A stretch of 64,000 nt of DNA, from positions 62,001-126,000 of the forward strand of contig JAUWYL010000001.1 of the NCBI GenBank assembly GCA_030615855.1, in the 5' to 3' direction. The notes under the pieces were generated by a model. It did no database searches. It was not told the DNA's origin and worked only from the letters and a program-made list of their open reading frames with translations. The position numbers were made by a program, and so were the translations under genes. Shown here in pieces: positions 1-64,000 of this stretch. This stretch comes from a bacterium (lineage in GTDB: Bacteria > UBP18 > UBA7526). Position 1 is the first letter of the stretch. Each line of letters begins with the position of its first letter.

Positions 1-2
1 TG

Positions 3-173
3 AAACCCAAGATTACCATTCCCATGCATTATAAGACCCCGGCCATCGATCTTCCCATAGAAGGGGTAGAAAGATTTCTTTCTGGCAATAAGAATATAGA
101 GAAGAAAAAAGAGTTGGAGAGCAGAAAAGAAGAACTGCCCAAAGAAGAAAAGATTATAGTTCTGGAGTATTGA
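3..173 (+). CDS. C-terminal fragment of a probable metallo-beta-lactamase-fold hydrolase (cut by left edge)
   Basis: Open frame KPKITIPMHYKTPAIDLPIEGVERFLSGNK...EY ending at TGA 171-173; IPMHYKT-like tail typical of MBL-fold hydrolases. Confidence 0.5.
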   Translation, partial: KPKITIPMHYKTPAIDLPIEGVERFLSGNKNIEKKKELESRKEELPKEEKIIVLEY

Positions 174-176
174 GAT

Positions 177-596
177 ATGAGGAATCTCCTATTTACCATC
201 TTAGGTATCATTATCATCGCTTCCCTGATCTTTCTCTTAGGTTATCTTGTGGGAAGGGGATATGAGCTAAGAGAGGAGCCCATATCCAAGAGAATCGAGA
301 AAAAGGAAATGGTCTCTCCACCCCGAATTACTCCTAAGATTCCTCCTTTGAAAGAAGGGCTTCCCTATACGGTTCAGGTCGCCTCTTCTCAAAGTGAGGA
401 GAAGGCCTTAGCATTAGTCAATAGATTAAAGGTCAAAGAGTATCCCGTTTATATCGAGGAAGTGGAATTAAAAGGGAAGAAATGGTATCGGGTAAGGGTG
501 GGTTCCTTTCCGCATAAAGAAGATGCTTTAAAATTAGTAACCAGGCTGAAAGAAGAAGGTCTGCTAGATGCCATGGTCTGGAAGAGGGAGAAATGA
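177..596 (+). CDS. SPOR domain-containing membrane protein
   Basis: N-terminal TM segment, C-terminal YTVQVASSQSEEKALALVNRLK...WYRVRVGSF SPOR motif. Confidence 0.85.
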   Translation: MRNLLFTILGIIIIASLIFLLGYLVGRGYELREEPISKRIEKKEMVSPPRITPKIPPLKEGLPYTVQVASSQSEEKALALVNRLKVKEYPVYIEEVELKGKKWYRVRVGSFPHKEDALKLVTRLKEEGLLDAMVWKREK

Positions 597-1876
597 AAAA
601 GATTAATATTGGACTGATTGGCTTTGGCACCGTAGGAAGTTCTGTGGTAAAAATTCTCAAAGAGAGAAAGGAACTCATCAAAAGGAAGTTGGGCGCTGAG
701 TTAGTCATCAAGAGGATTGTCGATAAGGATATCTCTACCCCAAGGAAAGTAAAAGTGCCCGCCAAAATATTAACCAAGAGAATAAATGATGTCCTAAATG
801 ATCCGGAAATAGATATAGTCATTGAATTGATCGGTGACTCTCCCGTAGCAGAGAAAATCATCATGGGAGCGATCAAGAGGGGTAAGCCAATAGTAACAGC
901 GAACAAGGCCCTCTTGGCAAAGAAGGGAAGGAGAATCTTTAAGGAGGCAGAAAGGAAGGGAGTGGAGATCTATTTTGAAGCGAGTGTAGGGGGTGGTATC
1001 CCCATCATCAAGGCCCTAAGGGAGGGCCTGGCGGCAAATAGGATCTCCTCTCTCTTCGGGATCATCAATGGCACAGCGAATTACATTCTCTCTGGAATGA
1101 GCCACTATGGATCGAGCTTCAAGGAGGCCCTGAGGGACGCCCGGGCCAAGGGCTATGCGGAAAGGGACCCTTCTTTAGATGTAGAGGGGATAGACTCTGC
1201 CCATAAGTTGACCATTCTCTCTACTTTGGCCTTCGAGGGTTTCGTAGACTTAAAGGATATCTATAGGGAAGGTATTACGAAGATCACTTCTCAAGATATT
1301 CAATATGCCAAGGAGTTCGGCTATGTTGTGAAGCTACTGGCCATTGCCAAGGAGAGCAACGGTTCTTTAGAGGCCAGGGTTCATCCCACCATGATCCCCC
1401 AAGAGCATCTCCTGGCAGCGGTGGATGGGGCCTATAATGCCATCTATGTAAGAGGAGATCTCATAGGGAGGAGTATGTTCTACGGAAGAGGAGCAGGAGG
1501 ATTTCCCGCAGCGAGTGCTGTAGTAGCGGACATCATGGATCTGGTCAAGTCAGGCGGCCGATTCCTATCCTCTAACTTCAGCAAGGGGCCTTTGAAGATT
1601 AAGAATATGGGGGAGGTGGAGACAAGATACTACATTCATTTTACAACCGTTGACCGACCGGGTGTCCTAGCTTCCATCTCTGGGATCCTGGCGAAACACA
1701 GGATTTCTATAGCCAGTGTCATCCAGAAAGAGAGGCGGGAGAAAGGGAAGGTGCCCATCGTTATGATGACTCATGAGGCCAAAGAGTCCTCAATCCAGAA
1801 GGCCTTAAGAGAGATCGATCGACTGAAGGTAGTGAAGGCGAAGTCCATGCTCATCCGGGTAGAAGGGGAACTCTAA
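593..1876 (+). CDS. hom: Homoserine dehydrogenase with C-terminal ACT domain
   Basis: GLIGFGTVGSSVVKIL, TANKALLA, GIINGTANYILS motifs; overlaps the SPOR gene by 4 nt. Confidence 0.95.
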   Translation: MKKINIGLIGFGTVGSSVVKILKERKELIKRKLGAELVIKRIVDKDISTPRKVKVPAKILTKRINDVLNDPEIDIVIELIGDSPVAEKIIMGAIKRGKPIVTANKALLAKKGRRIFKEAERKGVEIYFEASVGGGIPIIKALREGLAANRISSLFGIINGTANYILSGMSHYGSSFKEALRDARAKGYAERDPSLDVEGIDSAHKLTILSTLAFEGFVDLKDIYREGITKITSQDIQYAKEFGYVVKLLAIAKESNGSLEARVHPTMIPQEHLLAAVDGAYNAIYVRGDLIGRSMFYGRGAGGFPAASAVVADIMDLVKSGGRFLSSNFSKGPLKIKNMGEVETRYYIHFTTVDRPGVLASISGILAKHRISIASVIQKERREKGKVPIVMMTHEAKESSIQKALREIDRLKVVKAKSMLIRVEGEL

Positions 1877-2953
1877 GTGGGAGTGATTGAAAGGTACCGG
1901 GATTATCTGCCAATAACAGAGAAGACACCGGTCGTTACCTTAGACGAAGGGAATACCCCTTTAATTAAGGCTCAGAGTTTAAATAAATCCCTGGGATTAG
2001 AGATCTATCTCAAGTATGAGGGGGTAAACCCCACAGGTTCCTTTAAGGATCGGGGAATGACGGTTGCTGTCTCTAAAGCAAAGGAGGAGGGAGCAAAGGC
2101 GGTGATGTGCGCCTCCACGGGTAATACCGCGGCCTCTGCTGCCTCCTATGCTTCTCGAGCGAACTTGGACTGCATTGTCTTGATTCCCAAGGGAGCCATT
2201 GCCCTGGGCAAGCTTGCCCAGGCCCTGATGCATGGGGCAAGGGTGATTGCCATTGAAGGGAACTTCGATCAGGCCCTGAAACTTGCCCGGGAGATAACAG
2301 AGAAATACCCCATAAAACTGGTCAACTCCATAAACCCCTACCGCATTGAAGGACAGAAGACAGCGGCCTTCGAGATCTGTGATGAGTTGGGGAAAGCGCC
2401 AGACTATCAGGTAATGCCGGTAGGGAACGCGGGGAATATTACTGCCTACTGGAAGGGGTATAAGGAATATAAAGAAAAGGGGAAGATTAAATCTCTACCG
2501 AAGATGCTTGGCTTCCAAGCGGCTGGCGCCGCTCCCATTGTTGAGGGAAAGATGGTTGAGAAACCGGAGACCATTGCCACGGCAATAAGGATCGGTAACC
2601 CTGCTTCTTGGAAGAAAGCGGAGGAAGCCCGGGATGAATCCGGAGGGCTAATAGATAAAGTAACGGATGAAGAGATCCTTGATGCCTACAGGCTAATCGC
2701 TTCTCAGGAGGGGATATTCGTGGAGCCGGCCTCTGCGGCCTCGGTCGCTGGCCTGCTCAAACTTCATAGACAAGGATACTTCAAAGAAGAACTTCACCGA
2801 TCACCGATCACCGATCACCGATCACAGCCATTAGTGGTCTGCATCTTGACTGGTCATGGACTGAAGGATCCAGATAGGGCCATTGCCCAAGCTGTAAAAC
2901 CAAAGGTCCTCCCCCCAACATTGGAAGCAGTAGTGAAGGAATTAGGCTATTAG
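1877..2953 (+). CDS. thrC: Threonine synthase
   Basis: [37 protein letters not shown] motifs; GTG start. Confidence 0.95.
2794..2827 (+). repeat. Intragenic heptamer array (ATCACCG)n in thrC
   Basis: TCACCGATCACCGATCACCGATCACCGATCACAG, encoding [10 protein letters not shown]. Confidence 0.92.
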
Positions 2954-2966
2954 CAGAACATAGGAG

Positions 2967-3102
2967 GTTTACGGTTCACGGTGTACGGTTTACGGTAAAA
3001 AAACGGTAAACGGCAAACAGTCCCGACGGATGTCGGGACGGGCAAATTGAATAGTAGCTATTCACCAGCGGGGTAAGTAAAACGCACCGCTCAACCGTAA
3101 GC
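2967..3102 (+). repeat. Composite structured repeat, copy 1 (57-nt core 3039-3095)
   Basis: GTTTACGGTTCACGGTGTACGG arm, TCCCGAC..GTCGGGA hairpin, core CGGGCAAATTGAATAGTAGCTATTCACCAGCGGGGTAAGTAAAACGCACCGCTCAAC, ACCGTAAGC arm. Confidence 0.92.
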
Positions 3103-3116
3103 GACATGGAGAAGAC

Positions 3117-4046
3117 ATGGTAAGAGTTAGGGTGCCGGCGACTACAGCAAATTTGGGACCAGGCTACGATGTTCTGGGCTTGGCACTTAAATTATATAAC
3201 TTCATAGAGATGGAGAAGTCAGACAAACTCTCCATCGAGATTGAAGGGGCAGGAACGGACTCCCTCCCTAAGGATGAGTCTAATATCGCCTACCAAGCAG
3301 CCCAAGAAACCTTTAAAACCGTAAACGGCGGGCACCCCGACAGACGTCGGGGTCGGTTAACCGTAAACCTAAAACTCATCAATAACATTCCCTTAGCGAG
3401 GGGATTGGGAAGTTCTGCTGCGGCACGCATCGGAGCCTTGGTGGCCGCCAATAGATTGATAGGAGATAAATTATCTCAAGATGAGATCCTCAAAATAGCG
3501 GCAAGATTGGAGGGTCATCCGGATAACGTAGTCCCTGCTTTAGTGGGGGGATTGACAGTTGCTGCCTTAACAGGCGATAAGGTTAGATTTTTAAGATTTT
3601 CCAAGGTGCGAAATGATTTGAAGATAGTGGTTGCCATTCCTGATTTCAAAGTCTCAACTATTGAGGCCCGTAAGGTCTTGCCAAAAAATTTTAGTCTGAT
3701 AGATGTAGTTACCACTTCGAGTAGTATTCTTTTCACGACTGCAATTCTGACTGGGGAAGGTAGTCCAGAATTATTAGATGAGAGCATGCAAGACCGAATT
3801 CACCAGCCTTATCGCAAAAAACTTATTCCGGCAATGGACGAGGTTTTTAATGCGGCTCGTAAGGCTGGCGCTCAAGGTGTGGCTTTAAGTGGTTCTGGCT
3901 CTACCATCGCGGCCTTCTCTATTGGAAATAGTGAAGAAAAAAATAAAGAAATAGGCCAGGCCATGGTCAGTACTTTTCAGAAGGCAGGTCACGAAAGTCA
4001 TTATAAGATCTTAGATATCGATCGCGAAGGTGCAGTATGCCTTTAA
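3117..4046 (+). CDS. thrB: Homoserine kinase (GHMP family)
   Basis: [45 protein letters not shown] motifs. Confidence 0.93.
3316..3369 (+). repeat. Intragenic ACCGTAA-type arms flanking a 29-nt hairpin core in thrB
   Basis: AAACCGTAAACGGCGGGCACCCCGACAGACGTCGGGGTCGGTTAACCGTAAACC; core 3328-3356. Confidence 0.92.
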
Positions 4047-5281
4047 TTGTTCAAAAATATGGAGGGTCATCAGTCGCTGATGTCGGGAAGATTAAGAATG
4101 TAGCCAAGAGGGTTAAGAGGACCGCGAAGAAGGGAAATAAGGTGGTGGTGGTTGTCTCCGCCCCAGGCGATACCACAGACCGCCTCCTCTCCTCCGCCTA
4201 TGAGATAACTGCCCATCCCTCGGAAAGAGAAGTGGATATGCTCCTGGCTACGGGAGAGCAGATTTCTATCTCTCTCTTAACTATGGCCCTGCATTCTTTA
4301 GGCTGTCCGGCCATCTCCTTCACTGGCCCCCAAGTCAGGATCCTCACCGATATGGCACATACCAAAGCCAGGATCCTCTCCATAGATACTGAAAGGATAA
4401 AGGATGAATTAAAGAAGGGGAAGGTGGTAGTGGTTGCTGGCTTTCAGGGGATAAGTCGGGAGGAGGATATCACTACCCTGGGTCGGGGAGGAAGCGATAC
4501 CACGGCCGTTGCCCTGGCTGCCAGCCTGAAAGCCGCCTCCTGCGAGATATATACCGATGTGGAGGGAATCTATACTGCAGATCCCAGAATGGTTCCTTCT
4601 GCTGAGAGACTGAAGAAGATTTCCTATGATGAGATGCTGGAACTTTCGTCTCTGGGAGCAAAGGTAATGCAGCTACGGAGCGTGGAATTGGCCAAGAGAT
4701 ATAATGTGAAGTTACATGTTCGCCCAAGTTTTACTAATAAGGAGGGAACCATGATTACCAAGAAGAGGCTCCGCCCCAGAGGGGCTCTGCCCCGGAGGGG
4801 CCTGGAGGCCCCGGAGGTCTGCGGGGTCACCTATGATAAGAATCAGGCGAAGATCACCATTCAGAGTGTTCCTGATAGGCCGGGGATTGCCTCTGTTATT
4901 TTTAGTAAGATAGCAAAGAAAAACATCAATGTCGATATGATCATCCAATCTGCCAGTCTCAAGGGTTTAACAGATGTCTCCTTTACGGTAGCAGGAACTG
5001 ATCTGAAAAAGGCCCTTCCCGCTATCAAGGAAATAGCAAGAAGAATAAAAGCCAGGGGAGTGGCCTCAAGCAAGGAAGTGGCCAAGGTCTCTATTGTGGG
5101 AGTGGGAATGAGGTCCCATCCCGGAGTGGCCGCCAGGATGTTCTCCTGCTTAGCAAAAAAGGGAATAAATATTGAGATGATTTCAACCAGTGAGATAAAG
5201 ATCTCCTGTGTCATTGGGGAAAAAGAGGTCAAGAAAGCAGTGAGGTCATTACATAAGGAATTCGGTTTAGGAAGGAGTTAA
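4037..5281 (+). CDS. lysC: Aspartate kinase
   Basis: [35 protein letters not shown], tandem ACT domains. Confidence 0.95.
4766..4819 (+). repeat. Intragenic GC-rich hairpin cluster in lysC
   Basis: GAGGCTCCGCCCCAGAGGGGCTCTGCCCCGGAGGGGCCTGGAGGCCCCGGAG, encoding [17 protein letters not shown]. Confidence 0.7.
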
Positions 5282-5284
5282 GAG

Positions 5285-6853
5285 ATGACTAAGGTGAGAA
5301 TCTACGATACCACATTGAGGGACGGCGCCCAGGCAGAGGGAATCTCCTTCTCCTTAGACGATAAGGTGCGTATCGCTCAGAGGCTGGATGAACTTGGAAT
5401 CCATTACATTGAGGGAGGTTGGCCGGGCTCCAATCCCAAGGACATAAAGTTCTTCCAGAGGATGAAGAGGATGAGACTGAAGAATGCTAAACTTACTGCT
5501 TTCGGCTCTACCAGAAGAGCGAAATATCCTGCGGGGAAGGATCCCAATATCAGAGCCCTCTTAAAATCGGGAACCAAGGTGGTCTGTATTTTTGGGAAGA
5601 GCTGGGACCTCCATGTAAGGATTGCCCTGGGGGTCTCTTTAGAGAAGAACCTCGAGCTAATTGAAGATTCTGTCTCTTATCTAAAGAAAAAGAAGAAGGA
5701 AGTAATCTACGATGCTGAGCACTTCTTCGATGGCTATAAGGATGATCCTTCCTATGCCTTTAAAACCTTGGAAGCGGCCCAAAGGGCGGGAGCGGACTGG
5801 ATCGTCTTATGTGATACCAATGGAGGAACCCTTCCTTTTGAACTATCAAAGATCATGCGTGAAGTAAGGAAAAAGATTAAAGTTCCTCTGGGCATCCATG
5901 CCCATAACGATTCCGGCCTTGCTGTAGCCAATACCCTGACTGCAGTCCAGGAGGGTGCACTCCAGGTTCAGGGGACGATAAATGGTTTGGGGGAGAGATG
6001 TGGGAATGTAAACCTTTGTTCCGTGATACCGAACCTTCAGATAAAGATGGGGATGGAGTGTATCAAGAAGAAGCAGCTGGCAAGGCTGACCGAAGTCTCA
6101 AGGTATGTAGCAGAGCTTGCCAACCTACCTCATGATGAGAGGCAGCCCTTCGTAGGAAACTCCTCCTTTGCCCATAAGGGAGGGATACATGTGAGCGCAG
6201 TGAAGAAGGACCCCAGGACCTACGAGCACATCCTGCCAGAGCTGGTGGGGAACCATAGAAGGATATTGGTCAGTGAATTAGCAGGAAGGAGTAACATTCT
6301 CTACAAAGCAAAGGAGTATGGCCTGGATCTGGAGAAGAAGACCCCTCAGACAGTGAAGGTCTTAAAAGACTTAAAGAGGCTTGAAGACGAAGGCTATCAG
6401 TTCGAGGGGGCGGAGGGCTCCTTCGAACTCCTGATGAAAAAGGCCCTGGGAAAGTATAAAAGCCTATTTGACTTAGAGGGTTTCCGGGTCACGGTGGAGA
6501 AGAGAAAGGATGGAACCTTAAATTGTGAGGCAACCATAAAGGTGAAGGTGGAAGGGATTGAAGAGCATACCGCAGCAGAGGGGAACGGCCCCATAAACGC
6601 TTTAGACAACGCCTTGAGAAAGGCGCTGGAGGAGTTTTATCCCTCTCTAAAAAATGTTCGCCTTACGGACTATAAGGTGAGAGTTCTGGATGTTAAGGCA
6701 GGGACCGCTGCTCCAGTGAGGGTCCTTGTGGAGGCCAGAGATAAAAAGGAGAGATGGGGAACGGTTGGAGTATCCACCAATATCATTGAGGCCTCCTGGC
6801 AGGCTCTGGTCGATAGTCTGGAGTATAAACTCCTCAAGAAACATAGAAAATAA
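5285..6853 (+). CDS. cimA: (R)-citramalate synthase
   Basis: [49 protein letters not shown]; LeuA dimer-like C-terminus. Confidence 0.9.
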
Positions 6854-6862
6854 CAGATTTGT

Positions 6863-7086
6863 AGATTATCAGAACATCAGACTATCAGAATGAGAATTCA
6901 GAACATCAGAATACCGGGATGAGGGTGAGTCGTGGGTTGTGAGTCGGGTTGTGCGGATGGGTTGTGGGGTCTTTTTGCCTCACCCTCACTACTCACAACC
7001 TAACCCACTACTCACTACCCATCCCTACCCTTAATCAATCTGGCCTTCTGATATCTGACCTTCTCCATCTGATGTTCTGATAATCT
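6863..7086. repeat. Long inverted-repeat region of degenerate tandem units (ATCAGAAC / GGTTGTGAGT families)
   Basis: 19-bp perfect inverted repeat AGATTATCAGAACATCAGA (6863-6881) / TCTGATGTTCTGATAATCT (7068-7086); inner GAGGGTGAG/CTCACCCTC and GGTTGTGAGT/ACTCACAACC pairs. Confidence 0.85.
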
Positions 7087-7113
7087 GATATTCTTTTATA
7101 ATGTGGTGATTAT

Positions 7114-8037
7114 ATGCCCCAGGGGACGCTACTTCTAATCTCAAGGACTATCCTGCCCATCTTTACTATCGTAGGGGTGGGTTTTTTATTCTCGCGCGTT
7201 ACAAGACTCAAACTCGATCCCTTAATCGATATCATCATCTATATCACCACCCCCTGCCTGGTCTTCACCTCCATGATAAATAAAGAGTTTGTAGCACGAG
7301 AGTTTTTGAACATTGCTTTTGGGGCTTTTTTTGTCATGTTGTGTGGAGGGCTTCTTATCTTCCTCTTTTCCAAGATAAGGAGATTCGACCCCCGGCCCTT
7401 CTACCTTCCCATCATGTTCCCCAATACCGGGAATATGGGCCTCTCCGTCTCCCTCTTCGCCTTTGGAATAATAGGCCTCTCCAAAGGAATAATCTACTAT
7501 GTTGCCTCCTGCCTCCTCTTCTTCTCTCTAGGGATCTACCTCTTAAGTAGGAAGTCGGGAATAAAGAACACCCTTAAGATACCAGTAATCTATGCCGCAA
7601 TCATGGGCATTATCTTGAGCCTCTATCGTGCTCCACTAGTTAGTCTTTTTAAGAATTATCCTCTATTCCTCGAGTTCCTAAGGATCGGAAAGAGGACCAT
7701 TGAGATGGTGGCTCGGCCTACCATCCCTTTGATGCTTTTAATGCTCGGCTATAGACTCTCTAATACCAAGGTCACTTCCTTCAGACTTCCCCTTGCCTGC
7801 GCCTTAGCGAGGATAGTTATGGGCCTCTCGCTAGCACTTATCTTCGTAAATCTCTTTAAGATAACTGGCCTGAATAGGGCGGTCATCATTCTTATCTCTT
7901 CTCTCTCCTCACCCGTTGCCAGTTTCATGTTCGCTCAGAAGTTTGATGCCGAACCAGAATTGGCCGCCTCTACTATACTCGTCAGTACCCTACTCATGAT
8001 TGTTACCATACCTTTAGTTCTGGCATTCTTGTGTTAG
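7114..8037 (+). CDS. AEC family (auxin efflux carrier-like) transporter
   Basis: Hydrophobic 10-TM pattern, FPNTGNMGLSVSLFAFG motif. Confidence 0.8.
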   Translation: MPQGTLLLISRTILPIFTIVGVGFLFSRVTRLKLDPLIDIIIYITTPCLVFTSMINKEFVAREFLNIAFGAFFVMLCGGLLIFLFSKIRRFDPRPFYLPIMFPNTGNMGLSVSLFAFGIIGLSKGIIYYVASCLLFFSLGIYLLSRKSGIKNTLKIPVIYAAIMGIILSLYRAPLVSLFKNYPLFLEFLRIGKRTIEMVARPTIPLMLLMLGYRLSNTKVTSFRLPLACALARIVMGLSLALIFVNLFKITGLNRAVIILISSLSSPVASFMFAQKFDAEPELAASTILVSTLLMIVTIPLVLAFLC

Positions 8038-8046
8038 AGGAAATTA

Positions 8047-10929
8047 ATGGCTATACCGACTAGATATCAACCAAAAAAAGTTGAAGAGAAGTGGTATAAG
8101 TACTGGATGGATAAGGGCTACTTCCACGCCGAAGTAGATAGAAAGAGAAAGCCCTTTACCATGGTCATCCCTCCTCCCAATATTACTGGGTCCTTACATA
8201 TGGGCCATGCCCTGAACAATACCCTACAGGATATTTTGATTAGATATAAGAGGATGAGAGGCTACAATGCCTGCTGGATCCCAGGAACCGACCATGCGGG
8301 AATCGCTACCCAGAATGTTGTAGAGAAGGAGCTACTGAAAGAGGGGAAGAGTAGGTTTAATCTGGGAAGAGAGAAGTTTGTAAAAAAGGTCTGGGAGTGG
8401 AAAGAGAAGTATGGGAATAGAATTATCGAGCAATTGAAGAGGTTAGGATGCTCCTGCGACTGGGAAAGATTGAGATTCACCTTGGATAAGGGATGCTCAG
8501 AAGCAGTGACCGAGACCTTTGTCAGACTATACGGGAAGGGCCTAATCTATAGGGACGAATACATTATAAACTGGTGTCCCAGGTGTCAGACTGCTTTATC
8601 TGATATTGAGGTGGAGCACGAAGAAGAGAAGGGCCACCTCTACTACATTAAATACTTCTTCAAGCCCAACCCACCTGCCCACTTGCCCACCTGCCCACCT
8701 GCTTTCATTACCGTGGCTACTACCAGGCCAGAGACTATGCTCGGCGATACTGCGGTGGCGGTCAATCCCAGGGATAAGAGGTTTAAGAAACTAGTAGGCA
8801 AGACCCTGATCCTCCCCATCCTTAATAGAGAAATACCCCTAATCAGTGATGAGTATGTTGATCCAGAGTTTGGTACTGGAGCAGTAAAGATCACCCCAGC
8901 CCATGACCCCCATGACTTTGAGATAGGAAGAAAGCATAAACTTCCTGAAGTAAGAGTCATAGGTACCTCTGCAAAGATGACTGAAAAGGCCGGGAAGTAC
9001 GAGGGATTGGATAGGTATGAATGTAGAAAGAGGCTTCTGGAAGATTTAAAGAAAAAGGGCTATTTAGAGAAGAAAGAGGATTATTCTGTTCCTGTGGGAA
9101 GGTGTTATAGATGTTCTACACCTATTGAGCCTTTGATCTCTCTGCAGTGGTTCTTGAGAGTAGAGGAATTAGCAAAACCGGCCATCGAGGTAGTAGAGAA
9201 AGGAAAGATAAATTATATCCCTGAGCGCTGGAAGAAGGTCTATCTGGATTGGATGGCGGGTCTGAAAGACTGGTGCCTTTCACGGCAGATATGGTGGGGA
9301 CACCGAATTCCCGTTTATTACTGCAAGAGATGTTTGAAAGAAACGGGAATTCGGAATGCAAAATTGGGATCAAAAGGGATCATTGTGGCGAGGAAGAGGC
9401 CGAAGGAATGCCCCAATTGTGGGAATAAAAATTTGGTTCAGGACCCAGATGTCTTAGATACCTGGTTCTCCAGTGCTCTCTGGCCCTTCTCTACCTTCGG
9501 CTGGCCGAAGAAGACAAAGGATTTAGCATACTTCTATCCCACAAGTCTTTTAATTACTGGCCATGAAATCATCCACCTCTGGGTGGCGAGGATGATAAAG
9601 ATGGGACTGAAATTAATGGACGATATACCTTTTAGCGAAGTTTACATCCATGGTATTGTTCGGGACAAGAAGGGGAAGAAGATGAGTAAATCCTTGGGGA
9701 ATGTTATCGATCCCTTAGACATTATTGCTGAATATGGAACGGATGCCCTTCGCTTTACCTTAGCCTCTTCCTGTGCTCAGGGGCAGGACTTACAGCTATT
9801 CGATGAGAAGTTCACTTCAAGTAGAAACTTCGCCAATAAGATATGGAATGCCTTAAGATTCGTCCTCATGAACCTCAAAGATTTTCAACCGATCACCGCG
9901 GGCACCCCGACAGATGTCGGGGCCGGATCACCGATCACCGGTTTATCCCTGGCTGACCGCTGGATTCTCAGTAGATACAATAGAGTTGTCAAAGAGGTAA
10001 CAGATTCCATTGAAAATTACAGGATAAGTGAAGCAGCCCAATCCCTATACCAGTTTATCTGGCATGAGTTCTGCGACTGGTATCTGGAAATGATAAAGCC
10101 CAGACTCTACCAACAAGAAGAAGCTATCGAGCCATCAAGCAATCGAGCTATCGGGACGGACAGACGGACAGACGGGCAGACGGACAGACGGACAGACCTA
10201 TCGTCTAAAGAAGCGGTGCAGTATGTGATGTGGTATGTTCTGGAGGGAACATTGAAACTTCTCCATCCCTTCATGCCCTTTATCACAGAAGAGATCTGGC
10301 AGGCGCTAAAGCGCCATACGCAGATGACCGCAGATATAAACCTGTCTGCCGAGGAGGCAGGCGCAGATGACCGCAGATTAGAAAGCATTATGATTAGTTC
10401 CTGGCCAGAAGTTGATAAGAAGAGAATAGATACTAAAATAGAGAAGGAGATGGCCCTTGTTATAGAGGTCACTACTTCGATCAGGAATATTAGATCAGAG
10501 ATGGGAATCGCTCCCCAGGAAAAGATAGGGGCCATTCTCAAGATAAGGAGGAAAGACCAGCTGAAGACTTTAGAGAAGAACGCCACTTATATCAGAAACC
10601 TCGCTCGGGTATCTAGGATAGAGATGGGTCCGGATGTCAAAAAGCCCATCCCCTCTGCCAGTGCGGTAATCGGTGAGATTGAAGCCTGGGTCCCCCTTAA
10701 AGAATTGATCGATCTGGTGAAAGAAAGAGCGCGCCTGAAAAGGCAGATGGACAAGGTGGCAGGAGAACTAAGAAGGGCAAAAGGGAAATTGGAGAGCGAA
10801 GATTTTTTAAGTAAAGCCCCGGCAAGAGTAATTGCTAAAGAAAGGAAGAAGGAGGAAGAACTTAAGGAAAGATCCGAAAAGTTAAAAAAGAGCTTTAAAA
10901 GCCTGCAATCGCAAAAGCGCAAAAAATAA
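8047..10929 (+). CDS. valS: Valyl-tRNA synthetase
   Basis: PPPNITGSLHMGHALNNTLQDI, KMSKSLGNVIDP, C-terminal coiled coil. Confidence 0.97.
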   Translation: MAIPTRYQPKKVEEKWYKYWMDKGYFHAEVDRKRKPFTMVIPPPNITGSLHMGHALNNTLQDILIRYKRMRGYNACWIPGTDHAGIATQNVVEKELLKEGKSRFNLGREKFVKKVWEWKEKYGNRIIEQLKRLGCSCDWERLRFTLDKGCSEAVTETFVRLYGKGLIYRDEYIINWCPRCQTALSDIEVEHEEEKGHLYYIKYFFKPNPPAHLPTCPPAFITVATTRPETMLGDTAVAVNPRDKRFKKLVGKTLILPILNREIPLISDEYVDPEFGTGAVKITPAHDPHDFEIGRKHKLPEVRVIGTSAKMTEKAGKYEGLDRYECRKRLLEDLKKKGYLEKKEDYSVPVGRCYRCSTPIEPLISLQWFLRVEELAKPAIEVVEKGKINYIPERWKKVYLDWMAGLKDWCLSRQIWWGHRIPVYYCKRCLKETGIRNAKLGSKGIIVARKRPKECPNCGNKNLVQDPDVLDTWFSSALWPFSTFGWPKKTKDLAYFYPTSLLITGHEIIHLWVARMIKMGLKLMDDIPFSEVYIHGIVRDKKGKKMSKSLGNVIDPLDIIAEYGTDALRFTLASSCAQGQDLQLFDEKFTSSRNFANKIWNALRFVLMNLKDFQPITAGTPTDVGAGSPITGLSLADRWILSRYNRVVKEVTDSIENYRISEAAQSLYQFIWHEFCDWYLEMIKPRLYQQEEAIEPSSNRAIGTDRRTDGQTDRRTDLSSKEAVQYVMWYVLEGTLKLLHPFMPFITEEIWQALKRHTQMTADINLSAEEAGADDRRLESIMISSWPEVDKKRIDTKIEKEMALVIEVTTSIRNIRSEMGIAPQEKIGAILKIRRKDQLKTLEKNATYIRNLARVSRIEMGPDVKKPIPSASAVIGEIEAWVPLKELIDLVKERARLKRQMDKVAGELRRAKGKLESEDFLSKAPARVIAKERKKEEELKERSEKLKKSFKSLQSQKRKK
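8670..8702 (+). repeat. Intragenic octamer array in valS
   Basis: (CCCACCTG/CCCACTTG)n encoding PPAHLPTCPPA before the conserved ITVATTRPET. Confidence 0.8.
9888..9941 (+). repeat. Intragenic ACCGATC-type array flanking a 29-nt hairpin core in valS
   Basis: CCGATCACCGCGGGCACCCCGACAGATGTCGGGGCCGGATCACCGATCACCGG; core 9898-9926 matches thrB 3328-3356 at 27/29. Confidence 0.9.
10123..10198 (+). repeat. Intragenic repeats in valS, including an octamer (GGACAGAC)5 array
   Basis: GGACAGACGGACAGACGGGCAGACGGACAGACGGACAGAC, encoding TDRRTDGQTDRRTD. Confidence 0.9.
10310..10380 (+). repeat. Intragenic GCAGATGACC repeat with CTGTCTGCC-GGCAGGCGCAG hairpin core in valS
   Basis: CGCAGATGACCGCAGATATAAACCTGTCTGCCGAGGAGGCAGGCGCAGATGACCGCAGATTA. 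Confidence 0.85.
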
Positions 10930-11001
10930 CCACAAAAACGCAAAGATTTAGCGTTCTTCGCGAACCTTTGGCGGTCTTTGCGGTTGCAAGAGAGGTAATC
11001 C

Positions 11002-12519
11002 ATGGCTCAGAAAAGAGAGGTCTGGAAGACACATACAGGCATGATCCTGGCCATGATCGGAACTGAGGTAGGCTTGGGGAATATCTGGCGGTTCCCCTAC
11101 CTCTGCGGTCGCCATGGAGGGAGCGCTTTCTTAATTCCCTATCTCGTTCTCTTGTTCGGGATAGGCATCTTCGCCATGATGGCCGAGTGGGTCATTGGAA
11201 GATATTCCCGGAAAGACCCCTTAGGTGCCTTTGAAAAAATTAAATTTCCCAAGGGAAGGGAGGTAGGAGCCTGGGGGATCATCGGCCCCTTCTTTCTCTA
11301 TGCCTACTACATTGTCATTACTAGTTGGGTTCTATTCTTCATCATCGCCTCCTTTGCTGGGCTATACTTTGGGAAAGATACTCAAGAGTTCTTCCTGAGC
11401 TTCTTATCCAGTCCTTATATCTTTTTATTCCATCTGGCCGCCGTTGCTATTACGAGCGGCATTCTGGCTCTCGGGGTACAGAAGGGGATTGAGAAGGCCT
11501 GTAAATTCATGATTCCCGCCCTATTCATTCTCTTAATCATCGTCACAATAAGATCCCTCACCCTTCCTGGGGCTTCCGCTGGTGTGGAATTCTATATGAG
11601 GCCCCGCCTGGGAGCATTACTGAATCCTGCGGCCTGGATCGCTGCCTTGGGCCAGATATTCTTCACCCTGAGTCTGGGCATGGGGGCCATGATCATTTAT
11701 GGCTCTTATCTAAAAGATAAATGGGGGATCCCCACCAATGCTGTGGCCTGCGCCTTAGGAAATACCTCGGCCTCTATCTTGGCTGGCTTCGCCATCTTTC
11801 CCGCTGCCTTTGCCTTAGGATTGGGAAGTGCAGTCTCCGGGTCCCAGAGCATAGGACTGACCTTCCTTGTTCTCCCTAAAGTCTTTGAGAGGATGCCCGC
11901 CGGCTGGCTATTCGGAGGGTTATTCTTCCTTCTTTTAGCCTTCGGCGCTCTTTCTTCCGCCATAAGCATCCAGGAACCGAGTATCGCTTGGTTGGATGAG
12001 GAGGTGGGCTGGAAGAGGAAGAGGAGCGCCCTTTTCACCGGGCTTATCATGTGGCTTATGGGTCTTCCCTTCATTCTCAACGGATATGTTATGGGAGGTT
12101 TGGGAGAGAAACTGGCTTTACTCTCCAAGATGGATATCATCATCGGCCAATTGGCCCTGCCCCTCTTTGGACTATTGGCTATCGTTGGTATGGGCTGGGT
12201 CATGAAGGAGAAGGGCTTCCAGGAACTACATAAGAATGCCCGGCATAAGTTCGGGAAGTGGATCAGACCCTGGATGAGGATCGTCGTTCCTTCAGCAACT
12301 ATCCTCATCTTCATCCTGAGCCTCATTACCGTCCTTGAGGAGAGGGGGGTAATTAAGAGGATTCTCCCTGTAGTTAAAATAAGAGAATTTGTTCCCCTGG
12401 GCATCGGGCCCTCAACAGTCATCATGATTATTCTAGCTACGGGGCTCGTCTGGGGAGGGTGCATCTTCTTAACTACTCGGGCAATAATCACAGAGAAAAG
12501 AAAGGAGAAAGGGATTTAA
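11002..12519 (+). CDS. Sodium-dependent (NSS/SNF family) amino acid transporter
   Basis: TGMILAMIGTEVGLGNIWRFPYLCGRHGGSAFLIPYL signature. Confidence 0.93.
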   Translation: MAQKREVWKTHTGMILAMIGTEVGLGNIWRFPYLCGRHGGSAFLIPYLVLLFGIGIFAMMAEWVIGRYSRKDPLGAFEKIKFPKGREVGAWGIIGPFFLYAYYIVITSWVLFFIIASFAGLYFGKDTQEFFLSFLSSPYIFLFHLAAVAITSGILALGVQKGIEKACKFMIPALFILLIIVTIRSLTLPGASAGVEFYMRPRLGALLNPAAWIAALGQIFFTLSLGMGAMIIYGSYLKDKWGIPTNAVACALGNTSASILAGFAIFPAAFALGLGSAVSGSQSIGLTFLVLPKVFERMPAGWLFGGLFFLLLAFGALSSAISIQEPSIAWLDEEVGWKRKRSALFTGLIMWLMGLPFILNGYVMGGLGEKLALLSKMDIIIGQLALPLFGLLAIVGMGWVMKEKGFQELHKNARHKFGKWIRPWMRIVVPSATILIFILSLITVLEERGVIKRILPVVKIREFVPLGIGPSTVIMIILATGLVWGGCIFLTTRAIITEKRKEKGI

Positions 12520-12520
12520 T

Positions 12521-12643
12521 ATGCACTTGACTATATTGACTGGTGCCCGATTCGGCTGGATATTCGTCATTCTCCAGATCATCATTATTTATACCATCTT
12601 CCTCCTCATCCAGAAAAGGGTGGAGTCTAGGAGAAAGAAATGA
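12521..12643 (+). CDS. Putative small subunit of the NSS transporter (MetS-like, 40 aa, one TM)
   Basis: MHLTILTGARFGWIFVILQIIIIYTIFLLIQKRVESRRKK; starts 1 nt after the transporter stop; absent from the supplied ORF track. Confidence 0.6.
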   Translation: MHLTILTGARFGWIFVILQIIIIYTIFLLIQKRVESRRKK

Positions 12644-12752
12644 GCCCCACCCCTCACAGAATTGGTAATTTTGAGATTGAAAAACTTGAACTAATAGATT
12701 CTTTCTTTATAAAAATTATTTGCTTGACCACGAAAGGAGGGGCGGGGTGAAT
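12643..12752. repeat. Inverted-repeat element, GGGGCGGGGT family
   Basis: Left TGAGCCCCACCCCTC, right GGAGGGGCGGGGTGA; spans the intergenic gap and overlaps the downstream GTG start. Confidence 0.65.
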
Positions 12753-15062
12753 AATAAATCGCGCCTCAGGGAATGGGCTGGCCATCTCATCAAGCAACTA
12801 CACATCGTTACTACTGATATGGGCATCTATCCTGCCAAGCATCCCATGATCGCCCGATCCCTAAAGGCCTCCTATCAGGAACTAAGGGATTACCTGAAGA
12901 AGGAGAGGGACTTAACGATAAGCGTCGTTGAGAATAAATTGGTGGTAGAGGACCTCCCGCTGGAGGAGAGAGATAAGACATTCATCAAATTCAACTCTGA
13001 CTTAAGTAGCCGGAAAATTCAGAGCATTACCTTCCTCAGAGGCCTAGAGATGGAGGAGTTCCAGGCCCTCCTCCAGGTTCTGGCCACTAAACCAGATATC
13101 CTTGAGAAGAAAGGTGGAGCAACAAAGGCATTACTCCAGCCAGGCATTAGCCATCTAAGGATAAATGAAGTGCGCTATGAGAAGCTGGCCAAAGGCAAGA
13201 GAGTGCTCAGGATTGAGGAGGGGGTGGACCTGATAATCCAGTATCTTTTGGGGAAGACCCCCGGGATAGGTGAATTTAAGGATACCTTTGTTCAAGAGAT
13301 AAAGAGGGATCCAAAGCGCGTTGGAGGACTAATTACTGATGTGGCCAATGCCGTTGGCCGAACTGAAGAGGGAGTGGACCTCAGGGCGGAGGCCGTGCTG
13401 AGAAGCATCCAGAGGGTAGGGGATGACCTCCTGGATGGTTCGGTTCAGGCCTGGCAGGAGCTTAAAGCAGGATGGGCAGAGGTAATCCTATCATTAGAAC
13501 CGGAGCTGCGCGCCATGATTCTAAGGGAAAAGGAGAAGATGAGGGTTGATGGGACAGACGACCTCTTAAGGGATATCATAGACGAGTTCTCCAACCAAGC
13601 CATCCTGGATATCATATTGAGCGAATATAATCGAGGAGAACCGCTGATAAACCTGAAGTCTTTAGCAAAGAGGCTCTTCTCCTATCCCGAGCGAAAGGAG
13701 AGGCTGGGACCTCTTTTAAAGAAGAGATTGATGAAAGCCGGCATGTCACAGGAGGATTACTCCTACTTAATAGGTGAAGAGATGTGGCCGGGCCTCTCCA
13801 GCGAAGAGAGGGCAAAGAGACTGCTTGAGAAAGAGCCCAGAGAGCTTCTGGATGAGGCCCTGTTAAAGACCATGGAATCAGTGATTAAGGGGTTGATTAC
13901 CTCTGGGAAGGATGATCTCATTAGTCCTATTCTGAAGAAATTCTTAAAAAATTTGGAAGATCCGGCCTCTGTTATTCGCCAACAGACAGCGGAGGAATGC
14001 TTAAAGCTTATGGAAATTCTTCTTTGGAATAAGAAGTTTGAGATAGTGGAGGAAAGCACGAGAGTACTTATCCAGAACCTGGAAAAAGAGAAGGTTCTTG
14101 CAGTCTATTCTGCCCTGGCAACTAACTTGGAGAAGATAGCGAAACAACTTATCTCTTTCAAGAAATATTCCCCCACCATCGAGATAGTAAAGAAATTTAC
14201 CCAGCATGCCTCTCCTGCCAGTAAGCAGTCCCGGGAAGAGCAGGAGCGCGCCCTTGAGGCAAGGAAAGGAATCGCAGATCCTTCTACCATAGAGGCCCTC
14301 CTCACTGCCCTGAAAGGTGAGGCTCTAAACCTAAAAGAGATATCTTTCCTTCTGGTTGCCCTAGGAGAGAGGGCAGTTAATCCCCTTATTGAGGTCTTGC
14401 AAGAGGAGAAGGATATAGAGGTGCGCAGAAGGATTATCCCGGTCTTTAAAGGAATGGGGCAGAAGGCCTTGGAACCCCTGAAGCTCCTCCTATCCGATAA
14501 GAGATGGTATGTGCTGAAGGATGTTGTTGAGATTCTGGGAGATATCGGGGATGAGTCTACCGTTTCTTCCCTTATCCTCCCCTTAAATCATGACTACTTC
14601 AAGGTGCGTGTGGAGACGGCCCTTGCTTTGGGAAAATTGGGAGGCCAGAGGGCGGTGGAGCTGTTAACTATTGCCCTCAAGGATAGGGATAATCTGGTGC
14701 GCGAGGTAGCCGTTACTTCCTTAGGGAATATGGGGGCAGTAGGAGCCCTTCCGGCGCTACTTAAGATAATTCACAGAAGAAGGTTCTTAAAGAAGGATAT
14801 TACCTTTCAAAAGAAGGTCATCGAAGCCTTAGTCAAGATAGATCCTAAAGGAACAAAACCAGAGATCATTGGACTCCTTAAGAAGAAGCCACGACTGGGC
14901 AGAAAAAAATATGATGAGATCCGAATATGCGCTGTCATTACCTTGGGAAGGATGGGGGCTCAGGAGGCCTTATCCGAGTTAGAAAGGGCGAAGAAGGATA
15001 AAAACGAAAGACTGCGCCAGGCAGCAGAGCAAGCGATCAAAGAAATAAAAAAGCCTCAATAA
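12748..15062 (+). CDS. HEAT repeat-containing protein
   Basis: C-terminal ALGKLGGQRAVELLTIALKDRDNLVREVAVTSLGNMG repeats; GTG start after GGAGG preferred over the TTG start of the track. Confidence 0.75.
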
Positions 15063-15090
15063 AACAGAAAAACTTTATTACTTTATAAGA

Positions 15091-15114
15091 TAGGTCCCGG
15101 TTGGGGCCTTTTTG
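15091..15114 (+). terminator. Rho-independent terminator
   Basis: aGGtCCC-ggttg-GGGgCCt followed by TTTTT. Confidence 0.65.
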
Positions 15115-15267
15115 TTGTTATTAAGCAAAAGTTGTGGTAAAATAATTAAAAACATTGGAAGGAAGAGATTTAAACAGATGGATGCAGATGCAAACGGATA
15201 ATAATCCGTCTGAATCCGCCCCAATCTGTATGCATCCGCATTTTGCCGAACGAAGTGAGGCCTATAA

Positions 15268-17259
15268 ATGCCGAAGTTCAGATTGGTCTCTGACTATAAA
15301 CCAAAAGGGGATCAGCCCCAGGCAATTAGGGCTTTGAATAGAGGCCTTGACAAGGGGATGAGACACCAGACTTTGCTTGGGGTTACCGGCTCGGGAAAGA
15401 CCTTTGCCATGGCCAATGCCATTTTCCATATCCAAAAGCCCACCCTCATCATCTCCCACAATAAGACCTTAGCAGCCCAGCTATACTCTGAGTTCCGAAG
15501 CTTCTTTCCAGAGAATGCCGTGGAGTATTTCGTCTCTTACTATGATTACTATCAGCCAGAGGCCTATATTCCCCAGACAGATACCTATATTGAGAAGGAT
15601 AGTTCCATAAATGATGAGATTGATAGATTGAGATTGAAGGCCACCAGTTCCCTCATGTCCCGGGATGATGTGATCATCGTAGCTAGCGTCTCCTGCATCT
15701 ATGGATTGGGCTCTCCTGATGAGTATAGAGAATTACTGGTCTTCTTGGAGAAAGGAGAGGAGATTTCAAGGAAAGAGATACTGAAGAGATTGGTGAGCAT
15801 CCAGTATGAGAGGAATGATATCGATTTTGCCCGGGGAAGGTTCCGGGTGAGAGGGGATACCATAGAGATATTTCCCGCCTATACGGAAAACGCCTATAGA
15901 ATAGAATTACTCGGGGACAAGGTAGAGAAAATTACCCAGATAGATCCCTTGGCTGGTAAGAAGATCGCTGACTGCAAGAAGGCCATTATCTATCCCGCAA
16001 AGCACTTCGTCACCACCTCCTCCCGATTAGAGAGAGCCATGAAATCCATCGAAGAGGAACTGAAGGAGAGGTTAAAAGAATTGCGCTCCCAGAATAAATT
16101 GTTAGAGGTCCAAAGACTGGAGACCAGGACAAAGTATGACTTAGAGATGATGAGGGAGATCGGCTACTGTACCGGGATAGAGAACTATTCCAGGCATCTA
16201 TCGGGAAGGAGGCCAGGGAAGAGGCCCTGGTGTCTATTGGATTACTTTCCCGAAGATTTCCTACTCATCATCGATGAGTCTCATCAAACCATACCCCAAC
16301 TAAATGGGATGTATAATGGAGATATCTCAAGGAAGAAGACCCTTGTGGAGCATGGCTTCCGACTTCCTTCTGCCCTGGACAATAGACCATTAAAGTTTAA
16401 GGAGTTCGAGAGATTGATGCCCCGAACAATATATGTCTCTGCTACCCCCCGGCCATACGAGATAGAGAAGAGTAAACAGATCGTGGAGCAGATCATACGG
16501 CCTACGGGACTGATTGATCCCAAGATCTCTGTGAGGCCGACAGAGAATCAGATAGATGATTTGATTGAAAGGATAAAGGAAAGGGTGAAGAATAAAGAAA
16601 GAGTCCTGGTAACTACCTTGACCAAGAGGATGGCAGAGGATTTAGCGGATTACCTAACCCAGATGGACCTGAAGGTCAGGTATCTTCACTCCGAGATCAA
16701 TACCATAAAGAGGGTCGAGATATTGAGAGACTTAAGGGCGGGAGAGTTCGACTGTCTGGTAGGGATAAACCTCTTGCGGGAAGGATTGGACCTGCCCGAG
16801 GTCTCATTGATCGCTATCTTGGATGCAGACAAGGAGGGCTTCCTGAGGAGCGAAACCTCTCTAATCCAGGTCGCTGGTCGAGCCGCGCGGAATGTCAATG
16901 GAGAAGTCATCATGTATGCCGATCGGGTAACCGGCTCCATGAAGGGGGCCATAAATGAGACCAATAGAAGAAGGGCTATTCAGTTAAAATATAATGAGAA
17001 GCATCACATCACTCCCAAGACCATCGAGAAGTCCATTCAGGATATGTTAGTGGTTTCCAGCGAATCGAAGGAGTATGTCTCCTCCCTATTAAGAGAAGGA
17101 GGATATCAGTACCTGCCAGCGAGGAACATTCCCCGGGTAATCTCTGACCTTGAGAGGCAGATGAAGGAAGCCGCGGATAACTTAGAGTTTGAGATCGCCG
17201 CTATGTTAAGAGATGAAATTATGAAATTGAAAGAAAAACTTTCCGAAGCAAGGGGCTAA
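15268..17259 (+). CDS. uvrB: UvrABC system protein B
   Basis: [45 protein letters not shown]-terminal UVR motif. Confidence 0.98.
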
Positions 17260-17296
17260 AAAAGTCCCAATTGAAGTATAGAAAGCATTCGCTCTA

Positions 17297-18229
17297 ATGC
17301 GAAAGTGGTGGAGAAAAATGAAAAAGAAAATTGGGGGATTAAATCTAAAGAAAGTTAGGCCTATTGTGAGGATGGCTCTGGAAGAGGATGTTGGGAAGGG
17401 AGATATTACTACTAATCTTATTATTCCCAAAGGAAGGAAGGCGAGAGGGGCCATCTGGGTCAAAGAAAAAGGGATCATTGCTGGATTGCCAGTGATGGGA
17501 TTAACCTTTAAGACAGTGAATAAAAAAGTAGAATTTAAAGCAAAAGTGAAAGAGGGAGAAAGGGTAAAGAAAGGGCAGGCGATCGCAGAAGTTATTGGTA
17601 ATGCAAGGAGTATATTGACTGCAGAAAGGACGGCATTAAATTTTTTGCAGAAGTTATCCGGAATTGCTACCCTGACCAATCAATTTGTGGAAAGAGTTAA
17701 ACCTTATAAGGTCAAAATTTTCGATACTAGGAAGACTACCCCGGGCTTAAGATACCTGGAGAAATATGCTGTGAGGTGCGGAGGAGGGTGTAATCATCGC
17801 ATGGGACTCTGGGAGATGGTTCTCATAAAGGATAACCATCTTAAAATGCAAAATGCAAAATGCAAAATGCAAAATTTAAAGGATATAGTAGAAAAGATAA
17901 GGGAGAAGATACCAAAAGGGATGAAGATTGAGGTAGAGGCGAAGAATTTAAGAGAAGTAAGAGAAGCCTTAAAAGCAAGGGTGGATATTATAATGCTTGA
18001 TAATATGAGCATAGAAAGGATGAAGAAAGCCATAAGGCTAATCCAATCCAGGATCCAGGATCCAGGATCTAGGATCCCTCTTATTGAAGCATCAGGAGGA
18101 ATAACTTTAGAGAATGTGAAAAAGATTGCTAAGACTGGAGTAGATAGAGTCTCTATCGGTGTCCTGACCCATTCTGCCAAAGCCTTGGATATCAGTTTAA
18201 ACATTGCAACCACAGAGGACACAGAATAA
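17297..18229 (+). CDS. nadC: Nicotinate-nucleotide pyrophosphorylase (carboxylating)
   Basis: ALEEDVGKGDITTNLI, FDTRKTTPGLRYLEKYAVRCGGGCNHRMGL, IEASGGI motifs. Confidence 0.95.
   Translation: MRKWWRKMKKKIGGLNLKKVRPIVRMALEEDVGKGDITTNLIIPKGRKARGAIWVKEKGIIAGLPVMGLTFKTVNKKVEFKAKVKEGERVKKGQAIAEVIGNARSILTAERTALNFLQKLSGIATLTNQFVERVKPYKVKIFDTRKTTPGLRYLEKYAVRCGGGCNHRMGLWEMVLIKDNHLKMQNAKCKMQNLKDIVEKIREKIPKGMKIEVEAKNLREVREALKARVDIIMLDNMSIERMKKAIRLIQSRIQDPGSRIPLIEASGGITLENVKKIAKTGVDRVSIGVLTHSAKALDISLNIATTEDTE
17842..17876 (+). repeat. Intragenic heptamer array (AAAATGC)4 in nadC
   Basis: TAAAATGCAAAATGCAAAATGCAAAATGCAAAATTT, encoding KMQNAKCKMQN. Confidence 0.9.
18041..18077 (+). repeat. Intragenic heptamer array (ATCCAGG)n in nadC
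   Basis: ATCCAATCCAGGATCCAGGATCCAGGATCTAGGATCC, encoding IQSRIQDPGSRI. Confidence 0.9.
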
Positions 18230-18275
18230 ACATAGAGGACACAGAATAAACATAGAGGACGCAGAGAAATAAAAA
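18206..18275 (+). repeat. Tandem ACACAGAATAAACATAGAGG repeat overlapping the nadC 3' end
   Basis: Three imperfect ~21-nt units (CACAGAGGACACAGAATAAACATAGAGGACACAGAATAAACATAGAGGACGCAGAG). Confidence 0.8.
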
Positions 18276-18350
18276 TATGAGAGAGAAAATTTTAAATATT
18301 GTAACCGCAAAAACGCAAAACATCCGCAAAAGCGCAAAAGAGACAAAACT

Positions 18351-19379
18351 TTGAGAGAAAGAATTTTAAATCTTCTGTATCAACGAAAGAAAGAGTATGT
18401 TTCCGGGGAGGAATTGAGCCAGAAACTGGGGATTTCAAGGACTGCTATCTGGAAACATATCCAGGCCCTAAAGGGAGAGGGCTATAAGATTAATAGTCAA
18501 AAAAGATCGGGTTATTCCTTAATTTCGGTTCCCGACCTCCTCTTGCCCTATGAGATTAAAAGAGATTTGAAGACTAAAATCTTAGGAAAGAAAATATACC
18601 ACTTTAAGGAGATTGGCTCAACGAATGATTTTGCCATAAAGTTAGCACGGAAGGGAATAGGGGAAGGGGCAATAGTCGTTGCCGAAACTCAAGCCAAAGG
18701 AAAGGGGCGCCTGGGAAGAGAATGGTCTTCGCCTTTCGGTGGATTGTGGATTTCCATAATCCTGAGACCAGAGATTCTTCCTACTCAGGCACCGAGGATG
18801 ACGATCATCGCTGCCTTGGGAGTAGCAAAGACAATAAGGAAACTCTACCCCCTGGATGCCTTCATAAAATGGCCAAACGATGTTCTAATCCGATCTAAAG
18901 TTGGGACCATTCGCGCGAATGGGCGAATGAGAAAGAAAAGGTCTAGGGTCTTTAAAAAGGTATGTGGGATATTGACGGAGATGGGTGCGGAACAGGATAC
19001 GGTCAATTATGTAGTGATCGGGATTGGAGTGAACTTAAATATTGATATTAAAAAATTTCCTATGGAATTCCGAAAAAATACTACTTCAATAGAAAAAGAA
19101 CTGGGTCGCAAGATTGATAGTGTAGAATTTACCAAAAGAATGCTTGAAGAAATAGAGAATTTTTATCTTCTCCTTAAGAAACGAGGCTTTGCACCTATTC
19201 TAAAAGAGTGGAAGAAAATCTCTGCCACATTAGGAAAGAGAATAAAAGCGGTCTCTGGGAATAGAATCATAGAGGGAAAGGCTATAGACATCGATTCCCA
19301 TGGAGCACTAATCATAAAGACAAAAGAAGGGAAAAAGGAAAAAATCTTAGCTGGCGACGTAACCTTAATGCGAAATTAA
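18351..19379 (+). CDS. birA: Bifunctional biotin operon repressor / biotin-[acetyl-CoA-carboxylase] ligase
   Basis: N-terminal HTH (SGEELSQKLGISRTAIWKHIQAL), GSTNDFA, KGKGRLGREWSSP, KWPNDVL motifs. Confidence 0.93.
   Translation: MRERILNLLYQRKKEYVSGEELSQKLGISRTAIWKHIQALKGEGYKINSQKRSGYSLISVPDLLLPYEIKRDLKTKILGKKIYHFKEIGSTNDFAIKLARKGIGEGAIVVAETQAKGKGRLGREWSSPFGGLWISIILRPEILPTQAPRMTIIAALGVAKTIRKLYPLDAFIKWPNDVLIRSKVGTIRANGRMRKKRSRVFKKVCGILTEMGAEQDTVNYVVIGIGVNLNIDIKKFPMEFRKNTTSIEKELGRKIDSVEFTKRMLEEIENFYLLLKKRGFAPILKEWKKISATLGKRIKAVSGNRIIEGKAIDIDSHGALIIKTKEGKKEKILAGDVTLMRN
18897..18955 (+). repeat. Intragenic ATTCGCGCGAATGGGCGAATGAG insertion in birA
   Basis: Lies between KWPNDVLI and KVCGILTEM, normally adjacent; related ATTCGCACGAATGAGCGAATGA occurs at ~52569. 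Confidence 0.75.
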
Positions 19380-19410
19380 AGCATTTTTTAATTTTTTCTT
19401 GTTTCCAAGA

Positions 19411-19455
19411 GCCCGCCTTTTCGCCTGCCTGCAGGCAGGGCGGGTTTTTGCTTTT
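19411..19455 (+). terminator. Terminator-like hairpin containing a CCTGCCTGCAGGCAGG palindrome
   Basis: GCCCGCC...GGGCGGG then TTTTTGCTTTT. Confidence 0.6.
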
Positions 19456-19557
19456 AGTAAAAAGCTTAAGAATTTGGAAACAATATAAAGAATTAATATA
19501 GGGGATTAGGAAGAACAGGAGGTGATCTTTAGAAATAGAAGACAGTCATGTTTTTAA

Positions 19558-20640
19558 TTAAGGAAGAGAGGAGAAGGTGTTCTTCATTGCTGAGAGTTTT
19601 TCTTCTTTCAGGACATTTTGGATGGTGAAGATAATCACTCCTTTTGAACCTTCTGCTTCAATGGCAATCTTTATTGCTTCTTTAAATTCTTCCTGGGGAA
19701 TATTTCCTGCTTGGATGATGGGAAGGATCGGTTTACCCGATTCTCTATGGACATATTCTATAATCTCTCCAATCCAATCAGTTCTTTTTTCGCACATCTG
19801 GTGATAGACCATAGGGGAGAGGAAATCGACATATTCACCTAAGGAAAAATAGTCTTGGCCGATTATATTCTTGATGGCGTTATTAAAATCCTTTTCTTGC
19901 CAGGGAACGGTGAATATTCCTAAAGTTTTTCCCTTGGTAATTTCCCTTGCCTCTTTCACAAAGTCCGCAATCTCTTTACATCTCCAATCCCGCCATTCCC
20001 TTTCATGATTCTTCAGAATCCAGGATGCTTTCTCCCTTGCTATCAGTAGTTCTTCAGGGATTGAGATCTTAGTATCTTCTTGGAACTTTTCTAAAGTAAT
20101 GGGATCGAAAGAGGTCTCCTCTATTCTGGGGGAAGGAACCTCCCAGTGGCCGGGCCATCTGATAGCATCGAGCCAGATGCCATCGATATCCTTTGTTGCT
20201 AATTTCTCTATTTCTTCTAATTTCTCTCTACGAATTGCCTCTATGGTTGGAATAACCCCGGCATACCATCTATCCTTCTCAATCGGCTTACCTTTATCAT
20301 TTATCGGTCGACTCTCTGGATATCTCCTCCAGTATTCTTCTCCCCCAAAGATCCCCACCGTTCCATAGACCTTTATCCCTACCCTATGCAAGGCTTCTAA
20401 TAGTTCTGGGTCTTCATAGCCACCGAAGACAGCATTTATTCCCCAATCCTTCACTATTCTAGCGATTTCTTTCCCATTCTTTCCCCTAAAAATCTCTAAA
20501 TCCTTAGAGAATCCATAGACAGCCTTTATCATTTTTTCCTCCTTCACTTTAATAGGGAAATGACGATAAATTGCTCCTCCAATCAGGAGAAACAAAGCCA
20601 AAACTCCCAATATTATCGCAAAAACTCTTTTCCCTAACAT
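19558..20640 (-). CDS. Putative GHL10/DUF4015-like TIM-barrel glycoside hydrolase with N-terminal membrane anchor
   Basis: DIDGIWLDAIRWPGHWE and HQMCEKRTDWIGEII patterns; TM at N-terminus. Confidence 0.6.
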   Translation of the reverse strand: MLGKRVFAIILGVLALFLLIGGAIYRHFPIKVKEEKMIKAVYGFSKDLEIFRGKNGKEIARIVKDWGINAVFGGYEDPELLEALHRVGIKVYGTVGIFGGEEYWRRYPESRPINDKGKPIEKDRWYAGVIPTIEAIRREKLEEIEKLATKDIDGIWLDAIRWPGHWEVPSPRIEETSFDPITLEKFQEDTKISIPEELLIAREKASWILKNHEREWRDWRCKEIADFVKEAREITKGKTLGIFTVPWQEKDFNNAIKNIIGQDYFSLGEYVDFLSPMVYHQMCEKRTDWIGEIIEYVHRESGKPILPIIQAGNIPQEEFKEAIKIAIEAEGSKGVIIFTIQNVLKEEKLSAMKNTFSSLP

Positions 20641-20660
20641 CGGCTACTCCTTTATTAATT

Positions 20661-20694
20661 ATGACGACGCACTTCGCTTACCTCGTCTACTAAA
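20661..20694 (+). repeat. ATGACGACGCRCTTCGCTTRCCTCGTCTAMTAAA element (intergenic copy)
   Basis: 31/34 match to the copy inside the DUF167 gene at 30458-30491. Confidence 0.85.
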
Positions 20695-20716
20695 GATGCG
20701 GAGGAATAACAAAGTT

Positions 20717-20736
20717 CTCCCCGATAAATCGGGGAG
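20717..20736. other. Perfect hairpin CTCCCCGA-taaa-TCGGGGAG
   Basis: 8-bp perfect stem, 4-nt loop, in the divergent intergenic region. Confidence 0.8.
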
Positions 20737-20810
20737 GCATCTTTATTATACCATATTCATTTGACAAAGAAGGAATCTTGTGATAGTTTATTATGATTAG
20801 GAGAAAAGCT

Positions 20811-21635
20811 ATGAAATATCTCTTAGCTATTGATGTGGGAAATACCACAACAGCCATTGGTATCTTCAGGAAACGCGAATCAAAGCGAATGGAAAAAGGA
20901 CGCGAATCAACGCGAATAAAGAAAGAAAAATTAGTCATTAACTGGCATGTTGCTACCATCCGCCAGAGGAGCGCAGATGAGCACTATATCCTCCTCGAGG
21001 AGTTATTTCGCTTTAACAAGATAAGGAAAGGGGATATAAGGGCCATGGTCATCTCTTGTGTCGTTCCTCCCGTATTGAGCGCTCTGGAGGAATTAGCCAG
21101 AAAGTATTTCAAGATTAAACCCCTGATCGTTAGTCCGGGCATTAAGACCGGGATAGCCATAAAATATGACGATCCCCGAGAGGTAGGGGCGGATAGGATA
21201 GTCAATGCCGTAGCTGCCTATGAGAAGCATGGTGGACCAGTAATTGTTGTTGACTTCGGTACCGCGACCACCTTTGATGTCATCTCCAAGAAGGGAGAAT
21301 ACCTGGGAGGGATCATTGCCCCGGGAATCCAGATTTCCTCCGATGCCCTATTTGAGAAGGCGGCCAGACTCCCCCGAGTAGAGATTATAAAGCCCAAGAG
21401 AGTAATCGGGAAGGATACGGTAAGTTCCATACAGTCTGGTCTAATCTATGGCTTCGTGGGCCAGGTGGATGAGATTATAAGAAGAATTAGCGAGGAATTG
21501 AGAAGCAAGCCAAAGGTTATCGCTACTGGTGGATTGGCAAAGCTAATTGCCACAGAATCAAAGACCATCGAGAAGGTAGATCCTCTGTTGACCTTGGAGG
21601 GCCTTCGCTTAATATATGAAAGGAATGTGAAATGA
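20811..21635 (+). CDS. coaX: Type III pantothenate kinase
   Basis: LLAIDVGNTTTAIGIF, VGADRIVNAVAAYEKHGGPVIVVDFGTATTFDVI; ATG at 20811 preferred. Confidence 0.95.
   Translation: MKYLLAIDVGNTTTAIGIFRKRESKRMEKGRESTRIKKEKLVINWHVATIRQRSADEHYILLEELFRFNKIRKGDIRAMVISCVVPPVLSALEELARKYFKIKPLIVSPGIKTGIAIKYDDPREVGADRIVNAVAAYEKHGGPVIVVDFGTATTFDVISKKGEYLGGIIAPGIQISSDALFEKAARLPRVEIIKPKRVIGKDTVSSIQSGLIYGFVGQVDEIIRRISEELRSKPKVIATGGLAKLIATESKTIEKVDPLLTLEGLRLIYERNVK
20871..20920 (+). repeat. Intragenic AACGCGAATCAA-type repeats in coaX
   Basis: AAACGCGAATCAAAGCGAATGGAAAAAGGACGCGAATCAACGCGAATAAAG. Confidence 0.8.
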
Positions 21636-22687
21636 AAATTGGGATAATAGGAGCTTGGAATACTGATTCTGGGGCCTCGATACATGCAGAACTCGTTGGA
21701 AGAGGATGGGTGGAACTGGGTCATACCCTTAAGGTATTCACTTTTCTAAAGGAAAGTTTTCATGGGACGGTCATTACTGGAGAGGATGAGGATTTTGTCG
21801 TTCGCTGTTTTTCTACTTCAAGAGCCACCCCTCAAACTTTGGATCCTGTGCCTTTACTTACTTCCGATTACCAGTTCTTTGTAGCCCAGGATATAGGAAT
21901 GATTCCTAAGGACCTCTTGGGGAAAATATTCCCCCACATAAAGAAGAAAGCAAAGACTATCAACGTCATTCATGATGGGAAATTATCTCCCGATCCTTCC
22001 TTCTATCAATTTGATTGGGATGGGATTGTCTGTTTTGATAAACGATATGCTGACTTTCTAAAGAAGGCCTATCCCGAGGATAAGATATTTATGATTCCCT
22101 ACCCCTGTTATCCCTGGAAGCCAGGGAATAAGGAAGAGAGCCAAAAAAAACTTAACCTCCCTAAAGATGAAAAGATAATCTTCCTCTTTGGCCTGGCCTC
22201 CGTATTAGGAGCCGATGCTTTTCCTGCCTTGAAATCATTGGAGAAAAAGTACCCCCTTAAAATTCTGGTGGTGACCACCTATCCTCCTTCCCTGGAAAAA
22301 TGGAGAAGGATTGCTCAGGAAAACCCATTTGTGGAATTGAGAGAGAAGATTCTGGATATGGGCGAACTCTATAGCTATCTTTATGCTTCTGATCTCTTTC
22401 TCTATAATAAGCCCTCCCTCCCTACGGTTGCCGTTTCTTCCACTGCCTATCAGGTTCTCGGTTCTGGCTGTCCCATGGTGGCCTTGCATTCGAACTTCGT
22501 CGAGGAGTTTGGTAAGGCGATTATGACCTATGAGGATGAGAAAGGGATGATAGCCAATATCAAGAGTGTCTTCGAGGAAGATGAGAGATATAGAGAACTT
22601 TTAAAAGAGCAGAAGAAGTATGTAGAAGAGAATTCAGGAATAAGGATAGCAAAAAGATTCCTGGAACTCTTTAAGAGGCTCTCTTAG
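21632..22687 (+). CDS. Glycosyltransferase (GT-B-like)
   Basis: N-terminal KIGIIGAWNTDSGASIHAELVGRGWVELGHTLKVF, C-terminal LGSGCPMVALHSNFVEEFG. Confidence 0.65.
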   Translation: MKIGIIGAWNTDSGASIHAELVGRGWVELGHTLKVFTFLKESFHGTVITGEDEDFVVRCFSTSRATPQTLDPVPLLTSDYQFFVAQDIGMIPKDLLGKIFPHIKKKAKTINVIHDGKLSPDPSFYQFDWDGIVCFDKRYADFLKKAYPEDKIFMIPYPCYPWKPGNKEESQKKLNLPKDEKIIFLFGLASVLGADAFPALKSLEKKYPLKILVVTTYPPSLEKWRRIAQENPFVELREKILDMGELYSYLYASDLFLYNKPSLPTVAVSSTAYQVLGSGCPMVALHSNFVEEFGKAIMTYEDEKGMIANIKSVFEEDERYRELLKEQKKYVEENSGIRIAKRFLELFKRLS

Positions 22688-22895
22688 AGGTTAATATCGG
22701 TTAAAAACGGTCAATATTAGTTAATATCGATTGCATTTATGAGTTACGGTTAAGAAGCCCGTTTCAGTTCTCGTTATACGTTGTTCGGTTGCGAGGCTCG
22801 TTTCGTCTTATGTTTTTCGGTTGCGTTTTCTTTTCCGATAGACGTTTGCCGATTAACGATACGAGTTGCGCAACCGCAACCGTTTGACGATAGCC
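22687..22895. repeat. Intergenic decamer array (GGTTAATATC) followed by GGTTGCG/CGTTTCG repeats
   Basis: GGTTAATATC GGTTAAAAAC GGTCAATATT AGTTAATATC units; then GTTGCG/CGCAAC inverted repeats. Confidence 0.8.
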
Positions 22896-22923
22896 GACAA
22901 ATTTGCAAAAGAGGGGGTTACAA

Positions 22924-23847
22924 ATGTTAAAAAGATATGAAGGGAATCCCATCTTAAAACCTATTAAGGAACATAACTGGGAAGCGCGGTGTGTCTTTAA
23001 CGCTGCCGTTTACTACCAGGAGGGAGTGCATATTGTCTATCGAGGCCTGGGCTTTGATCAAATCTCAAAACTGGGATACGCTTTCAGCAAGGATGGCTAC
23101 AAGATTGATAAAAGACTCATCCACCCCATATACGAACCAGCCGCTGAGCTTGAAAAAAGAGGAACTGAAGACCCCCGATTGACAAGACTCGGGGATAAAC
23201 TCTACATGACCTATGCGGGGTTTAATGGGAAGAAGGCCCATGTCTGTATGGCATCCATAAAGGTGGATGATTTCTTAAAAAATGATTGGAAGTGGGAGAG
23301 GTACGGATGCATCCTTCCCGAGTTGCCCGTTCCCAATAAGGATGATAAAAATGCCTGCTTATTTCCGGAGAAGGTAAAGGGAAGATATGTTCTTATGCAT
23401 CGTATTCCCCCCGATATCTGGATTTCTTATTCTGATGACTTAAGAAACTGGCAGGACCATAAGATAATTGCCCGTCCCAGAGAGGGCTTATGGGATGAGG
23501 GGAAGATTGGAGCTGGCGGTCCGCCCATCAAGACAGAAAAAGGCTGGTTGTGTATATATCATGGGGTGGCCTGGAGGGATAGAAGGGAAAAGAAATTCTT
23601 TGGGACCTATCGCTTGGGAGTGATGCTTTTAGACTTAGACGATCCAGAGAAGGTGCTCTTCAGGAGCAAGCATCCCATACTGGAACCGGAGCAGGAATAT
23701 GAAGAGCAGGGTTATGTGGCGAATATAGTTTTTACCTGCGGAACGGTTCTGATCGGCGACGAACTATTCTGTTACTATGGTGGGGCGGATACTGTTATCT
23801 GCCTTGCTACAGCAAAATTGAATGATCTGCTTTCTTTGAAAGAGTAG
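22924..23847 (+). CDS. GH130 family glycosidase/phosphorylase (copy 1)
   Basis: LKRYEGNPILKP, GTEDPRLTRLGDKLYMTYAGF, GAGGPPIKTEKGWLCIYHG, VFTCGTVLIGDELFCYYGGADT. Confidence 0.88.
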   Translation: MLKRYEGNPILKPIKEHNWEARCVFNAAVYYQEGVHIVYRGLGFDQISKLGYAFSKDGYKIDKRLIHPIYEPAAELEKRGTEDPRLTRLGDKLYMTYAGFNGKKAHVCMASIKVDDFLKNDWKWERYGCILPELPVPNKDDKNACLFPEKVKGRYVLMHRIPPDIWISYSDDLRNWQDHKIIARPREGLWDEGKIGAGGPPIKTEKGWLCIYHGVAWRDRREKKFFGTYRLGVMLLDLDDPEKVLFRSKHPILEPEQEYEEQGYVANIVFTCGTVLIGDELFCYYGGADTVICLATAKLNDLLSLKE

Positions 23848-23857
23848 AAGAATAGGT

Positions 23858-24080
23858 TAGTTTACAGTAACCAGCGAACAGTAACCAGTATGGCTAAACC
23901 CTAAATCCACAATAATCAATAACCAAGAAACAAACACCAAATAATAATCAATGCCCAATAATCAATCACCAAACTGTTTTGAATTTGGATATTGGAATTT
24001 GTTTAATTATTGTATCTTGGTGTTTAAACAGTAGAATTTCAGAATTGTAAACTGGTTACTGTTAACTGTAAACTGGTAAC
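23858..24080. repeat. Intergenic arrays (AACCAGT and CAATAAT/CCAAATA heptamer-like) with inverted halves
   Basis: ACAGTAACCAGCGAACAGTAACCAGT ... AATCAATAACCAAG ... GTAAACTGGTTACTGTTAACTGTAAACTGG. Confidence 0.85.
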
Positions 24081-24109
24081 AAATACCTACCTGGAAGGAG
24101 GTTAGAGAA

Positions 24110-25045
24110 ATGCTAAAGAGATATGAGGGGAATCCCATCTTAGAGCCCATAAAGGAGCACACCTGGGAGGAGCAATTAGTTTATAATACTGCGGCCATTT
24201 ATCTTGGGGGTAAGGTCCATCTCTTATACCGGGGAAGAGATAAGAAACATGTATCCCGCTTTGGCTATGCCTCTTCCAAGGATGGCTTCCATATCGATGA
24301 GAGACTTCCTGAGCCGGTCTTTGGGCCCCAGAGTGAGATAGATTGTTTGGGATGCGAGGATCCCAGGATAACCAGGATCGGGGATACTTTATATATTCCC
24401 TATGCCGCCTTTGGCAGGCTTCCAGATTTTGGGGAAAATAATATAATAAAATTTGAACGTAAAGCTACTGTTATTCAGATTGGTCTGACTTCAATCTCGG
24501 TTGATGATTTTTTAAATCATAGATGGAACTTTACAGAGCGCCATTACCCCATACCCCGGGTCTTTAATAAAGACTGTGTCATACTGCCGGAGAAGTATAA
24601 AGGCAAGTATGTTATCTATCACCGCATTTCACCCCATATCTGGGTTTGTTTTTCGGATGATTTAGTTCACTGGTATGACCACAACATCATGATGATACCC
24701 GAAGGGGGATGGGAGGCTTTTAAAATCGGCGCCGGCGCACAACCCATCAAGACAGAAAAAGGGTGGCTTTTTATCTACCATGGAGTTTCAAATTCCCAGC
24801 ATTATAGCATAGGCTTTGCCTTCCTGGATTTAGAGGATCCGACAAAGGTCATCTATCGCCATACTGGGCCCATTCTGGAGGCCAGGGAGAAGTGGGAGTT
24901 AGAGGGGATGGTGCCCAATGTGGTCTTTACCTGCGGGGCGGTCTTGAAGGATGGAGAAATATTTGTCTATTACGGAGGAGGGGATACCGCCATCGGGGTA
25001 GCCACCGCCCCCCTTACTGAATTTTTTAAATTAGCTGGACTGTAA
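24110..25045 (+). CDS. GH130 family glycosidase/phosphorylase (copy 2)
   Basis: LKRYEGNPILEP, GCEDPRITRIGDTLYIPYAAFG, GAGAQPIKTEKGWLFIYHG, YYGGGDTAIGVA. Confidence 0.88.
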   Translation: MLKRYEGNPILEPIKEHTWEEQLVYNTAAIYLGGKVHLLYRGRDKKHVSRFGYASSKDGFHIDERLPEPVFGPQSEIDCLGCEDPRITRIGDTLYIPYAAFGRLPDFGENNIIKFERKATVIQIGLTSISVDDFLNHRWNFTERHYPIPRVFNKDCVILPEKYKGKYVIYHRISPHIWVCFSDDLVHWYDHNIMMIPEGGWEAFKIGAGAQPIKTEKGWLFIYHGVSNSQHYSIGFAFLDLEDPTKVIYRHTGPILEAREKWELEGMVPNVVFTCGAVLKDGEIFVYYGGGDTAIGVATAPLTEFFKLAGL

Positions 25046-25074
25046 GAACTTTTTTAAAAATTTGCATTTACTCC

Positions 25075-25102
25075 TTGACTTTTTACTAAAAAGGAATATA
25101 AT
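25075..25102 (+). promoter_or_regulatory. Sigma70-like promoter for groESL
   Basis: TTGACT-N16-TATAAT. Confidence 0.6.
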
Positions 25103-25104
25103 AG

Positions 25105-25190
25105 ACACGGATTAGCACGGATAACAAAACGGATTAGCACAGATAAATCCGTGATCATCCGTAAAGAATTAGTGATTATCCGTGTATAGA
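25105..25190. repeat. CACGGAT/ATCCGTG repeat element upstream of groES
   Basis: CACGGATTAGCACGGATAAC...AAATCCGTGATCATCCGTAAAGAATTAGTGATTATCCGTGTATAGAAGGAGG, self-complementary halves. Confidence 0.85.
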
Positions 25191-25202
25191 AGGAGGTGTT
25201 AC

Positions 25203-25490
25203 ATGGCCATCAAACCATTAGGAGATAGAGTGCTAGTAAAGCCCCTGGAACCAAAAGAAGTGAAGAAGGGAGGAATCATCATTCCCGATACTGCTAAGGA
25301 GAAGCCCCAGGAAGGGAAAGTGATTGAGGTAGGAAAGGGGAAGATGCTTGAGGATGGAAAGGTAGTCCCTTTAGAGGTAAAGAAAGGGGATAGGGTCCTT
25401 TACAAAGAGTATGGTGGCACAGAGATAAAGATAGAAACAGAAAAATATCTTATCTTAGAAGGTGAGGATATCTTAGCAATCCTAAAATAA
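25203..25490 (+). CDS. groES: Co-chaperonin GroES
   Basis: [38 protein letters not shown]. Confidence 0.97.
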
Positions 25491-27210
<1,720 letters not shown>

Positions 27211-27276
27211 AAAGTAACCAGTAACCAGTGAACAGTAACCAGTAGAAAAGTAGGAGAGCAAGTAAGTGAGAGAAAG

Positions 27277-27311
27277 GCAGGGTTCCCATTCAGGTAGGAC
27301 CCTGCTTTTTG
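27277..27311 (+). terminator. Rho-independent terminator after groEL
   Basis: GCAGGGTtCC...GGACCCTGC followed by TTTTT. Confidence 0.75.
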
Positions 27312-27324
27312 TTTGGAGGTTTAA

Positions 27325-27480
27325 ATGGCTTTCACTAAGAAGGAGTGGCAGGAGTTCTACCAGAGGAATCCAGACTTTCCGGCAACAGATTTCATGTGCC
27401 GAGAATTAGAGGAGAGGGCGAAAGAGAAGGGCTGTAGTCTGAATGAGGCTTGGAAGGGGATGAAGGAAGAAAAAGAGTAG
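27325..27480 (+). CDS. Small hypothetical protein (51 aa)
   Basis: MAFTKKEWQEFYQRNPDFPATDFMCRELEERAKEKGCSLNEAWKGMKEEKE after TTTGGAGG; terminator on each side. Confidence 0.55.
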   Translation: MAFTKKEWQEFYQRNPDFPATDFMCRELEERAKEKGCSLNEAWKGMKEEKE

Positions 27481-27493
27481 GACTTTTTACAAT

Positions 27494-27528
27494 AAAAAGG
27501 GCCCCAGATTGGGGCCCTTTTCTTTTTT
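27494..27528. terminator. Rho-independent terminator
   Basis: AAAAAGGGCCCC-agatt-GGGGCCCTTTTCTTTTTT. Confidence 0.8.
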
Positions 27529-27538
27529 AGAAAATATT

Positions 27539-28059
27539 TTACCAGGAATAAGGATCGAATTCTGAGGGTGGAATATAGAGGATGGTTGCATAACCTTTGC
27601 GCAGTAACTCAGCATTCACATTCTTCTGGCCAACATAGACCACAGCGAGCATCCTTCCATACTTATCTGTCGATCTCTCATCATCCACATCCAGATAGAC
27701 TGTTTTGTCCTCACATAGACTTCTCACAAACTCCCTGGCCTCTTTTCCTCCTGGCTCATCCCTTCCCCCATACCTTACCTCTGGGGCATCGATGCCCACC
27801 AGTCTTACCCTTCTCTTAGAGCCATCCTGAAGCGCAACATTTATGGTATCTCCATCTACAACATAATCGCAGTAGGCCCTTATCAGCCTCGCTTTTAAAG
27901 GTCTTCTTTGAGATACAACACCTGGTTCCCCCCTATCTTCTCTTCTATCTGAAAGACCTTCTTGAGATATGGGGCCATGAACTCCTCTCCCTTCTTCACT
28001 AAGAGGAAGCCAGCGCCGAAGATGGCCAATATGATGAGAAGAGTTAAAAAGCGCTTCAC
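27539..28059 (-). pseudogene. Thermonuclease (SNase-like) with signal anchor, split by a -1 frameshift
   Basis: Frame 1 (28059-27895): MKRFLTLLIILAIFGAGFLLVKKGEEF...YLKEDL*; frame 2: KARLIRAYCDYVVDGDTINVALQDGSKRRVRLVGIDAPEVRYGG...DPYSW. Frame 2 has no ATG/GTG/TTG upstream of the catalytic DGDT motif. Confidence 0.7.
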
Positions 28060-28106
28060 GGTTCTACTCCTGGGTTAGATTATTCCATATCGCCCTTTGG
28101 TTGTCA

Positions 28107-28226
28107 ACCCCGCACCTTTTATCCATTCAAAGCATTAAGGTAGAAAATGAACCCCGCCCCTTCCTTATCTGCAGTCGGGATTTGGGGAGAAGAAGGAGCG
28201 GGGTGAATATTGAAAAGGTGCGGGGT
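28107..28226. repeat. Nested inverted-repeat elements, GGGGCGGGGT family
   Basis: Outer ACCCCGCACCTTTT/AAAAGGTGCGGGGT (14-bp perfect); inner ACCCCGCCCCTTC/GAAGGAGCGGGGT. Confidence 0.9.
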
Positions 28227-28289
28227 CAAATTTTCCTTTCTTTTCTTGGGAGAATGTGGTAGATTAAAATTAGGAGGTGGACAGGAGTA

Positions 28290-28985
28290 ATGGAGAGAAT
28301 CTTTGTGGGAACCTCTGGCTGGTACTACGATTGGAATCCCAAGAAGAACTTCGTTTGGTTCAAGGAAAATTCGGGCCTAAACGCTGTAGAGCTCAATGCC
28401 AGCTTCTACAGGTTCCCCTTCCCTAATCAAATCAAGAGTTGGGCAAAAAAAGGAAAGGAATTCCGTTGGTCAATAAAGGCCAATAGGCTCATCACCCATG
28501 TCTTCAAATTTGGTGAGAAAGGACTATCCACTTGGAAAAAGTTTGAGAGATTGTTCTCCCCCCTGGATGAATCGATAGACTTCTACCTCTTCCAGCTCCC
28601 TCCCAACTATACCCCAAAGGCAGTCGATGGATTAGAGAAATTTGTTAAGAAGACAAGACTGAAGAAAAGGTTCGCCTTAGAAGCAAGAAATATTAAATGG
28701 TATAATAAAGAATGGATTGAGTGGGCAAGGAAATTAGGAATTACCTGGGTGAGCGTGGACAGTCCAGACTTCCCCTTAGATATCTACAACACCAGTGGTC
28801 TAATCTATGAGCGTCTCCACGGAAGATATACCTGGTACTCCCACAATTATACGGATGAAGAATTAAAAAATATCGCAAAGAGGATTAAGGAGAAGAAGCC
28901 CCAGGCAGTTTATGCCTTCTTCAATAACAACACCAATATGCTAAAGAACGCCCGGAAAGCCCTCAAAGTATTCAAAGATACTTAA
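28290..28985 (+). CDS. DUF72 (YecE-like) protein
   Basis: VGTSGWYYDWNP, AVELNASFYRFP, YERLHGR, YAFFNNN motifs. Confidence 0.88.
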   Translation: MERIFVGTSGWYYDWNPKKNFVWFKENSGLNAVELNASFYRFPFPNQIKSWAKKGKEFRWSIKANRLITHVFKFGEKGLSTWKKFERLFSPLDESIDFYLFQLPPNYTPKAVDGLEKFVKKTRLKKRFALEARNIKWYNKEWIEWARKLGITWVSVDSPDFPLDIYNTSGLIYERLHGRYTWYSHNYTDEELKNIAKRIKEKKPQAVYAFFNNNTNMLKNARKALKVFKDT

Positions 28986-29003
28986 GAGAAACAAAATTTT
29001 TGT

Positions 29004-29032
29004 TTGCACTTTGGCTATTTCTGTTATATACT
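29004..29032 (+). promoter_or_regulatory. Sigma70-like promoter upstream of proC
   Basis: TTGCAC-N17-TATACT. Confidence 0.5.
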
Positions 29033-29204
29033 GTGTATTTATGGTATAAGCAAATTACTTAACCGTTGCAAATCTGCCGTTCATCGTCAATCAGTCAAGG
29101 TTACCCGGTAACCGGATAGCCTTATATCTTTCAACGTATAACGAAAGACGGAAAGTGCAAAAGTCCAGTAAATTATTAATGATAGGTATAATTGGAGGTT
29201 GGAG

Positions 29205-30014
29205 ATGCTGAAAAAGAGGGTTGCTTTTCTGGGAACAGGGAATATGGCTACTGCTTTAATGAGAGGAATTATTGAGGCAGGACTTACCAAGCCAGAGGAT
29301 ATCATTATAAGTGATATTGATAAAGAGAAGTTAGGAGTTAGGAGTTCGGAGTTCGGAGTCATTGGGGCTAAAGATAATAGGGAAGCAGTTAAGGAAGCAG
29401 ATGTTATTATTTTAGCGGTGAAGCCCAAAGATATAGAAGGGCTCTTAAACGAGATTAAAGAATCTTTAGATTCAAAAAAACTGGTTATCTCTATCGCTGC
29501 TGGGATTACTACCTCCTATATCGAGAAGATGTTAAAAAAGGAGATCCCGGTTGTCAAGGTTATGCCCAATACCCCGGTGGCAGTGAAGGAAGGAACGAGC
29601 GCCTTCTCGATAGGGAAATATATTTCTCAAGAACAAGAGGAGATAGTAGAGAGCATCTTTGGGGCAGTGGGGAAGACGGTTAAGGTAGAGGAGAATCTCA
29701 TGGATGCAGTTACTGCTCTCTCGGGAAGCGGTCCGGCCTATATCTTCTATATTATCGCCTCTTTAATTGAAGCAGCGGTCTCCTTGGGACTGGATAAGAA
29801 GACCGCCACCACCCTCGCCATTCAGACGGTCCTCGGCTCCGCTAAATTACTTCAAGAGACAGGTGAAGAGCCTGCTACCTTAAGGGAAAGGGTGACCTCT
29901 AAGGGAGGAACGACAGAGGCCGCCCTATTAGTCCTGGACGAGGGAAGATTAAAAGAGACTCTGGATAAGGCATTGAAAGCAGCCGCCAAAAGATCAGAAG
30001 AACTTAAAAGGTAA
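29205..30014 (+). CDS. proC: Pyrroline-5-carboxylate reductase
   Basis: VAFLGTGNMATALMRGI, MPNTPVAVKEGTSAF, GSGPAYIFYIIASLIEAAVSLGL. Confidence 0.95.
   Translation: MLKKRVAFLGTGNMATALMRGIIEAGLTKPEDIIISDIDKEKLGVRSSEFGVIGAKDNREAVKEADVIILAVKPKDIEGLLNEIKESLDSKKLVISIAAGITTSYIEKMLKKEIPVVKVMPNTPVAVKEGTSAFSIGKYISQEQEEIVESIFGAVGKTVKVEENLMDAVTALSGSGPAYIFYIIASLIEAAVSLGLDKKTATTLAIQTVLGSAKLLQETGEEPATLRERVTSKGGTTEAALLVLDEGRLKETLDKALKAAAKRSEELKR
29331..29359 (+). repeat. Intragenic heptamer array (GTTAGGA/GTTCGGA) in proC
   Basis: GTTAGGAGTTAGGAGTTCGGAGTTCGGAGTC, encoding LGVRSSEFGV. Confidence 0.9.
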
Positions 30015-30016
30015 AG

Positions 30017-30316
30017 ATGTTTATTCTGGCAAACTTTATTGGAGCAATTGCTACTATCCTGAATATGGTGGTCACTATCTTAATCTGGCTCATTATTATT
30101 AGTGCCGTAATCTCCTGGGTGAATCCTGACCCCTATAACCCCATCGTCCAGTTTCTCCATCGTACTACAGAACCTATTTTGCGCCCCATTAGAAGATTAG
30201 TTCCTATAAGAGGGGTACCTATTGATTTTTCTCCTATGATTGCTATCTTGATTTTGATTTTCTTGCGTTTCTTTGTCATTAAATCACTAATAGAGTTAAG
30301 CTTCAGGTTGAAATGA
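30017..30316 (+). CDS. YggT family membrane protein
   Basis: AVISWVNPDPYNPIVQFLHRTTEPILRPIRRLVP. Confidence 0.88.
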   Translation: MFILANFIGAIATILNMVVTILIWLIIISAVISWVNPDPYNPIVQFLHRTTEPILRPIRRLVPIRGVPIDFSPMIAILILIFLRFFVIKSLIELSFRLK

Positions 30317-30644
30317 ACCTCAGGGTAGAGGAGGGGGAGGACGGGGTAACTTTCAGAATCAGGGTAAAACCTTCTGCTCCACGAAATGAGATTAAGGGAC
30401 TTCGTGGAGAAGCATTGAAGATAGATATTAATGCTCCACCCGTGAAAGGCAAAGCAAATGACGACGCGCTTCGCTTGCCTCGTCTAATAAATATTATAAG
30501 GAGTGCATAAGATTTTTAGCAAAAGAGTTGAAAATATCAAAGTCAGATATCGAGATTATATCTGGACTAAAATCGAGAGATAAGTTAGTTAAGATTAAAG
30601 GAATCAGCAAAGAGAAAGTATTAAAGGCTCTATGTCCTAAGTAA
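30313..30644 (+). pseudogene. DUF167/YggU family protein interrupted by a micro-element
   Basis: Frame 1 FRIRVKPSAPRNEIKGLRGEALKIDINAPPVKGKAN, then element; frame 2 resumes ECIRFLAKELKISKSDIEIISGLKSRDKLVKIKGISKEKVLKALCPK ending at TAA 30642-30644. Confidence 0.85.
30458..30491 (+). repeat. ATGACGACGCRCTTCGCTTRCCTCGTCTAMTAAA element (copy inside DUF167)
   Basis: 31/34 match to 20661-20694. Confidence 0.88.
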
Positions 30645-30649
30645 AGCGT

Positions 30650-30870
30650 TATACGTTTAAAGGTTGCGTTGAAAAATCAAATATTAAAAATTAAATATCA
30701 AAATTACATATTAAATATCAAAATGATTTAGCACAGCACAGATACACATTAATAGAGTAAGCATAAGTTAAATTTTACATTTTGCGTTGTCATTTTGATT
30801 TTTAATTTTGCGCTGTATCATTTGATACGAGTAGCGCAACCGCAACCGATAGACGTTTCACATTTATAGG
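30650..30870. repeat. Intergenic AT-rich array (AAATATTAAAAATTAAATATCAAAATTACA) plus GCAACCGCAACCG repeats
   Basis: AATATTAAAAATTAAATATCAAAATTACATATTAAATATCAAAATG; later TTTTGATTTTTAATTTTGCG reverse-complementary half. Confidence 0.8.
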
Positions 30871-30881
30871 GGTTAAGACAG

Positions 30882-31913
30882 ATGAGAACTGTTTGGTGGT
30901 CTAAAGGTAGAGTTAAACTCATCGATCAGACAAAACTCCCCTTCAAAACAGAGATTCTGGAGTTTCGCGATTATAGAAAGTTGGCCCGGGCAATAAAGGG
31001 AATGAGACTGAGGGGGGCGCCAGCTATTGGAGTGGCCACTGCCTTGGGTATCGCTTTAGGGATAAATTATTCTAAAGCATCCTCCTATGAAAAATTATCT
31101 CAGGAACTGGATAGAATAATAAAGACCTTTCAAAGGACGAGGCCAACTGCAGTCAACCTCTTCTGGGCCTGCCGAAGGATGAGGGAGAAGTTTCAAGAGA
31201 ATAAAGATAGGAGTCTCAAAGAGATTAAGAGGATATTGATTCAGGAGGCGAAGAGGATCGTCCAGGAAGATATAGATTGTTGTAGAAGAATCGGGAAGTA
31301 TGGGGCCTCCTTGATTAAGAAGGGAAGTTCTATCCTCACCCATTGCAATGCTGGTGCTTTGGCCACTGCAGGTTATGGAACTGCTTTAGGGGTAATTAAG
31401 AGGGCACATGAAGAGGGCAAGAGGGTTAAGGTCTTTGTTGACGAAACTCGTCCCAGGCTCCAGGGAGCAAGACTCACTACTTGGGAATTGAAGAAGGCTA
31501 AGATCCCCTTTACCCTAATTACTGATAATATGGCTGGCTACTTCATGAAGAAGAAGAAGGTTGATTTGGTCATTGTGGGGGCAGATAGGATTGCAAGAAA
31601 TGGTGATGTAGCAAATAAGATTGGAACCTATTCTCTGGCAGTTTTGGCCAAGGAGCATAAGGTTCCCTTCTATGTTGCTTGCCCCACATCAACCATTGAT
31701 TTAAGACTTTCCTCTGGCAACAGGATACCCATTGAAGAGAGGGATATAAGGGAAGTGACCCATATTGGAAACAGACCCTTAGTTCCTAAGGGGACAAAGA
31801 TAGCCAATCCCGCCTTTGATGTAACGCCTAATAAACTCGTTAAGGCCATCATTACAGAGAAGAGAATTGCTCGAAGACCTTACAGGCAGAGTCTAAAGAA
31901 ACTATTCATTTGA
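30882..31913 (+). CDS. mtnA: S-methyl-5-thioribose-1-phosphate isomerase
   Basis: MRLRGAPAIGVATALG, LTHCNAGALATAGYGTALGVI, VGADRIARNGDVANKIGTY. Confidence 0.93.
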   Translation: MRTVWWSKGRVKLIDQTKLPFKTEILEFRDYRKLARAIKGMRLRGAPAIGVATALGIALGINYSKASSYEKLSQELDRIIKTFQRTRPTAVNLFWACRRMREKFQENKDRSLKEIKRILIQEAKRIVQEDIDCCRRIGKYGASLIKKGSSILTHCNAGALATAGYGTALGVIKRAHEEGKRVKVFVDETRPRLQGARLTTWELKKAKIPFTLITDNMAGYFMKKKKVDLVIVGADRIARNGDVANKIGTYSLAVLAKEHKVPFYVACPTSTIDLRLSSGNRIPIEERDIREVTHIGNRPLVPKGTKIANPAFDVTPNKLVKAIITEKRIARRPYRQSLKKLFI

Positions 31914-32015
31914 CCCCGCCCCCACTTATAAGAAGTTTTCAAGTTGCTAAAATAATATTAATAGGGAAAGTAACAAGATTTTTAAAAACGTCCCCAAAAA
32001 TGGGGGTGGGGTTGA
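31911..32015. repeat. Inverted-repeat element, GGGGCGGGGT family
   Basis: TGACCCCGCCCCCA ... TGGGGGTGGGGTTGA; left end is the mtnA stop codon. Confidence 0.8.
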
Positions 32016-32041
32016 CTTTCCCCTTCTATAGATGGTATACT
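32012..32041 (+). promoter_or_regulatory. Sigma70-like promoter upstream of ileS
   Basis: TTGACT-N18-TATACT; -35 abuts the inverted-repeat end. Confidence 0.5.
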
Positions 32042-32072
32042 AAATAAATTACATCTATTAGAGAAAGAAAAG

Positions 32073-34826
32073 ATGGATTACGATAAAACTCTTTGTCTAC
32101 CAAAGACGAAATTTCCTATGAAGGCCGAGCTTCCCAAGAGGGAGCCGGAGATACTCTCTCTCTGGGATAGAATGGATATTTATCAGAGAATAAGGGAGAA
32201 GAAGGGGGCCAAGAAGTACATTCTTCATGATGGTCCTCCCTATGCCAATGGGGATGTTCACATTGGAACCGCCCTCAATAAGATATTAAAGGACATCATC
32301 GTCAAGTTCAAAACCATGTCTGGTTTTGATGTCCCCTTTGTTCCTGGCTGGGACTGCCATGGTCTCCCCATAGAGCACCAGGTGATGAAGTTCCTGGGGC
32401 CCAAGGGACTAAAACTCTCTCAGGTTGAGATCAGAAAGAAGTGCCAGGATTACGCTAAGAAGTATATCGATATTCAGAAAAAACAGTTCAAGAGATTAGG
32501 AGTCTTCGGTGATTGGAAGAATCCTTATTTAACATTGGACCCTGAATATGAGGCAAAGATCATAGAAATTTTTGCTAAACTTATTAAAGAAGGTTATGTT
32601 TACAAGAGGAAGAAACCCATCCACTGGTGCCCCACCTGCAAGACCGCCTTGGCAGAGGCGGAGCTGGAATATAAGGATCGTACCTCTCCTTCAATTTATG
32701 TCAAATTCAAACTCCTCCACCCTGACCGTTCACCGATCACTGTTCACCGTTCACCGATTTATATTATCATCTGGACCACCACTCCCTGGACGCTCCTGGG
32801 CAATGTAGCCATTGCCTTCCATCCCAACTTCGATTACCAACTCCTCAAGATAAATGATGAGATATTTATTATGTTAAAAGATTTAGTTGCCCCCATTATG
32901 GAGAGACTGGGAATAGAGAACTTTGAAGTGTTGGATACCATTAAGGGTAAGAGATTTGAGGGATTGGAGTGCCAGCATCCCTTTTTGGATAAGAGATCAA
33001 GGCTCATCTTAGCAGATTATGTTACTAAAGAAGACGGGACGGGCTGTGTTCATACCGCACCGGGCCATGGAGAGGAGGATTACCAGAGTGGAGTGAAGTA
33101 TGATCTACCCATCCTTTCCCCAGTGAGTGAGAGGGGGGAGTTTACTGAAGAGGCAGGAGAGTTTAAAGGTCAGGATGTCTTTAAGGCGAATGAAGGAATC
33201 ATTAAGAAACTAAAAGAGACCGGAAATCTAATCTATGAGGAAACTCTTATCCACTCCTATCCCCATTGCTGGAGATGCAAGAACCCGGTCATCTTTCGGG
33301 CAACGGAGCAGTGGTTCATCTCTGTAGACCATAAGAATTTAAGGAGAAGAGCACTTACTGAAATAGACAAAGTGGAATGGATCCCGGATTGGGGCAGATC
33401 GCGCATCAGGGGGATGGTGGAGGTCAGGCCCGACTGGTGTATCTCGAGGCAGAGGGCCTGGGGGGTTCCTCTTCCCATATTCTACTGTAAAGAGTGTAAT
33501 CACTACTTAGCAAGTGAAGAGAGCCTGGAAGCAGTTAAGGAATTAGTAAGAAGGGAGGGCTCTGATAGCTGGTTTAAGAAGGGAGTAGATGAAATTCTTC
33601 CTCAAGGCACTATCTGTCTCAATTGTGGAGAAAAGAATTTTAGGAAAGAAACCGATATCTTAGATGTCTGGTTTGAATCCGGGGTGAGCCACCAGGCGGT
33701 ATTGACTACCAGAGAAGAACTATCTTATCCTTCTGACCTCTACTTAGAGGGAAGCGACCAGCACCGGGGATGGTTCCAGAGCTCTCTATTGACCGCCTTG
33801 GGATGTGAAGAAAAGACTCCCTATAAATCGGTTCTTACCCATGGCTTCATGGTGGATGGCAAGAGGAGGAAGATGTCCAAGTCCTTAGGAAACCTCATCT
33901 CTTCTGAAGAGATGGTTAAAAAAAACGGGGCAGATGTTACCAGATTATGGGTGGCCTCTGAGAACTATCAGGAGGATGTTGCCTACTCTGATGAGATAAT
34001 AGAGAGGATGCAGGAGGCCTATCGCAGAATCCGGAATACCTTCCGCTATCTTCTGGGGAACCTCTCCGACTTCGATCCCAAAAAAGATAGCATAGAATAT
34101 GATGGGATGTTGGAGATAGATAGATGGGCCCTCTCCCAGTTGCAGAGTCTCCTGGAGAAGGTGACCAAGGCCTACCACAGTTTCTCCTTCTATCAGATCT
34201 ACCATCTGGTCCACAACTTCTGCACCATTCAGCTATCTTCTTTCTACTTCGATATCCTGAAAGATAGATTATATACCCAGGGAAAAGATTCAAAGGAGAG
34301 GCGTTCTGCCCAGACCGCCCTCCATGAGATACTCCTAGTTTCAGTGAAGATTATGGCTCCCATCCTCTCCTATACCATAGAGGAGGTCTGGGAATATCTT
34401 CCCGGCGAGAAAGAGGAAAGCGCCCATCTCTCTGACTGGCCAAAAGTAAATAAAAGATTCTTGAATAAAAAATTGGAAGAGAGATGGGAGAGATTAATCT
34501 CCATCAGGGAAAGGGTCTTAGACTCCTTAGAAAAGGCCAGGAAGGAGAAGAGAATAGGTAATTCCTTAGAAGCAGAGGTGGAGATCCGTTGTGAGAAGGA
34601 ATACCAATTCCTGAAAAAATATGAGAAAGATCTTCCTGCTTTATTCATCGTCTCTAAGGTAAGGTTAGTAAAGAAAGGGAATGGAGAGATACTGGTCAAG
34701 GTGAAAAAGGCGCCAGGAAAGAAATGTAGCCGCTGTTGGAACTATTCCATAGAAGTGGGCAAAAGTAAAGAGTACCCTACCCTCTGCCCAAGGTGCATTA
34801 GAGTAATCAAGAAATATTACAGTTAG
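32073..34826 (+). CDS. ileS: Isoleucyl-tRNA synthetase
   Basis: DGPPYANGDVHIGTALNKILKDI, VPGWDCHGLPIE, KMSKSLGN, C-terminal zinc site CSRCWNY...CPRC. Confidence 0.97.
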   Translation: MDYDKTLCLPKTKFPMKAELPKREPEILSLWDRMDIYQRIREKKGAKKYILHDGPPYANGDVHIGTALNKILKDIIVKFKTMSGFDVPFVPGWDCHGLPIEHQVMKFLGPKGLKLSQVEIRKKCQDYAKKYIDIQKKQFKRLGVFGDWKNPYLTLDPEYEAKIIEIFAKLIKEGYVYKRKKPIHWCPTCKTALAEAELEYKDRTSPSIYVKFKLLHPDRSPITVHRSPIYIIIWTTTPWTLLGNVAIAFHPNFDYQLLKINDEIFIMLKDLVAPIMERLGIENFEVLDTIKGKRFEGLECQHPFLDKRSRLILADYVTKEDGTGCVHTAPGHGEEDYQSGVKYDLPILSPVSERGEFTEEAGEFKGQDVFKANEGIIKKLKETGNLIYEETLIHSYPHCWRCKNPVIFRATEQWFISVDHKNLRRRALTEIDKVEWIPDWGRSRIRGMVEVRPDWCISRQRAWGVPLPIFYCKECNHYLASEESLEAVKELVRREGSDSWFKKGVDEILPQGTICLNCGEKNFRKETDILDVWFESGVSHQAVLTTREELSYPSDLYLEGSDQHRGWFQSSLLTALGCEEKTPYKSVLTHGFMVDGKRRKMSKSLGNLISSEEMVKKNGADVTRLWVASENYQEDVAYSDEIIERMQEAYRRIRNTFRYLLGNLSDFDPKKDSIEYDGMLEIDRWALSQLQSLLEKVTKAYHSFSFYQIYHLVHNFCTIQLSSFYFDILKDRLYTQGKDSKERRSAQTALHEILLVSVKIMAPILSYTIEEVWEYLPGEKEESAHLSDWPKVNKRFLNKKLEERWERLISIRERVLDSLEKARKEKRIGNSLEAEVEIRCEKEYQFLKKYEKDLPALFIVSKVRLVKKGNGEILVKVKKAPGKKCSRCWNYSIEVGKSKEYPTLCPRCIRVIKKYYS
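32721..32759 (+). repeat. Intragenic heptamer array (CCGTTCA/CCGATCA) in ileS
   Basis: CCGTTCACCGATCACTGTTCACCGTTCACCGATTT, encoding DRSPITVHRSPI. Confidence 0.9.
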
Positions 34827-34880
34827 TAACCAGTAACCAGCGAACAGTAACCAGTTTTTAACTGTACACTGTAAACTGTT
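34825..34880. repeat. Intergenic AACCAGT heptamer array with inverted half
   Basis: AGTAACCAGTAACCAGCGAACAGTAACCAGTTTTTAACTGTACACTGTAAACTGTTAAC. Confidence 0.85.
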
Positions 34881-34904
34881 AACTCCGACCGAAGGGAGGT
34901 CGCA

Positions 34905-35234
34905 ATGGAAGAGAAAGAGATCAAAAGAGAAAATGAGGCTAAAGCGTTGGAGAAGTTAAAGACTACAGTGCAGGGATTATCCGAACACTTGGAGAAGTTG
35001 AGAAGTGAGTATGTGGAACTCTTCAAAAGACCCCGGAAATTCATCTGGATGAACCTTTTCTTAGGAATAGTGCGTGGGGTAGGGATGTTTATTGGAATGG
35101 CGGTCCTGGGTGCTATCTTGGTTGCTATTGGTACGATGATTATGAAAAAGGGGGAAGCTCTTCCAATAATTGGAGAATTCTTTGCCAAGATCAATCAGGT
35201 ACTAGATCAGGTACTGAAGACGAGTGGTAAATAG
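34905..35234 (+). CDS. Single/double-TM hypothetical protein (DUF5665-like)
   Basis: N-terminal coiled coil then LGIVRGVGMFIGMAVLGAILVAIG. Confidence 0.5.
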   Translation: MEEKEIKRENEAKALEKLKTTVQGLSEHLEKLRSEYVELFKRPRKFIWMNLFLGIVRGVGMFIGMAVLGAILVAIGTMIMKKGEALPIIGEFFAKINQVLDQVLKTSGK

Positions 35235-35242
35235 CGTGAGGG

Positions 35243-35404
35243 ATTTACGGTTAACGGTGTATGGTTTACGGTAAAAAACCCTCTCTCTTTTTACTTAAGA
35301 TTACGATCCTAAACCGTAAACAGTAAACAGCCCGAAGGGCGGGCAAATTGAATAGTAGTTATTCATCAGCGGGGCAAGTGAAACGCACCGCTCAACGGTA
35401 AACG
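35243..35404 (+). repeat. Composite structured repeat, copy 2 (57-nt core 35340-35396)
   Basis: TTTACGGTTAACGG heptamer-like arm, hairpin GCCCgaaGGGC, core CGGGCAAATTGAATAGTAGTTATTCATCAGCGGGGCAAGTGAAACGCACCGCTCAAC. Confidence 0.9.
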
Positions 35405-35425
35405 ATTGATAGAAGGAGGAGACAA

Positions 35426-35800
35426 ATGAGAAAGAAGAGTTTGGAATATTATAAGAAGAAGCTCTTAAAATTGAGGAATAGTCTGGTGGAGGAGATCGAG
35501 CATCTGGAAGGGAGGTCTCTCTCAAAGACCCAGAGGGATTCTACTGGTGATCTCTCTGGCTATTCCTTTCACATGGCAGATGTTGCCACTGTAAATCATG
35601 AGAGGGAGAAAGCCTTGAACTTAAGGGGGAGCGAGGAAAACCTACTCTATAAGGTGGATCAGGCTTTGTATCGTATTGAGAAGAGAACCTATGGCCTCTG
35701 TATCCAATGTCAGAGAAAGATCCATAAGAAGCGTCTTGCTGCCATTCCTTATGCTGAGCTATGCATCAAATGCCAGGCAAGTCAGGAGAAGAGAACCTGA
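35426..35800 (+). CDS. TraR/DksA family C4 zinc-finger regulator
   Basis: ERKYGLC-like YRIEKRTYGLCIQCQRKIHKKRLAAIPYAELCIKCQ. Confidence 0.88.
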   Translation: MRKKSLEYYKKKLLKLRNSLVEEIEHLEGRSLSKTQRDSTGDLSGYSFHMADVATVNHEREKALNLRGSEENLLYKVDQALYRIEKRTYGLCIQCQRKIHKKRLAAIPYAELCIKCQASQEKRT

Positions 35801-36249
35801 TGTTCCTTTTTCTCCTGGCAGCCATCATCCTCATTTTAGACCAGGTATCAAAGTTCATCATCTGTCGGATCATACTGCCTGGGGGATCGTTTCCGGTAAT
35901 TGAAAATATCTTTCATCTCACCTACGTTCAGAATCAAGGAGCAGCCTTCGGCCTCTTTCCCAATCAGACATTATTCTTTATTAGCATTACCCTACTCACC
36001 GTCCTCCTCATCCTCTTCTTTCACCAGAGGCTCTCTAAAAAAGGAAGTCCCCCCTCCTGGGCCCTGGGCCTTATTTTAGGAGGGGCATTGGGAAACCTGA
36101 TAGATAGGATAAGGTTAAAAGCGGTCATCGATTTCTTAGATTTTAGCTTGAAGGGTCACCACTGGCCATCTTTTAATATCGCAGACTCCGCCATTACCAT
36201 TGGAGCAATAATCCTCCTTTTCTCCGTGTTATTTAAAAAAGGAAAGTAA
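35800..36249 (+). CDS. lspA: Lipoprotein signal peptidase
   Basis: ILDQVSKFII, NQGAAFGLF, GGALGNLIDRI, DFLDF, FNIADSAITIG; ATG overlaps upstream TGA. Confidence 0.95.
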   Translation: MFLFLLAAIILILDQVSKFIICRIILPGGSFPVIENIFHLTYVQNQGAAFGLFPNQTLFFISITLLTVLLILFFHQRLSKKGSPPSWALGLILGGALGNLIDRIRLKAVIDFLDFSLKGHHWPSFNIADSAITIGAIILLFSVLFKKGK

Positions 36250-36250
36250 G

Positions 36251-36934
36251 ATGCATCCCATCCTCTTCGAAATAGGGCCATTGACCATCTATTCCTATGG
36301 GGTGATGCTTGCCTTGGCCTTTGTTGTGGGTATCTGGTTTGCCACCCGCCAGGCACGAAGAGAAGAAGTTTCCGCCAATACCATATTAGATCTCTCTCTC
36401 GTTGCCCTGTTAACTGGGATAATCGGCGCTAGAATACTCTTTGTTCTTCTCAATTTAAATTACTATCTTCTTCATCCCTTTGAGATCATCATGTTCTGGC
36501 AGGGAGGATTGATCTACTCTGGGGGACTCATTCTAGGGACATTATGCGCCATACTATTCCTGAAAGTCCGCAGGCTAAATATCTGGAAGGTAGTAGATAT
36601 CTACGCCCCTTCTTTGGCTATTGGCCAGGCCATTGGCCGTATCGGTTGTTTTTTAAACGGCTGTTGCTTTGGTAAGCCGGTTTCCTGGGGAATCAAATTC
36701 CCTCCGGGAAGTATGGCCTCTTATGAACAGTTCTCTCAAAGTCTAATCAAGAGTGTCAATGAATACTCCCTTCCCGTTCATCCCACTCAATTATATTCTT
36801 CTCTCAATGCCCTGATAATCTTTCTTATCCTCATTCTGGTGAGAAGGAGGAAGAGATTTAATGGGGAACTCTTCTGGCTCTATCTTCTCTTATATGCCAT
36901 CACCAGATTTGGCATTGAGTTCTTAAGGGGGTGA
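36251..36934 (+). CDS. lgt: Prolipoprotein diacylglyceryl transferase
   Basis: YSYGVMLALAF, GQAIGRIGCFLNGCCFG, HPTQLYSS motifs. Confidence 0.94.
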   Translation: MHPILFEIGPLTIYSYGVMLALAFVVGIWFATRQARREEVSANTILDLSLVALLTGIIGARILFVLLNLNYYLLHPFEIIMFWQGGLIYSGGLILGTLCAILFLKVRRLNIWKVVDIYAPSLAIGQAIGRIGCFLNGCCFGKPVSWGIKFPPGSMASYEQFSQSLIKSVNEYSLPVHPTQLYSSLNALIIFLILILVRRRKRFNGELFWLYLLLYAITRFGIEFLRG

Positions 36935-37051
36935 TAATCGGGGTCCGGTATTTTTTAATCTCTTTAGCATCTCTCAATTAATTGGAGTAAGAATATTTAT
37001 TTTAGCTTTCATCATGTTTTTTGTGCTTAAAAGAAAGGAGGTGAAAATAGA

Positions 37052-38017
37052 ATGAAGAAAAGCGTTTTGCTGCCACTTTTTATTCTTTTGGTCATTGCTG
37101 GTTGCGCCCCCAAAGCGGTGAAACTGGAGAATAGGTATATCCTAGGCGAGACTCTGAGATACAGGATGGAGGCAAGCGGTAAAGGGGCCATGACCTTAAG
37201 TGGCCTTCCTGGAGAGAAAGAAGCTAAGAGCATAGATATGGACATTCATCTGGAGATGGATAGTAGCCAAAAGGTCTTGGCAGTTGATGAAGAGGGAACC
37301 GCAGATTTAGAACTCTCCTATGATCGGTTGACAGAGAAGATTACTTCTGCTGGACAAACCATGGAGATAATTGCTGACAAGGATGCTATCATCATGAGGC
37401 AGAATGGAAAGGTCATTTATGATTCTACTGCTCCTGAAGCAGAGAGAAGACCTTCTCCGTTTAAGGGACTCATTGGACAGTCCATGAGTATGAAGGTGAC
37501 TAAGACCGGGAAGATCCTGGAGGTTAAGGGGCTTGAAGGACTGAAGAGACTCATGCCTCAACTTGATATTCAGGGAATGATCAAACAGAGTCAACCCGCT
37601 TTCCCGGAAAAAGAGGTAAGGATCGGAGAATCCTGGACTCAAGATGTAGAACTTCCTCTTCCCCAGGTAGGTAAACCGGTTACTATCGAGACCAAGTACA
37701 CCCTGAAAGGCTTTGAGAAGGTTAAGGGATATAACTGTGCCCGGATAGAGGCCAAGGTGGATGTTCTGCTTACTGACCTGGTCTTCGACATGTCCCTGGG
37801 CAAGCCTCAGATAGAAGTAGGGATGGTCATTGATAGGCTTTCTCAGAAGATGGAAGGGATACTTTACTTTGCTCATAAAGAGGGGATAGTTGTAAAGAGC
37901 GATCAGGATGTGGATATGAGCATGGAGATGACTACCAAGATGAAGAGAGCGGGGGAAGAGACGGAGATGAAGACCAAGATGGATATGAAGATGAAGGTAG
38001 TCATGGAACTTCAGTAA
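37052..38017 (+). CDS. Hypothetical lipoprotein
   Basis: Lipobox ILLVIAGCAPK; soluble beta-rich body with Met-rich tail. Confidence 0.7.
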   Translation: MKKSVLLPLFILLVIAGCAPKAVKLENRYILGETLRYRMEASGKGAMTLSGLPGEKEAKSIDMDIHLEMDSSQKVLAVDEEGTADLELSYDRLTEKITSAGQTMEIIADKDAIIMRQNGKVIYDSTAPEAERRPSPFKGLIGQSMSMKVTKTGKILEVKGLEGLKRLMPQLDIQGMIKQSQPAFPEKEVRIGESWTQDVELPLPQVGKPVTIETKYTLKGFEKVKGYNCARIEAKVDVLLTDLVFDMSLGKPQIEVGMVIDRLSQKMEGILYFAHKEGIVVKSDQDVDMSMEMTTKMKRAGEETEMKTKMDMKMKVVMELQ

Positions 38018-38018
38018 T

Positions 38019-38954
38019 ATGTTCCGGTTCGTCATTGACCATCTCCAGGCCAACCAGAGAATAGACCTCTACCTTGTGCAAAAAAGATTAGACCTTTCCC
38101 GTTCCCAGATCCAAAGATTAATCTCCTCTGGCAAGATAAGAGTAAACGATTTAGTTGTAAAACCGAGCTATAAAGTAAGAGTTAAGGATAGAATAGAGGT
38201 CACTATTCCCAAACCAAGGCCTCTTAAAATAGAGCCGGAGAAGATACCCCTTAGTATCCTCTATGAGGATAGGGATTTGATTGTGGTCAATAAGCCAAGG
38301 GGGATGGTGGTCCATCCTGGGGCAGGGGTAAGTTCTGGCACCTTGGTAAATGCTTTACTCTATCACTGTAAGGACCTATCCGGCATCGGTGGGGTCTTAA
38401 GGCCAGGGATTGTCCATAGGTTAGATAAGGATACCAGCGGAGTCTTGGTAGTTGCCAAGAACGACTTCGCCCATCTTACCCTATCCAAACAGTTTAAAGA
38501 GAGAAGAGTCAATAAAAGATATATTGTCTTAGTAAAGGGTGGAGTCTTAAAAGAGCAAGGCAAAATTGAGGCTCCTATTGGTCGCCATCCAGTGAAGAGA
38601 AAGAAGATGGCTGCTGGTGTGAGAAGAGCAAGGAGAGCCATTACCAGTTATAAGGTCTTAGAGAGGTTTAAGGACTTTACTCTCATAGAAGCCATCCCAG
38701 AAACGGGAAGGACCCATCAGATAAGGGTTCATCTGACCCATATCGGCCATTCCATAGTGGGGGATGCGAAGTATGGGACGAAAAAACTCAAAACTCAAAA
38801 CTTAAAACTTAAAATAGCAATAGATAATTTGAAGGGGCAGGCATTGCATGCTCAGACCTTGGGCTTCACCCACCCTAGAACCAAGGAATATATGGAATTC
38901 AACGCACCCCTGCCAGAGGATATGGAAAAGGTAATTGAACTCTTAAGGAAATGA
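38019..38954 (+). CDS. rluD: RluA/RluD family pseudouridine synthase
   Basis: S4 domain; VVNKPRGMVVHPGAG, GIVHRLDKDTSGVLVVAK, GRTHQIRVH. Confidence 0.95.
   Translation: MFRFVIDHLQANQRIDLYLVQKRLDLSRSQIQRLISSGKIRVNDLVVKPSYKVRVKDRIEVTIPKPRPLKIEPEKIPLSILYEDRDLIVVNKPRGMVVHPGAGVSSGTLVNALLYHCKDLSGIGGVLRPGIVHRLDKDTSGVLVVAKNDFAHLTLSKQFKERRVNKRYIVLVKGGVLKEQGKIEAPIGRHPVKRKKMAAGVRRARRAITSYKVLERFKDFTLIEAIPETGRTHQIRVHLTHIGHSIVGDAKYGTKKLKTQNLKLKIAIDNLKGQALHAQTLGFTHPRTKEYMEFNAPLPEDMEKVIELLRK
38781..38815 (+). repeat. Intragenic heptamer array (AAAACTC/AAAACTT) in rluD
   Basis: AAAACTCAAAACTCAAAACTTAAAACTTAAAA, encoding KLKTQNLKLK. Confidence 0.9.
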
Positions 38955-39547
38955 AAGTCATAGAGAATATTCCCATCGAGATTGAGAAAGAAGAGGTCTT
39001 GAAGAGCCTGGGGTATTATAGGAAGAAGAAAAGCGTTCTCTCCTCCAGTATCGATGCTCTGATTGAGGAAGAGATGAAGAAGGCTAAGGGACTGATCAGG
39101 GGTAAAGGGATTTATGTTATCTTGCCAGTAGAATCTAAATCTAAAGATAAAATTGCCTTAAAGAATATTACCCTTAAGGGAAAGACCATCGCCAAGGCCA
39201 TGGCAAAAGCAGAGGAAATTGCTCTCTTTGTGGATACCATTGGCCCCGCTTTAGAGGCAGAGGTCAACCGTCTCTACCAGAAAGATGAGTATACCAAGGC
39301 CACTATCCTGGATACCATCGGCTCTGTGGCAGCAGATGAAGGAGCAGAGTATCTGAACTCCATAATCGTAGAGAAGGCGAGGAAGAAGAGCACCCCCCGC
39401 TTTTCTCCGGGATACGGGAACTGGGATCTGAGCATTCAGAAGAAACTCCTGAAAGTCACCCAGGCCTCAAATATCGGGGTTACCTGCAACGAGGCCTTCT
39501 TCATGATACCCAGGAAGTCGGTCTCAGCAGCCATTGGATTATACTGA
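38951..39547 (+). CDS. Methionine synthase activation domain-like protein (stand-alone)
   Basis: AEEIALFVDTIGPALEAEV, DTIGSVAADEGAEYLN, FSPGYGNWDLSIQKKLLKV. Confidence 0.75.
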   Translation: MKVIENIPIEIEKEEVLKSLGYYRKKKSVLSSSIDALIEEEMKKAKGLIRGKGIYVILPVESKSKDKIALKNITLKGKTIAKAMAKAEEIALFVDTIGPALEAEVNRLYQKDEYTKATILDTIGSVAADEGAEYLNSIIVEKARKKSTPRFSPGYGNWDLSIQKKLLKVTQASNIGVTCNEAFFMIPRKSVSAAIGLY

Positions 39548-39584
39548 TTAAAGTAGGAAAGAAGAAGAGTAGGAAAGTAGGAAA

Positions 39585-41981
39585 GTGAAAAAATCCTTTT
39601 TGGAGAGATTAAAAGACGAAATCCTGGTCTTTGATGGGGCGATGGGGACGGAACTCCCCCCTAATTTAGGAAGATGCCCCGAAGGGTTAAACCTCACCCA
39701 TCCAGAAGTAGTTGCTAAAGTCCATTCCTCCTATGTAGATGCTGGAGCGGATGTCATTACCACTAATACCTTTGGGGGGAATAGATTAAAACTAAAGGAG
39801 AGTGGTTTAGAAGATAAGTTAGAAGAAATCAATACCAGAGGAATAGAGATAGCAAAGGAAGCGGCAGGAGATAAGGCATTGGTTGCTGCTTCTGTTGGCC
39901 CCACCGGAAAGTTATTAGAGCCTCTGGGAGAATTTACCTTTGACCAGTTCTACGATGTCTATCGAGAACAGATAAGAATTCTTGCTCAGGCAGGAGCAGA
40001 TATCATCATCTTGGAGACCATGCTCGACATCCAGGAGGTGAAGATTGCCCTCTTAGCCGCAAAAGAGAATTGTGATCTTCCCGTAATCTCTTCCCTTACT
40101 TTTACTAAAGAGGGAAGAATGGTCACGGGAAGCGATCCTCTGATAGCTGCCACTATCTTAGAACCTTTAAAACCAGATCTCCTAGGAGCAAACTGTAGCT
40201 TGGGGCCTGAAGGGTTAATAAAAGTAATGAGGAAATTTGCTTCGGCAACCGATCTTCCTCTCATTGTGGAGCCCAATGCCGGGCTTCCCAGAATGGTTCA
40301 AGGAAAGACCGTCTACCCCGCTTCCCCAGATTATATGGCGAGGTATGCTTCAGAGTTTGTTAACCTTGGAATAAATGTCGTAGGTAGTTGTTGTGGAAGC
40401 GGTCCTGAGCATACTAAGGCCATTATCAGTAAAGTAAAGGATAAAAGACCCAAGAAAAGAAAAGTAAAATCGATGACTTATCTGGCATCAAGAACTAAGA
40501 TCGCCTCTTTTGCTAAGAGACCAGTCATCATTGGGGAGAGGATAAACCCTACTGGGAAGAAGGCCCTTCAGGAAGAGTTAAGGAATGATAGATTCTCTTT
40601 AGTGAGGGAGGAGGCAAAGAAGCAGGCAGAGGAAGGGGCAAAGGTCTTAGATATGAATGTTGGTGGAGAGGGAATAGACGAAGCAAGGACTTTGAAGAAA
40701 GCGATCCTGGTTATAGAAAAGACAACTGACCTTTCTCTTTCCATCGATAGCCCCAATCCAGAGGCCATTGAGAAAGCCTTAAAAGTTATTGGAGGAAAGG
40801 CTCTCATCAATTCTGCAAATGGGAAAGAGGAATCTTTAAAAGTTATATTGCCCCTGGCCAAGAGGTTCGGAGCAGCGATTATTGGATTGACCTTAGATGA
40901 AGAGGGAATACCGAAGACTGCCGAGAAGAGACTCCAGATTGCCAAGAAGATTGTTGATAGAGCAGTAAAAGTTGGGATTTCTAAAGAAAACATCTTCATC
41001 GATACCCTTACTTTGACAGTGGCCAGTCAGCAGGAACAGGCATTGGAATCCCTGAAAGCCCTGAAGTTAGTAAAGAGGGAATTAGGGGTCAAGACAATTT
41101 TAGGAGTGAGCAACATCTCATTTGGCCTTCCCAATAGGCCTTTATTGAATGCTACTTTTTATCATCTGGCGAAGAGCTATGGTCTGGATGCTGCCCTTAT
41201 GAATCCCAGGGATGTTAAGTTAAAGGGTTCCTCCTTAGCATTAAAAGTTCTTAAGGGCGAGGATAAAGGAGCAAAGGAGTATATCAAGGTCCAGAAGGGA
41301 ATAATAGAAGAAGAGATTAGACCAAAAGAAGAAGCGGATATTAGAATTCAGTTGAAAGAAGCAATTATTGAAGGTAATAAGGAAGATATCTTAAGACTTA
41401 CGGAAGAGGCCCTGAAAAAAGAACTTAAGCCCTTAAAGATTATGGACGAGATTCTGACCCCGGCCATTACTTTAGTTGGTGAGAGATACGATGAGGGGAT
41501 CTATTTTTTACCTCAGCTCATTTCCTCGGCAGAGGTCATGAAATTAGCCTGTGAGAGATTAAGCAAAGAAATGAAGAGAGAGACTATCTCTACCCAGGGG
41601 AGGATAGTTATGGCTACGGTAGAAGGAGACATCCACGATATCGGAAAGAATATCGTCTCTTTACTCCTCTCCAATCATGGCTTTGAGGTAATTGACTTAG
41701 GAAAGGATGTTAAGAAAGAAAAGATTATTCAGGAAGTCCTCTCTCAGAAAGCAGATCTAATTGGCCTCTCTGCTCTAATGACCACTACTATGGGCCGGAT
41801 GAAAGAAATAGGTGATGAACTGAAAAGACGGAGGATAGATATTCCCACTTTAGTGGGAGGTGCAGTAGTAACCAGTCAGTATGCTAAGAAAATTGGAGCG
41901 ACCTATGCCGAGGATGCTATTGAAGCGGTAAAGAAAGCAAAAGAACTCATAAGAGCAAGGGTGAGCAAGAAAAACAGATAA
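39585..41981 (+). CDS. metH: Cobalamin-dependent methionine synthase lacking activation domain (homocysteine-binding, pterin-binding, B12-binding)
   Basis: DGAMGTELPPN, GERINPTGKKALQEEL, VEGDIHDIGKNIVSLLLSNHGFEVIDLGKDV. Confidence 0.9.
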   Translation: MKKSFLERLKDEILVFDGAMGTELPPNLGRCPEGLNLTHPEVVAKVHSSYVDAGADVITTNTFGGNRLKLKESGLEDKLEEINTRGIEIAKEAAGDKALVAASVGPTGKLLEPLGEFTFDQFYDVYREQIRILAQAGADIIILETMLDIQEVKIALLAAKENCDLPVISSLTFTKEGRMVTGSDPLIAATILEPLKPDLLGANCSLGPEGLIKVMRKFASATDLPLIVEPNAGLPRMVQGKTVYPASPDYMARYASEFVNLGINVVGSCCGSGPEHTKAIISKVKDKRPKKRKVKSMTYLASRTKIASFAKRPVIIGERINPTGKKALQEELRNDRFSLVREEAKKQAEEGAKVLDMNVGGEGIDEARTLKKAILVIEKTTDLSLSIDSPNPEAIEKALKVIGGKALINSANGKEESLKVILPLAKRFGAAIIGLTLDEEGIPKTAEKRLQIAKKIVDRAVKVGISKENIFIDTLTLTVASQQEQALESLKALKLVKRELGVKTILGVSNISFGLPNRPLLNATFYHLAKSYGLDAALMNPRDVKLKGSSLALKVLKGEDKGAKEYIKVQKGIIEEEIRPKEEADIRIQLKEAIIEGNKEDILRLTEEALKKELKPLKIMDEILTPAITLVGERYDEGIYFLPQLISSAEVMKLACERLSKEMKRETISTQGRIVMATVEGDIHDIGKNIVSLLLSNHGFEVIDLGKDVKKEKIIQEVLSQKADLIGLSALMTTTMGRMKEIGDELKRRRIDIPTLVGGAVVTSQYAKKIGATYAEDAIEAVKKAKELIRARVSKKNR

Positions 41982-41983
41982 AA

Positions 41984-42080
41984 AGTTAATAGCAGTTAAT
42001 AACGGTTAATACCAGTTAATATCAATTGCTCTTTTAAATGCAACCGATTTTAACCGTTGATAACAGTTTTTAACCGATAT
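41984..42080. repeat. Intergenic decamer array (GGTTAATACC/AGTTAATATC) with inverted half
   Basis: AGTTAATAGCAGTTAATAACGGTTAATACCAGTTAATATC ... TTTTAACCGTTGATAACAGTTTTTAACCGATATTAACC. Confidence 0.9.
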
Positions 42081-42111
42081 TAACCTTCTTGCTAATCCGT
42101 GGAGGTAAGCA

Positions 42112-42768
42112 GTGATTATTAGTGAACAGAAACCGAGAGAAGAGATTTTAGAGATGCTAAAGGGTAAGGAAAAGGTATTCATCGTGGGTTGCGCTGCCTG
42201 CGCCACAAAGTGCCAGACCGGGGGAGAGGATGAGGTAAAGGAAATGAAAAGGGAACTAAAGAAAGAGGGCAAGAAGATTACTGGTACCATTGTTCTCGAT
42301 ACCCCTTGTGATGAGCGCATTGTGAAGAAAGACCTTTCTTCTCTTTCCTCCTTAAAGAATAGCAACTCTTTATTAATCATGGCCTGTGGCGTGGGATTGC
42401 AGACCATAGGGAAACTAATCGACAGGCCGCTCATCCCTGCTCTAAATCCTCTCTTTGCTGGAACCACAGAGAGGATTGGAAGATATTATGAATACTGCTC
42501 CCTCTGCGGCGACTGCCTCTTGGATGAGTTTGAAGGTCTCTGCCCTCTGACGAGATGCGCCAAGGGACTATTGAACGGCCCCTGCGGCGGGGCACGGGAT
42601 GGGAAATGTGAAGTAAACCCCGCCCCTGCGCGCAGGAGCGGGGTAAATGATGAGATAGACTGTGTCTGGGCCTTGATCTATGAGAAGACAAAGGAGCCCC
42701 TTAAGACCTACTATGAGCCGCGGGATTACAAGAAGATATTGATGCCCGGAAGGAGGGTGGTGAGGTAA
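42112..42768 (+). CDS. MTHFR C-terminal (zinc-binding) domain protein
   Basis: VGCAACATKCQTGGEDEV, CSLCGDCLLDEFEGLCPLTRCAKGLLNGPCGG. Confidence 0.85.
   Translation: MIISEQKPREEILEMLKGKEKVFIVGCAACATKCQTGGEDEVKEMKRELKKEGKKITGTIVLDTPCDERIVKKDLSSLSSLKNSNSLLIMACGVGLQTIGKLIDRPLIPALNPLFAGTTERIGRYYEYCSLCGDCLLDEFEGLCPLTRCAKGLLNGPCGGARDGKCEVNPAPARRSGVNDEIDCVWALIYEKTKEPLKTYYEPRDYKKILMPGRRVVR
42617..42644 (+). repeat. Intragenic palindromic GGGGCGGGGT-family element
   Basis: ACCCCGCcCCTGC-gc-GCAGGaGCGGGGT, encoding NPAPARRSGV in frame. Confidence 0.88.
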
Positions 42769-43631
42769 TGTCCCGTTTTTCTGAAAGATTGAAATCCAAG
42801 AAGTTTATCATTACCTGTGAGATCTTTCCCCCCAAGGGAACAGATCTCACCAATCTCCTAAAGAAAGCGAAAGCACTAAAAGGGATTGTGGATGGGGTGA
42901 ATGTCACTGATAGCCAGAGGGCGATAATGCGTATCTCTCCCTTAGCTGTCTGCCACATATTAAAAGAAAAAGGCCTGGAACCCATCTTTCAACTCACCTG
43001 CCGGGACAGGAATAGGGTTGCCCTACAATCAGACTTATTGGGGGCAAGTGCCTTAGGGATTGAGAATATCCTCATTCTATCTGGTGACCATCCAACAATT
43101 GGGGATCACCCAGAAGCTAAACCGGTCTATGACTTAGACCCGGTTCAACTCTTAAAAACCGCTCGCACCCTGGAGAAAGGCGAAGATCTGGCGGGGAGGA
43201 GATTAAAGGGAACCCCCAAGTTCTGTCTGGGAGCAGTGGCCAACCCCTCCTTTGAACCCCTGGAATTACAGGTATTAATGATGGAGAAGAAGGTTCGAGC
43301 AGGAGCAGAGTTCTTCCAGACTCAGCCTATATTCGATCTAAGAACCTTTAAAGATTTTCAAAAGAAAGTTTCAAAGTTGGAGGCAAAAGTTATTATCAGT
43401 ATCTTTCTTCTCAAATCCTTGAAGATGGCCCAACTCATGGATGAGATTGGGTTGAAGATCCCCAAGGAATATCTTAAAAGGTTGGAGAAAGCAGAGGACC
43501 CTTTGAAGGAAGGAATGAATATCGCTGTAGATTTAATCAAAGAGATAAAGAATGAATGTGACGGGGTTCATCTCATGGCCCTGGGAAAGGAGGAGTATAT
43601 ACCAGAGATTCTCAAGAGAGCAAATCTATAA
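42768..43631 (+). CDS. metF: Methylenetetrahydrofolate reductase
   Basis: ITCEIFPPKGTDLTNLLKKA, ENILILSGDHP, GAEFFQTQPIFD. Confidence 0.9.
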   Translation: MSRFSERLKSKKFIITCEIFPPKGTDLTNLLKKAKALKGIVDGVNVTDSQRAIMRISPLAVCHILKEKGLEPIFQLTCRDRNRVALQSDLLGASALGIENILILSGDHPTIGDHPEAKPVYDLDPVQLLKTARTLEKGEDLAGRRLKGTPKFCLGAVANPSFEPLELQVLMMEKKVRAGAEFFQTQPIFDLRTFKDFQKKVSKLEAKVIISIFLLKSLKMAQLMDEIGLKIPKEYLKRLEKAEDPLKEGMNIAVDLIKEIKNECDGVHLMALGKEEYIPEILKRANL

Positions 43632-43643
43632 TGGGGGTGGTAT

Positions 43644-43973
43644 TTGGTATCTATCGCTTATAAGTTAGAAAAACTTTTAGAAGGAAAAGGGAATAGATAT
43701 CGTTTAGCAGTCATTGCTTCCAGAAGGGCAAGGAAGCTCAACGCTGGGGCTCCGGCACTAATAGAGAGCGAGGCACGAAAGATAACTTCTCGCGCTTTAG
43801 AGGAGGTACTCCAGGGAAAGATAAAGTATGAAAGGAGAGTCAAACCACCACCTGAGAAGGAAGGAGAGAAACCCCTTCCCCCTATAGAAAAGAAGGAGGT
43901 ACCGCCAAAAGCAACCAAGGAGAAGAAAGGTGAGAAGAAATCTATCCCGAAGGGATCACTTCGGGAGAAATAG
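43644..43973 (+). CDS. rpoZ: RNA polymerase omega subunit with basic/Pro-rich tail
   Basis: RYRLAVIASRRARKLNAGAPALIESEARKITSRALEEVLQGKI. Confidence 0.82.
   Translation: MVSIAYKLEKLLEGKGNRYRLAVIASRRARKLNAGAPALIESEARKITSRALEEVLQGKIKYERRVKPPPEKEGEKPLPPIEKKEVPPKATKEKKGEKKSIPKGSLREK
43945..43966. other. Perfect hairpin TCCCGAAG-ggatca-CTTCGGGA in the rpoZ/lipoprotein CDS overlap
   Basis: 8-bp perfect stem within two overlapping reading frames. Confidence 0.85.
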
Positions 43974-44317
43974 CCTGGCAGTAATCATCCTTTCAGTTCT
44001 CATTCTTTCTCTCAGTTGTGGAAAGAGAGAGAGGGTCCTTTCCGCTAGAGAATACTTTGATCAGGGTGCAAGCTACTTCAAGGAGAAGAGCTTTGCTTTA
44101 GGCGCATTAGAGTTTCAGAAGGTCTTAGAGAAATATCCGGAGAGTAAATGGGCAGATAATGCCCAGTTTGGCTTGGGGCTCATCTATGAGGAACTGGGCG
44201 ATTATCAGAAGGCAGTAGAGGAACTCAGGAAGGTGGTTACTAACTATCCTAAAGGAGATAAAGCACCCAATGCTCTCTTTGGTATGGGAGAGATCTATGA
44301 GAGGAGATTAAAAAATA

Positions 44318-44411
44318 AGAACCTGCTTCGCAGAACCTTGTTTTTTCACTGACGCTCAAAAATAAGAACCTGCTTCGCAGAGCCTTGTTTTTTCGCTGAC
44401 GCTCAAAAATA
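44318..44411 (+). repeat. Two tandem copies of a 47-bp element
   Basis: AGAACCTGCTTCGCAGAACCTTGTTTTTTCACTGACGCTCAAAAATA (44318-44364) and AGAACCTGCTTCGCAGAGCCTTGTTTTTTCGCTGACGCTCAAAAATA (44365-44411); AAAAATA also precedes at 44311-44317. Confidence 0.95.
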
Positions 44412-44520
44412 ACTCGCAGGCCATAGATGCCTACCAGAAATTAGTAGACGATTATCCAGGAGATAGATGGGCCCCTATGGCGCGAGAGAGAATAGAGAGA
44501 TTAAGAAAGGAGGGAAAGAA

Positions 44521-45774
44521 ATGAGAAAATTAGCAAGTTTGATTCTGGCAGTATTGATGCTGAATGGGGTTTTCCTGGTTCAGGCCCAAGAGGCTACGGA
44601 GGAGGAGAGACTCTTTGCCTACTGCGACCGGCTCTATCAGTTGAATGATGCCAAGATCTATCTCCTGGTTCAGGAAGAGTTCCAGAAGTTTCTGGATAGG
44701 TGTCCAGATAGTTCCGCAGCACCAGAGGCCCAGTACAAGATTGGTAACCTCTACACTAAAAGGAAGGAGAAACTCTTTGCTGTGGCTAGCCACATGAAGG
44801 GCCTCTATCTTTACCCTGGAGACTCCTGGGCAGAGAAGTCAAGACAGGAGATGCTGAGCATCGTCCCGGAGAAGGGGGAGGATCGGGAACTTCGGGCAAA
44901 GATGGCCACGGATGTGATACTCAAGACAGAACCCGCCTCATCGAGACACTTCAGATACCTTGAGCACCTCTACCGGTTCGAAGAATCCAAACTCTACCAA
45001 TTCACCTATGACCAGTTCCAGGAGTTTCTGAAAAGATATCCCGACTACGAGCAGGCTGACCTCGCCCAATTGAAACTGGCCCATCTGGTCAATAGACAGA
45101 AACTCTTCCATCAGGCCATCGCTCAGTATCTCAAGGTAGTCTACCTCTATCCGGCAAGTCCTCTCTTGGCCGATGCCCGATACAAGGTGGGAAATATCTA
45201 TCATTTGGAACTCAAGGACTACAAGCATGCCGTAGAGGCCTATCAGAATGTAGTGAGCGACCATCCGGAGAGTGAGTGGGCAGATAACTCCCTGTGGAAT
45301 ACGGCCGAGATCTATGCTAAAGAGCTAAAGGAATATGGCCAGGCAATTAGGAACTACGAACTCTTTGCCCAGAGATACCCGGAGACCAAGCGCGCCCAGG
45401 ACTCCCTTTACTCCGCAGCAAAGCTCTATCGGGATGAGACGGGCGACTATGCCAAGGCCATCCAGACCTTCTCCCGCCTGGCAGAAGAGTATCCTGCTTC
45501 TCGGTATGCGGATTATGCCCTAGTGGGTGTAGCCAAGATCTATGAGGAAAAACTCAAGGATTTCCAGAAAGCAATCGAGGCCTACCAGGTAGTCCCTGAG
45601 AAGTATCCGGAGAGCAAGTATGCTGACGGTTGTCTCTACCAGATAGGACTGATCTACGAAAAGGAACTGAAGTCCAATGCTCAGGCCATCGAGGCCTATG
45701 AGAAGTTGATCAAAAAGTATCCCGAATCCCGCTACTGCAAGAAGGCTCAAAGGAAACTCAAAAAACTAAAGTAA
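44521..45774 (+). CDS. Tetratricopeptide repeat protein with signal peptide
   Basis: MRKLASLILAVLMLNGVFLVQAQ; repeated AIEAYQ..PEKYPESKYAD units; ATG overlaps upstream TGA. Confidence 0.85.
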   Translation: MRKLASLILAVLMLNGVFLVQAQEATEEERLFAYCDRLYQLNDAKIYLLVQEEFQKFLDRCPDSSAAPEAQYKIGNLYTKRKEKLFAVASHMKGLYLYPGDSWAEKSRQEMLSIVPEKGEDRELRAKMATDVILKTEPASSRHFRYLEHLYRFEESKLYQFTYDQFQEFLKRYPDYEQADLAQLKLAHLVNRQKLFHQAIAQYLKVVYLYPASPLLADARYKVGNIYHLELKDYKHAVEAYQNVVSDHPESEWADNSLWNTAEIYAKELKEYGQAIRNYELFAQRYPETKRAQDSLYSAAKLYRDETGDYAKAIQTFSRLAEEYPASRYADYALVGVAKIYEEKLKDFQKAIEAYQVVPEKYPESKYADGCLYQIGLIYEKELKSNAQAIEAYEKLIKKYPESRYCKKAQRKLKKLK

Positions 45775-45809
45775 TCGGCTTCAAGCCGCAGGTTACAAGC
45801 TACAGATTA

Positions 45810-46040
45810 CGTCAAACGGTTGCCCTTCACTTCGTTCAGGATACCTCACCAAAGTGAAATATCCCGAGCTAACGGCGAGGGACAGTTACGCAACTCGTTT
45901 CGGTTTTCGTTAAACGTTTATCGTCAGACACGCAACCGTATTTTCGAGCGTTAGCGAGAAAACAAGGTTCCTGAGCGTTAGCGAAGGGCGTCCTTATTAC
46001 GTAAGACGAAACGAGTATCGCAACCGATAAACGAAAGACG
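45810..46040. repeat. Intergenic GTTGCG/CGCAAC repeats plus a diverged reverse-orientation 47-bp-type element (~45949-46000)
   Basis: TATTTTCGAGCGTTAGCGAGAAAACAAGGTTCCTGAGCGTTAGCGAAGGGCGTCCTTATTA; CGCAACCG motifs. Confidence 0.75.
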
Positions 46041-46047
46041 ATTAGTG

Positions 46048-47241
46048 ATGAAGGAGATATTTGTGTTCAAGAAGACCATCGTTTTTGGAGTTACTGGCTC
46101 TATTGCTGCTGTTAAGGCAGAAAATCTGGTGAAATGGCTCAAAGAAATTGGCCGAGTTATTGTTGTTATGACCGAGGCAGCAAAGGAGTTCGTCTTGCCT
46201 GAAAGATTGGCTAAGACCTCGGGCAATAGGGTAGTGACCGGCCTCTTCGAAAAGTACCGAAAAGAGAGGGAAACGGTGGAGCATATCTCATTGGCAGAAG
46301 AGACAGACCTCCTTCTCATCGCTCCAGCAACGGCCAATACCATCTCTAAGTTAGCAAATGGAATCGCAGATGACATGCTTTCTACTTTAGTTCTAGCCAC
46401 TAAGGCACCCATTCTCATCGCTCCAGCCATGAATACCAATATGTGGGAGACCCCCATAATTCAAGAGAATGTAGCAAAATTAAAAGCAAGAGGCTATAGA
46501 TTTATTGGCCCAGCATTTGGCAGGCTTGCCTCGGGCAGAATGGGCAAGGGAAGACTGGCTCCTTTAGGAAGGATTGTGAAGGAATCGGAAAGGATCCTAA
46601 AAGAGAAGAAGGAGTTAATAAAAAAGAGAATCTTGATCACCGCCGGACCGACTCAGGAGCCTCTGGACCCGGTAAGGTTCATCTCCAATCGCTCAAGCGG
46701 TAGAATGGGATATGCCTTAGCCCGAGCAGCCTTAAGTAGAGGAGGGGGGGTTACTTTGATCAGTGGCCCCACTCAGCTACTTCCTCCTTCCGGGGCAGAG
46801 GTCATCAATGTCCAGACTGCGAAAGAAATGCGAAGGGAAGTCTTAAGAAATTTCAAGAAAGCGGATGTCTTCATATCCTGTGCCGCAGTAGCAGACTATA
46901 GGCCGAAAAAAAGGGAGAAGAAGAAGATCAAGGAAAGGGAAAGTTTTACTTTAGAATTGGAGAGGAATCCAGACATCCTGAAAGAGGTTTCTAGGAAGAA
47001 GGGAAAGAGAATTTTGGTGGGATTTGCCCTTGAGACAGAAAATTTAGTGAAGAATGCCAAGGCCAAGTTAAGAGAGAAGAACCTGGATTTAATCATTGCT
47101 AACCCTTACTCTCAGGCAGGAAGAGAGACAAATATCATCAAGATAATTGATAAAAAGGGAGGAGTCCAGAACCTACCCAGACTACTCAAGGAAGAAGTAG
47201 CAAGAAGAATTTTAGATAGGATAGCGAGAATGCTTAAATGA
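46048..47241 (+). CDS. coaBC: Bifunctional phosphopantothenoylcysteine decarboxylase/phosphopantothenate-cysteine ligase
   Basis: VTGSIAAVKAENLVKWL, APAMNTNMWE, ITAGPTQEPLDPVRFISNRSSGRMGYALA. Confidence 0.95.
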   Translation: MKEIFVFKKTIVFGVTGSIAAVKAENLVKWLKEIGRVIVVMTEAAKEFVLPERLAKTSGNRVVTGLFEKYRKERETVEHISLAEETDLLLIAPATANTISKLANGIADDMLSTLVLATKAPILIAPAMNTNMWETPIIQENVAKLKARGYRFIGPAFGRLASGRMGKGRLAPLGRIVKESERILKEKKELIKKRILITAGPTQEPLDPVRFISNRSSGRMGYALARAALSRGGGVTLISGPTQLLPPSGAEVINVQTAKEMRREVLRNFKKADVFISCAAVADYRPKKREKKKIKERESFTLELERNPDILKEVSRKKGKRILVGFALETENLVKNAKAKLREKNLDLIIANPYSQAGRETNIIKIIDKKGGVQNLPRLLKEEVARRILDRIARMLK

Positions 47242-47328
47242 AAGAAGTTTACAGTTGACAGTTTACAGTGACCAGTTTTTTTAACTGTTCGCTAGTTACT
47301 GGTTACTCCGAATGGAGTGAGGGATAGA

Positions 47329-47913
47329 ATGATCGTTGGAATAGATATCGATGGAGTAATAGCCGATTCTGAACCTGCTTACCGAAGAATGATAAATAGG
47401 TTATTCAATCTCCGTCTTAAACAAAAGGACATCACTTCCTATAAGTATGAGGAGTGTGCCGGGCTAACAGATGACCAGATGCGCCTCTTCTGGAAGACCT
47501 TCTACCACGAAGGAGGCTGGCTAAAGATTAAGCCCATTAAAGGAGTAAAAAAGTTCTTAGATAAGTTAAAAAGAGAGAAGCACAGAATAGTCATCGTTAC
47601 CTCCCGACCGAGGAAACATATTAAGAAGGAGACCTTACAGTGGTTAAAGGAACATAAGATGCCCTATTCCGAACTCATCTTCTTAGAGAATCACAAAAGC
47701 AAGCACCAGGCAGCCCTATTACGTGGCCACAGATTCGATTATTTCATTGAAGATTACTATAAGTATGCCTTGGACCTTGCTAAAAGAAAGGTAAAGGTCT
47801 TACTTATGGATTATCCCTGGAATAGATGGGGAAAGCCCCATCCCAATATCAAGAGAATCAAGAGTCTAAAAGAAGCAGAAGCAATTATTTCAAAAGAAAG
47901 GACTATCAAGTGA
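47329..47913 (+). CDS. HAD-like 5'(3')-deoxyribonucleotidase family protein
   Basis: IVGIDIDGVIADSEPAYRRMIN, IVTSRPRKHIKKETLQWL, LLMDYPWNR. Confidence 0.7.
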   Translation: MIVGIDIDGVIADSEPAYRRMINRLFNLRLKQKDITSYKYEECAGLTDDQMRLFWKTFYHEGGWLKIKPIKGVKKFLDKLKREKHRIVIVTSRPRKHIKKETLQWLKEHKMPYSELIFLENHKSKHQAALLRGHRFDYFIEDYYKYALDLAKRKVKVLLMDYPWNRWGKPHPNIKRIKSLKEAEAIISKERTIK

Positions 47914-48944
47914 AGAATAGAAAGGGATGGAGAATATCACTTCTCTTCCTTCTGATTCTACTTTTTGGATTTGCTCCTGCAGAAATAGAGAAGCCCACTA
48001 TTGCCCCCGTTCTGAATCAGAGCTATCTTCCTCAGGCCCGGGAGCTGATCCAAGGAACTAAGGAGTATATCCATATCCTTCTTCTGGAGATCCATAAGGA
48101 TGGTACTACTATAAGCTTAATGGAAGACCTTATCTCTGCCCAGAAAAGAGGAGTAGAGATAAAGGTCTTGTTAGAGAATAATCTTTTCTGTAATCAGGAG
48201 AGCTTTTCCTATTTCAGGGGAAAGGGGATCGAGGCCCGACTTGATTCACCGAAGAAGTTCCTCCACCATAAGCTCATGATTATTGATGGAAAGGAAGTCC
48301 TTCTTGGTTCCACCAACTGGAGTTATATGTCTCTGGATTACAATAATGAGACTAATGTTCTCATTAAAGATGCAGATGTTGCCCGTTATTATGAAGAGTA
48401 CTTTCAACTCCTCTGGAAGGATCCTACCCAAGAACCTGAGGTGCCTTTATTGAAAACAAAAAAAGTTATTCCCTTAGCAGTAAAAAGGGACTATTTTAGC
48501 GAGCTCCATAATTTGCTTAGTAAAGCCCAGAAGCGAATCCATATTATAATGTATGGCATGAGATACTATCCCCAGTATCAGGATAGCATAGTAAATACCA
48601 TACTCAATGATTTAATATGGGCTAAAAAAAGAGGGGTGGAGGTCAAGGTTCTCTTAGAAAAGAGCGATTATAATCAGAAACTGAATAGATACAATGAAGA
48701 GGCTGCCCAGTATTTAGAAGAGAATGGGGTAGAGGTAAGGTTTGATTCTCCGGAGGTTCACACTCATGCTAAACTGATCATTGTTGATGGAGCCACCTTC
48801 TTAGGCTCCAGCAATTGGGGATATGGAGGCCTGGAACTCTACTTAGGTTCTAATGTTCTACTGCTTGCTCCCCAGATAACAGATTCTTACGAAAAGTATT
48901 TTCAAAGACTCTGGGCCCAGAGTGGAGAAGAGGGAAAAAGGTGA
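47910..48944 (+). CDS. Phospholipase D-like protein with signal peptide
   Basis: Two HxK(x)4D motifs: HHKLMIIDGKEVLLGSTNWS and HAKLIIVDGATFLGSSNWG. Confidence 0.85.
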   Translation: MKNRKGWRISLLFLLILLFGFAPAEIEKPTIAPVLNQSYLPQARELIQGTKEYIHILLLEIHKDGTTISLMEDLISAQKRGVEIKVLLENNLFCNQESFSYFRGKGIEARLDSPKKFLHHKLMIIDGKEVLLGSTNWSYMSLDYNNETNVLIKDADVARYYEEYFQLLWKDPTQEPEVPLLKTKKVIPLAVKRDYFSELHNLLSKAQKRIHIIMYGMRYYPQYQDSIVNTILNDLIWAKKRGVEVKVLLEKSDYNQKLNRYNEEAAQYLEENGVEVRFDSPEVHTHAKLIIVDGATFLGSSNWGYGGLELYLGSNVLLLAPQITDSYEKYFQRLWAQSGEEGKR

Positions 48945-48947
48945 AGA

Positions 48948-49112
48948 ATGAAAAGAAAACCGCATCTTCATGAAATTGAGGAGAGGGAGAGGAAAAAGAA
49001 GGGGATTATCAGGTTCAGATGCGAGCATTGCCGGGAGATGGTGAAGATAGCAAGTGAGCCTCCCCTCCCCGTTTACTGTCCAAACTGTGGGAGATTGATG
49101 AAGAAACTATAG
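48948..49112 (+). CDS. Small zinc-ribbon protein (54 aa)
   Basis: MKRKPHLHEIEERERKKKGIIRFRCEHCREMVKIASEPPLPVYCPNCGRLMKKL; CxxC...CxxC; not in the ORF track. Confidence 0.7.
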   Translation: MKRKPHLHEIEERERKKKGIIRFRCEHCREMVKIASEPPLPVYCPNCGRLMKKL

Positions 49113-49124
49113 GGAGGAGCGGAA

Positions 49125-49811
49125 ATGATGGAGAGGATGACCTTAAAGGATCTCCCCCAGGCAGAAAGGCCCAGGGAGAGGCTCATAAGATATGGCCCAG
49201 ATAAGCTATCCCTTACTGAGCTCTTAGCCATTGTTATTGGTAAGGGAACCCCGGGAGAGCCGGTCTCTGTTCTTTCCTCTCGCCTGTTGAGCAAGTTCGG
49301 TGACCTCAATAGGTTAGAAGAAGCCTCTATAGAAGAATTGACTAAAATCAAGGGGATTGGTCAGGCAAAGGCCACCCAGATAAAAGCGGCCTTAGAACTG
49401 GGAAAAAGATTATTCTCTCAAGAAGAGATCAAAGGAAAGACGATTCAGACCGCCGAAGATGTCTATAAATTAATGAGAGCGGAGTTTAAGAATAAGAAGA
49501 AGGAACACTTCAACCTCGTTCTATTGAATACCAGGAATCAGTTGATCAGGAAGGTATCGGTATCCAAGGGGACCTTGAACGCCAGTCTCATCCATCCTCG
49601 GGAGGTCTTCAAGTCCGCCCTTTCTCACTCTGCAGCCTCGGTTATTTTAGTCCACAATCATCCTTCTGGAGATCCCAAACCGAGTGATGATGATATAAAG
49701 ATTACCAAGAGGCTCATTGAAGCCGGGAAGATAATGGGCATCGAAGTCCATGACCATGTGATTATGGCTGGTGATAGATACACCAGCCTCAAGGCCCAAA
49801 AACTCATTTAG
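49125..49811 (+). CDS. radC: RadC family (JAB domain) protein
   Basis: DLPQAERPRERLIRYGPDKLSLTELLAIVIGKGT, HNHPSGDPKPSDDDI, VHDHVIMAGDRY. Confidence 0.94.
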   Translation: MMERMTLKDLPQAERPRERLIRYGPDKLSLTELLAIVIGKGTPGEPVSVLSSRLLSKFGDLNRLEEASIEELTKIKGIGQAKATQIKAALELGKRLFSQEEIKGKTIQTAEDVYKLMRAEFKNKKKEHFNLVLLNTRNQLIRKVSVSKGTLNASLIHPREVFKSALSHSAASVILVHNHPSGDPKPSDDDIKITKRLIEAGKIMGIEVHDHVIMAGDRYTSLKAQKLI

Positions 49812-49823
49812 GAGGAATCAAAG

Positions 49824-50450
49824 ATGGTTGAAGAAAAGAAACCCGAAGAAGAGCTAAAGCCAGAAGAAAAGGAGAAGGAAGAACCTGCGCCAGAGGAAAA
49901 ACCTGCAACTCTGTCTGTCGACGAGGCAGGCGCAGAGGCCGCAGAGAAACCCGCAAAGCCCGCAGAGGAAAAGAAGCCAAAGGAGGAGATTGAAAAAATT
50001 CTAAAAGAAGAAAAACCAGTAGATGCCCCAGAAGAGATACCAAAGCCTCCTGAGAAACCAGAGGAGGAAGTGCCGAAGCCTGAGGAAAAGATAGAAGAGA
50101 AGCCTCCCGAAGCTCCTAAGCCAGAGCCTGAAGTAAAGCCAGAAGAAAAACCTAAAGAAGAAAAACCTGTTGAGGCACCAAAAGAAGCACCATCCGTTGA
50201 GGAAAAGAAACTACCGGAAGAAAAAGCAAAACCAGAAGAAATTAAAGCACCGGAAGCCAAAGCACCACCAAAGCCCAAAGAGGAAAAGAAGAGAAAGAAA
50301 ATAAGGAATATGAATCTGGAAGAGATAGAGAAGAAATTAAAAGAGACAAAGGAGAGGATGGGGGGATTACAATCAAAGTATGCCCAGCATCTCCTTCAGA
50401 GAAAGGAAGAACTCTTGAAGAAACAGGAAGGCCAACCTAAGAAAGAATAA
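49824..50450 (+). CDS. Pro/Glu/Lys-rich low-complexity protein
   Basis: PEEKPKEEKPVEAPKEAP repeats, coiled-coil C-terminus. Confidence 0.65.
   Translation: MVEEKKPEEELKPEEKEKEEPAPEEKPATLSVDEAGAEAAEKPAKPAEEKKPKEEIEKILKEEKPVDAPEEIPKPPEKPEEEVPKPEEKIEEKPPEAPKPEPEVKPEEKPKEEKPVEAPKEAPSVEEKKLPEEKAKPEEIKAPEAKAPPKPKEEKKRKKIRNMNLEEIEKKLKETKERMGGLQSKYAQHLLQRKEELLKKQEGQPKKE
49911..49945 (+). repeat. CTGTCTGTCGACGAGGCAGGCGCAGAGGCCGCAG hairpin core (copy of the valS element)
   Basis: Matches valS CTGTCTGCCGAGGAGGCAGGCGCAGATGACCGCAG closely. Confidence 0.8.
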
Positions 50451-50473
50451 AGATCAAAACATTAGCCATCTAA

Positions 50474-50600
50474 TACAAAAGGTTACTATCAGTTACTAGT
50501 GGTTACTATCGGTTACTAAGCGTTACTGCAACTGTTAGTAACAGCGAAGCGTAGTAACTATTAGTAACAGTCCCGCATTTACGGGATGTAGTAACCGTTT
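50474..50600. repeat. Intergenic decamer array (GGTTACTATC) with inverted half and hairpin
   Basis: GGTTACTATCAGTTACTAGTGGTTACTATCGGTTACTAAG ... TAGTAACTATTAGTAACAGTCCCGcatttaCGGGATGTAGTAACCG. Confidence 0.88.
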
Positions 50601-50621
50601 AGAGAGAGGAGGTGATAGAAA

Positions 50622-50882
50622 ATGGCAGAGGAGAAAAAGATTGGCGTGGTGACCCACTACTTTGGCAAGATCACTGTGGCCATCATCAAGATCGAGGAAG
50701 AGGGCCTCAAGATAGGGGATACCATCCACTTCAAGGGCCACACCTCAGACTTCACCCAAAAGGTGGAGTCCATGGAACTGGAGCATAAGACCATTCAGGA
50801 GGCCAAGGTGGGAGAGTCTATCGGCATCAAGGTTTCTGAGCATGCCCGAGAAGGGGATGTAGTCTACAAAGTGATAGAATAG
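50622..50882 (+). CDS. Translation elongation factor-like (EF-Tu domain 2-like) small protein
   Basis: IGVVTHYFGKITVAIIKIEEEGLKIGDTIHFKGHTSDFTQKVESMEL. Confidence 0.8.
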   Translation: MAEEKKIGVVTHYFGKITVAIIKIEEEGLKIGDTIHFKGHTSDFTQKVESMELEHKTIQEAKVGESIGIKVSEHAREGDVVYKVIE

Positions 50883-51007
50883 TTGACAAGTATATAAGGA
50901 AAATAGTTGGATTAGTATATTGGGTGGATTTTTAATTCAACCAGTCCAACCAATCCACCTATTTCACTACCCTATACCTTGTCAGCTAACTGGATTCTGT
51001 GGTATCT

Positions 51008-51361
51008 ATGGAGAGAAAAGAGTTTGAGAGATTGGTTCTCAGAGCGCTCGAGGAACTGCCGGAGAGGTTTCGCAAAAAATTGGAGAACATCGAAATCGTG
51101 GTTGAAGACAAGCCTCGGACCACTACTCTGTCAGAATGTGAAATATCTCCTTCGACTACACTTCTTGGCCTATATCAGGGAGTGCCTCTGAAGAAGAGGG
51201 GCCCTTGGTATGGAAACATATTGCCGGATAAGATAACCATCTATCAAAAACCAATTGAGTTGCTCTGTCGTAGTCGGAGAAAGATAGAAGAACGAGTGCG
51301 TGAGGTAGTGAGGCATGAAATCGGCCACTACTTTGGACTCAAGGAAAAGGATTTAAGATGA
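51008..51361 (+). CDS. Metallopeptidase family (zincin-like) protein
   Basis: LPERFRKKLENIEIVVED, GNILPDKITIYQKPIE, VVRHEIGHYFGL (HExxH). Confidence 0.85.
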   Translation: MERKEFERLVLRALEELPERFRKKLENIEIVVEDKPRTTTLSECEISPSTTLLGLYQGVPLKKRGPWYGNILPDKITIYQKPIELLCRSRRKIEERVREVVRHEIGHYFGLKEKDLR

Positions 51362-51419
51362 AGAGGATAAGGGCTATTCCGGGAGTGGCAACCACAGATA
51401 CCCTGATTACTGCTGAGCT

Positions 51420-51560
51420 GTGAGAAGAGGAAGCGGAAGGTCGGGAAGGAAGATAGACTATAGAAAGAATAAGAAGGGCCACAAGCTCCTCAAGAGACTG
51501 GCCTACAAGTATGAAATAACTCGGAAATCGAGGGTCGAGGATCGAGGGTCGAAAATTTAG
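51420..51560 (+). CDS. Possible small basic protein whose C-terminus is a heptamer array
   Basis: MRRGSGRSGRKIDYRKNKKGHKLLKRLAYKYEITRKSRVEDRGSKI; ends in ATCGAGG/GTCGAGG array. Confidence 0.3.
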   Translation: MRRGSGRSGRKIDYRKNKKGHKLLKRLAYKYEITRKSRVEDRGSKI

Positions 51561-51561
51561 A

Positions 51562-51987
51562 ATGGCCAAAAGAGAATTCTCTGCGGGTGGCATCGTAATC
51601 AAGAAAGAAAAAGGAAGACTCAAGATTCTCCTGATCAAGGATGGCTATGGAAGGTGGACTTGGCCGAAGGGGAATATCAGAAAGGATGAGTCCAGCGAAG
51701 ATGCTGCCCTGCGGGAAACACAAGAAGAGACTGGCCTCAAGAAACTCCAGACAATAGAAAAATTCGACAGGATAAACTACTTCTACCGCTTACGTGGAGA
51801 TCTAATCTTCAAGACCGTCTATCTCTTCCTGATGGAAGCAAGAGGGAGAGAAAAATTTGAGATCCAGACCTCAGAGATCCGGGATGCTAAATGGTTCACT
51901 CCTGAAGAAGCACTTAAGGCTGTGGCCTATAAAGGCTCAAAAGAGATTCTAAAAAAAGCCATCGAAAAAGCAAAAGAGCGCCTATAA
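51562..51987 (+). CDS. NUDIX hydrolase
   Basis: SAGGIVIKKEKGRLKILLIKDGYGRWTWPKGNIRKDESSEDAALRETQEETGL. Confidence 0.93.
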   Translation: MAKREFSAGGIVIKKEKGRLKILLIKDGYGRWTWPKGNIRKDESSEDAALRETQEETGLKKLQTIEKFDRINYFYRLRGDLIFKTVYLFLMEARGREKFEIQTSEIRDAKWFTPEEALKAVAYKGSKEILKKAIEKAKERL

Positions 51988-51996
51988 CCCCCGCAA

Positions 51997-52071
51997 GCCC
52001 CTGTAGTTCAAAGGATAGAGCACCAGCCTCCGGAGCTGGGTGTGCAGGTTCGATTCCTGCCAGGGGCGCCA
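51997..52071 (+). tRNA. tRNA-Arg (anticodon CCG)
   Basis: GCCCCTG...CAGGGGCGCCA acceptor with encoded CCA; anticodon arm CCAGC-CTCCGGA-GCTGG; GGTTCGATTCC T-arm. Confidence 0.95.
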
Positions 52072-52081
52072 TCACTTTTCT

Positions 52082-52120
52082 TTTTAACTGTTCACTGTAA
52101 ACTGGTTACTGTTAACTCCC
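52082..52120. repeat. Intergenic AACTGTTC/ACTGGTTA array
   Basis: AACTGTTCACTGTAAACTGGTTACTGTTAACTCCC. Confidence 0.75.
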
Positions 52121-52138
52121 AAGCGAAGCGAGGGTAAG

Positions 52139-52534
52139 ATGAAATATAAAGATACTGGAGTCTGTTTCGTCTGTGGCGAGAAGAATGAGAGGGGTTTGAA
52201 ACTCTCCTTTGAATTCGATAAGGAAAAGAAGAAAATCAAGACCCTCCTTAGGCCTCAGGAATGGCAGCAGGGCTTTGGGGGAATTGTCCATGGAGGATTC
52301 CTGGCTACCTTATTGGATGAGGTCATGGTGAAATTAGCATACGAAATTGGGACTCCGGCCGTGACTGCAGAGATGAACCTCCGCTTCAAAGAACCAGCAA
52401 GAATAGATAAAGATATTATTGTGACTGGTGAAATAATAAAAGAGACCAAGAGAATAATCTATACTAAGGCAAATGCTAAATATCGAGAAGGAAATATCGT
52501 TGCCGAGGCAGAAGGAAAGTTAGTAAGAATATAG
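52139..52534 (+). CDS. PaaI-like hotdog thioesterase
   Basis: QGFGGIVHGGFLATLLDEVMVKLAYEIGTPAVTAEMNLRFKEPA. Confidence 0.85.
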   Translation: MKYKDTGVCFVCGEKNERGLKLSFEFDKEKKKIKTLLRPQEWQQGFGGIVHGGFLATLLDEVMVKLAYEIGTPAVTAEMNLRFKEPARIDKDIIVTGEIIKETKRIIYTKANAKYREGNIVAEAEGKLVRI

Positions 52535-52599
52535 ATTAATGAGACATCTCACTCTTAGTATGTTGGAATCATTCGCACGAATGAGCGAATGATAAATTA

Positions 52600-53424
52600 A
52601 TGTTAGTTGTTAAAGAGAAAGTATGTAAGTCTATCCTGAGTAAATCTGGTATTACTGATTACTCTTTGAACTGCTATACTGGTTGTGAGCATGGCTGCCT
52701 ATACTGCTACGCTCGCTTTATGCGGGGATATACGGGACATAAGGAGCCCTGGGGAAAGTTCGTCGATGTCAAAGTAAACGCCCCCTTAGTCCTGGAGAAA
52801 GAGATAAAGAGAAAGCCAAGGGGTGAGGTCTTCGTAAGTTCTGTATGTGACCCTTATCAACCCTTAGAAGAAAAATATCAGTTAACCAGAAAATGCCTTA
52901 AGATCTTGGTTGAGAATAGATTTCCCATAACCATCCTGACCAAGGGCTCTTTAGTAAAAAGGGATTTCGATATATTAAAAGGTTATCCTCAGGTGGAGTT
53001 AGGCTTGACCATCACCACTATGGATGAAGACTTAAAGAAAAAGATCGAACCCCTTTCTTCCTCAAACAGAGAAAGGATCTCTACTTTGGAAGAAGCCTCA
53101 AAATTAGGGATTAAAAGCTATTGCTTCTTAGGACCCTTCCTTCCCTTCATTGGGGATAGGGAGGAGAGCCTAAAGAGATTATTTGGGGCCGTCTCTTCTT
53201 TAAATTTAGATCATATCTACGTTGACAGATTAAACCTCAGGTTCGGTGTCTGGAAGAGCCTCTATCCCTTCTTAAAAAGGTATTATCCAGAAAATATCTC
53301 TAAAGTAAGTAAAGCACTCTTCAACAAACGAGAGAGCGAAAAGTATTCTTCAGAACTCCACCAGCGAATAAAAGATATAGCAAGAACCTTCCGTTTATTA
53401 GAAAAGATAGAGTTTTGCTTCTGA
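52600..53424 (+). CDS. SPL/radical SAM protein
   Basis: SLNCYTGCEHGCLYCYARFM, VFVSSVCDPYQPLEEKYQLTR. Confidence 0.9.
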   Translation: MLVVKEKVCKSILSKSGITDYSLNCYTGCEHGCLYCYARFMRGYTGHKEPWGKFVDVKVNAPLVLEKEIKRKPRGEVFVSSVCDPYQPLEEKYQLTRKCLKILVENRFPITILTKGSLVKRDFDILKGYPQVELGLTITTMDEDLKKKIEPLSSSNRERISTLEEASKLGIKSYCFLGPFLPFIGDREESLKRLFGAVSSLNLDHIYVDRLNLRFGVWKSLYPFLKRYYPENISKVSKALFNKRESEKYSSELHQRIKDIARTFRLLEKIEFCF

Positions 53425-54425
53425 TGATTGAGGTAAAGGCACCTACCAGGGTGGATTTAGCAGGAGGGACGTTAGATATCTACCCCCTCTATCTCTTTGA
53501 GGAGGGAAGCCTAACGGTTAATGTAGCCATTAACCTTTATTCCCAGGTAAAGATAGAGAAGAGAAGAGATAAAAGGATTCATATTAATTCTTTGGATTTG
53601 GGAAAAGAAGTTAGGGCAAAGGATATTGAGTCTCTGAAGTATGGAACGGAACTTGATTATCTCATCCGGATCATTAAGTTCTTTGCCCCTTCCAATATGG
53701 GTCTAAATATCACTACCAGGTGTCAGGCACCGAGGGGCTCTGGGATAGGTGGTTCCTCATCCTTTGCATTGGCATTGAGCGCTGGACTGAATAGATTGAG
53801 AAAGAAGAAATACAGTTTGGAAGAACTCATAGATATCGATACCGATTTAGAGGTTCAGAGTATCGGCACTCCCACCGGAAAGCAGGACTACTATGCCGCT
53901 GCCTATGGAGGAGTGAATGCCATCTGGTATGGCGTAGAGAAGGATCGGATTGAGTCTCTATTGAAAGGAAGGATGATTAAGAGATTAGAAGAACACCTGA
54001 TCCTGACCTTTACTGGCAAATCAAGGCGCTCCAGTTTTACCAACTGGCAGGCGGTGAGAGAGTACATAGATGGTAGGAAGAGTATAGTAGACAGAATGAA
54101 AAGAATCCGAGAAGCAGCCCTTGATATGCGAGAGGCCATTCTGAAAGACGATTTCAGGAGAGCGGCAGATGCTTTGCATGAAGAGTGGGCGGCGAGGAAG
54201 GGATTGGTAGAAGGAATGGTCACCCCTAAGATAAGAAGAATAATGTCTGTAGCGAAAGAGACCGGAGCCTGGGCGAGCAAGGTATGTGGTGCTGGAGGTG
54301 GAGGTTCAATCATTACTTTCGCTAAACCAGAAAGAAGGAAAAGGGTTATAAAAGCGGTTGAGAAAGTTGGAGGAAGAATCTTAGACTTTAAGATAGCGAG
54401 AAAAGGCCTTAAAATAAGAACCTGA
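53424..54425 (+). CDS. GHMP kinase (heptose-7-phosphate kinase-like)
   Basis: IEVKAPTRVDLAGGTLDIYPLYLF, APRGSGIGGSSSFALALSAGL, KVCGAGGGGSIITFA. Confidence 0.85.
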   Translation: MIEVKAPTRVDLAGGTLDIYPLYLFEEGSLTVNVAINLYSQVKIEKRRDKRIHINSLDLGKEVRAKDIESLKYGTELDYLIRIIKFFAPSNMGLNITTRCQAPRGSGIGGSSSFALALSAGLNRLRKKKYSLEELIDIDTDLEVQSIGTPTGKQDYYAAAYGGVNAIWYGVEKDRIESLLKGRMIKRLEEHLILTFTGKSRRSSFTNWQAVREYIDGRKSIVDRMKRIREAALDMREAILKDDFRRAADALHEEWAARKGLVEGMVTPKIRRIMSVAKETGAWASKVCGAGGGGSIITFAKPERRKRVIKAVEKVGGRILDFKIARKGLKIRT

Positions 54426-54466
54426 CTTCGTCAGAACCTTGTTTCTTTGTTAACACTCAGAAATAA
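54411..54466 (+). repeat. 47-bp-type element at the GHMP kinase 3' end
   Basis: AAAATAAGAACCTGACTTCGTCAGAACCTTGTTTCTTTGTTAACACTCAGAAATAAG; supplies LKIRT*. Confidence 0.85.
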
Positions 54467-54529
54467 GAGAATAAGGATTCCTCCATAATCATTCTGTAAT
54501 CACTGAAATCATTAAAGAAGGAGGCCAAA

Positions 54530-55405
54530 ATGGCAAAGAAATTGAAGTTGGGTTTGCCCAAAGGAAGCCTGCAGGAGTCGACCATCTCCATTTTTGAGAA
54601 GGCCGGCTATCGAATAAGAGTGGATGAGAGGTCCTATTTTCCCTCTATCGATGATCCAGAGATAGAGTGCATGCTCATCCGAGCCCAAGAGATGGCAAGA
54701 TATGTTCAGGATGGGGTCATCGATTGTGGAATAACGGGAAAGGACTGGATAATGGAGAATGGGGCAAAGGTCATTGAGATGGCAGATCTGGTCTATAGCA
54801 AAAGAGGAATGAGGCCGGTGAAATGGGTCTTGGCAGCGCCGGTATCAAGCAAAATAAAGTCGGTTAAGGATTTGCGAGGAAAAAGGATTGCCACAGAGGC
54901 CGTGAATTTAACGAAGGAGTATCTGAGGAAAAATAAGGTGAAGGCAATAGTTGAATTCTCCTGGGGGGCAACAGAAGTCAAACCCCCTAAATTGGCGGAT
55001 GCCATCGTTGAGATCACAGAAACTGGCGCTTCTTTAGAGGCAAATAACCTGAGGATCATTGAGACCATTCTGGAATCTACTCCGAGGCTTATCATGAATA
55101 AAAAATCCTTGAAGGATCCCTGGAAGAGGAAGAAAGTAGAGAAACTTGCTCTCCTTTTAAAGGGGGCCATCAACGCCTTTGGCAAGGTGGGGCTCATGAT
55201 GAATGTGAAAAAGAAGAACCTTAAAAAAGTATTGAAAATTCTCCCCGCCCTTCAGAAGCCTACCGTCTCTCCCTTAAGCGATCCCAGATGGGTGGATGTT
55301 ACTACCATTATTGATGAGAGGGTGGTAAGAGATTTAATTCCTAAACTGAAGGAGGCCGGAGCAAATGGAATCGTAGAATATCCCCTGAACAAGATAATAC
55401 TATAA
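54530..55405 (+). CDS. hisG: ATP phosphoribosyltransferase (long form)
   Basis: [51 protein letters not shown]. Confidence 0.95.
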
Positions 55406-55467
55406 AAGTAGAAAAATAAGAAAGTGAGAAAGTGGGAAAGTGAGCAGGTGAGAGGACGAGAGGTTAG

Positions 55468-55611
55468 ATGAAGAGATTTTTGAAAAAGTTGAAATCGCTC
55501 TTCAAGGCGAAAAGATTTTTATGCGATTCCTGCAAGTATGATTATCGAGGTGCCTGTTCTCGCCCTGAGAAACCGAATGCTATCGAATGCCCGGATTATA
55601 AAAAGAGATGA
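55468..55611 (+). CDS. Small Cys-rich protein (47 aa)
   Basis: MKRFLKKLKSLFKAKRFLCDSCKYDYRGACSRPEKPNAIECPDYKKR; four Cys; not in the ORF track. Confidence 0.55.
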   Translation: MKRFLKKLKSLFKAKRFLCDSCKYDYRGACSRPEKPNAIECPDYKKR

Positions 55612-55681
55612 ACGCAAAAGCGCAAAATTGGGTGAAATAGTTAGATTGGGTGAAATAGTTGGATTAAAATCCAGAATAGAG

Positions 55682-55846
55682 GTTTACGGTTTCCGCCAAA
55701 GGCGGACCAGCCTCTGGCTGGAACGGTTTACGGTGTACGATAAAAAACGGTTAACGGTAAACAGTCCCGACGGCTATCGGGACGGGCAAATTGAATAGCA
55801 GCTATTCACCAGCGGGGTAAGTAAAACGCACCGCTCAACAGTTAAC
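55682..55846 (+). repeat. Composite structured repeat, copy 3 (57-nt core 55783-55839)
   Basis: GTTTACGG arms, hairpins CCGCCaaaGGCGG, CCAGCCtctGGCTGG, TCCCGA..TCGGGA, then the 57-nt core. Confidence 0.9.
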
Positions 55847-55874
55847 TAATACCTACCTAAAAGGAGGGAGAGCG

Positions 55875-56213
55875 ATGATTGAATCCTATTCCTTCGGCTC
55901 TATGGTCATTGATGGCAAGGAGTATACCTCTGATCTCATTATCTATCCAGATAGAATTCAGAGCTCTTGGTGGAGGATAGAGGGTCATAAATTAGACATT
56001 GAGGATATAAAAGAAATCTTAGAGGCCAAGCCAGAGGTCCTTGTAGTAGGAACTGGCGCTTCTGGTTTAGTAGAGATTCCAGAGGAGACAGGGAAGCATA
56101 TCAGGTCCAAAGGAATAAGGCTCATCGCCCAGAGGACAGAAGAGGCCTACAAGACTTTTAATGCGCTCTCCAAATCCAAAAAGATCATCGGTGCCTTCCA
56201 CTTAACCTGTTAG
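55875..56213 (+). CDS. Mth938/DUF498-like protein
   Basis: SFGSMVIDGKEYTSDLIIYPDRIQSSWWR, LVVGTGASGLVEI. Confidence 0.85.
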   Translation: MIESYSFGSMVIDGKEYTSDLIIYPDRIQSSWWRIEGHKLDIEDIKEILEAKPEVLVVGTGASGLVEIPEETGKHIRSKGIRLIAQRTEEAYKTFNALSKSKKIIGAFHLTC

Positions 56214-56229
56214 AAAGGGGGTAATAGAA

Positions 56230-56841
56230 ATGAAGAAAGGATTGGTTGTTCTGGGGGTTTTGACAATTATGGGGTTCTTTCTCTCGGGTTTGCTTTTTGC
56301 TCAACAGGCTTCTAGTATCTCTTACGACCAGATAGTAACCTCTCCAACCCAGGGAACTATAACTTCTAAGGTCTGGGTAAAGGGAGAGAAGATGAGGATC
56401 GAGCAGATGGCACAAGGTCAGAAGATGGTCACCCTAATGAAGGAAGGAACCATGTACCTCTACTATCCTGCTCAGAAGATGGCCATGAAGATGGATGTCA
56501 GTGCTGGGGCTGGTCAGGGAAGTGAGAATCCCAAGGATACGATGGAATACCTCAAGAGTATAGAAGCTAGGCCACTAGGTCAGGAGAGGATCGAAGGAAA
56601 ACTATGCGATGTCTACCAGATTACCTATCCCCAGACGGGAGCAAGAGGTAAGATATGGGTCTGGAGGGAGAAGAACTTCCCCTTGAAATCTGTGATGACC
56701 GTTGGCGGTGAAACGATAACTACAAGATACAGAAATATCCAGATGGGTATTAATATCCCAGACAGCTACTTTGAACTTCCTCCAGGAACTCAGATAACGG
56801 ATATGTCCCAGATGATGCCTGGTCTCATTCTCCAAGAGTGA
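56230..56841 (+). CDS. LolA-like / DUF4412-type outer-membrane lipoprotein-sorting-like protein
   Basis: Signal peptide; WVKGEKMRIEQMAQGQKMVTLMKEGTMYLYYPAQKMAMKMD. Confidence 0.7.
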   Translation: MKKGLVVLGVLTIMGFFLSGLLFAQQASSISYDQIVTSPTQGTITSKVWVKGEKMRIEQMAQGQKMVTLMKEGTMYLYYPAQKMAMKMDVSAGAGQGSENPKDTMEYLKSIEARPLGQERIEGKLCDVYQITYPQTGARGKIWVWREKNFPLKSVMTVGGETITTRYRNIQMGINIPDSYFELPPGTQITDMSQMMPGLILQE

Positions 56842-57698
56842 AGAAATTCTTAATCGCTATTATCTCCTTATTCATCCTCTCTTTCTCTGTCCAAGCTCAG
56901 GAACTCAATATAAGGATAGAGCCCAAAAGCGTGGGACAGGGAGAGACGCTGGTAATTTACCTTGAATCTCCGGGGACCTTGAAGGATTTAGGGGTAGAGT
57001 TTTTGGGAAAAGAGATAAGGTTCTATGAAATAGGCAAAGATAGATATCGGGCCATCCTTGGAATACCTCTCACTACTGAACCTGAAAGATATAACATTCT
57101 CTTCAGAATCAAGACTAAAAGGGGCTTGGGGATTGAGTGGAAGGAAACGGTTCAAGTAAAGAAGATAGTTTTTAAGAAAGAGGTCCTCTCTATCCCTCCG
57201 GAAAAGAGTAAGCATCTCACTTCTAAGTATTTGAGAAGGGAGGGGAAGAGGATAGGAAAAACATGTAAGAAGGAGGAGGGGAATCAGCTCTGGGAAGGAA
57301 GATTTATCCTTCCGGCAGAGGGGAGGATCTCTTCTCCCTTTGGAGCCTATCGGGTTTACAATCGAGGAAAAGCATCCTGGAGGCATAAAGGAATAGATAT
57401 AGCAAACAAGGAAGGAACGGAGGTTGTTGCTCCTAACTCTGGAATAGTCGTCATATCAGAGGATATGAAGGTTCATGGAGGAACGATAATCATATCCCAT
57501 GGCCAGGGGGTCTTTTCCATTTTCTCCCATTTCAGAGAACGGCTTGTCAAAAAGGGAGAGGGAGTGGAGAGAGGCCAGTTAATCGGGACCATGGGCCAGA
57601 CGGGTTTGACTACTGGTTCTCACCTGCACTGGGGACTATGCGCCTCTGGGGTAGTGGTTAATCCTCTGGAGTGGACGAAGAGAAAAATCGGAGATTAG
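56838..57698 (+). CDS. M23 family metallopeptidase
   Basis: WRHKGIDIANKEGTEVVAPNSGIVV, GSHLHWGLCASGVVVNPLEW. Confidence 0.92.
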   Translation: MKKFLIAIISLFILSFSVQAQELNIRIEPKSVGQGETLVIYLESPGTLKDLGVEFLGKEIRFYEIGKDRYRAILGIPLTTEPERYNILFRIKTKRGLGIEWKETVQVKKIVFKKEVLSIPPEKSKHLTSKYLRREGKRIGKTCKKEEGNQLWEGRFILPAEGRISSPFGAYRVYNRGKASWRHKGIDIANKEGTEVVAPNSGIVVISEDMKVHGGTIIISHGQGVFSIFSHFRERLVKKGEGVERGQLIGTMGQTGLTTGSHLHWGLCASGVVVNPLEWTKRKIGD

Positions 57699-57700
57699 AG

Positions 57701-58168
57701 ATGGCAAAAGTTCTGGTTGTCTATTATTCTAAGACCGGAAATACAGGGAGATTGGCTGACCAGATTGAACAAGAATTAGTAGCAGCAGGAAAAGAGATAG
57801 AGAAAATCCGCTTGGCTGAGGAAAAAGATCATTCTTTCTTAAGAGACGCCCTACGGGCCCTTTTCAGAGTTAAGGGAAAGATAAAGGAAGCAAACTTTAA
57901 CTTGGAAGGTTATGACGCTATCTTCTTTGGTACCCCGGTCTGGGCTGGTAGTCCGGCACCAGCCCTGAACGAATATCTGGAAGAGTGTCAGGGTTTAGAG
58001 GGAAAAGAGGTTTCTATCTTCGTTACTTATGGTAGTGGCCTAGGCAAGGGAAGGGCGATGAGAATGCTAAAAGAGATGGTCGAGAGGAAGGGAGGAAGGG
58101 TTATCCAGAAATTGGCAGTTCAGGAGAAGGAAGTATTTAAAAAAGTAGAATTGAAGATAGTGAGGTAA
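57701..58168 (+). CDS. Flavodoxin family protein 1
   Basis: KVLVVYYSKTGNTGRLADQIEQEL, YDAIFFGTPVWAGSPAPALNEYL. Confidence 0.9.
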   Translation: MAKVLVVYYSKTGNTGRLADQIEQELVAAGKEIEKIRLAEEKDHSFLRDALRALFRVKGKIKEANFNLEGYDAIFFGTPVWAGSPAPALNEYLEECQGLEGKEVSIFVTYGSGLGKGRAMRMLKEMVERKGGRVIQKLAVQEKEVFKKVELKIVR

Positions 58169-58170
58169 AA

Positions 58171-58278
58171 GATGAACCCTGCACTTTCTGGTTTGTCTTT
58201 ACAAGGAATAATTTTCAGAGAATGCAAAATTAGCAAATCAGAAAGGTGCGGGGGTGGGAAGGAAGGTGCGGGGTGAAG
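58171..58278. repeat. Inverted-repeat element, GGGGCGGGGT family (GTGCGGGG variant)
   Basis: ACCCTGCACTTTCTGGTTTG ... CAAATCAGAAAGGTGCGGGGG, then GGTGCGGGGTGAAG. Confidence 0.8.
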
Positions 58279-58746
58279 AAAATCTTGATCATTTATTATT
58301 CAAAGACAAGAAATACGGAAGAGATGGCAAAGTTTGTGGGAGAGGGAGTGAAAGAGGAAAAAGTTGAGGTAGAAGTGAAGAAGGCGGAGGATACCAAAGC
58401 AGAGGAACTCCTGAAGGCGGATGGAATAATCATCGGTTCCCCCACCTACTATGGGGGCATGGCTGCCCCCATTAAGGAACTTCTCGATGAGAGCGTAAAA
58501 TTCCATGGGCAACTAAAAGGGAAGATAGGAGGGGCTTTTTCCTCTTCTGCCAATATCGGAGGAGGAAATGAAACGACCATTATGGATATTCTGAAGGCCT
58601 TTCTCATCCACGGCATGATTATTCAGGGAACCCCGGAAGGAGACCATTATGGCCCGGTAGCTATCGGTGCTCCAGATGAAAGGAGCAAGAGCCAGTGTAA
58701 AGGTTTAGGCCGTAGGATAGCCAGACTGGTAAAGAGATTAGGATGA
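58273..58746 (+). CDS. Flavodoxin family protein 2 (WrbA-like)
   Basis: KKILIIYYSKTRNTEEMAKFVGEGV, GIIIGSPTYYGGMAAPIKELLDE; start codon uncertain. Confidence 0.88.
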   Translation: MKKILIIYYSKTRNTEEMAKFVGEGVKEEKVEVEVKKAEDTKAEELLKADGIIIGSPTYYGGMAAPIKELLDESVKFHGQLKGKIGGAFSSSANIGGGNETTIMDILKAFLIHGMIIQGTPEGDHYGPVAIGAPDERSKSQCKGLGRRIARLVKRLG

Positions 58747-58774
58747 GCCCTGCACTTTTAAGCAAGGGTAAGAA

Positions 58775-59038
58775 ATGAATATTAAAAGGTGGGCGATAAA
58801 AATTTTCTATAAAGAGAGTGAGAGGGTTATCCATGTTGTGAAAGAGAATTATGGGATGACCTATCTCGTTATTAAAGGGGAGATTGATATCAATAAATCC
58901 TTTCCCTTTGAGGCCAATGAGGAAGGGAAATGCATCGGATTCGATGTTCCAGAAGACCTAGACCTAAAGGAGTTCGATGAAGAATTGAAGAGATTTGCTA
59001 AGGAGCAAGGGCTCTTGGTCATTGGAGAGAGAAAGTGA
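58775..59038 (+). CDS. Hypothetical protein
   Basis: 87-aa ORF, 4-nt overlap with the downstream gene. Confidence 0.6.
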   Translation: MNIKRWAIKIFYKESERVIHVVKENYGMTYLVIKGEIDINKSFPFEANEEGKCIGFDVPEDLDLKEFDEELKRFAKEQGLLVIGERK

Positions 59039-60255
59039 TTATCGCTGATCTCCACATTCATTCCAAGTATTCTCGAGCCACTTCTAAGAATATGAATATT
59101 GATGGAATAACTAAGTGGGCTAAGATAAAGGGGATTGATCTATTGGGAACTGGAGACTTTACCCATTACCAGTGGCTAAGCGAACTAAAGGCCCATCTGA
59201 AAGAGGTCTCCTACGGTCTCTATGAATGTAATGGGACCCACTTCTTCCTGACTGGGGAAGTATCGAGCATCTACTCTCTGGGAGGAAGAGTACGTAAAAT
59301 TCATACTATAATCTTTGCCCCCACTTTTCATGTTGTAGAGAAGATAAATAAGGAGCTTTCCAAGATTGGAAATCTGGATGCTGATGGAAGGCCCATCTTG
59401 GGGCTTCCCGCAAAGGACTTGGTGGAGATCGTTCTGGGAATATCAAAGGATTGTTTCATCATTCCGGCCCATATCTGGACTCCCTGGTTTTCCCTATTCG
59501 GGGCCAATTCGGGATTCGACGATATAGAAGAATGCTTTGGAGAATATACCAAGAATATCCATGCCTTGGAGACCGGTCTATCGAGTGATCCCCTGATGAA
59601 CTGGACGTTATCAAAACTGGATAGGTTTGCCCTCATCTCTAATTCTGATGCTCACTCCCCAGAGAATCTGGGAAGGGAGGCAAACATCTTTAACTGTAAA
59701 TTAGATTATAAAGAGATAATTGAGGCTATCAAGAAGAAGGATAAGGATAAGTTCAAGGGAACGATAGAGTTCTTCCCTGAGGAAGGGAAGTACCACTTCG
59801 ATGGGCACCGAAATTGTGGAATAACCTTTTCTCCCAAGGAAACCAAGGCACATAATAATATCTGCCCCAAATGCAAAAGGCCTCTTACCATTGGAGTATT
59901 GCATCGGGTGGATGAACTGTCAGATAGAGAATTAGGGTTTAAACCAAAAGCCGCCATTCCCTTCCGGCACTTAGTTCCTTTGAGGGAGATCATTGCTGTT
60001 TCTATAGATAAGACCCGCACTTCAACAGCGGTCAAAAAGTTATACGATTACCTGGTTAATCACTTTGGAAGCGAATTTCGGGTGCTTTTAGATATCCCCA
60101 TTGAAGATTTAGACAAGGTTCATTCTAAAGTGGCAGAAGGGATTTCCCGGACAAGGGAGGGAAAGATAAAGGTTGAGCCAGGATATGATGGGGTTTATGG
60201 GAAGGTAGAGATATTTGAAAAAGAGGAAGGGGCCAAGCAGATAAGCCTCTTTTAA
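59035..60255 (+). CDS. Endonuclease Q-like PHP-domain protein with zinc finger
   Basis: IIADLHIHSKYSRATSKNMNIDGITKWAKIKGIDLLGTGDFTH, ISNSDAHSPENLGREANIF, CGITFSPKETKAHNNICPKCKRPL. Confidence 0.85.
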   Translation: MIIADLHIHSKYSRATSKNMNIDGITKWAKIKGIDLLGTGDFTHYQWLSELKAHLKEVSYGLYECNGTHFFLTGEVSSIYSLGGRVRKIHTIIFAPTFHVVEKINKELSKIGNLDADGRPILGLPAKDLVEIVLGISKDCFIIPAHIWTPWFSLFGANSGFDDIEECFGEYTKNIHALETGLSSDPLMNWTLSKLDRFALISNSDAHSPENLGREANIFNCKLDYKEIIEAIKKKDKDKFKGTIEFFPEEGKYHFDGHRNCGITFSPKETKAHNNICPKCKRPLTIGVLHRVDELSDRELGFKPKAAIPFRHLVPLREIIAVSIDKTRTSTAVKKLYDYLVNHFGSEFRVLLDIPIEDLDKVHSKVAEGISRTREGKIKVEPGYDGVYGKVEIFEKEEGAKQISLF

Positions 60256-60256
60256 A

Positions 60257-60360
60257 ACACGGATAGACACAGATAACAACACGGATAGACACAGATTTAT
60301 CCGTGATTATCCGTGTATTTAACCCCAAACAGTAAGCAAAACAAAAAAATCCGTGTATAA
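60257..60360. repeat. CACGGAT/ATCCGTG element with TTTAACCCCAAACAGTAAGCAAAACAAAAAAATCCGTGT tail
   Basis: AACACGGATAGACACAGATAACAACACGGATAGACACAGATTTATCCGTGATTATCCGTGTATTTAACCCC. Confidence 0.9.
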
Positions 60361-60366
60361 GGAAGG

Positions 60367-60564
60367 ATGGAGATGGAGTGTAAGCAAGAGGAGAACAGAG
60401 CGAAATGTAACTGTACCTATGAGCCCTGTGATAAGAAGGGGATCTGTTGTGAGTGCATCGCCTATCACTGGAGGAATAAAGAACTTCCTGCTTGTTTCTT
60501 CCCAAATGATGTGGAAAAGACCTACGATCGTTCCATAGCACGCTTCATCACCTGCTACAAATAG
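60367..60564 (+). CDS. Cys-rich DUF6485-like protein
   Basis: [53 protein letters not shown]. Confidence 0.75.
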
Positions 60565-60661
60565 AAAGTCAGGTGATCAGGTTATCGGGAATTCCCTGAT
60601 ACTCTGCATTCTGAGCATCGCGAAGAATCTAGCCAGCTTGTCTGGCGTCTATCCTAAATCT

Positions 60662-60736
60662 GGGGGCGTAGTTCAGAGGGAGAACGCTGCGTTCGCAACG
60701 CAGAGGTCGCGGGTTCAAATCCCGCCGCCTCCACCA
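60662..60736 (+). tRNA. tRNA-Ala (anticodon CGC)
   Basis: GGGGGCG...CGCCTCCACCA; anticodon arm CTGCG-TTCGCAA-CGCAG; GGGTTCAAATCCC T-arm; encoded CCA. Confidence 0.95.
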
Positions 60737-60962
60737 CAACACGGATAGACACAGATAACAACACGGATAGACACAGATTTATCCGTGATTATCCGTGGTA
60801 TTTTATGAGCAAAGTGAATAAAACAAGGTTCTGCGAAGCAGGTTCTTATTTAACCCCAAACAGTAAGCAAAATAAAAAAATCCGTGTCCAAAGTTTATCC
60901 GTGCTAATCCGCGTCAAATAAGCATTCGCAGTAAGCAAAATAAAAAAATCCGTGTCTAAGGA
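60737..60962. repeat. CACGGAT/ATCCGTG elements, an embedded reverse 47-bp-type element (60801-60853) and two TAAGCAAAATAAAAAAATCCGTGT copies
   Basis: Second near-identical CACGGATAGACACAGATAACAACACGGATAGACACAGATTTATCCGTGATTATCCGTG; AAAACAAGGTTCTGCGAAGCAGGTTCTTATTT. Confidence 0.88.
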
Positions 60963-60970
60963 GGAGAGAG

Positions 60971-61468
60971 ATGGATGCCTTAAAAGCCATTAAGGAGAGA
61001 AGAAGCATCAGGGATTTTAATGAGCAGGGGATTCCTAAAGGAGTGATTGAAGATATCATCGATTGTGCCCGACTTGCACCCTCAGCCAATAATATCCAGC
61101 CCTGGGAGTTTGTAGTAATTACCGACCGGGATTTGAGAAAAAGAATCGCTGATATTACAGACTATGGGAAGTTCATCGCTACCTCACCGGTCTGCATCAT
61201 AATCTTCTGCAAAGAGACAAAGTACTATCTTGAGGATGGCTCTGCCGCCACAGAGAATATCTTGATCGCCGCCAAGGCCTATGGTCTGGGGACCTGTTGG
61301 GTAGCGGGGGATAAGAAGCCCTATGCTTCCCAGATAAATGAGTTAGTCAACATTCCCCTAAAGTTCAAATTAGTCAGCCTCATCGCCTTAGGCTATCCCA
61401 AAGAAGAAGCGAAACCTCATGGTAAGAAAGCCCTAAAGGAAGTCATCCACTGGGAAAAATACCAATAA
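60971..61468 (+). CDS. Nitroreductase family protein
   Basis: MDALKAIKERRSIRDFNEQGIPKGVIEDIIDCARLAPSANNIQPWEFVVI. Confidence 0.93.
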   Translation: MDALKAIKERRSIRDFNEQGIPKGVIEDIIDCARLAPSANNIQPWEFVVITDRDLRKRIADITDYGKFIATSPVCIIIFCKETKYYLEDGSAATENILIAAKAYGLGTCWVAGDKKPYASQINELVNIPLKFKLVSLIALGYPKEEAKPHGKKALKEVIHWEKYQ

Positions 61469-61633
61469 TAATAGGGGAAGTAAAGTTAGAAACTTAAGCT
61501 TGAAAGAAAAGCAAGAAGAAGTTTAGTTAGGTAAGTTTTTTAACTTTCCCATTTTAGCCGTAAGTTCTATCTGTTATCTGTGCTAATCCGTAAATAATAT
61601 GTGTGAATCTGTGTTGAAAGGAGGTGATGAGAG

Positions 61634-61837
61634 ATGAAGGGATTGGCCATTTTGTTAGGGGGAGTAGCAGGTATAAGCCTCATCCTGGGTCTGATCTACA
61701 AGGCTGCTGCCTTAGCGGGCAACATTCTTCCCCCAGTCGGCCTCGGACCACTCAGCTTTCAGAGGCTCGCTAACACCTGTCTGCTATTTGCCATCGGCTT
61801 AGGAGTGCTCCAACTGCTTAAAATAAAGGAGAAGTGA
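61634..61837 (+). CDS. Small two-TM membrane protein
   Basis: 67 aa, hydrophobic segments, AAGGAGGTG ribosome-binding site. Confidence 0.65.
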   Translation: MKGLAILLGGVAGISLILGLIYKAAALAGNILPPVGLGPLSFQRLANTCLLFAIGLGVLQLLKIKEK

Positions 61838-61843
61838 AACAAC

Positions 61844-62233
61844 ATGAGATGCAATAATGCAGAAGAGGTGTCAATGAAGGATATTTCTAACCTCTTCAGT
61901 CAGACCCATTCCAATCTTATCCGCGATATCATGGACAAAGGGGGAGTGGTCTTGGGAATGAAAGCGAAGAACTTCGCTGGAGTCCTATTAGAGAATGAGG
62001 CGCTTGCTTTAGAGATAGAGAAGAGATTAGAAGAGACAACTGGGATTAAGGGCTACATCTCCACAGACGAACTCCCCAGGTATGGGATCTCGGCTGAAGA
62101 GAGGGAAGAGATTGAAAAGGCCTTCGGAGTACAGAAGGGGGATATTGTCATCCTCATCGCCGAAGAGAAGAAGAAGGCCCAGAAGGCCCTGAAGATCGTC
62201 GACGAAGAAATCGCCAAACATAGACACGGATAA
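61844..62233 (+). CDS. Stand-alone GAD-domain-like protein (resembles the GAD domain of GatE/AspRS)
   Basis: GGVVLGMKAKNFAGVLLENEALALEIEKRLEETTGIKGYISTDELPRYGISAEEREEIEKAFGVQKGDIVILIAEEKKKAQKAL. Confidence 0.55.
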   Translation: MRCNNAEEVSMKDISNLFSQTHSNLIRDIMDKGGVVLGMKAKNFAGVLLENEALALEIEKRLEETTGIKGYISTDELPRYGISAEEREEIEKAFGVQKGDIVILIAEEKKKAQKALKIVDEEIAKHRHG

Positions 62234-62316
62234 ACACGGATAACGACACGGATAAACACGGATTAAATCAGTGCTAATCCGTTTTAGTTAATCAGTGATA
62301 ATCCGTGTAACAAGGA
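62214..62316. repeat. CACGGATAAA/ATCCGTGT element overlapping the upstream CDS 3' end
   Basis: ACATAGACACGGATAAACACGGATAACGACACGGATAAACACGGATTAAATCAGTGCTAATCCGTTTTAGTTAATCAGTGATAATCCGTGTAACAAGGAGG. Confidence 0.88.
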
Positions 62317-62326
62317 GGTGATAAGT

Positions 62327-62593
62327 ATGCCCAAGGAACCAGAAGAGAAACTTCCGGTAAGTGAGACCCTAAAAGTACTGGGTTATCACACCTTAGAAAA
62401 GAACCCCAAGTGGTGGAGTGCCGTGGCCTTAATTGATTCTTGGGGGAGGAAGCAAATCTGTTTCTACCTCTGGCAGAAGAAGGGAGAGAAGTGGGCCAGG
62501 CAGCAGAAGTTTACCATCCAGGATGCCCAGACCTGGGAGAATGTCTCTTCTTATGTTGAGGAATTTCTACCGCAATTAGAAGCGGAGAAGTGA
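62327..62593 (+). CDS. Hypothetical protein
   Basis: MPKEPEEKLPVSETLKVLGYHTLEKNPKWWSAVALIDSWGRKQICFYLWQKK. Confidence 0.65.
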   Translation: MPKEPEEKLPVSETLKVLGYHTLEKNPKWWSAVALIDSWGRKQICFYLWQKKGEKWARQQKFTIQDAQTWENVSSYVEEFLPQLEAEK

Positions 62594-63300
62594 AGTCAGA
62601 AATCTGGAAGGTTGCCCATCGGGGAGCAAGCGGAGAAGCGCCAGAGAATACCATAGCCTCTTTTAAAAGAGGCATTGCCCAGGGGGCAGAGATCATTGAA
62701 ACCGATGCCCAGCTCTCCAAAGATAAGGAGATAGTCCTGCTCCACGACGAAACAGTAGAGCGCACCACGGATGGCAGAGGTAAGGTCTGTGAATTAACCT
62801 TGAAAGAACTTAAGAGTCTGGACGCTGGATCGTGGTTTGGAAAAGAATTCTCTGGCGAAAGGATTCCCACCCTCTCGGAGGTAATTGCAATTGTTCGGAG
62901 AAAGGCAAAATTAGACATCGAATTAAAGGGGAAAAACCCTCTTCTGCCCAAGGAAGTAGTAAACCTTTTAAAGAAAGAGGCTTTTATTAAAAAGGCGATT
63001 GTCTCCTCTTTCAACCACTTCTTCCTGAAAGAGGTTAAAAGGCTTAAACCCCCAATTATTACTGGGCTTTTATTCGCTACTCCTCTTCAGGAAAGGAAAT
63101 GGAAGTGGGCAGATCTCATCCTGCCTAGGTATAACCTGATTACTGAAGATTTGGTTGAGAAAGCCCATAGTAAGGGCCTGAAGATTATTGCCTGGACGGT
63201 AGATAACCCAGAAGAGATAAGAAGACTCATTGATCTGGAAGTGGATGGGATAGCCTCCAACTACCCAGCGTTACTCACTCAGATCCTAAGGCAGGAATAA
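62590..63300 (+). CDS. Glycerophosphodiester phosphodiesterase
   Basis: VAHRGASGEAPENTIASFKRGIAQGAEIIETDAQLSKDKEIVLLHDETVERTTDGRG. Confidence 0.93.
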   Translation: MKSEIWKVAHRGASGEAPENTIASFKRGIAQGAEIIETDAQLSKDKEIVLLHDETVERTTDGRGKVCELTLKELKSLDAGSWFGKEFSGERIPTLSEVIAIVRRKAKLDIELKGKNPLLPKEVVNLLKKEAFIKKAIVSSFNHFFLKEVKRLKPPIITGLLFATPLQERKWKWADLILPRYNLITEDLVEKAHSKGLKIIAWTVDNPEEIRRLIDLEVDGIASNYPALLTQILRQE

Positions 63301-63309
63301 ATAGCTTAT

Positions 63310-63392
63310 AGTTCGGAGTTAGGAGTTCGGAGTTGGGAGACAAAAGAATACACCGAACACCGAACTCAAGCCCGCAGGGCGTACTCCGAACT
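63310..63392. repeat. Intergenic GTTCGGA/GTTAGGA heptamer array with inverted half
   Basis: GTTCGGAGTTAGGAGTTCGGAGTTGGGAG ... ACCGAACACCGAACTC; same unit as the intragenic proC array. Confidence 0.88.
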
Positions 63393-63408
63393 ATTAAGGG
63401 GAGGCAAA

Positions 63409-63540
63409 ATGGGAAGAGAAAAGATAAGAAGAGAAGGAGATGAGCTGGAAGAGGATCTGTTACTGCTGGAAAAGGAATTAAAAAGGGGCTATAAAAAAAG
63501 CAGAAAGAAGAGAAAGAAAAAGTGGCCTAAGGGGTGGTAG
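63409..63540 (+). CDS. Small highly basic protein (43 aa)
   Basis: MGREKIRREGDELEEDLLLLEKELKRGYKKSRKKRKKKWPKGW after GGGGAGG; not in the ORF track. Confidence 0.45.
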   Translation: MGREKIRREGDELEEDLLLLEKELKRGYKKSRKKRKKKWPKGW

Positions 63541-63541
63541 C

Positions 63542-63775
63542 ATGTTTTACTTCATTACCAATCATCTAAACTCCATCTACATTGTAATTACAGTGCTCGT
63601 CTTCCTTCAGGGTCTGAGCGCCCTCATCTTTCCTGGCAGGGTTAAGAAAGCATTCGAAAGACGGCTCACCTTGGTTAACCTTCGCATCTATGGGGGATTA
63701 ATCATTCTCTTAGGAATATTACTTCTCTGGTTCTATCTCTCCACTCTGAGACCGCTTTTCATTGCGGTAAGATAA
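63542..63775 (+). CDS. Small two-TM membrane protein
   Basis: 77 aa; ITVLVFLQGLSALIFPGRVKKAFERRL ... GGLIILLGILLLWFYL. Confidence 0.65.
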   Translation: MFYFITNHLNSIYIVITVLVFLQGLSALIFPGRVKKAFERRLTLVNLRIYGGLIILLGILLLWFYLSTLRPLFIAVR

Positions 63776-63912
63776 CGCAGAGACGCAGAAGAGGACAGTT
63801 AGACTGGTAAATTGGTTGGATTAATTGGAATAGTTGAATAAAAATCCACCTAATCCACCTAATATACTAATCCAACTCGTTTTGCGTTGCGGCGGTTACA
63901 AAGGAGAGTGAA

Positions 63913-64000
63913 GTGGAATACAAAGTAGGCAAAACCGTTATTAGGCTTTATCAAGGCGATATTACGGAACTGGATACCGAGGCCATCGTCAATGCGGCAA
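63913..64000 (+). CDS. Macro-domain (ADP-ribose-binding) protein, N-terminal fragment cut by right edge
   Basis: (V/M)EYKVGKTVIRLYQGDITELDTEAIVNAA. Confidence 0.8.
   Translation, partial: MEYKVGKTVIRLYQGDITELDTEAIVNAA

Follow-up and report, generated by a model that had tools for sequence, protein, structure and literature searches.

The insertion at positions 44311–44411 of the window (the whole 64,000-nucleotide stretch of DNA analyzed, part of contig C30 of the 45-contig draft genome G000) is real, and the sequence inserted belongs to a large, apparently undescribed family of tiny mobile double-hairpin elements. The insert probably consists of two tandem copies of a non-autonomous mobile element of about 40–60 nt. 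Units of this family are dispersed, have a single orientation with respect to a short target, are present or absent at orthologous sites, and are sometimes tandem or nested.

Repeat analysis of the window with TRF returned a 47-bp period in 2.2 copies at 44311–44412 (96% match, score 190). The insert is arranged as GGAGATTAAAAAATA|AGAACC...GCTCAAAAATA|AGAACC...GCTCAAAAATA|ACTCGCAGG, reading GGAGATTAAAAAATAAGAACCTGCTTCGCAGAACCTTGTTTTTTCACTGACGCTC, then the second 47-bp unit, then AAAAATAACTCGCAGG, and AAAAATA is present 5′ of, between, and 3′ of the two units. Unit 1 (47 bp, 44311–44357, plus strand) contains an H1 hairpin, AAAAATAAG-AAC-CTGC-TTC-GCAG-AAC-CTTGTTTTT (44311–44346, plus strand), followed by an H2 hairpin, TTCACTGACGCTC; this H1 is the centroid fold of the plus strand, is supported by covariation, and has a conserved AAC/AAC internal loop and a variable palindromic apex. 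Unit 2 (47 bp, 44358–44404, plus strand) has TTCGCTGACGCTC as its H2, and two substitutions set it apart from unit 1, GAACC/GAGCC and CACTGAC/CGCTGAC. The closing AAAAATA (44405–44411, plus strand) is common to the unit end and the empty target, with an insertion point 3′ of AT as judged from the empty site in G001. The 24-nt core, allowing up to 3 mismatches, occurs three times in the window compared with none in 100 shuffles.

The insert interrupts a TPR lipoprotein-like gene (43930–44513, plus strand; start codon and gene end approximate) whose reading frame carries TPR domains upstream of it. At 94 bp the insert is out of frame, and the frame now stops inside unit 1, at 44352, bearing out the truncation proposed in the original prediction. 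We located the same spot in relatives through orthologues of the next gene. In G001, a genome of the same genus with flanks 89–93% identical, the orthologue is intact and the empty site is exact, GGAGATTAAAAAATAACTCGCAGG, with one AAAAATA and an open frame. Together with the TRF result, this confirms the 94-nt insertion with AAAAATA repeats that had been predicted, and the element accounts for the truncated TPR gene in the window. In G004, which belongs to another genus, 42 bp (AAAAATGAGCCAAGCAAGTTGTCTCTTTCTTCGCTGACGCTC, 14 codons) are inserted at the same base and the frame is kept; the 5′ hairpin of this insert differs (H3) and its 3′ hairpin, CGCTGACGCTC, is the same as in G000. As a free-standing second hairpin, CGCTGACGCTC is confined, among the six genomes compared, to this site of G000 and G004, and for that reason G001 may have lost an ancestral insert; the two remaining matches, in G005 and G001, are nested within an H1. 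In G002 (L146, G002:C75, about 2865) the 5′ part of the TPR gene is missing, and the edge of the deletion lies exactly at the insertion point, AAATAACTCGCAGG. The simplest reading of these alleles would start from an ancestral insert, whose 5′ hairpin was changed in one lineage and which G001 lost precisely; alternatively, the site may be a hot spot that received two independent insertions. The insertion had also been claimed to be precisely reversible, and the 3′ hairpin shared with G004 makes precise loss plausible.

The unit can be described as H1, AAAATAAG-AAC-[variable palindrome]-AAC-CTTGTTTT, followed by H2, TTTT-[second palindrome]-AAAAT, where H2 is a T-to-A hairpin, TTTT..TCGCTTCGCTC..AAAAT, or a lineage-specific version of it. 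Alternative modules occur at either position, with H3 (AAAATGAGCCAAGCAAGTTGTCTCTTTT) in place of H1 and H4 (TTTTGCTTATTGAAGTTCCGATACCTCAAAAT) in place of H2, giving units of ~40–60 nt with subterminal hairpins at both ends (H1/H3 then H2/H4) and no terminal inverted repeats of fixed sequence. Across 169 copies the H1 palindrome takes 90 distinct cores, nearly all self-complementary, some of them with an H2 nested inside. Free core positions are Watson–Crick paired in 53–93% of distinct cores, mostly well above 2000 shuffles. Among 12 copies of equal length, 91.7% of cells pair and the covariation score is 0.242 versus 0.078 when shuffled, with 0 of 500 shuffles reaching the score; shifting the pairing partner abolishes it. 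These patterns indicate that the fold is under constraint rather than the sequence, the palindromes varying with compensation. The 101-nt stretch has unremarkable folding energies (DNA z 0.11 and −0.69, not unusually stable; RNA z −2.19, moderately so), and the structural case therefore rests on covariation. We also considered the minus strand, with GAA/GNA loops, as the folded strand; this was unsupported, the plus strand folding better. A tandem 58-bp unit, TATTTTAAGGTATCGGAACTTCAATAAGTAAAAGACGGCGGAGAGCGAAGCGCGCC, present several times in G001 (L198, G001:C41) and once in G002, is built of the same sort of A/T-flanked hairpin modules.

The site of insertion can be read from seven comparisons of filled and empty sites, most of them from MAGs. 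At the TPR site, 94 bp and, at the same base, 42 bp are inserted at AAAAAT|AAC. The others are 46 bp at GTTAAGAT|AAGATGAG (AAGAT|AAG), 83 bp consisting of two H3 units at GCTAAAAAT|AACC (AAAAAT|AAC), 61 bp at ATGAGAT|AGGAGG, a pair within a simple-repeat array at TTAAT|AAGTTG, and 54 bp at GAGAT|AAGAACCTCC (GAGAT|AAG). In this last pair a unit with core CTTTCGCTAGCGCTCAAG was added just upstream of an older unit with core CTCCGATT(A/T)CATCGGAG; the cores differ, and the new unit is therefore not a duplicate of its neighbour. Every clean junction has AT on its left side and A, G, or T as the base to the right; together with insertions exactly inside ATG start codons, these junctions show a rule of insertion 3′ of AT without a constant target duplication. 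Clean empty-site calls are harder to obtain at intergenic sites, which are mostly too diverged between species. A TA target duplication of the mariner/IS630 kind accounts for most H1 cases but for neither H3 (left TG) nor the ATG junctions. The intergenic spaces of the window are full of short heptamer-like arrays (2966, 23856, 27213, 34822, 47243, and others) with motifs such as AGTAACC, AGTTTAC, and TTTACGGT, and in relatives hairpin units also sit within heptamer-like arrays, e.g., TTAATAAGTTGATAAG. A separate intergenic repeat (ACACGGATTAGCACGGATAA .. ATCCGTG), unrelated to the hairpin units, is present in the window in five copies 61–93% alike (25093, 25479, 60245, 60727, and 62212).

Further copies had been named in the window at 54411, 45949, and 60801. 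Two of these, at 54416 (forward) and 60824–60847 (reverse), belong to full units of the same family, which span 54411–54468 (plus strand; H1 core CTGACTTCGTCAG, H2 TTTGTTAACACTC) and 60799–60851 (minus strand; H1 core CTGCTTCGCAG, H2 TTCACTTTGCTC); the third is only a partial copy in reverse orientation, comprising the end of an H1 and H2 CGCTAACGCTC (45939–45970, minus strand). Searches with the 5′ hairpin pattern AAGAACCT-N-AGAACCTTG, using the reversed pattern as control, detected 14–25 copies per genome in five of the six host-family genomes (G000 23, G001 25, G002 15, G004 14, G005 19) and none with the control. The exact H1 pattern was not found in G003, which gave two weaker DNA matches. 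Beyond the host family, at least 30 other genomes among the matches listed carry 1–39 copies each, the reversed control giving 0 everywhere. These carriers, again among the matches listed, belong mostly to the candidate-phyla radiation (including Shapirobacteria, Nealsonbacteria, Parcubacteria, Portnoybacteria, Woykebacteria, Wildermuthbacteria, and Berkelbacteria in the scan of species genomes), together with Desantisbacteria, one Clostridia MAG, and others; the highest copy numbers listed, one genome each, were 39 in Parcubacteria, 36 in Desantisbacteria, 33 in Shapirobacteria, and 16 in the Clostridia MAG. A few single matches, e.g., in Pacearchaeota and Methanosarcinaceae records, may be due to chance or misbinned contigs. 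Among 2.9 million viral contigs we detected seven pattern matches, only one of which (L238) is a real unit, and a viral vector as carrier was rejected on this count. No family copy was found in the plasmid and phage collections searched.

We hypothesize that the hairpins would serve as a signal for an enzyme acting in trans, probably recognized while the DNA is single-stranded at the replication fork, or else in a transcript. This enzyme would attach the unit 3′ of AT and leave the target unduplicated, following an IS200/IS605-like logic. An RNA intermediate is a further option for movement. The second unit at the TPR site could be a separate insertion at the first unit’s AAAAT end or the product of unequal exchange between AAAAATA repeats; such exchange could also delete units precisely. 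Against simple insertion, the swap of H1 for H3 above a shared H2 is left unexplained by it.

A candidate for such an enzyme is named in the proposal that the units are REP/BIME elements moved by a RAYT (Y1 HUH) transposase, possibly lost from or missed in the MAGs. The imperfect palindromes with conserved unpaired bases, the tandem arrays, and the frequent location downstream of genes all agree with this proposal, joining 3′ of a short target with no duplication of constant length is consistent with IS200/IS605 logic, and of 26 other carriers (among the matches listed) 20 have Y1 proteins. However, no match to the Y1 transposase (PF01797) was found in any of the six genomes of the host family, 53–94% complete, although control genomes were matched. 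Among the other carriers the presence of Y1 had no relation to copy number, with carriers of 14 copies lacking Y1 and one carrier of 13 Y1 genes having only 3 copies. None of four Y1 loci inspected in other genomes was flanked by H1 or H2, the single Y1 gene near a copy was likewise not flanked by the unit, which sits inside another ORF, and H1 bears no GTAG or CGTC tag. We judge RAYT mobilization unlikely, and because Y1 is absent from the six genomes and uncorrelated elsewhere, we do not file the element under IS200/IS605 or REP/RAYT. Very small palindromic repeats have been described from several groups, and we know of no established mode of movement for those that lack a RAYT. A possible, still tentative, reading is that the units form an undescribed class of modular mobile hairpins of about 40–60 nt in candidate phyla and Clostridia, inserted 3′ of AT by an enzyme outside the Y1/HUH and DDE groups (or through an RNA intermediate), with 5′ and 3′ hairpins swapped as modules and ends that rebuild stop and start codons. 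With a defined AT| target, clear ends, filled and empty sister genomes, exchangeable modules, and a presence in several phyla, the element offers a concrete system for finding its mover.

Many units lie at gene borders. In other genomes, the right AAAAT of 12 of 77 copies forms, with a following G, the exact ATG start of an ORF of at least 80 aa. From their first residues, we take the genes at several of these junctions (L117, L131, L139, and L037, Shapirobacteria; L088, Nealsonbacteria) to be ribosomal protein L28-, HIT-, DnaJ-, PNPase-, and CTP synthase-like. The unit ends exactly in the ATG, and the native ribosome-binding region is therefore displaced by about 60 nt. At the other border, an ORF of at least 80 aa ends in the TAA made by the left T and the following AA in 28 of 154 copies, compared with 3.4% of AATAA sites generally. 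A unit that starts with AAG and ends with AAAAT remakes a TAA stop on ..AT|AA and an ATG start on AT|G; rebuilding the last two bases of TAA and the first two of ATG helps the element survive at gene borders. About one in ten copies has a long ORF on both sides. In-frame copies, in genes named by inspection of their translations, were found in ispE (WAYKNLTSSEPCFFASLRNKNLKDL), in rsmG of G000 and G002 (L227, L220), where an H1-type hairpin lies just before the (V/I)(M/I)DIGTGAGFPG motif, and in a Desantisbacteria gene for a ROK-type kinase, where two tandem 57-bp units occupy 3838–3920 of L108 in frame (NLFENLVFRNKTSGVGQNK twice).

Some of these positions would suit a functional RNA or terminator cassette of the host that selection has spread and maintained, as opposed to a selfish element. 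An A-run, hairpin, and T-run can be read in both directions, minus-strand calls resembling terminators were obtained for both units at the TPR site, an ORF end precedes 48 of 149 copies on the forward strand versus 9 on the reverse, and the palindromes show compensatory change. However, copies also lie within coding genes and start codons, the TPR gene is interrupted, species of one genus do not share conserved insertion sites, and an Rfam search of the window returned two tRNAs only, with no family matching the units. The orientation at stop codons, moreover, follows from the AT|A target. A host cassette is distinctly unlikely on this evidence.

Replication slippage or unequal exchange alone, amplifying local sequence between AAAAATA repeats, is a very doubtful origin for the insert. 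The two units are 96% alike and tandem copy number changes are seen elsewhere (including L108 and L198), but the empty site offers nothing to amplify, which refutes slippage as the source of the first unit. Copies are also dispersed genome-wide, the unit is common to several phyla, and in the 54-bp pair described above the new unit and the older neighbour it was added to have different cores. The original prediction had left AAAAATA as either a target-site duplication or a slippage junction. Its second option may hold for the step from one unit to two, by slippage or unequal exchange; its first, a fixed duplication, does not survive comparison with other copies.

A classical MITE that is moved by a transposase and makes a fixed 7-bp target-site duplication would explain AAAAATA before, between, and after the units and its single copy in the empty site. 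Over 135 units, however, the flanking direct repeat has no fixed length, ranging over 1–11 nt with three longer cases and reaching at least 7 nt in only 40; the original prediction had proposed looking for the same 7-nt duplication at further copies. The right-hand AAAAT belongs to the unit because it is complementary to the unit’s own T-run, and the base after AT is A, G, or T; for a DDE-type MITE, fixed terminal inverted repeats and a target duplication of constant length are both missing. On these junction sequences, a fixed 7-bp duplication is already refuted as a general rule, and we find a MITE of this kind still harder to credit than slippage. Instead, AAAAATA at 44311 is made where the unit’s own AAAAT end abuts an AT-rich target with the sequence (A)AT. 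Finally, G000 is a metagenome-assembled draft known from its assembly alone, yet substitutions distinguish the two units, a different insert occupies the same base in G004, an independent genome, and there are other filled and empty pairs, making an assembly artefact exceedingly improbable.

We found no description of this family of double-hairpin elements in a literature search on small dispersed repeats (SDR), Rickettsia palindromic elements (RPE), REP, double-hairpin, IS605-type, and candidate-phyla palindromes; few subscription journals were covered and novelty is provisional. TIGR arrays contain variable palindromes in stem-loop units and are present in Parcubacteria among others (PMC12045711). 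Judged by that description, identity with TIGR arrays was set aside, as the units here stand alone or in short arrays, are scattered, and have no box C/D spacers. REP/BIME/REPIN sequences associated with RAYT are short imperfect palindromes at high copy, located downstream of genes, some of them intragenic, and in arrays (PMC3733652, PMC3116915). Our units share the short imperfect palindrome and the many copies, but their hairpin foot lacks GTAG/CGTC (consensus AAAATAAGAAC..AACCTTGTTTT), their end is AAAAT, and the genomes of the host family are without Y1. GTCG/CGTC strings are found only in the 3′ module of Desantisbacteria copies.

MITEs derived from IS200/IS605 (PATEs) have subterminal hairpins, keep a short 5′ target, make no duplication, and restore the empty site precisely. 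The units resemble them in having hairpins at both ends and in inserting 3′ of a fixed short target without target duplication; they differ in having almost no sequence between the hairpins, and no Y1 TnpA element with shared ends was found in the six genomes or at the four Y1 loci inspected elsewhere. RPE are about 100–150 bp long, limited to Rickettsiales, and inserted in frame in protein genes. In-frame palindromic inserts in protein genes are found here as well (ispE, rsmG, the ROK kinase, and the 42 bp in G004), but size (about 40–60 nt versus 100–150 bp) and hosts differ and the sequences, compared by description, are unrelated as far as is known.

Fungal mitochondrial double-hairpin elements are short, inserted into one another, and presumed selfish, and we know of no mover for them. 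The palindromic repeats of Volvox organelles are likewise short hairpins inserted into one another, presumed selfish, with an unknown mover (PMC2670323). Unlike these organelle elements, the units described here have bacterial hosts, and their sequence is unrelated as far as is known. The SDR of cyanobacteria, reportedly treated by Elhai et al. in 2008, measure 21–27 nt, keep their hairpin by compensatory change, and insert in heptamer arrays and in their own copies; an RNA intermediate has been suggested for them, and we know of no dedicated enzyme. Compared by description, our units differ from SDR, which are limited to cyanobacteria, in their length of about 40–60 nt, two hairpins, AT target, and distribution over several phyla. 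They share with SDR a very short length, a hairpin kept by compensatory change, nested self-insertion (H2 in H1 cores), and a heptamer-array context, all of which are found here.
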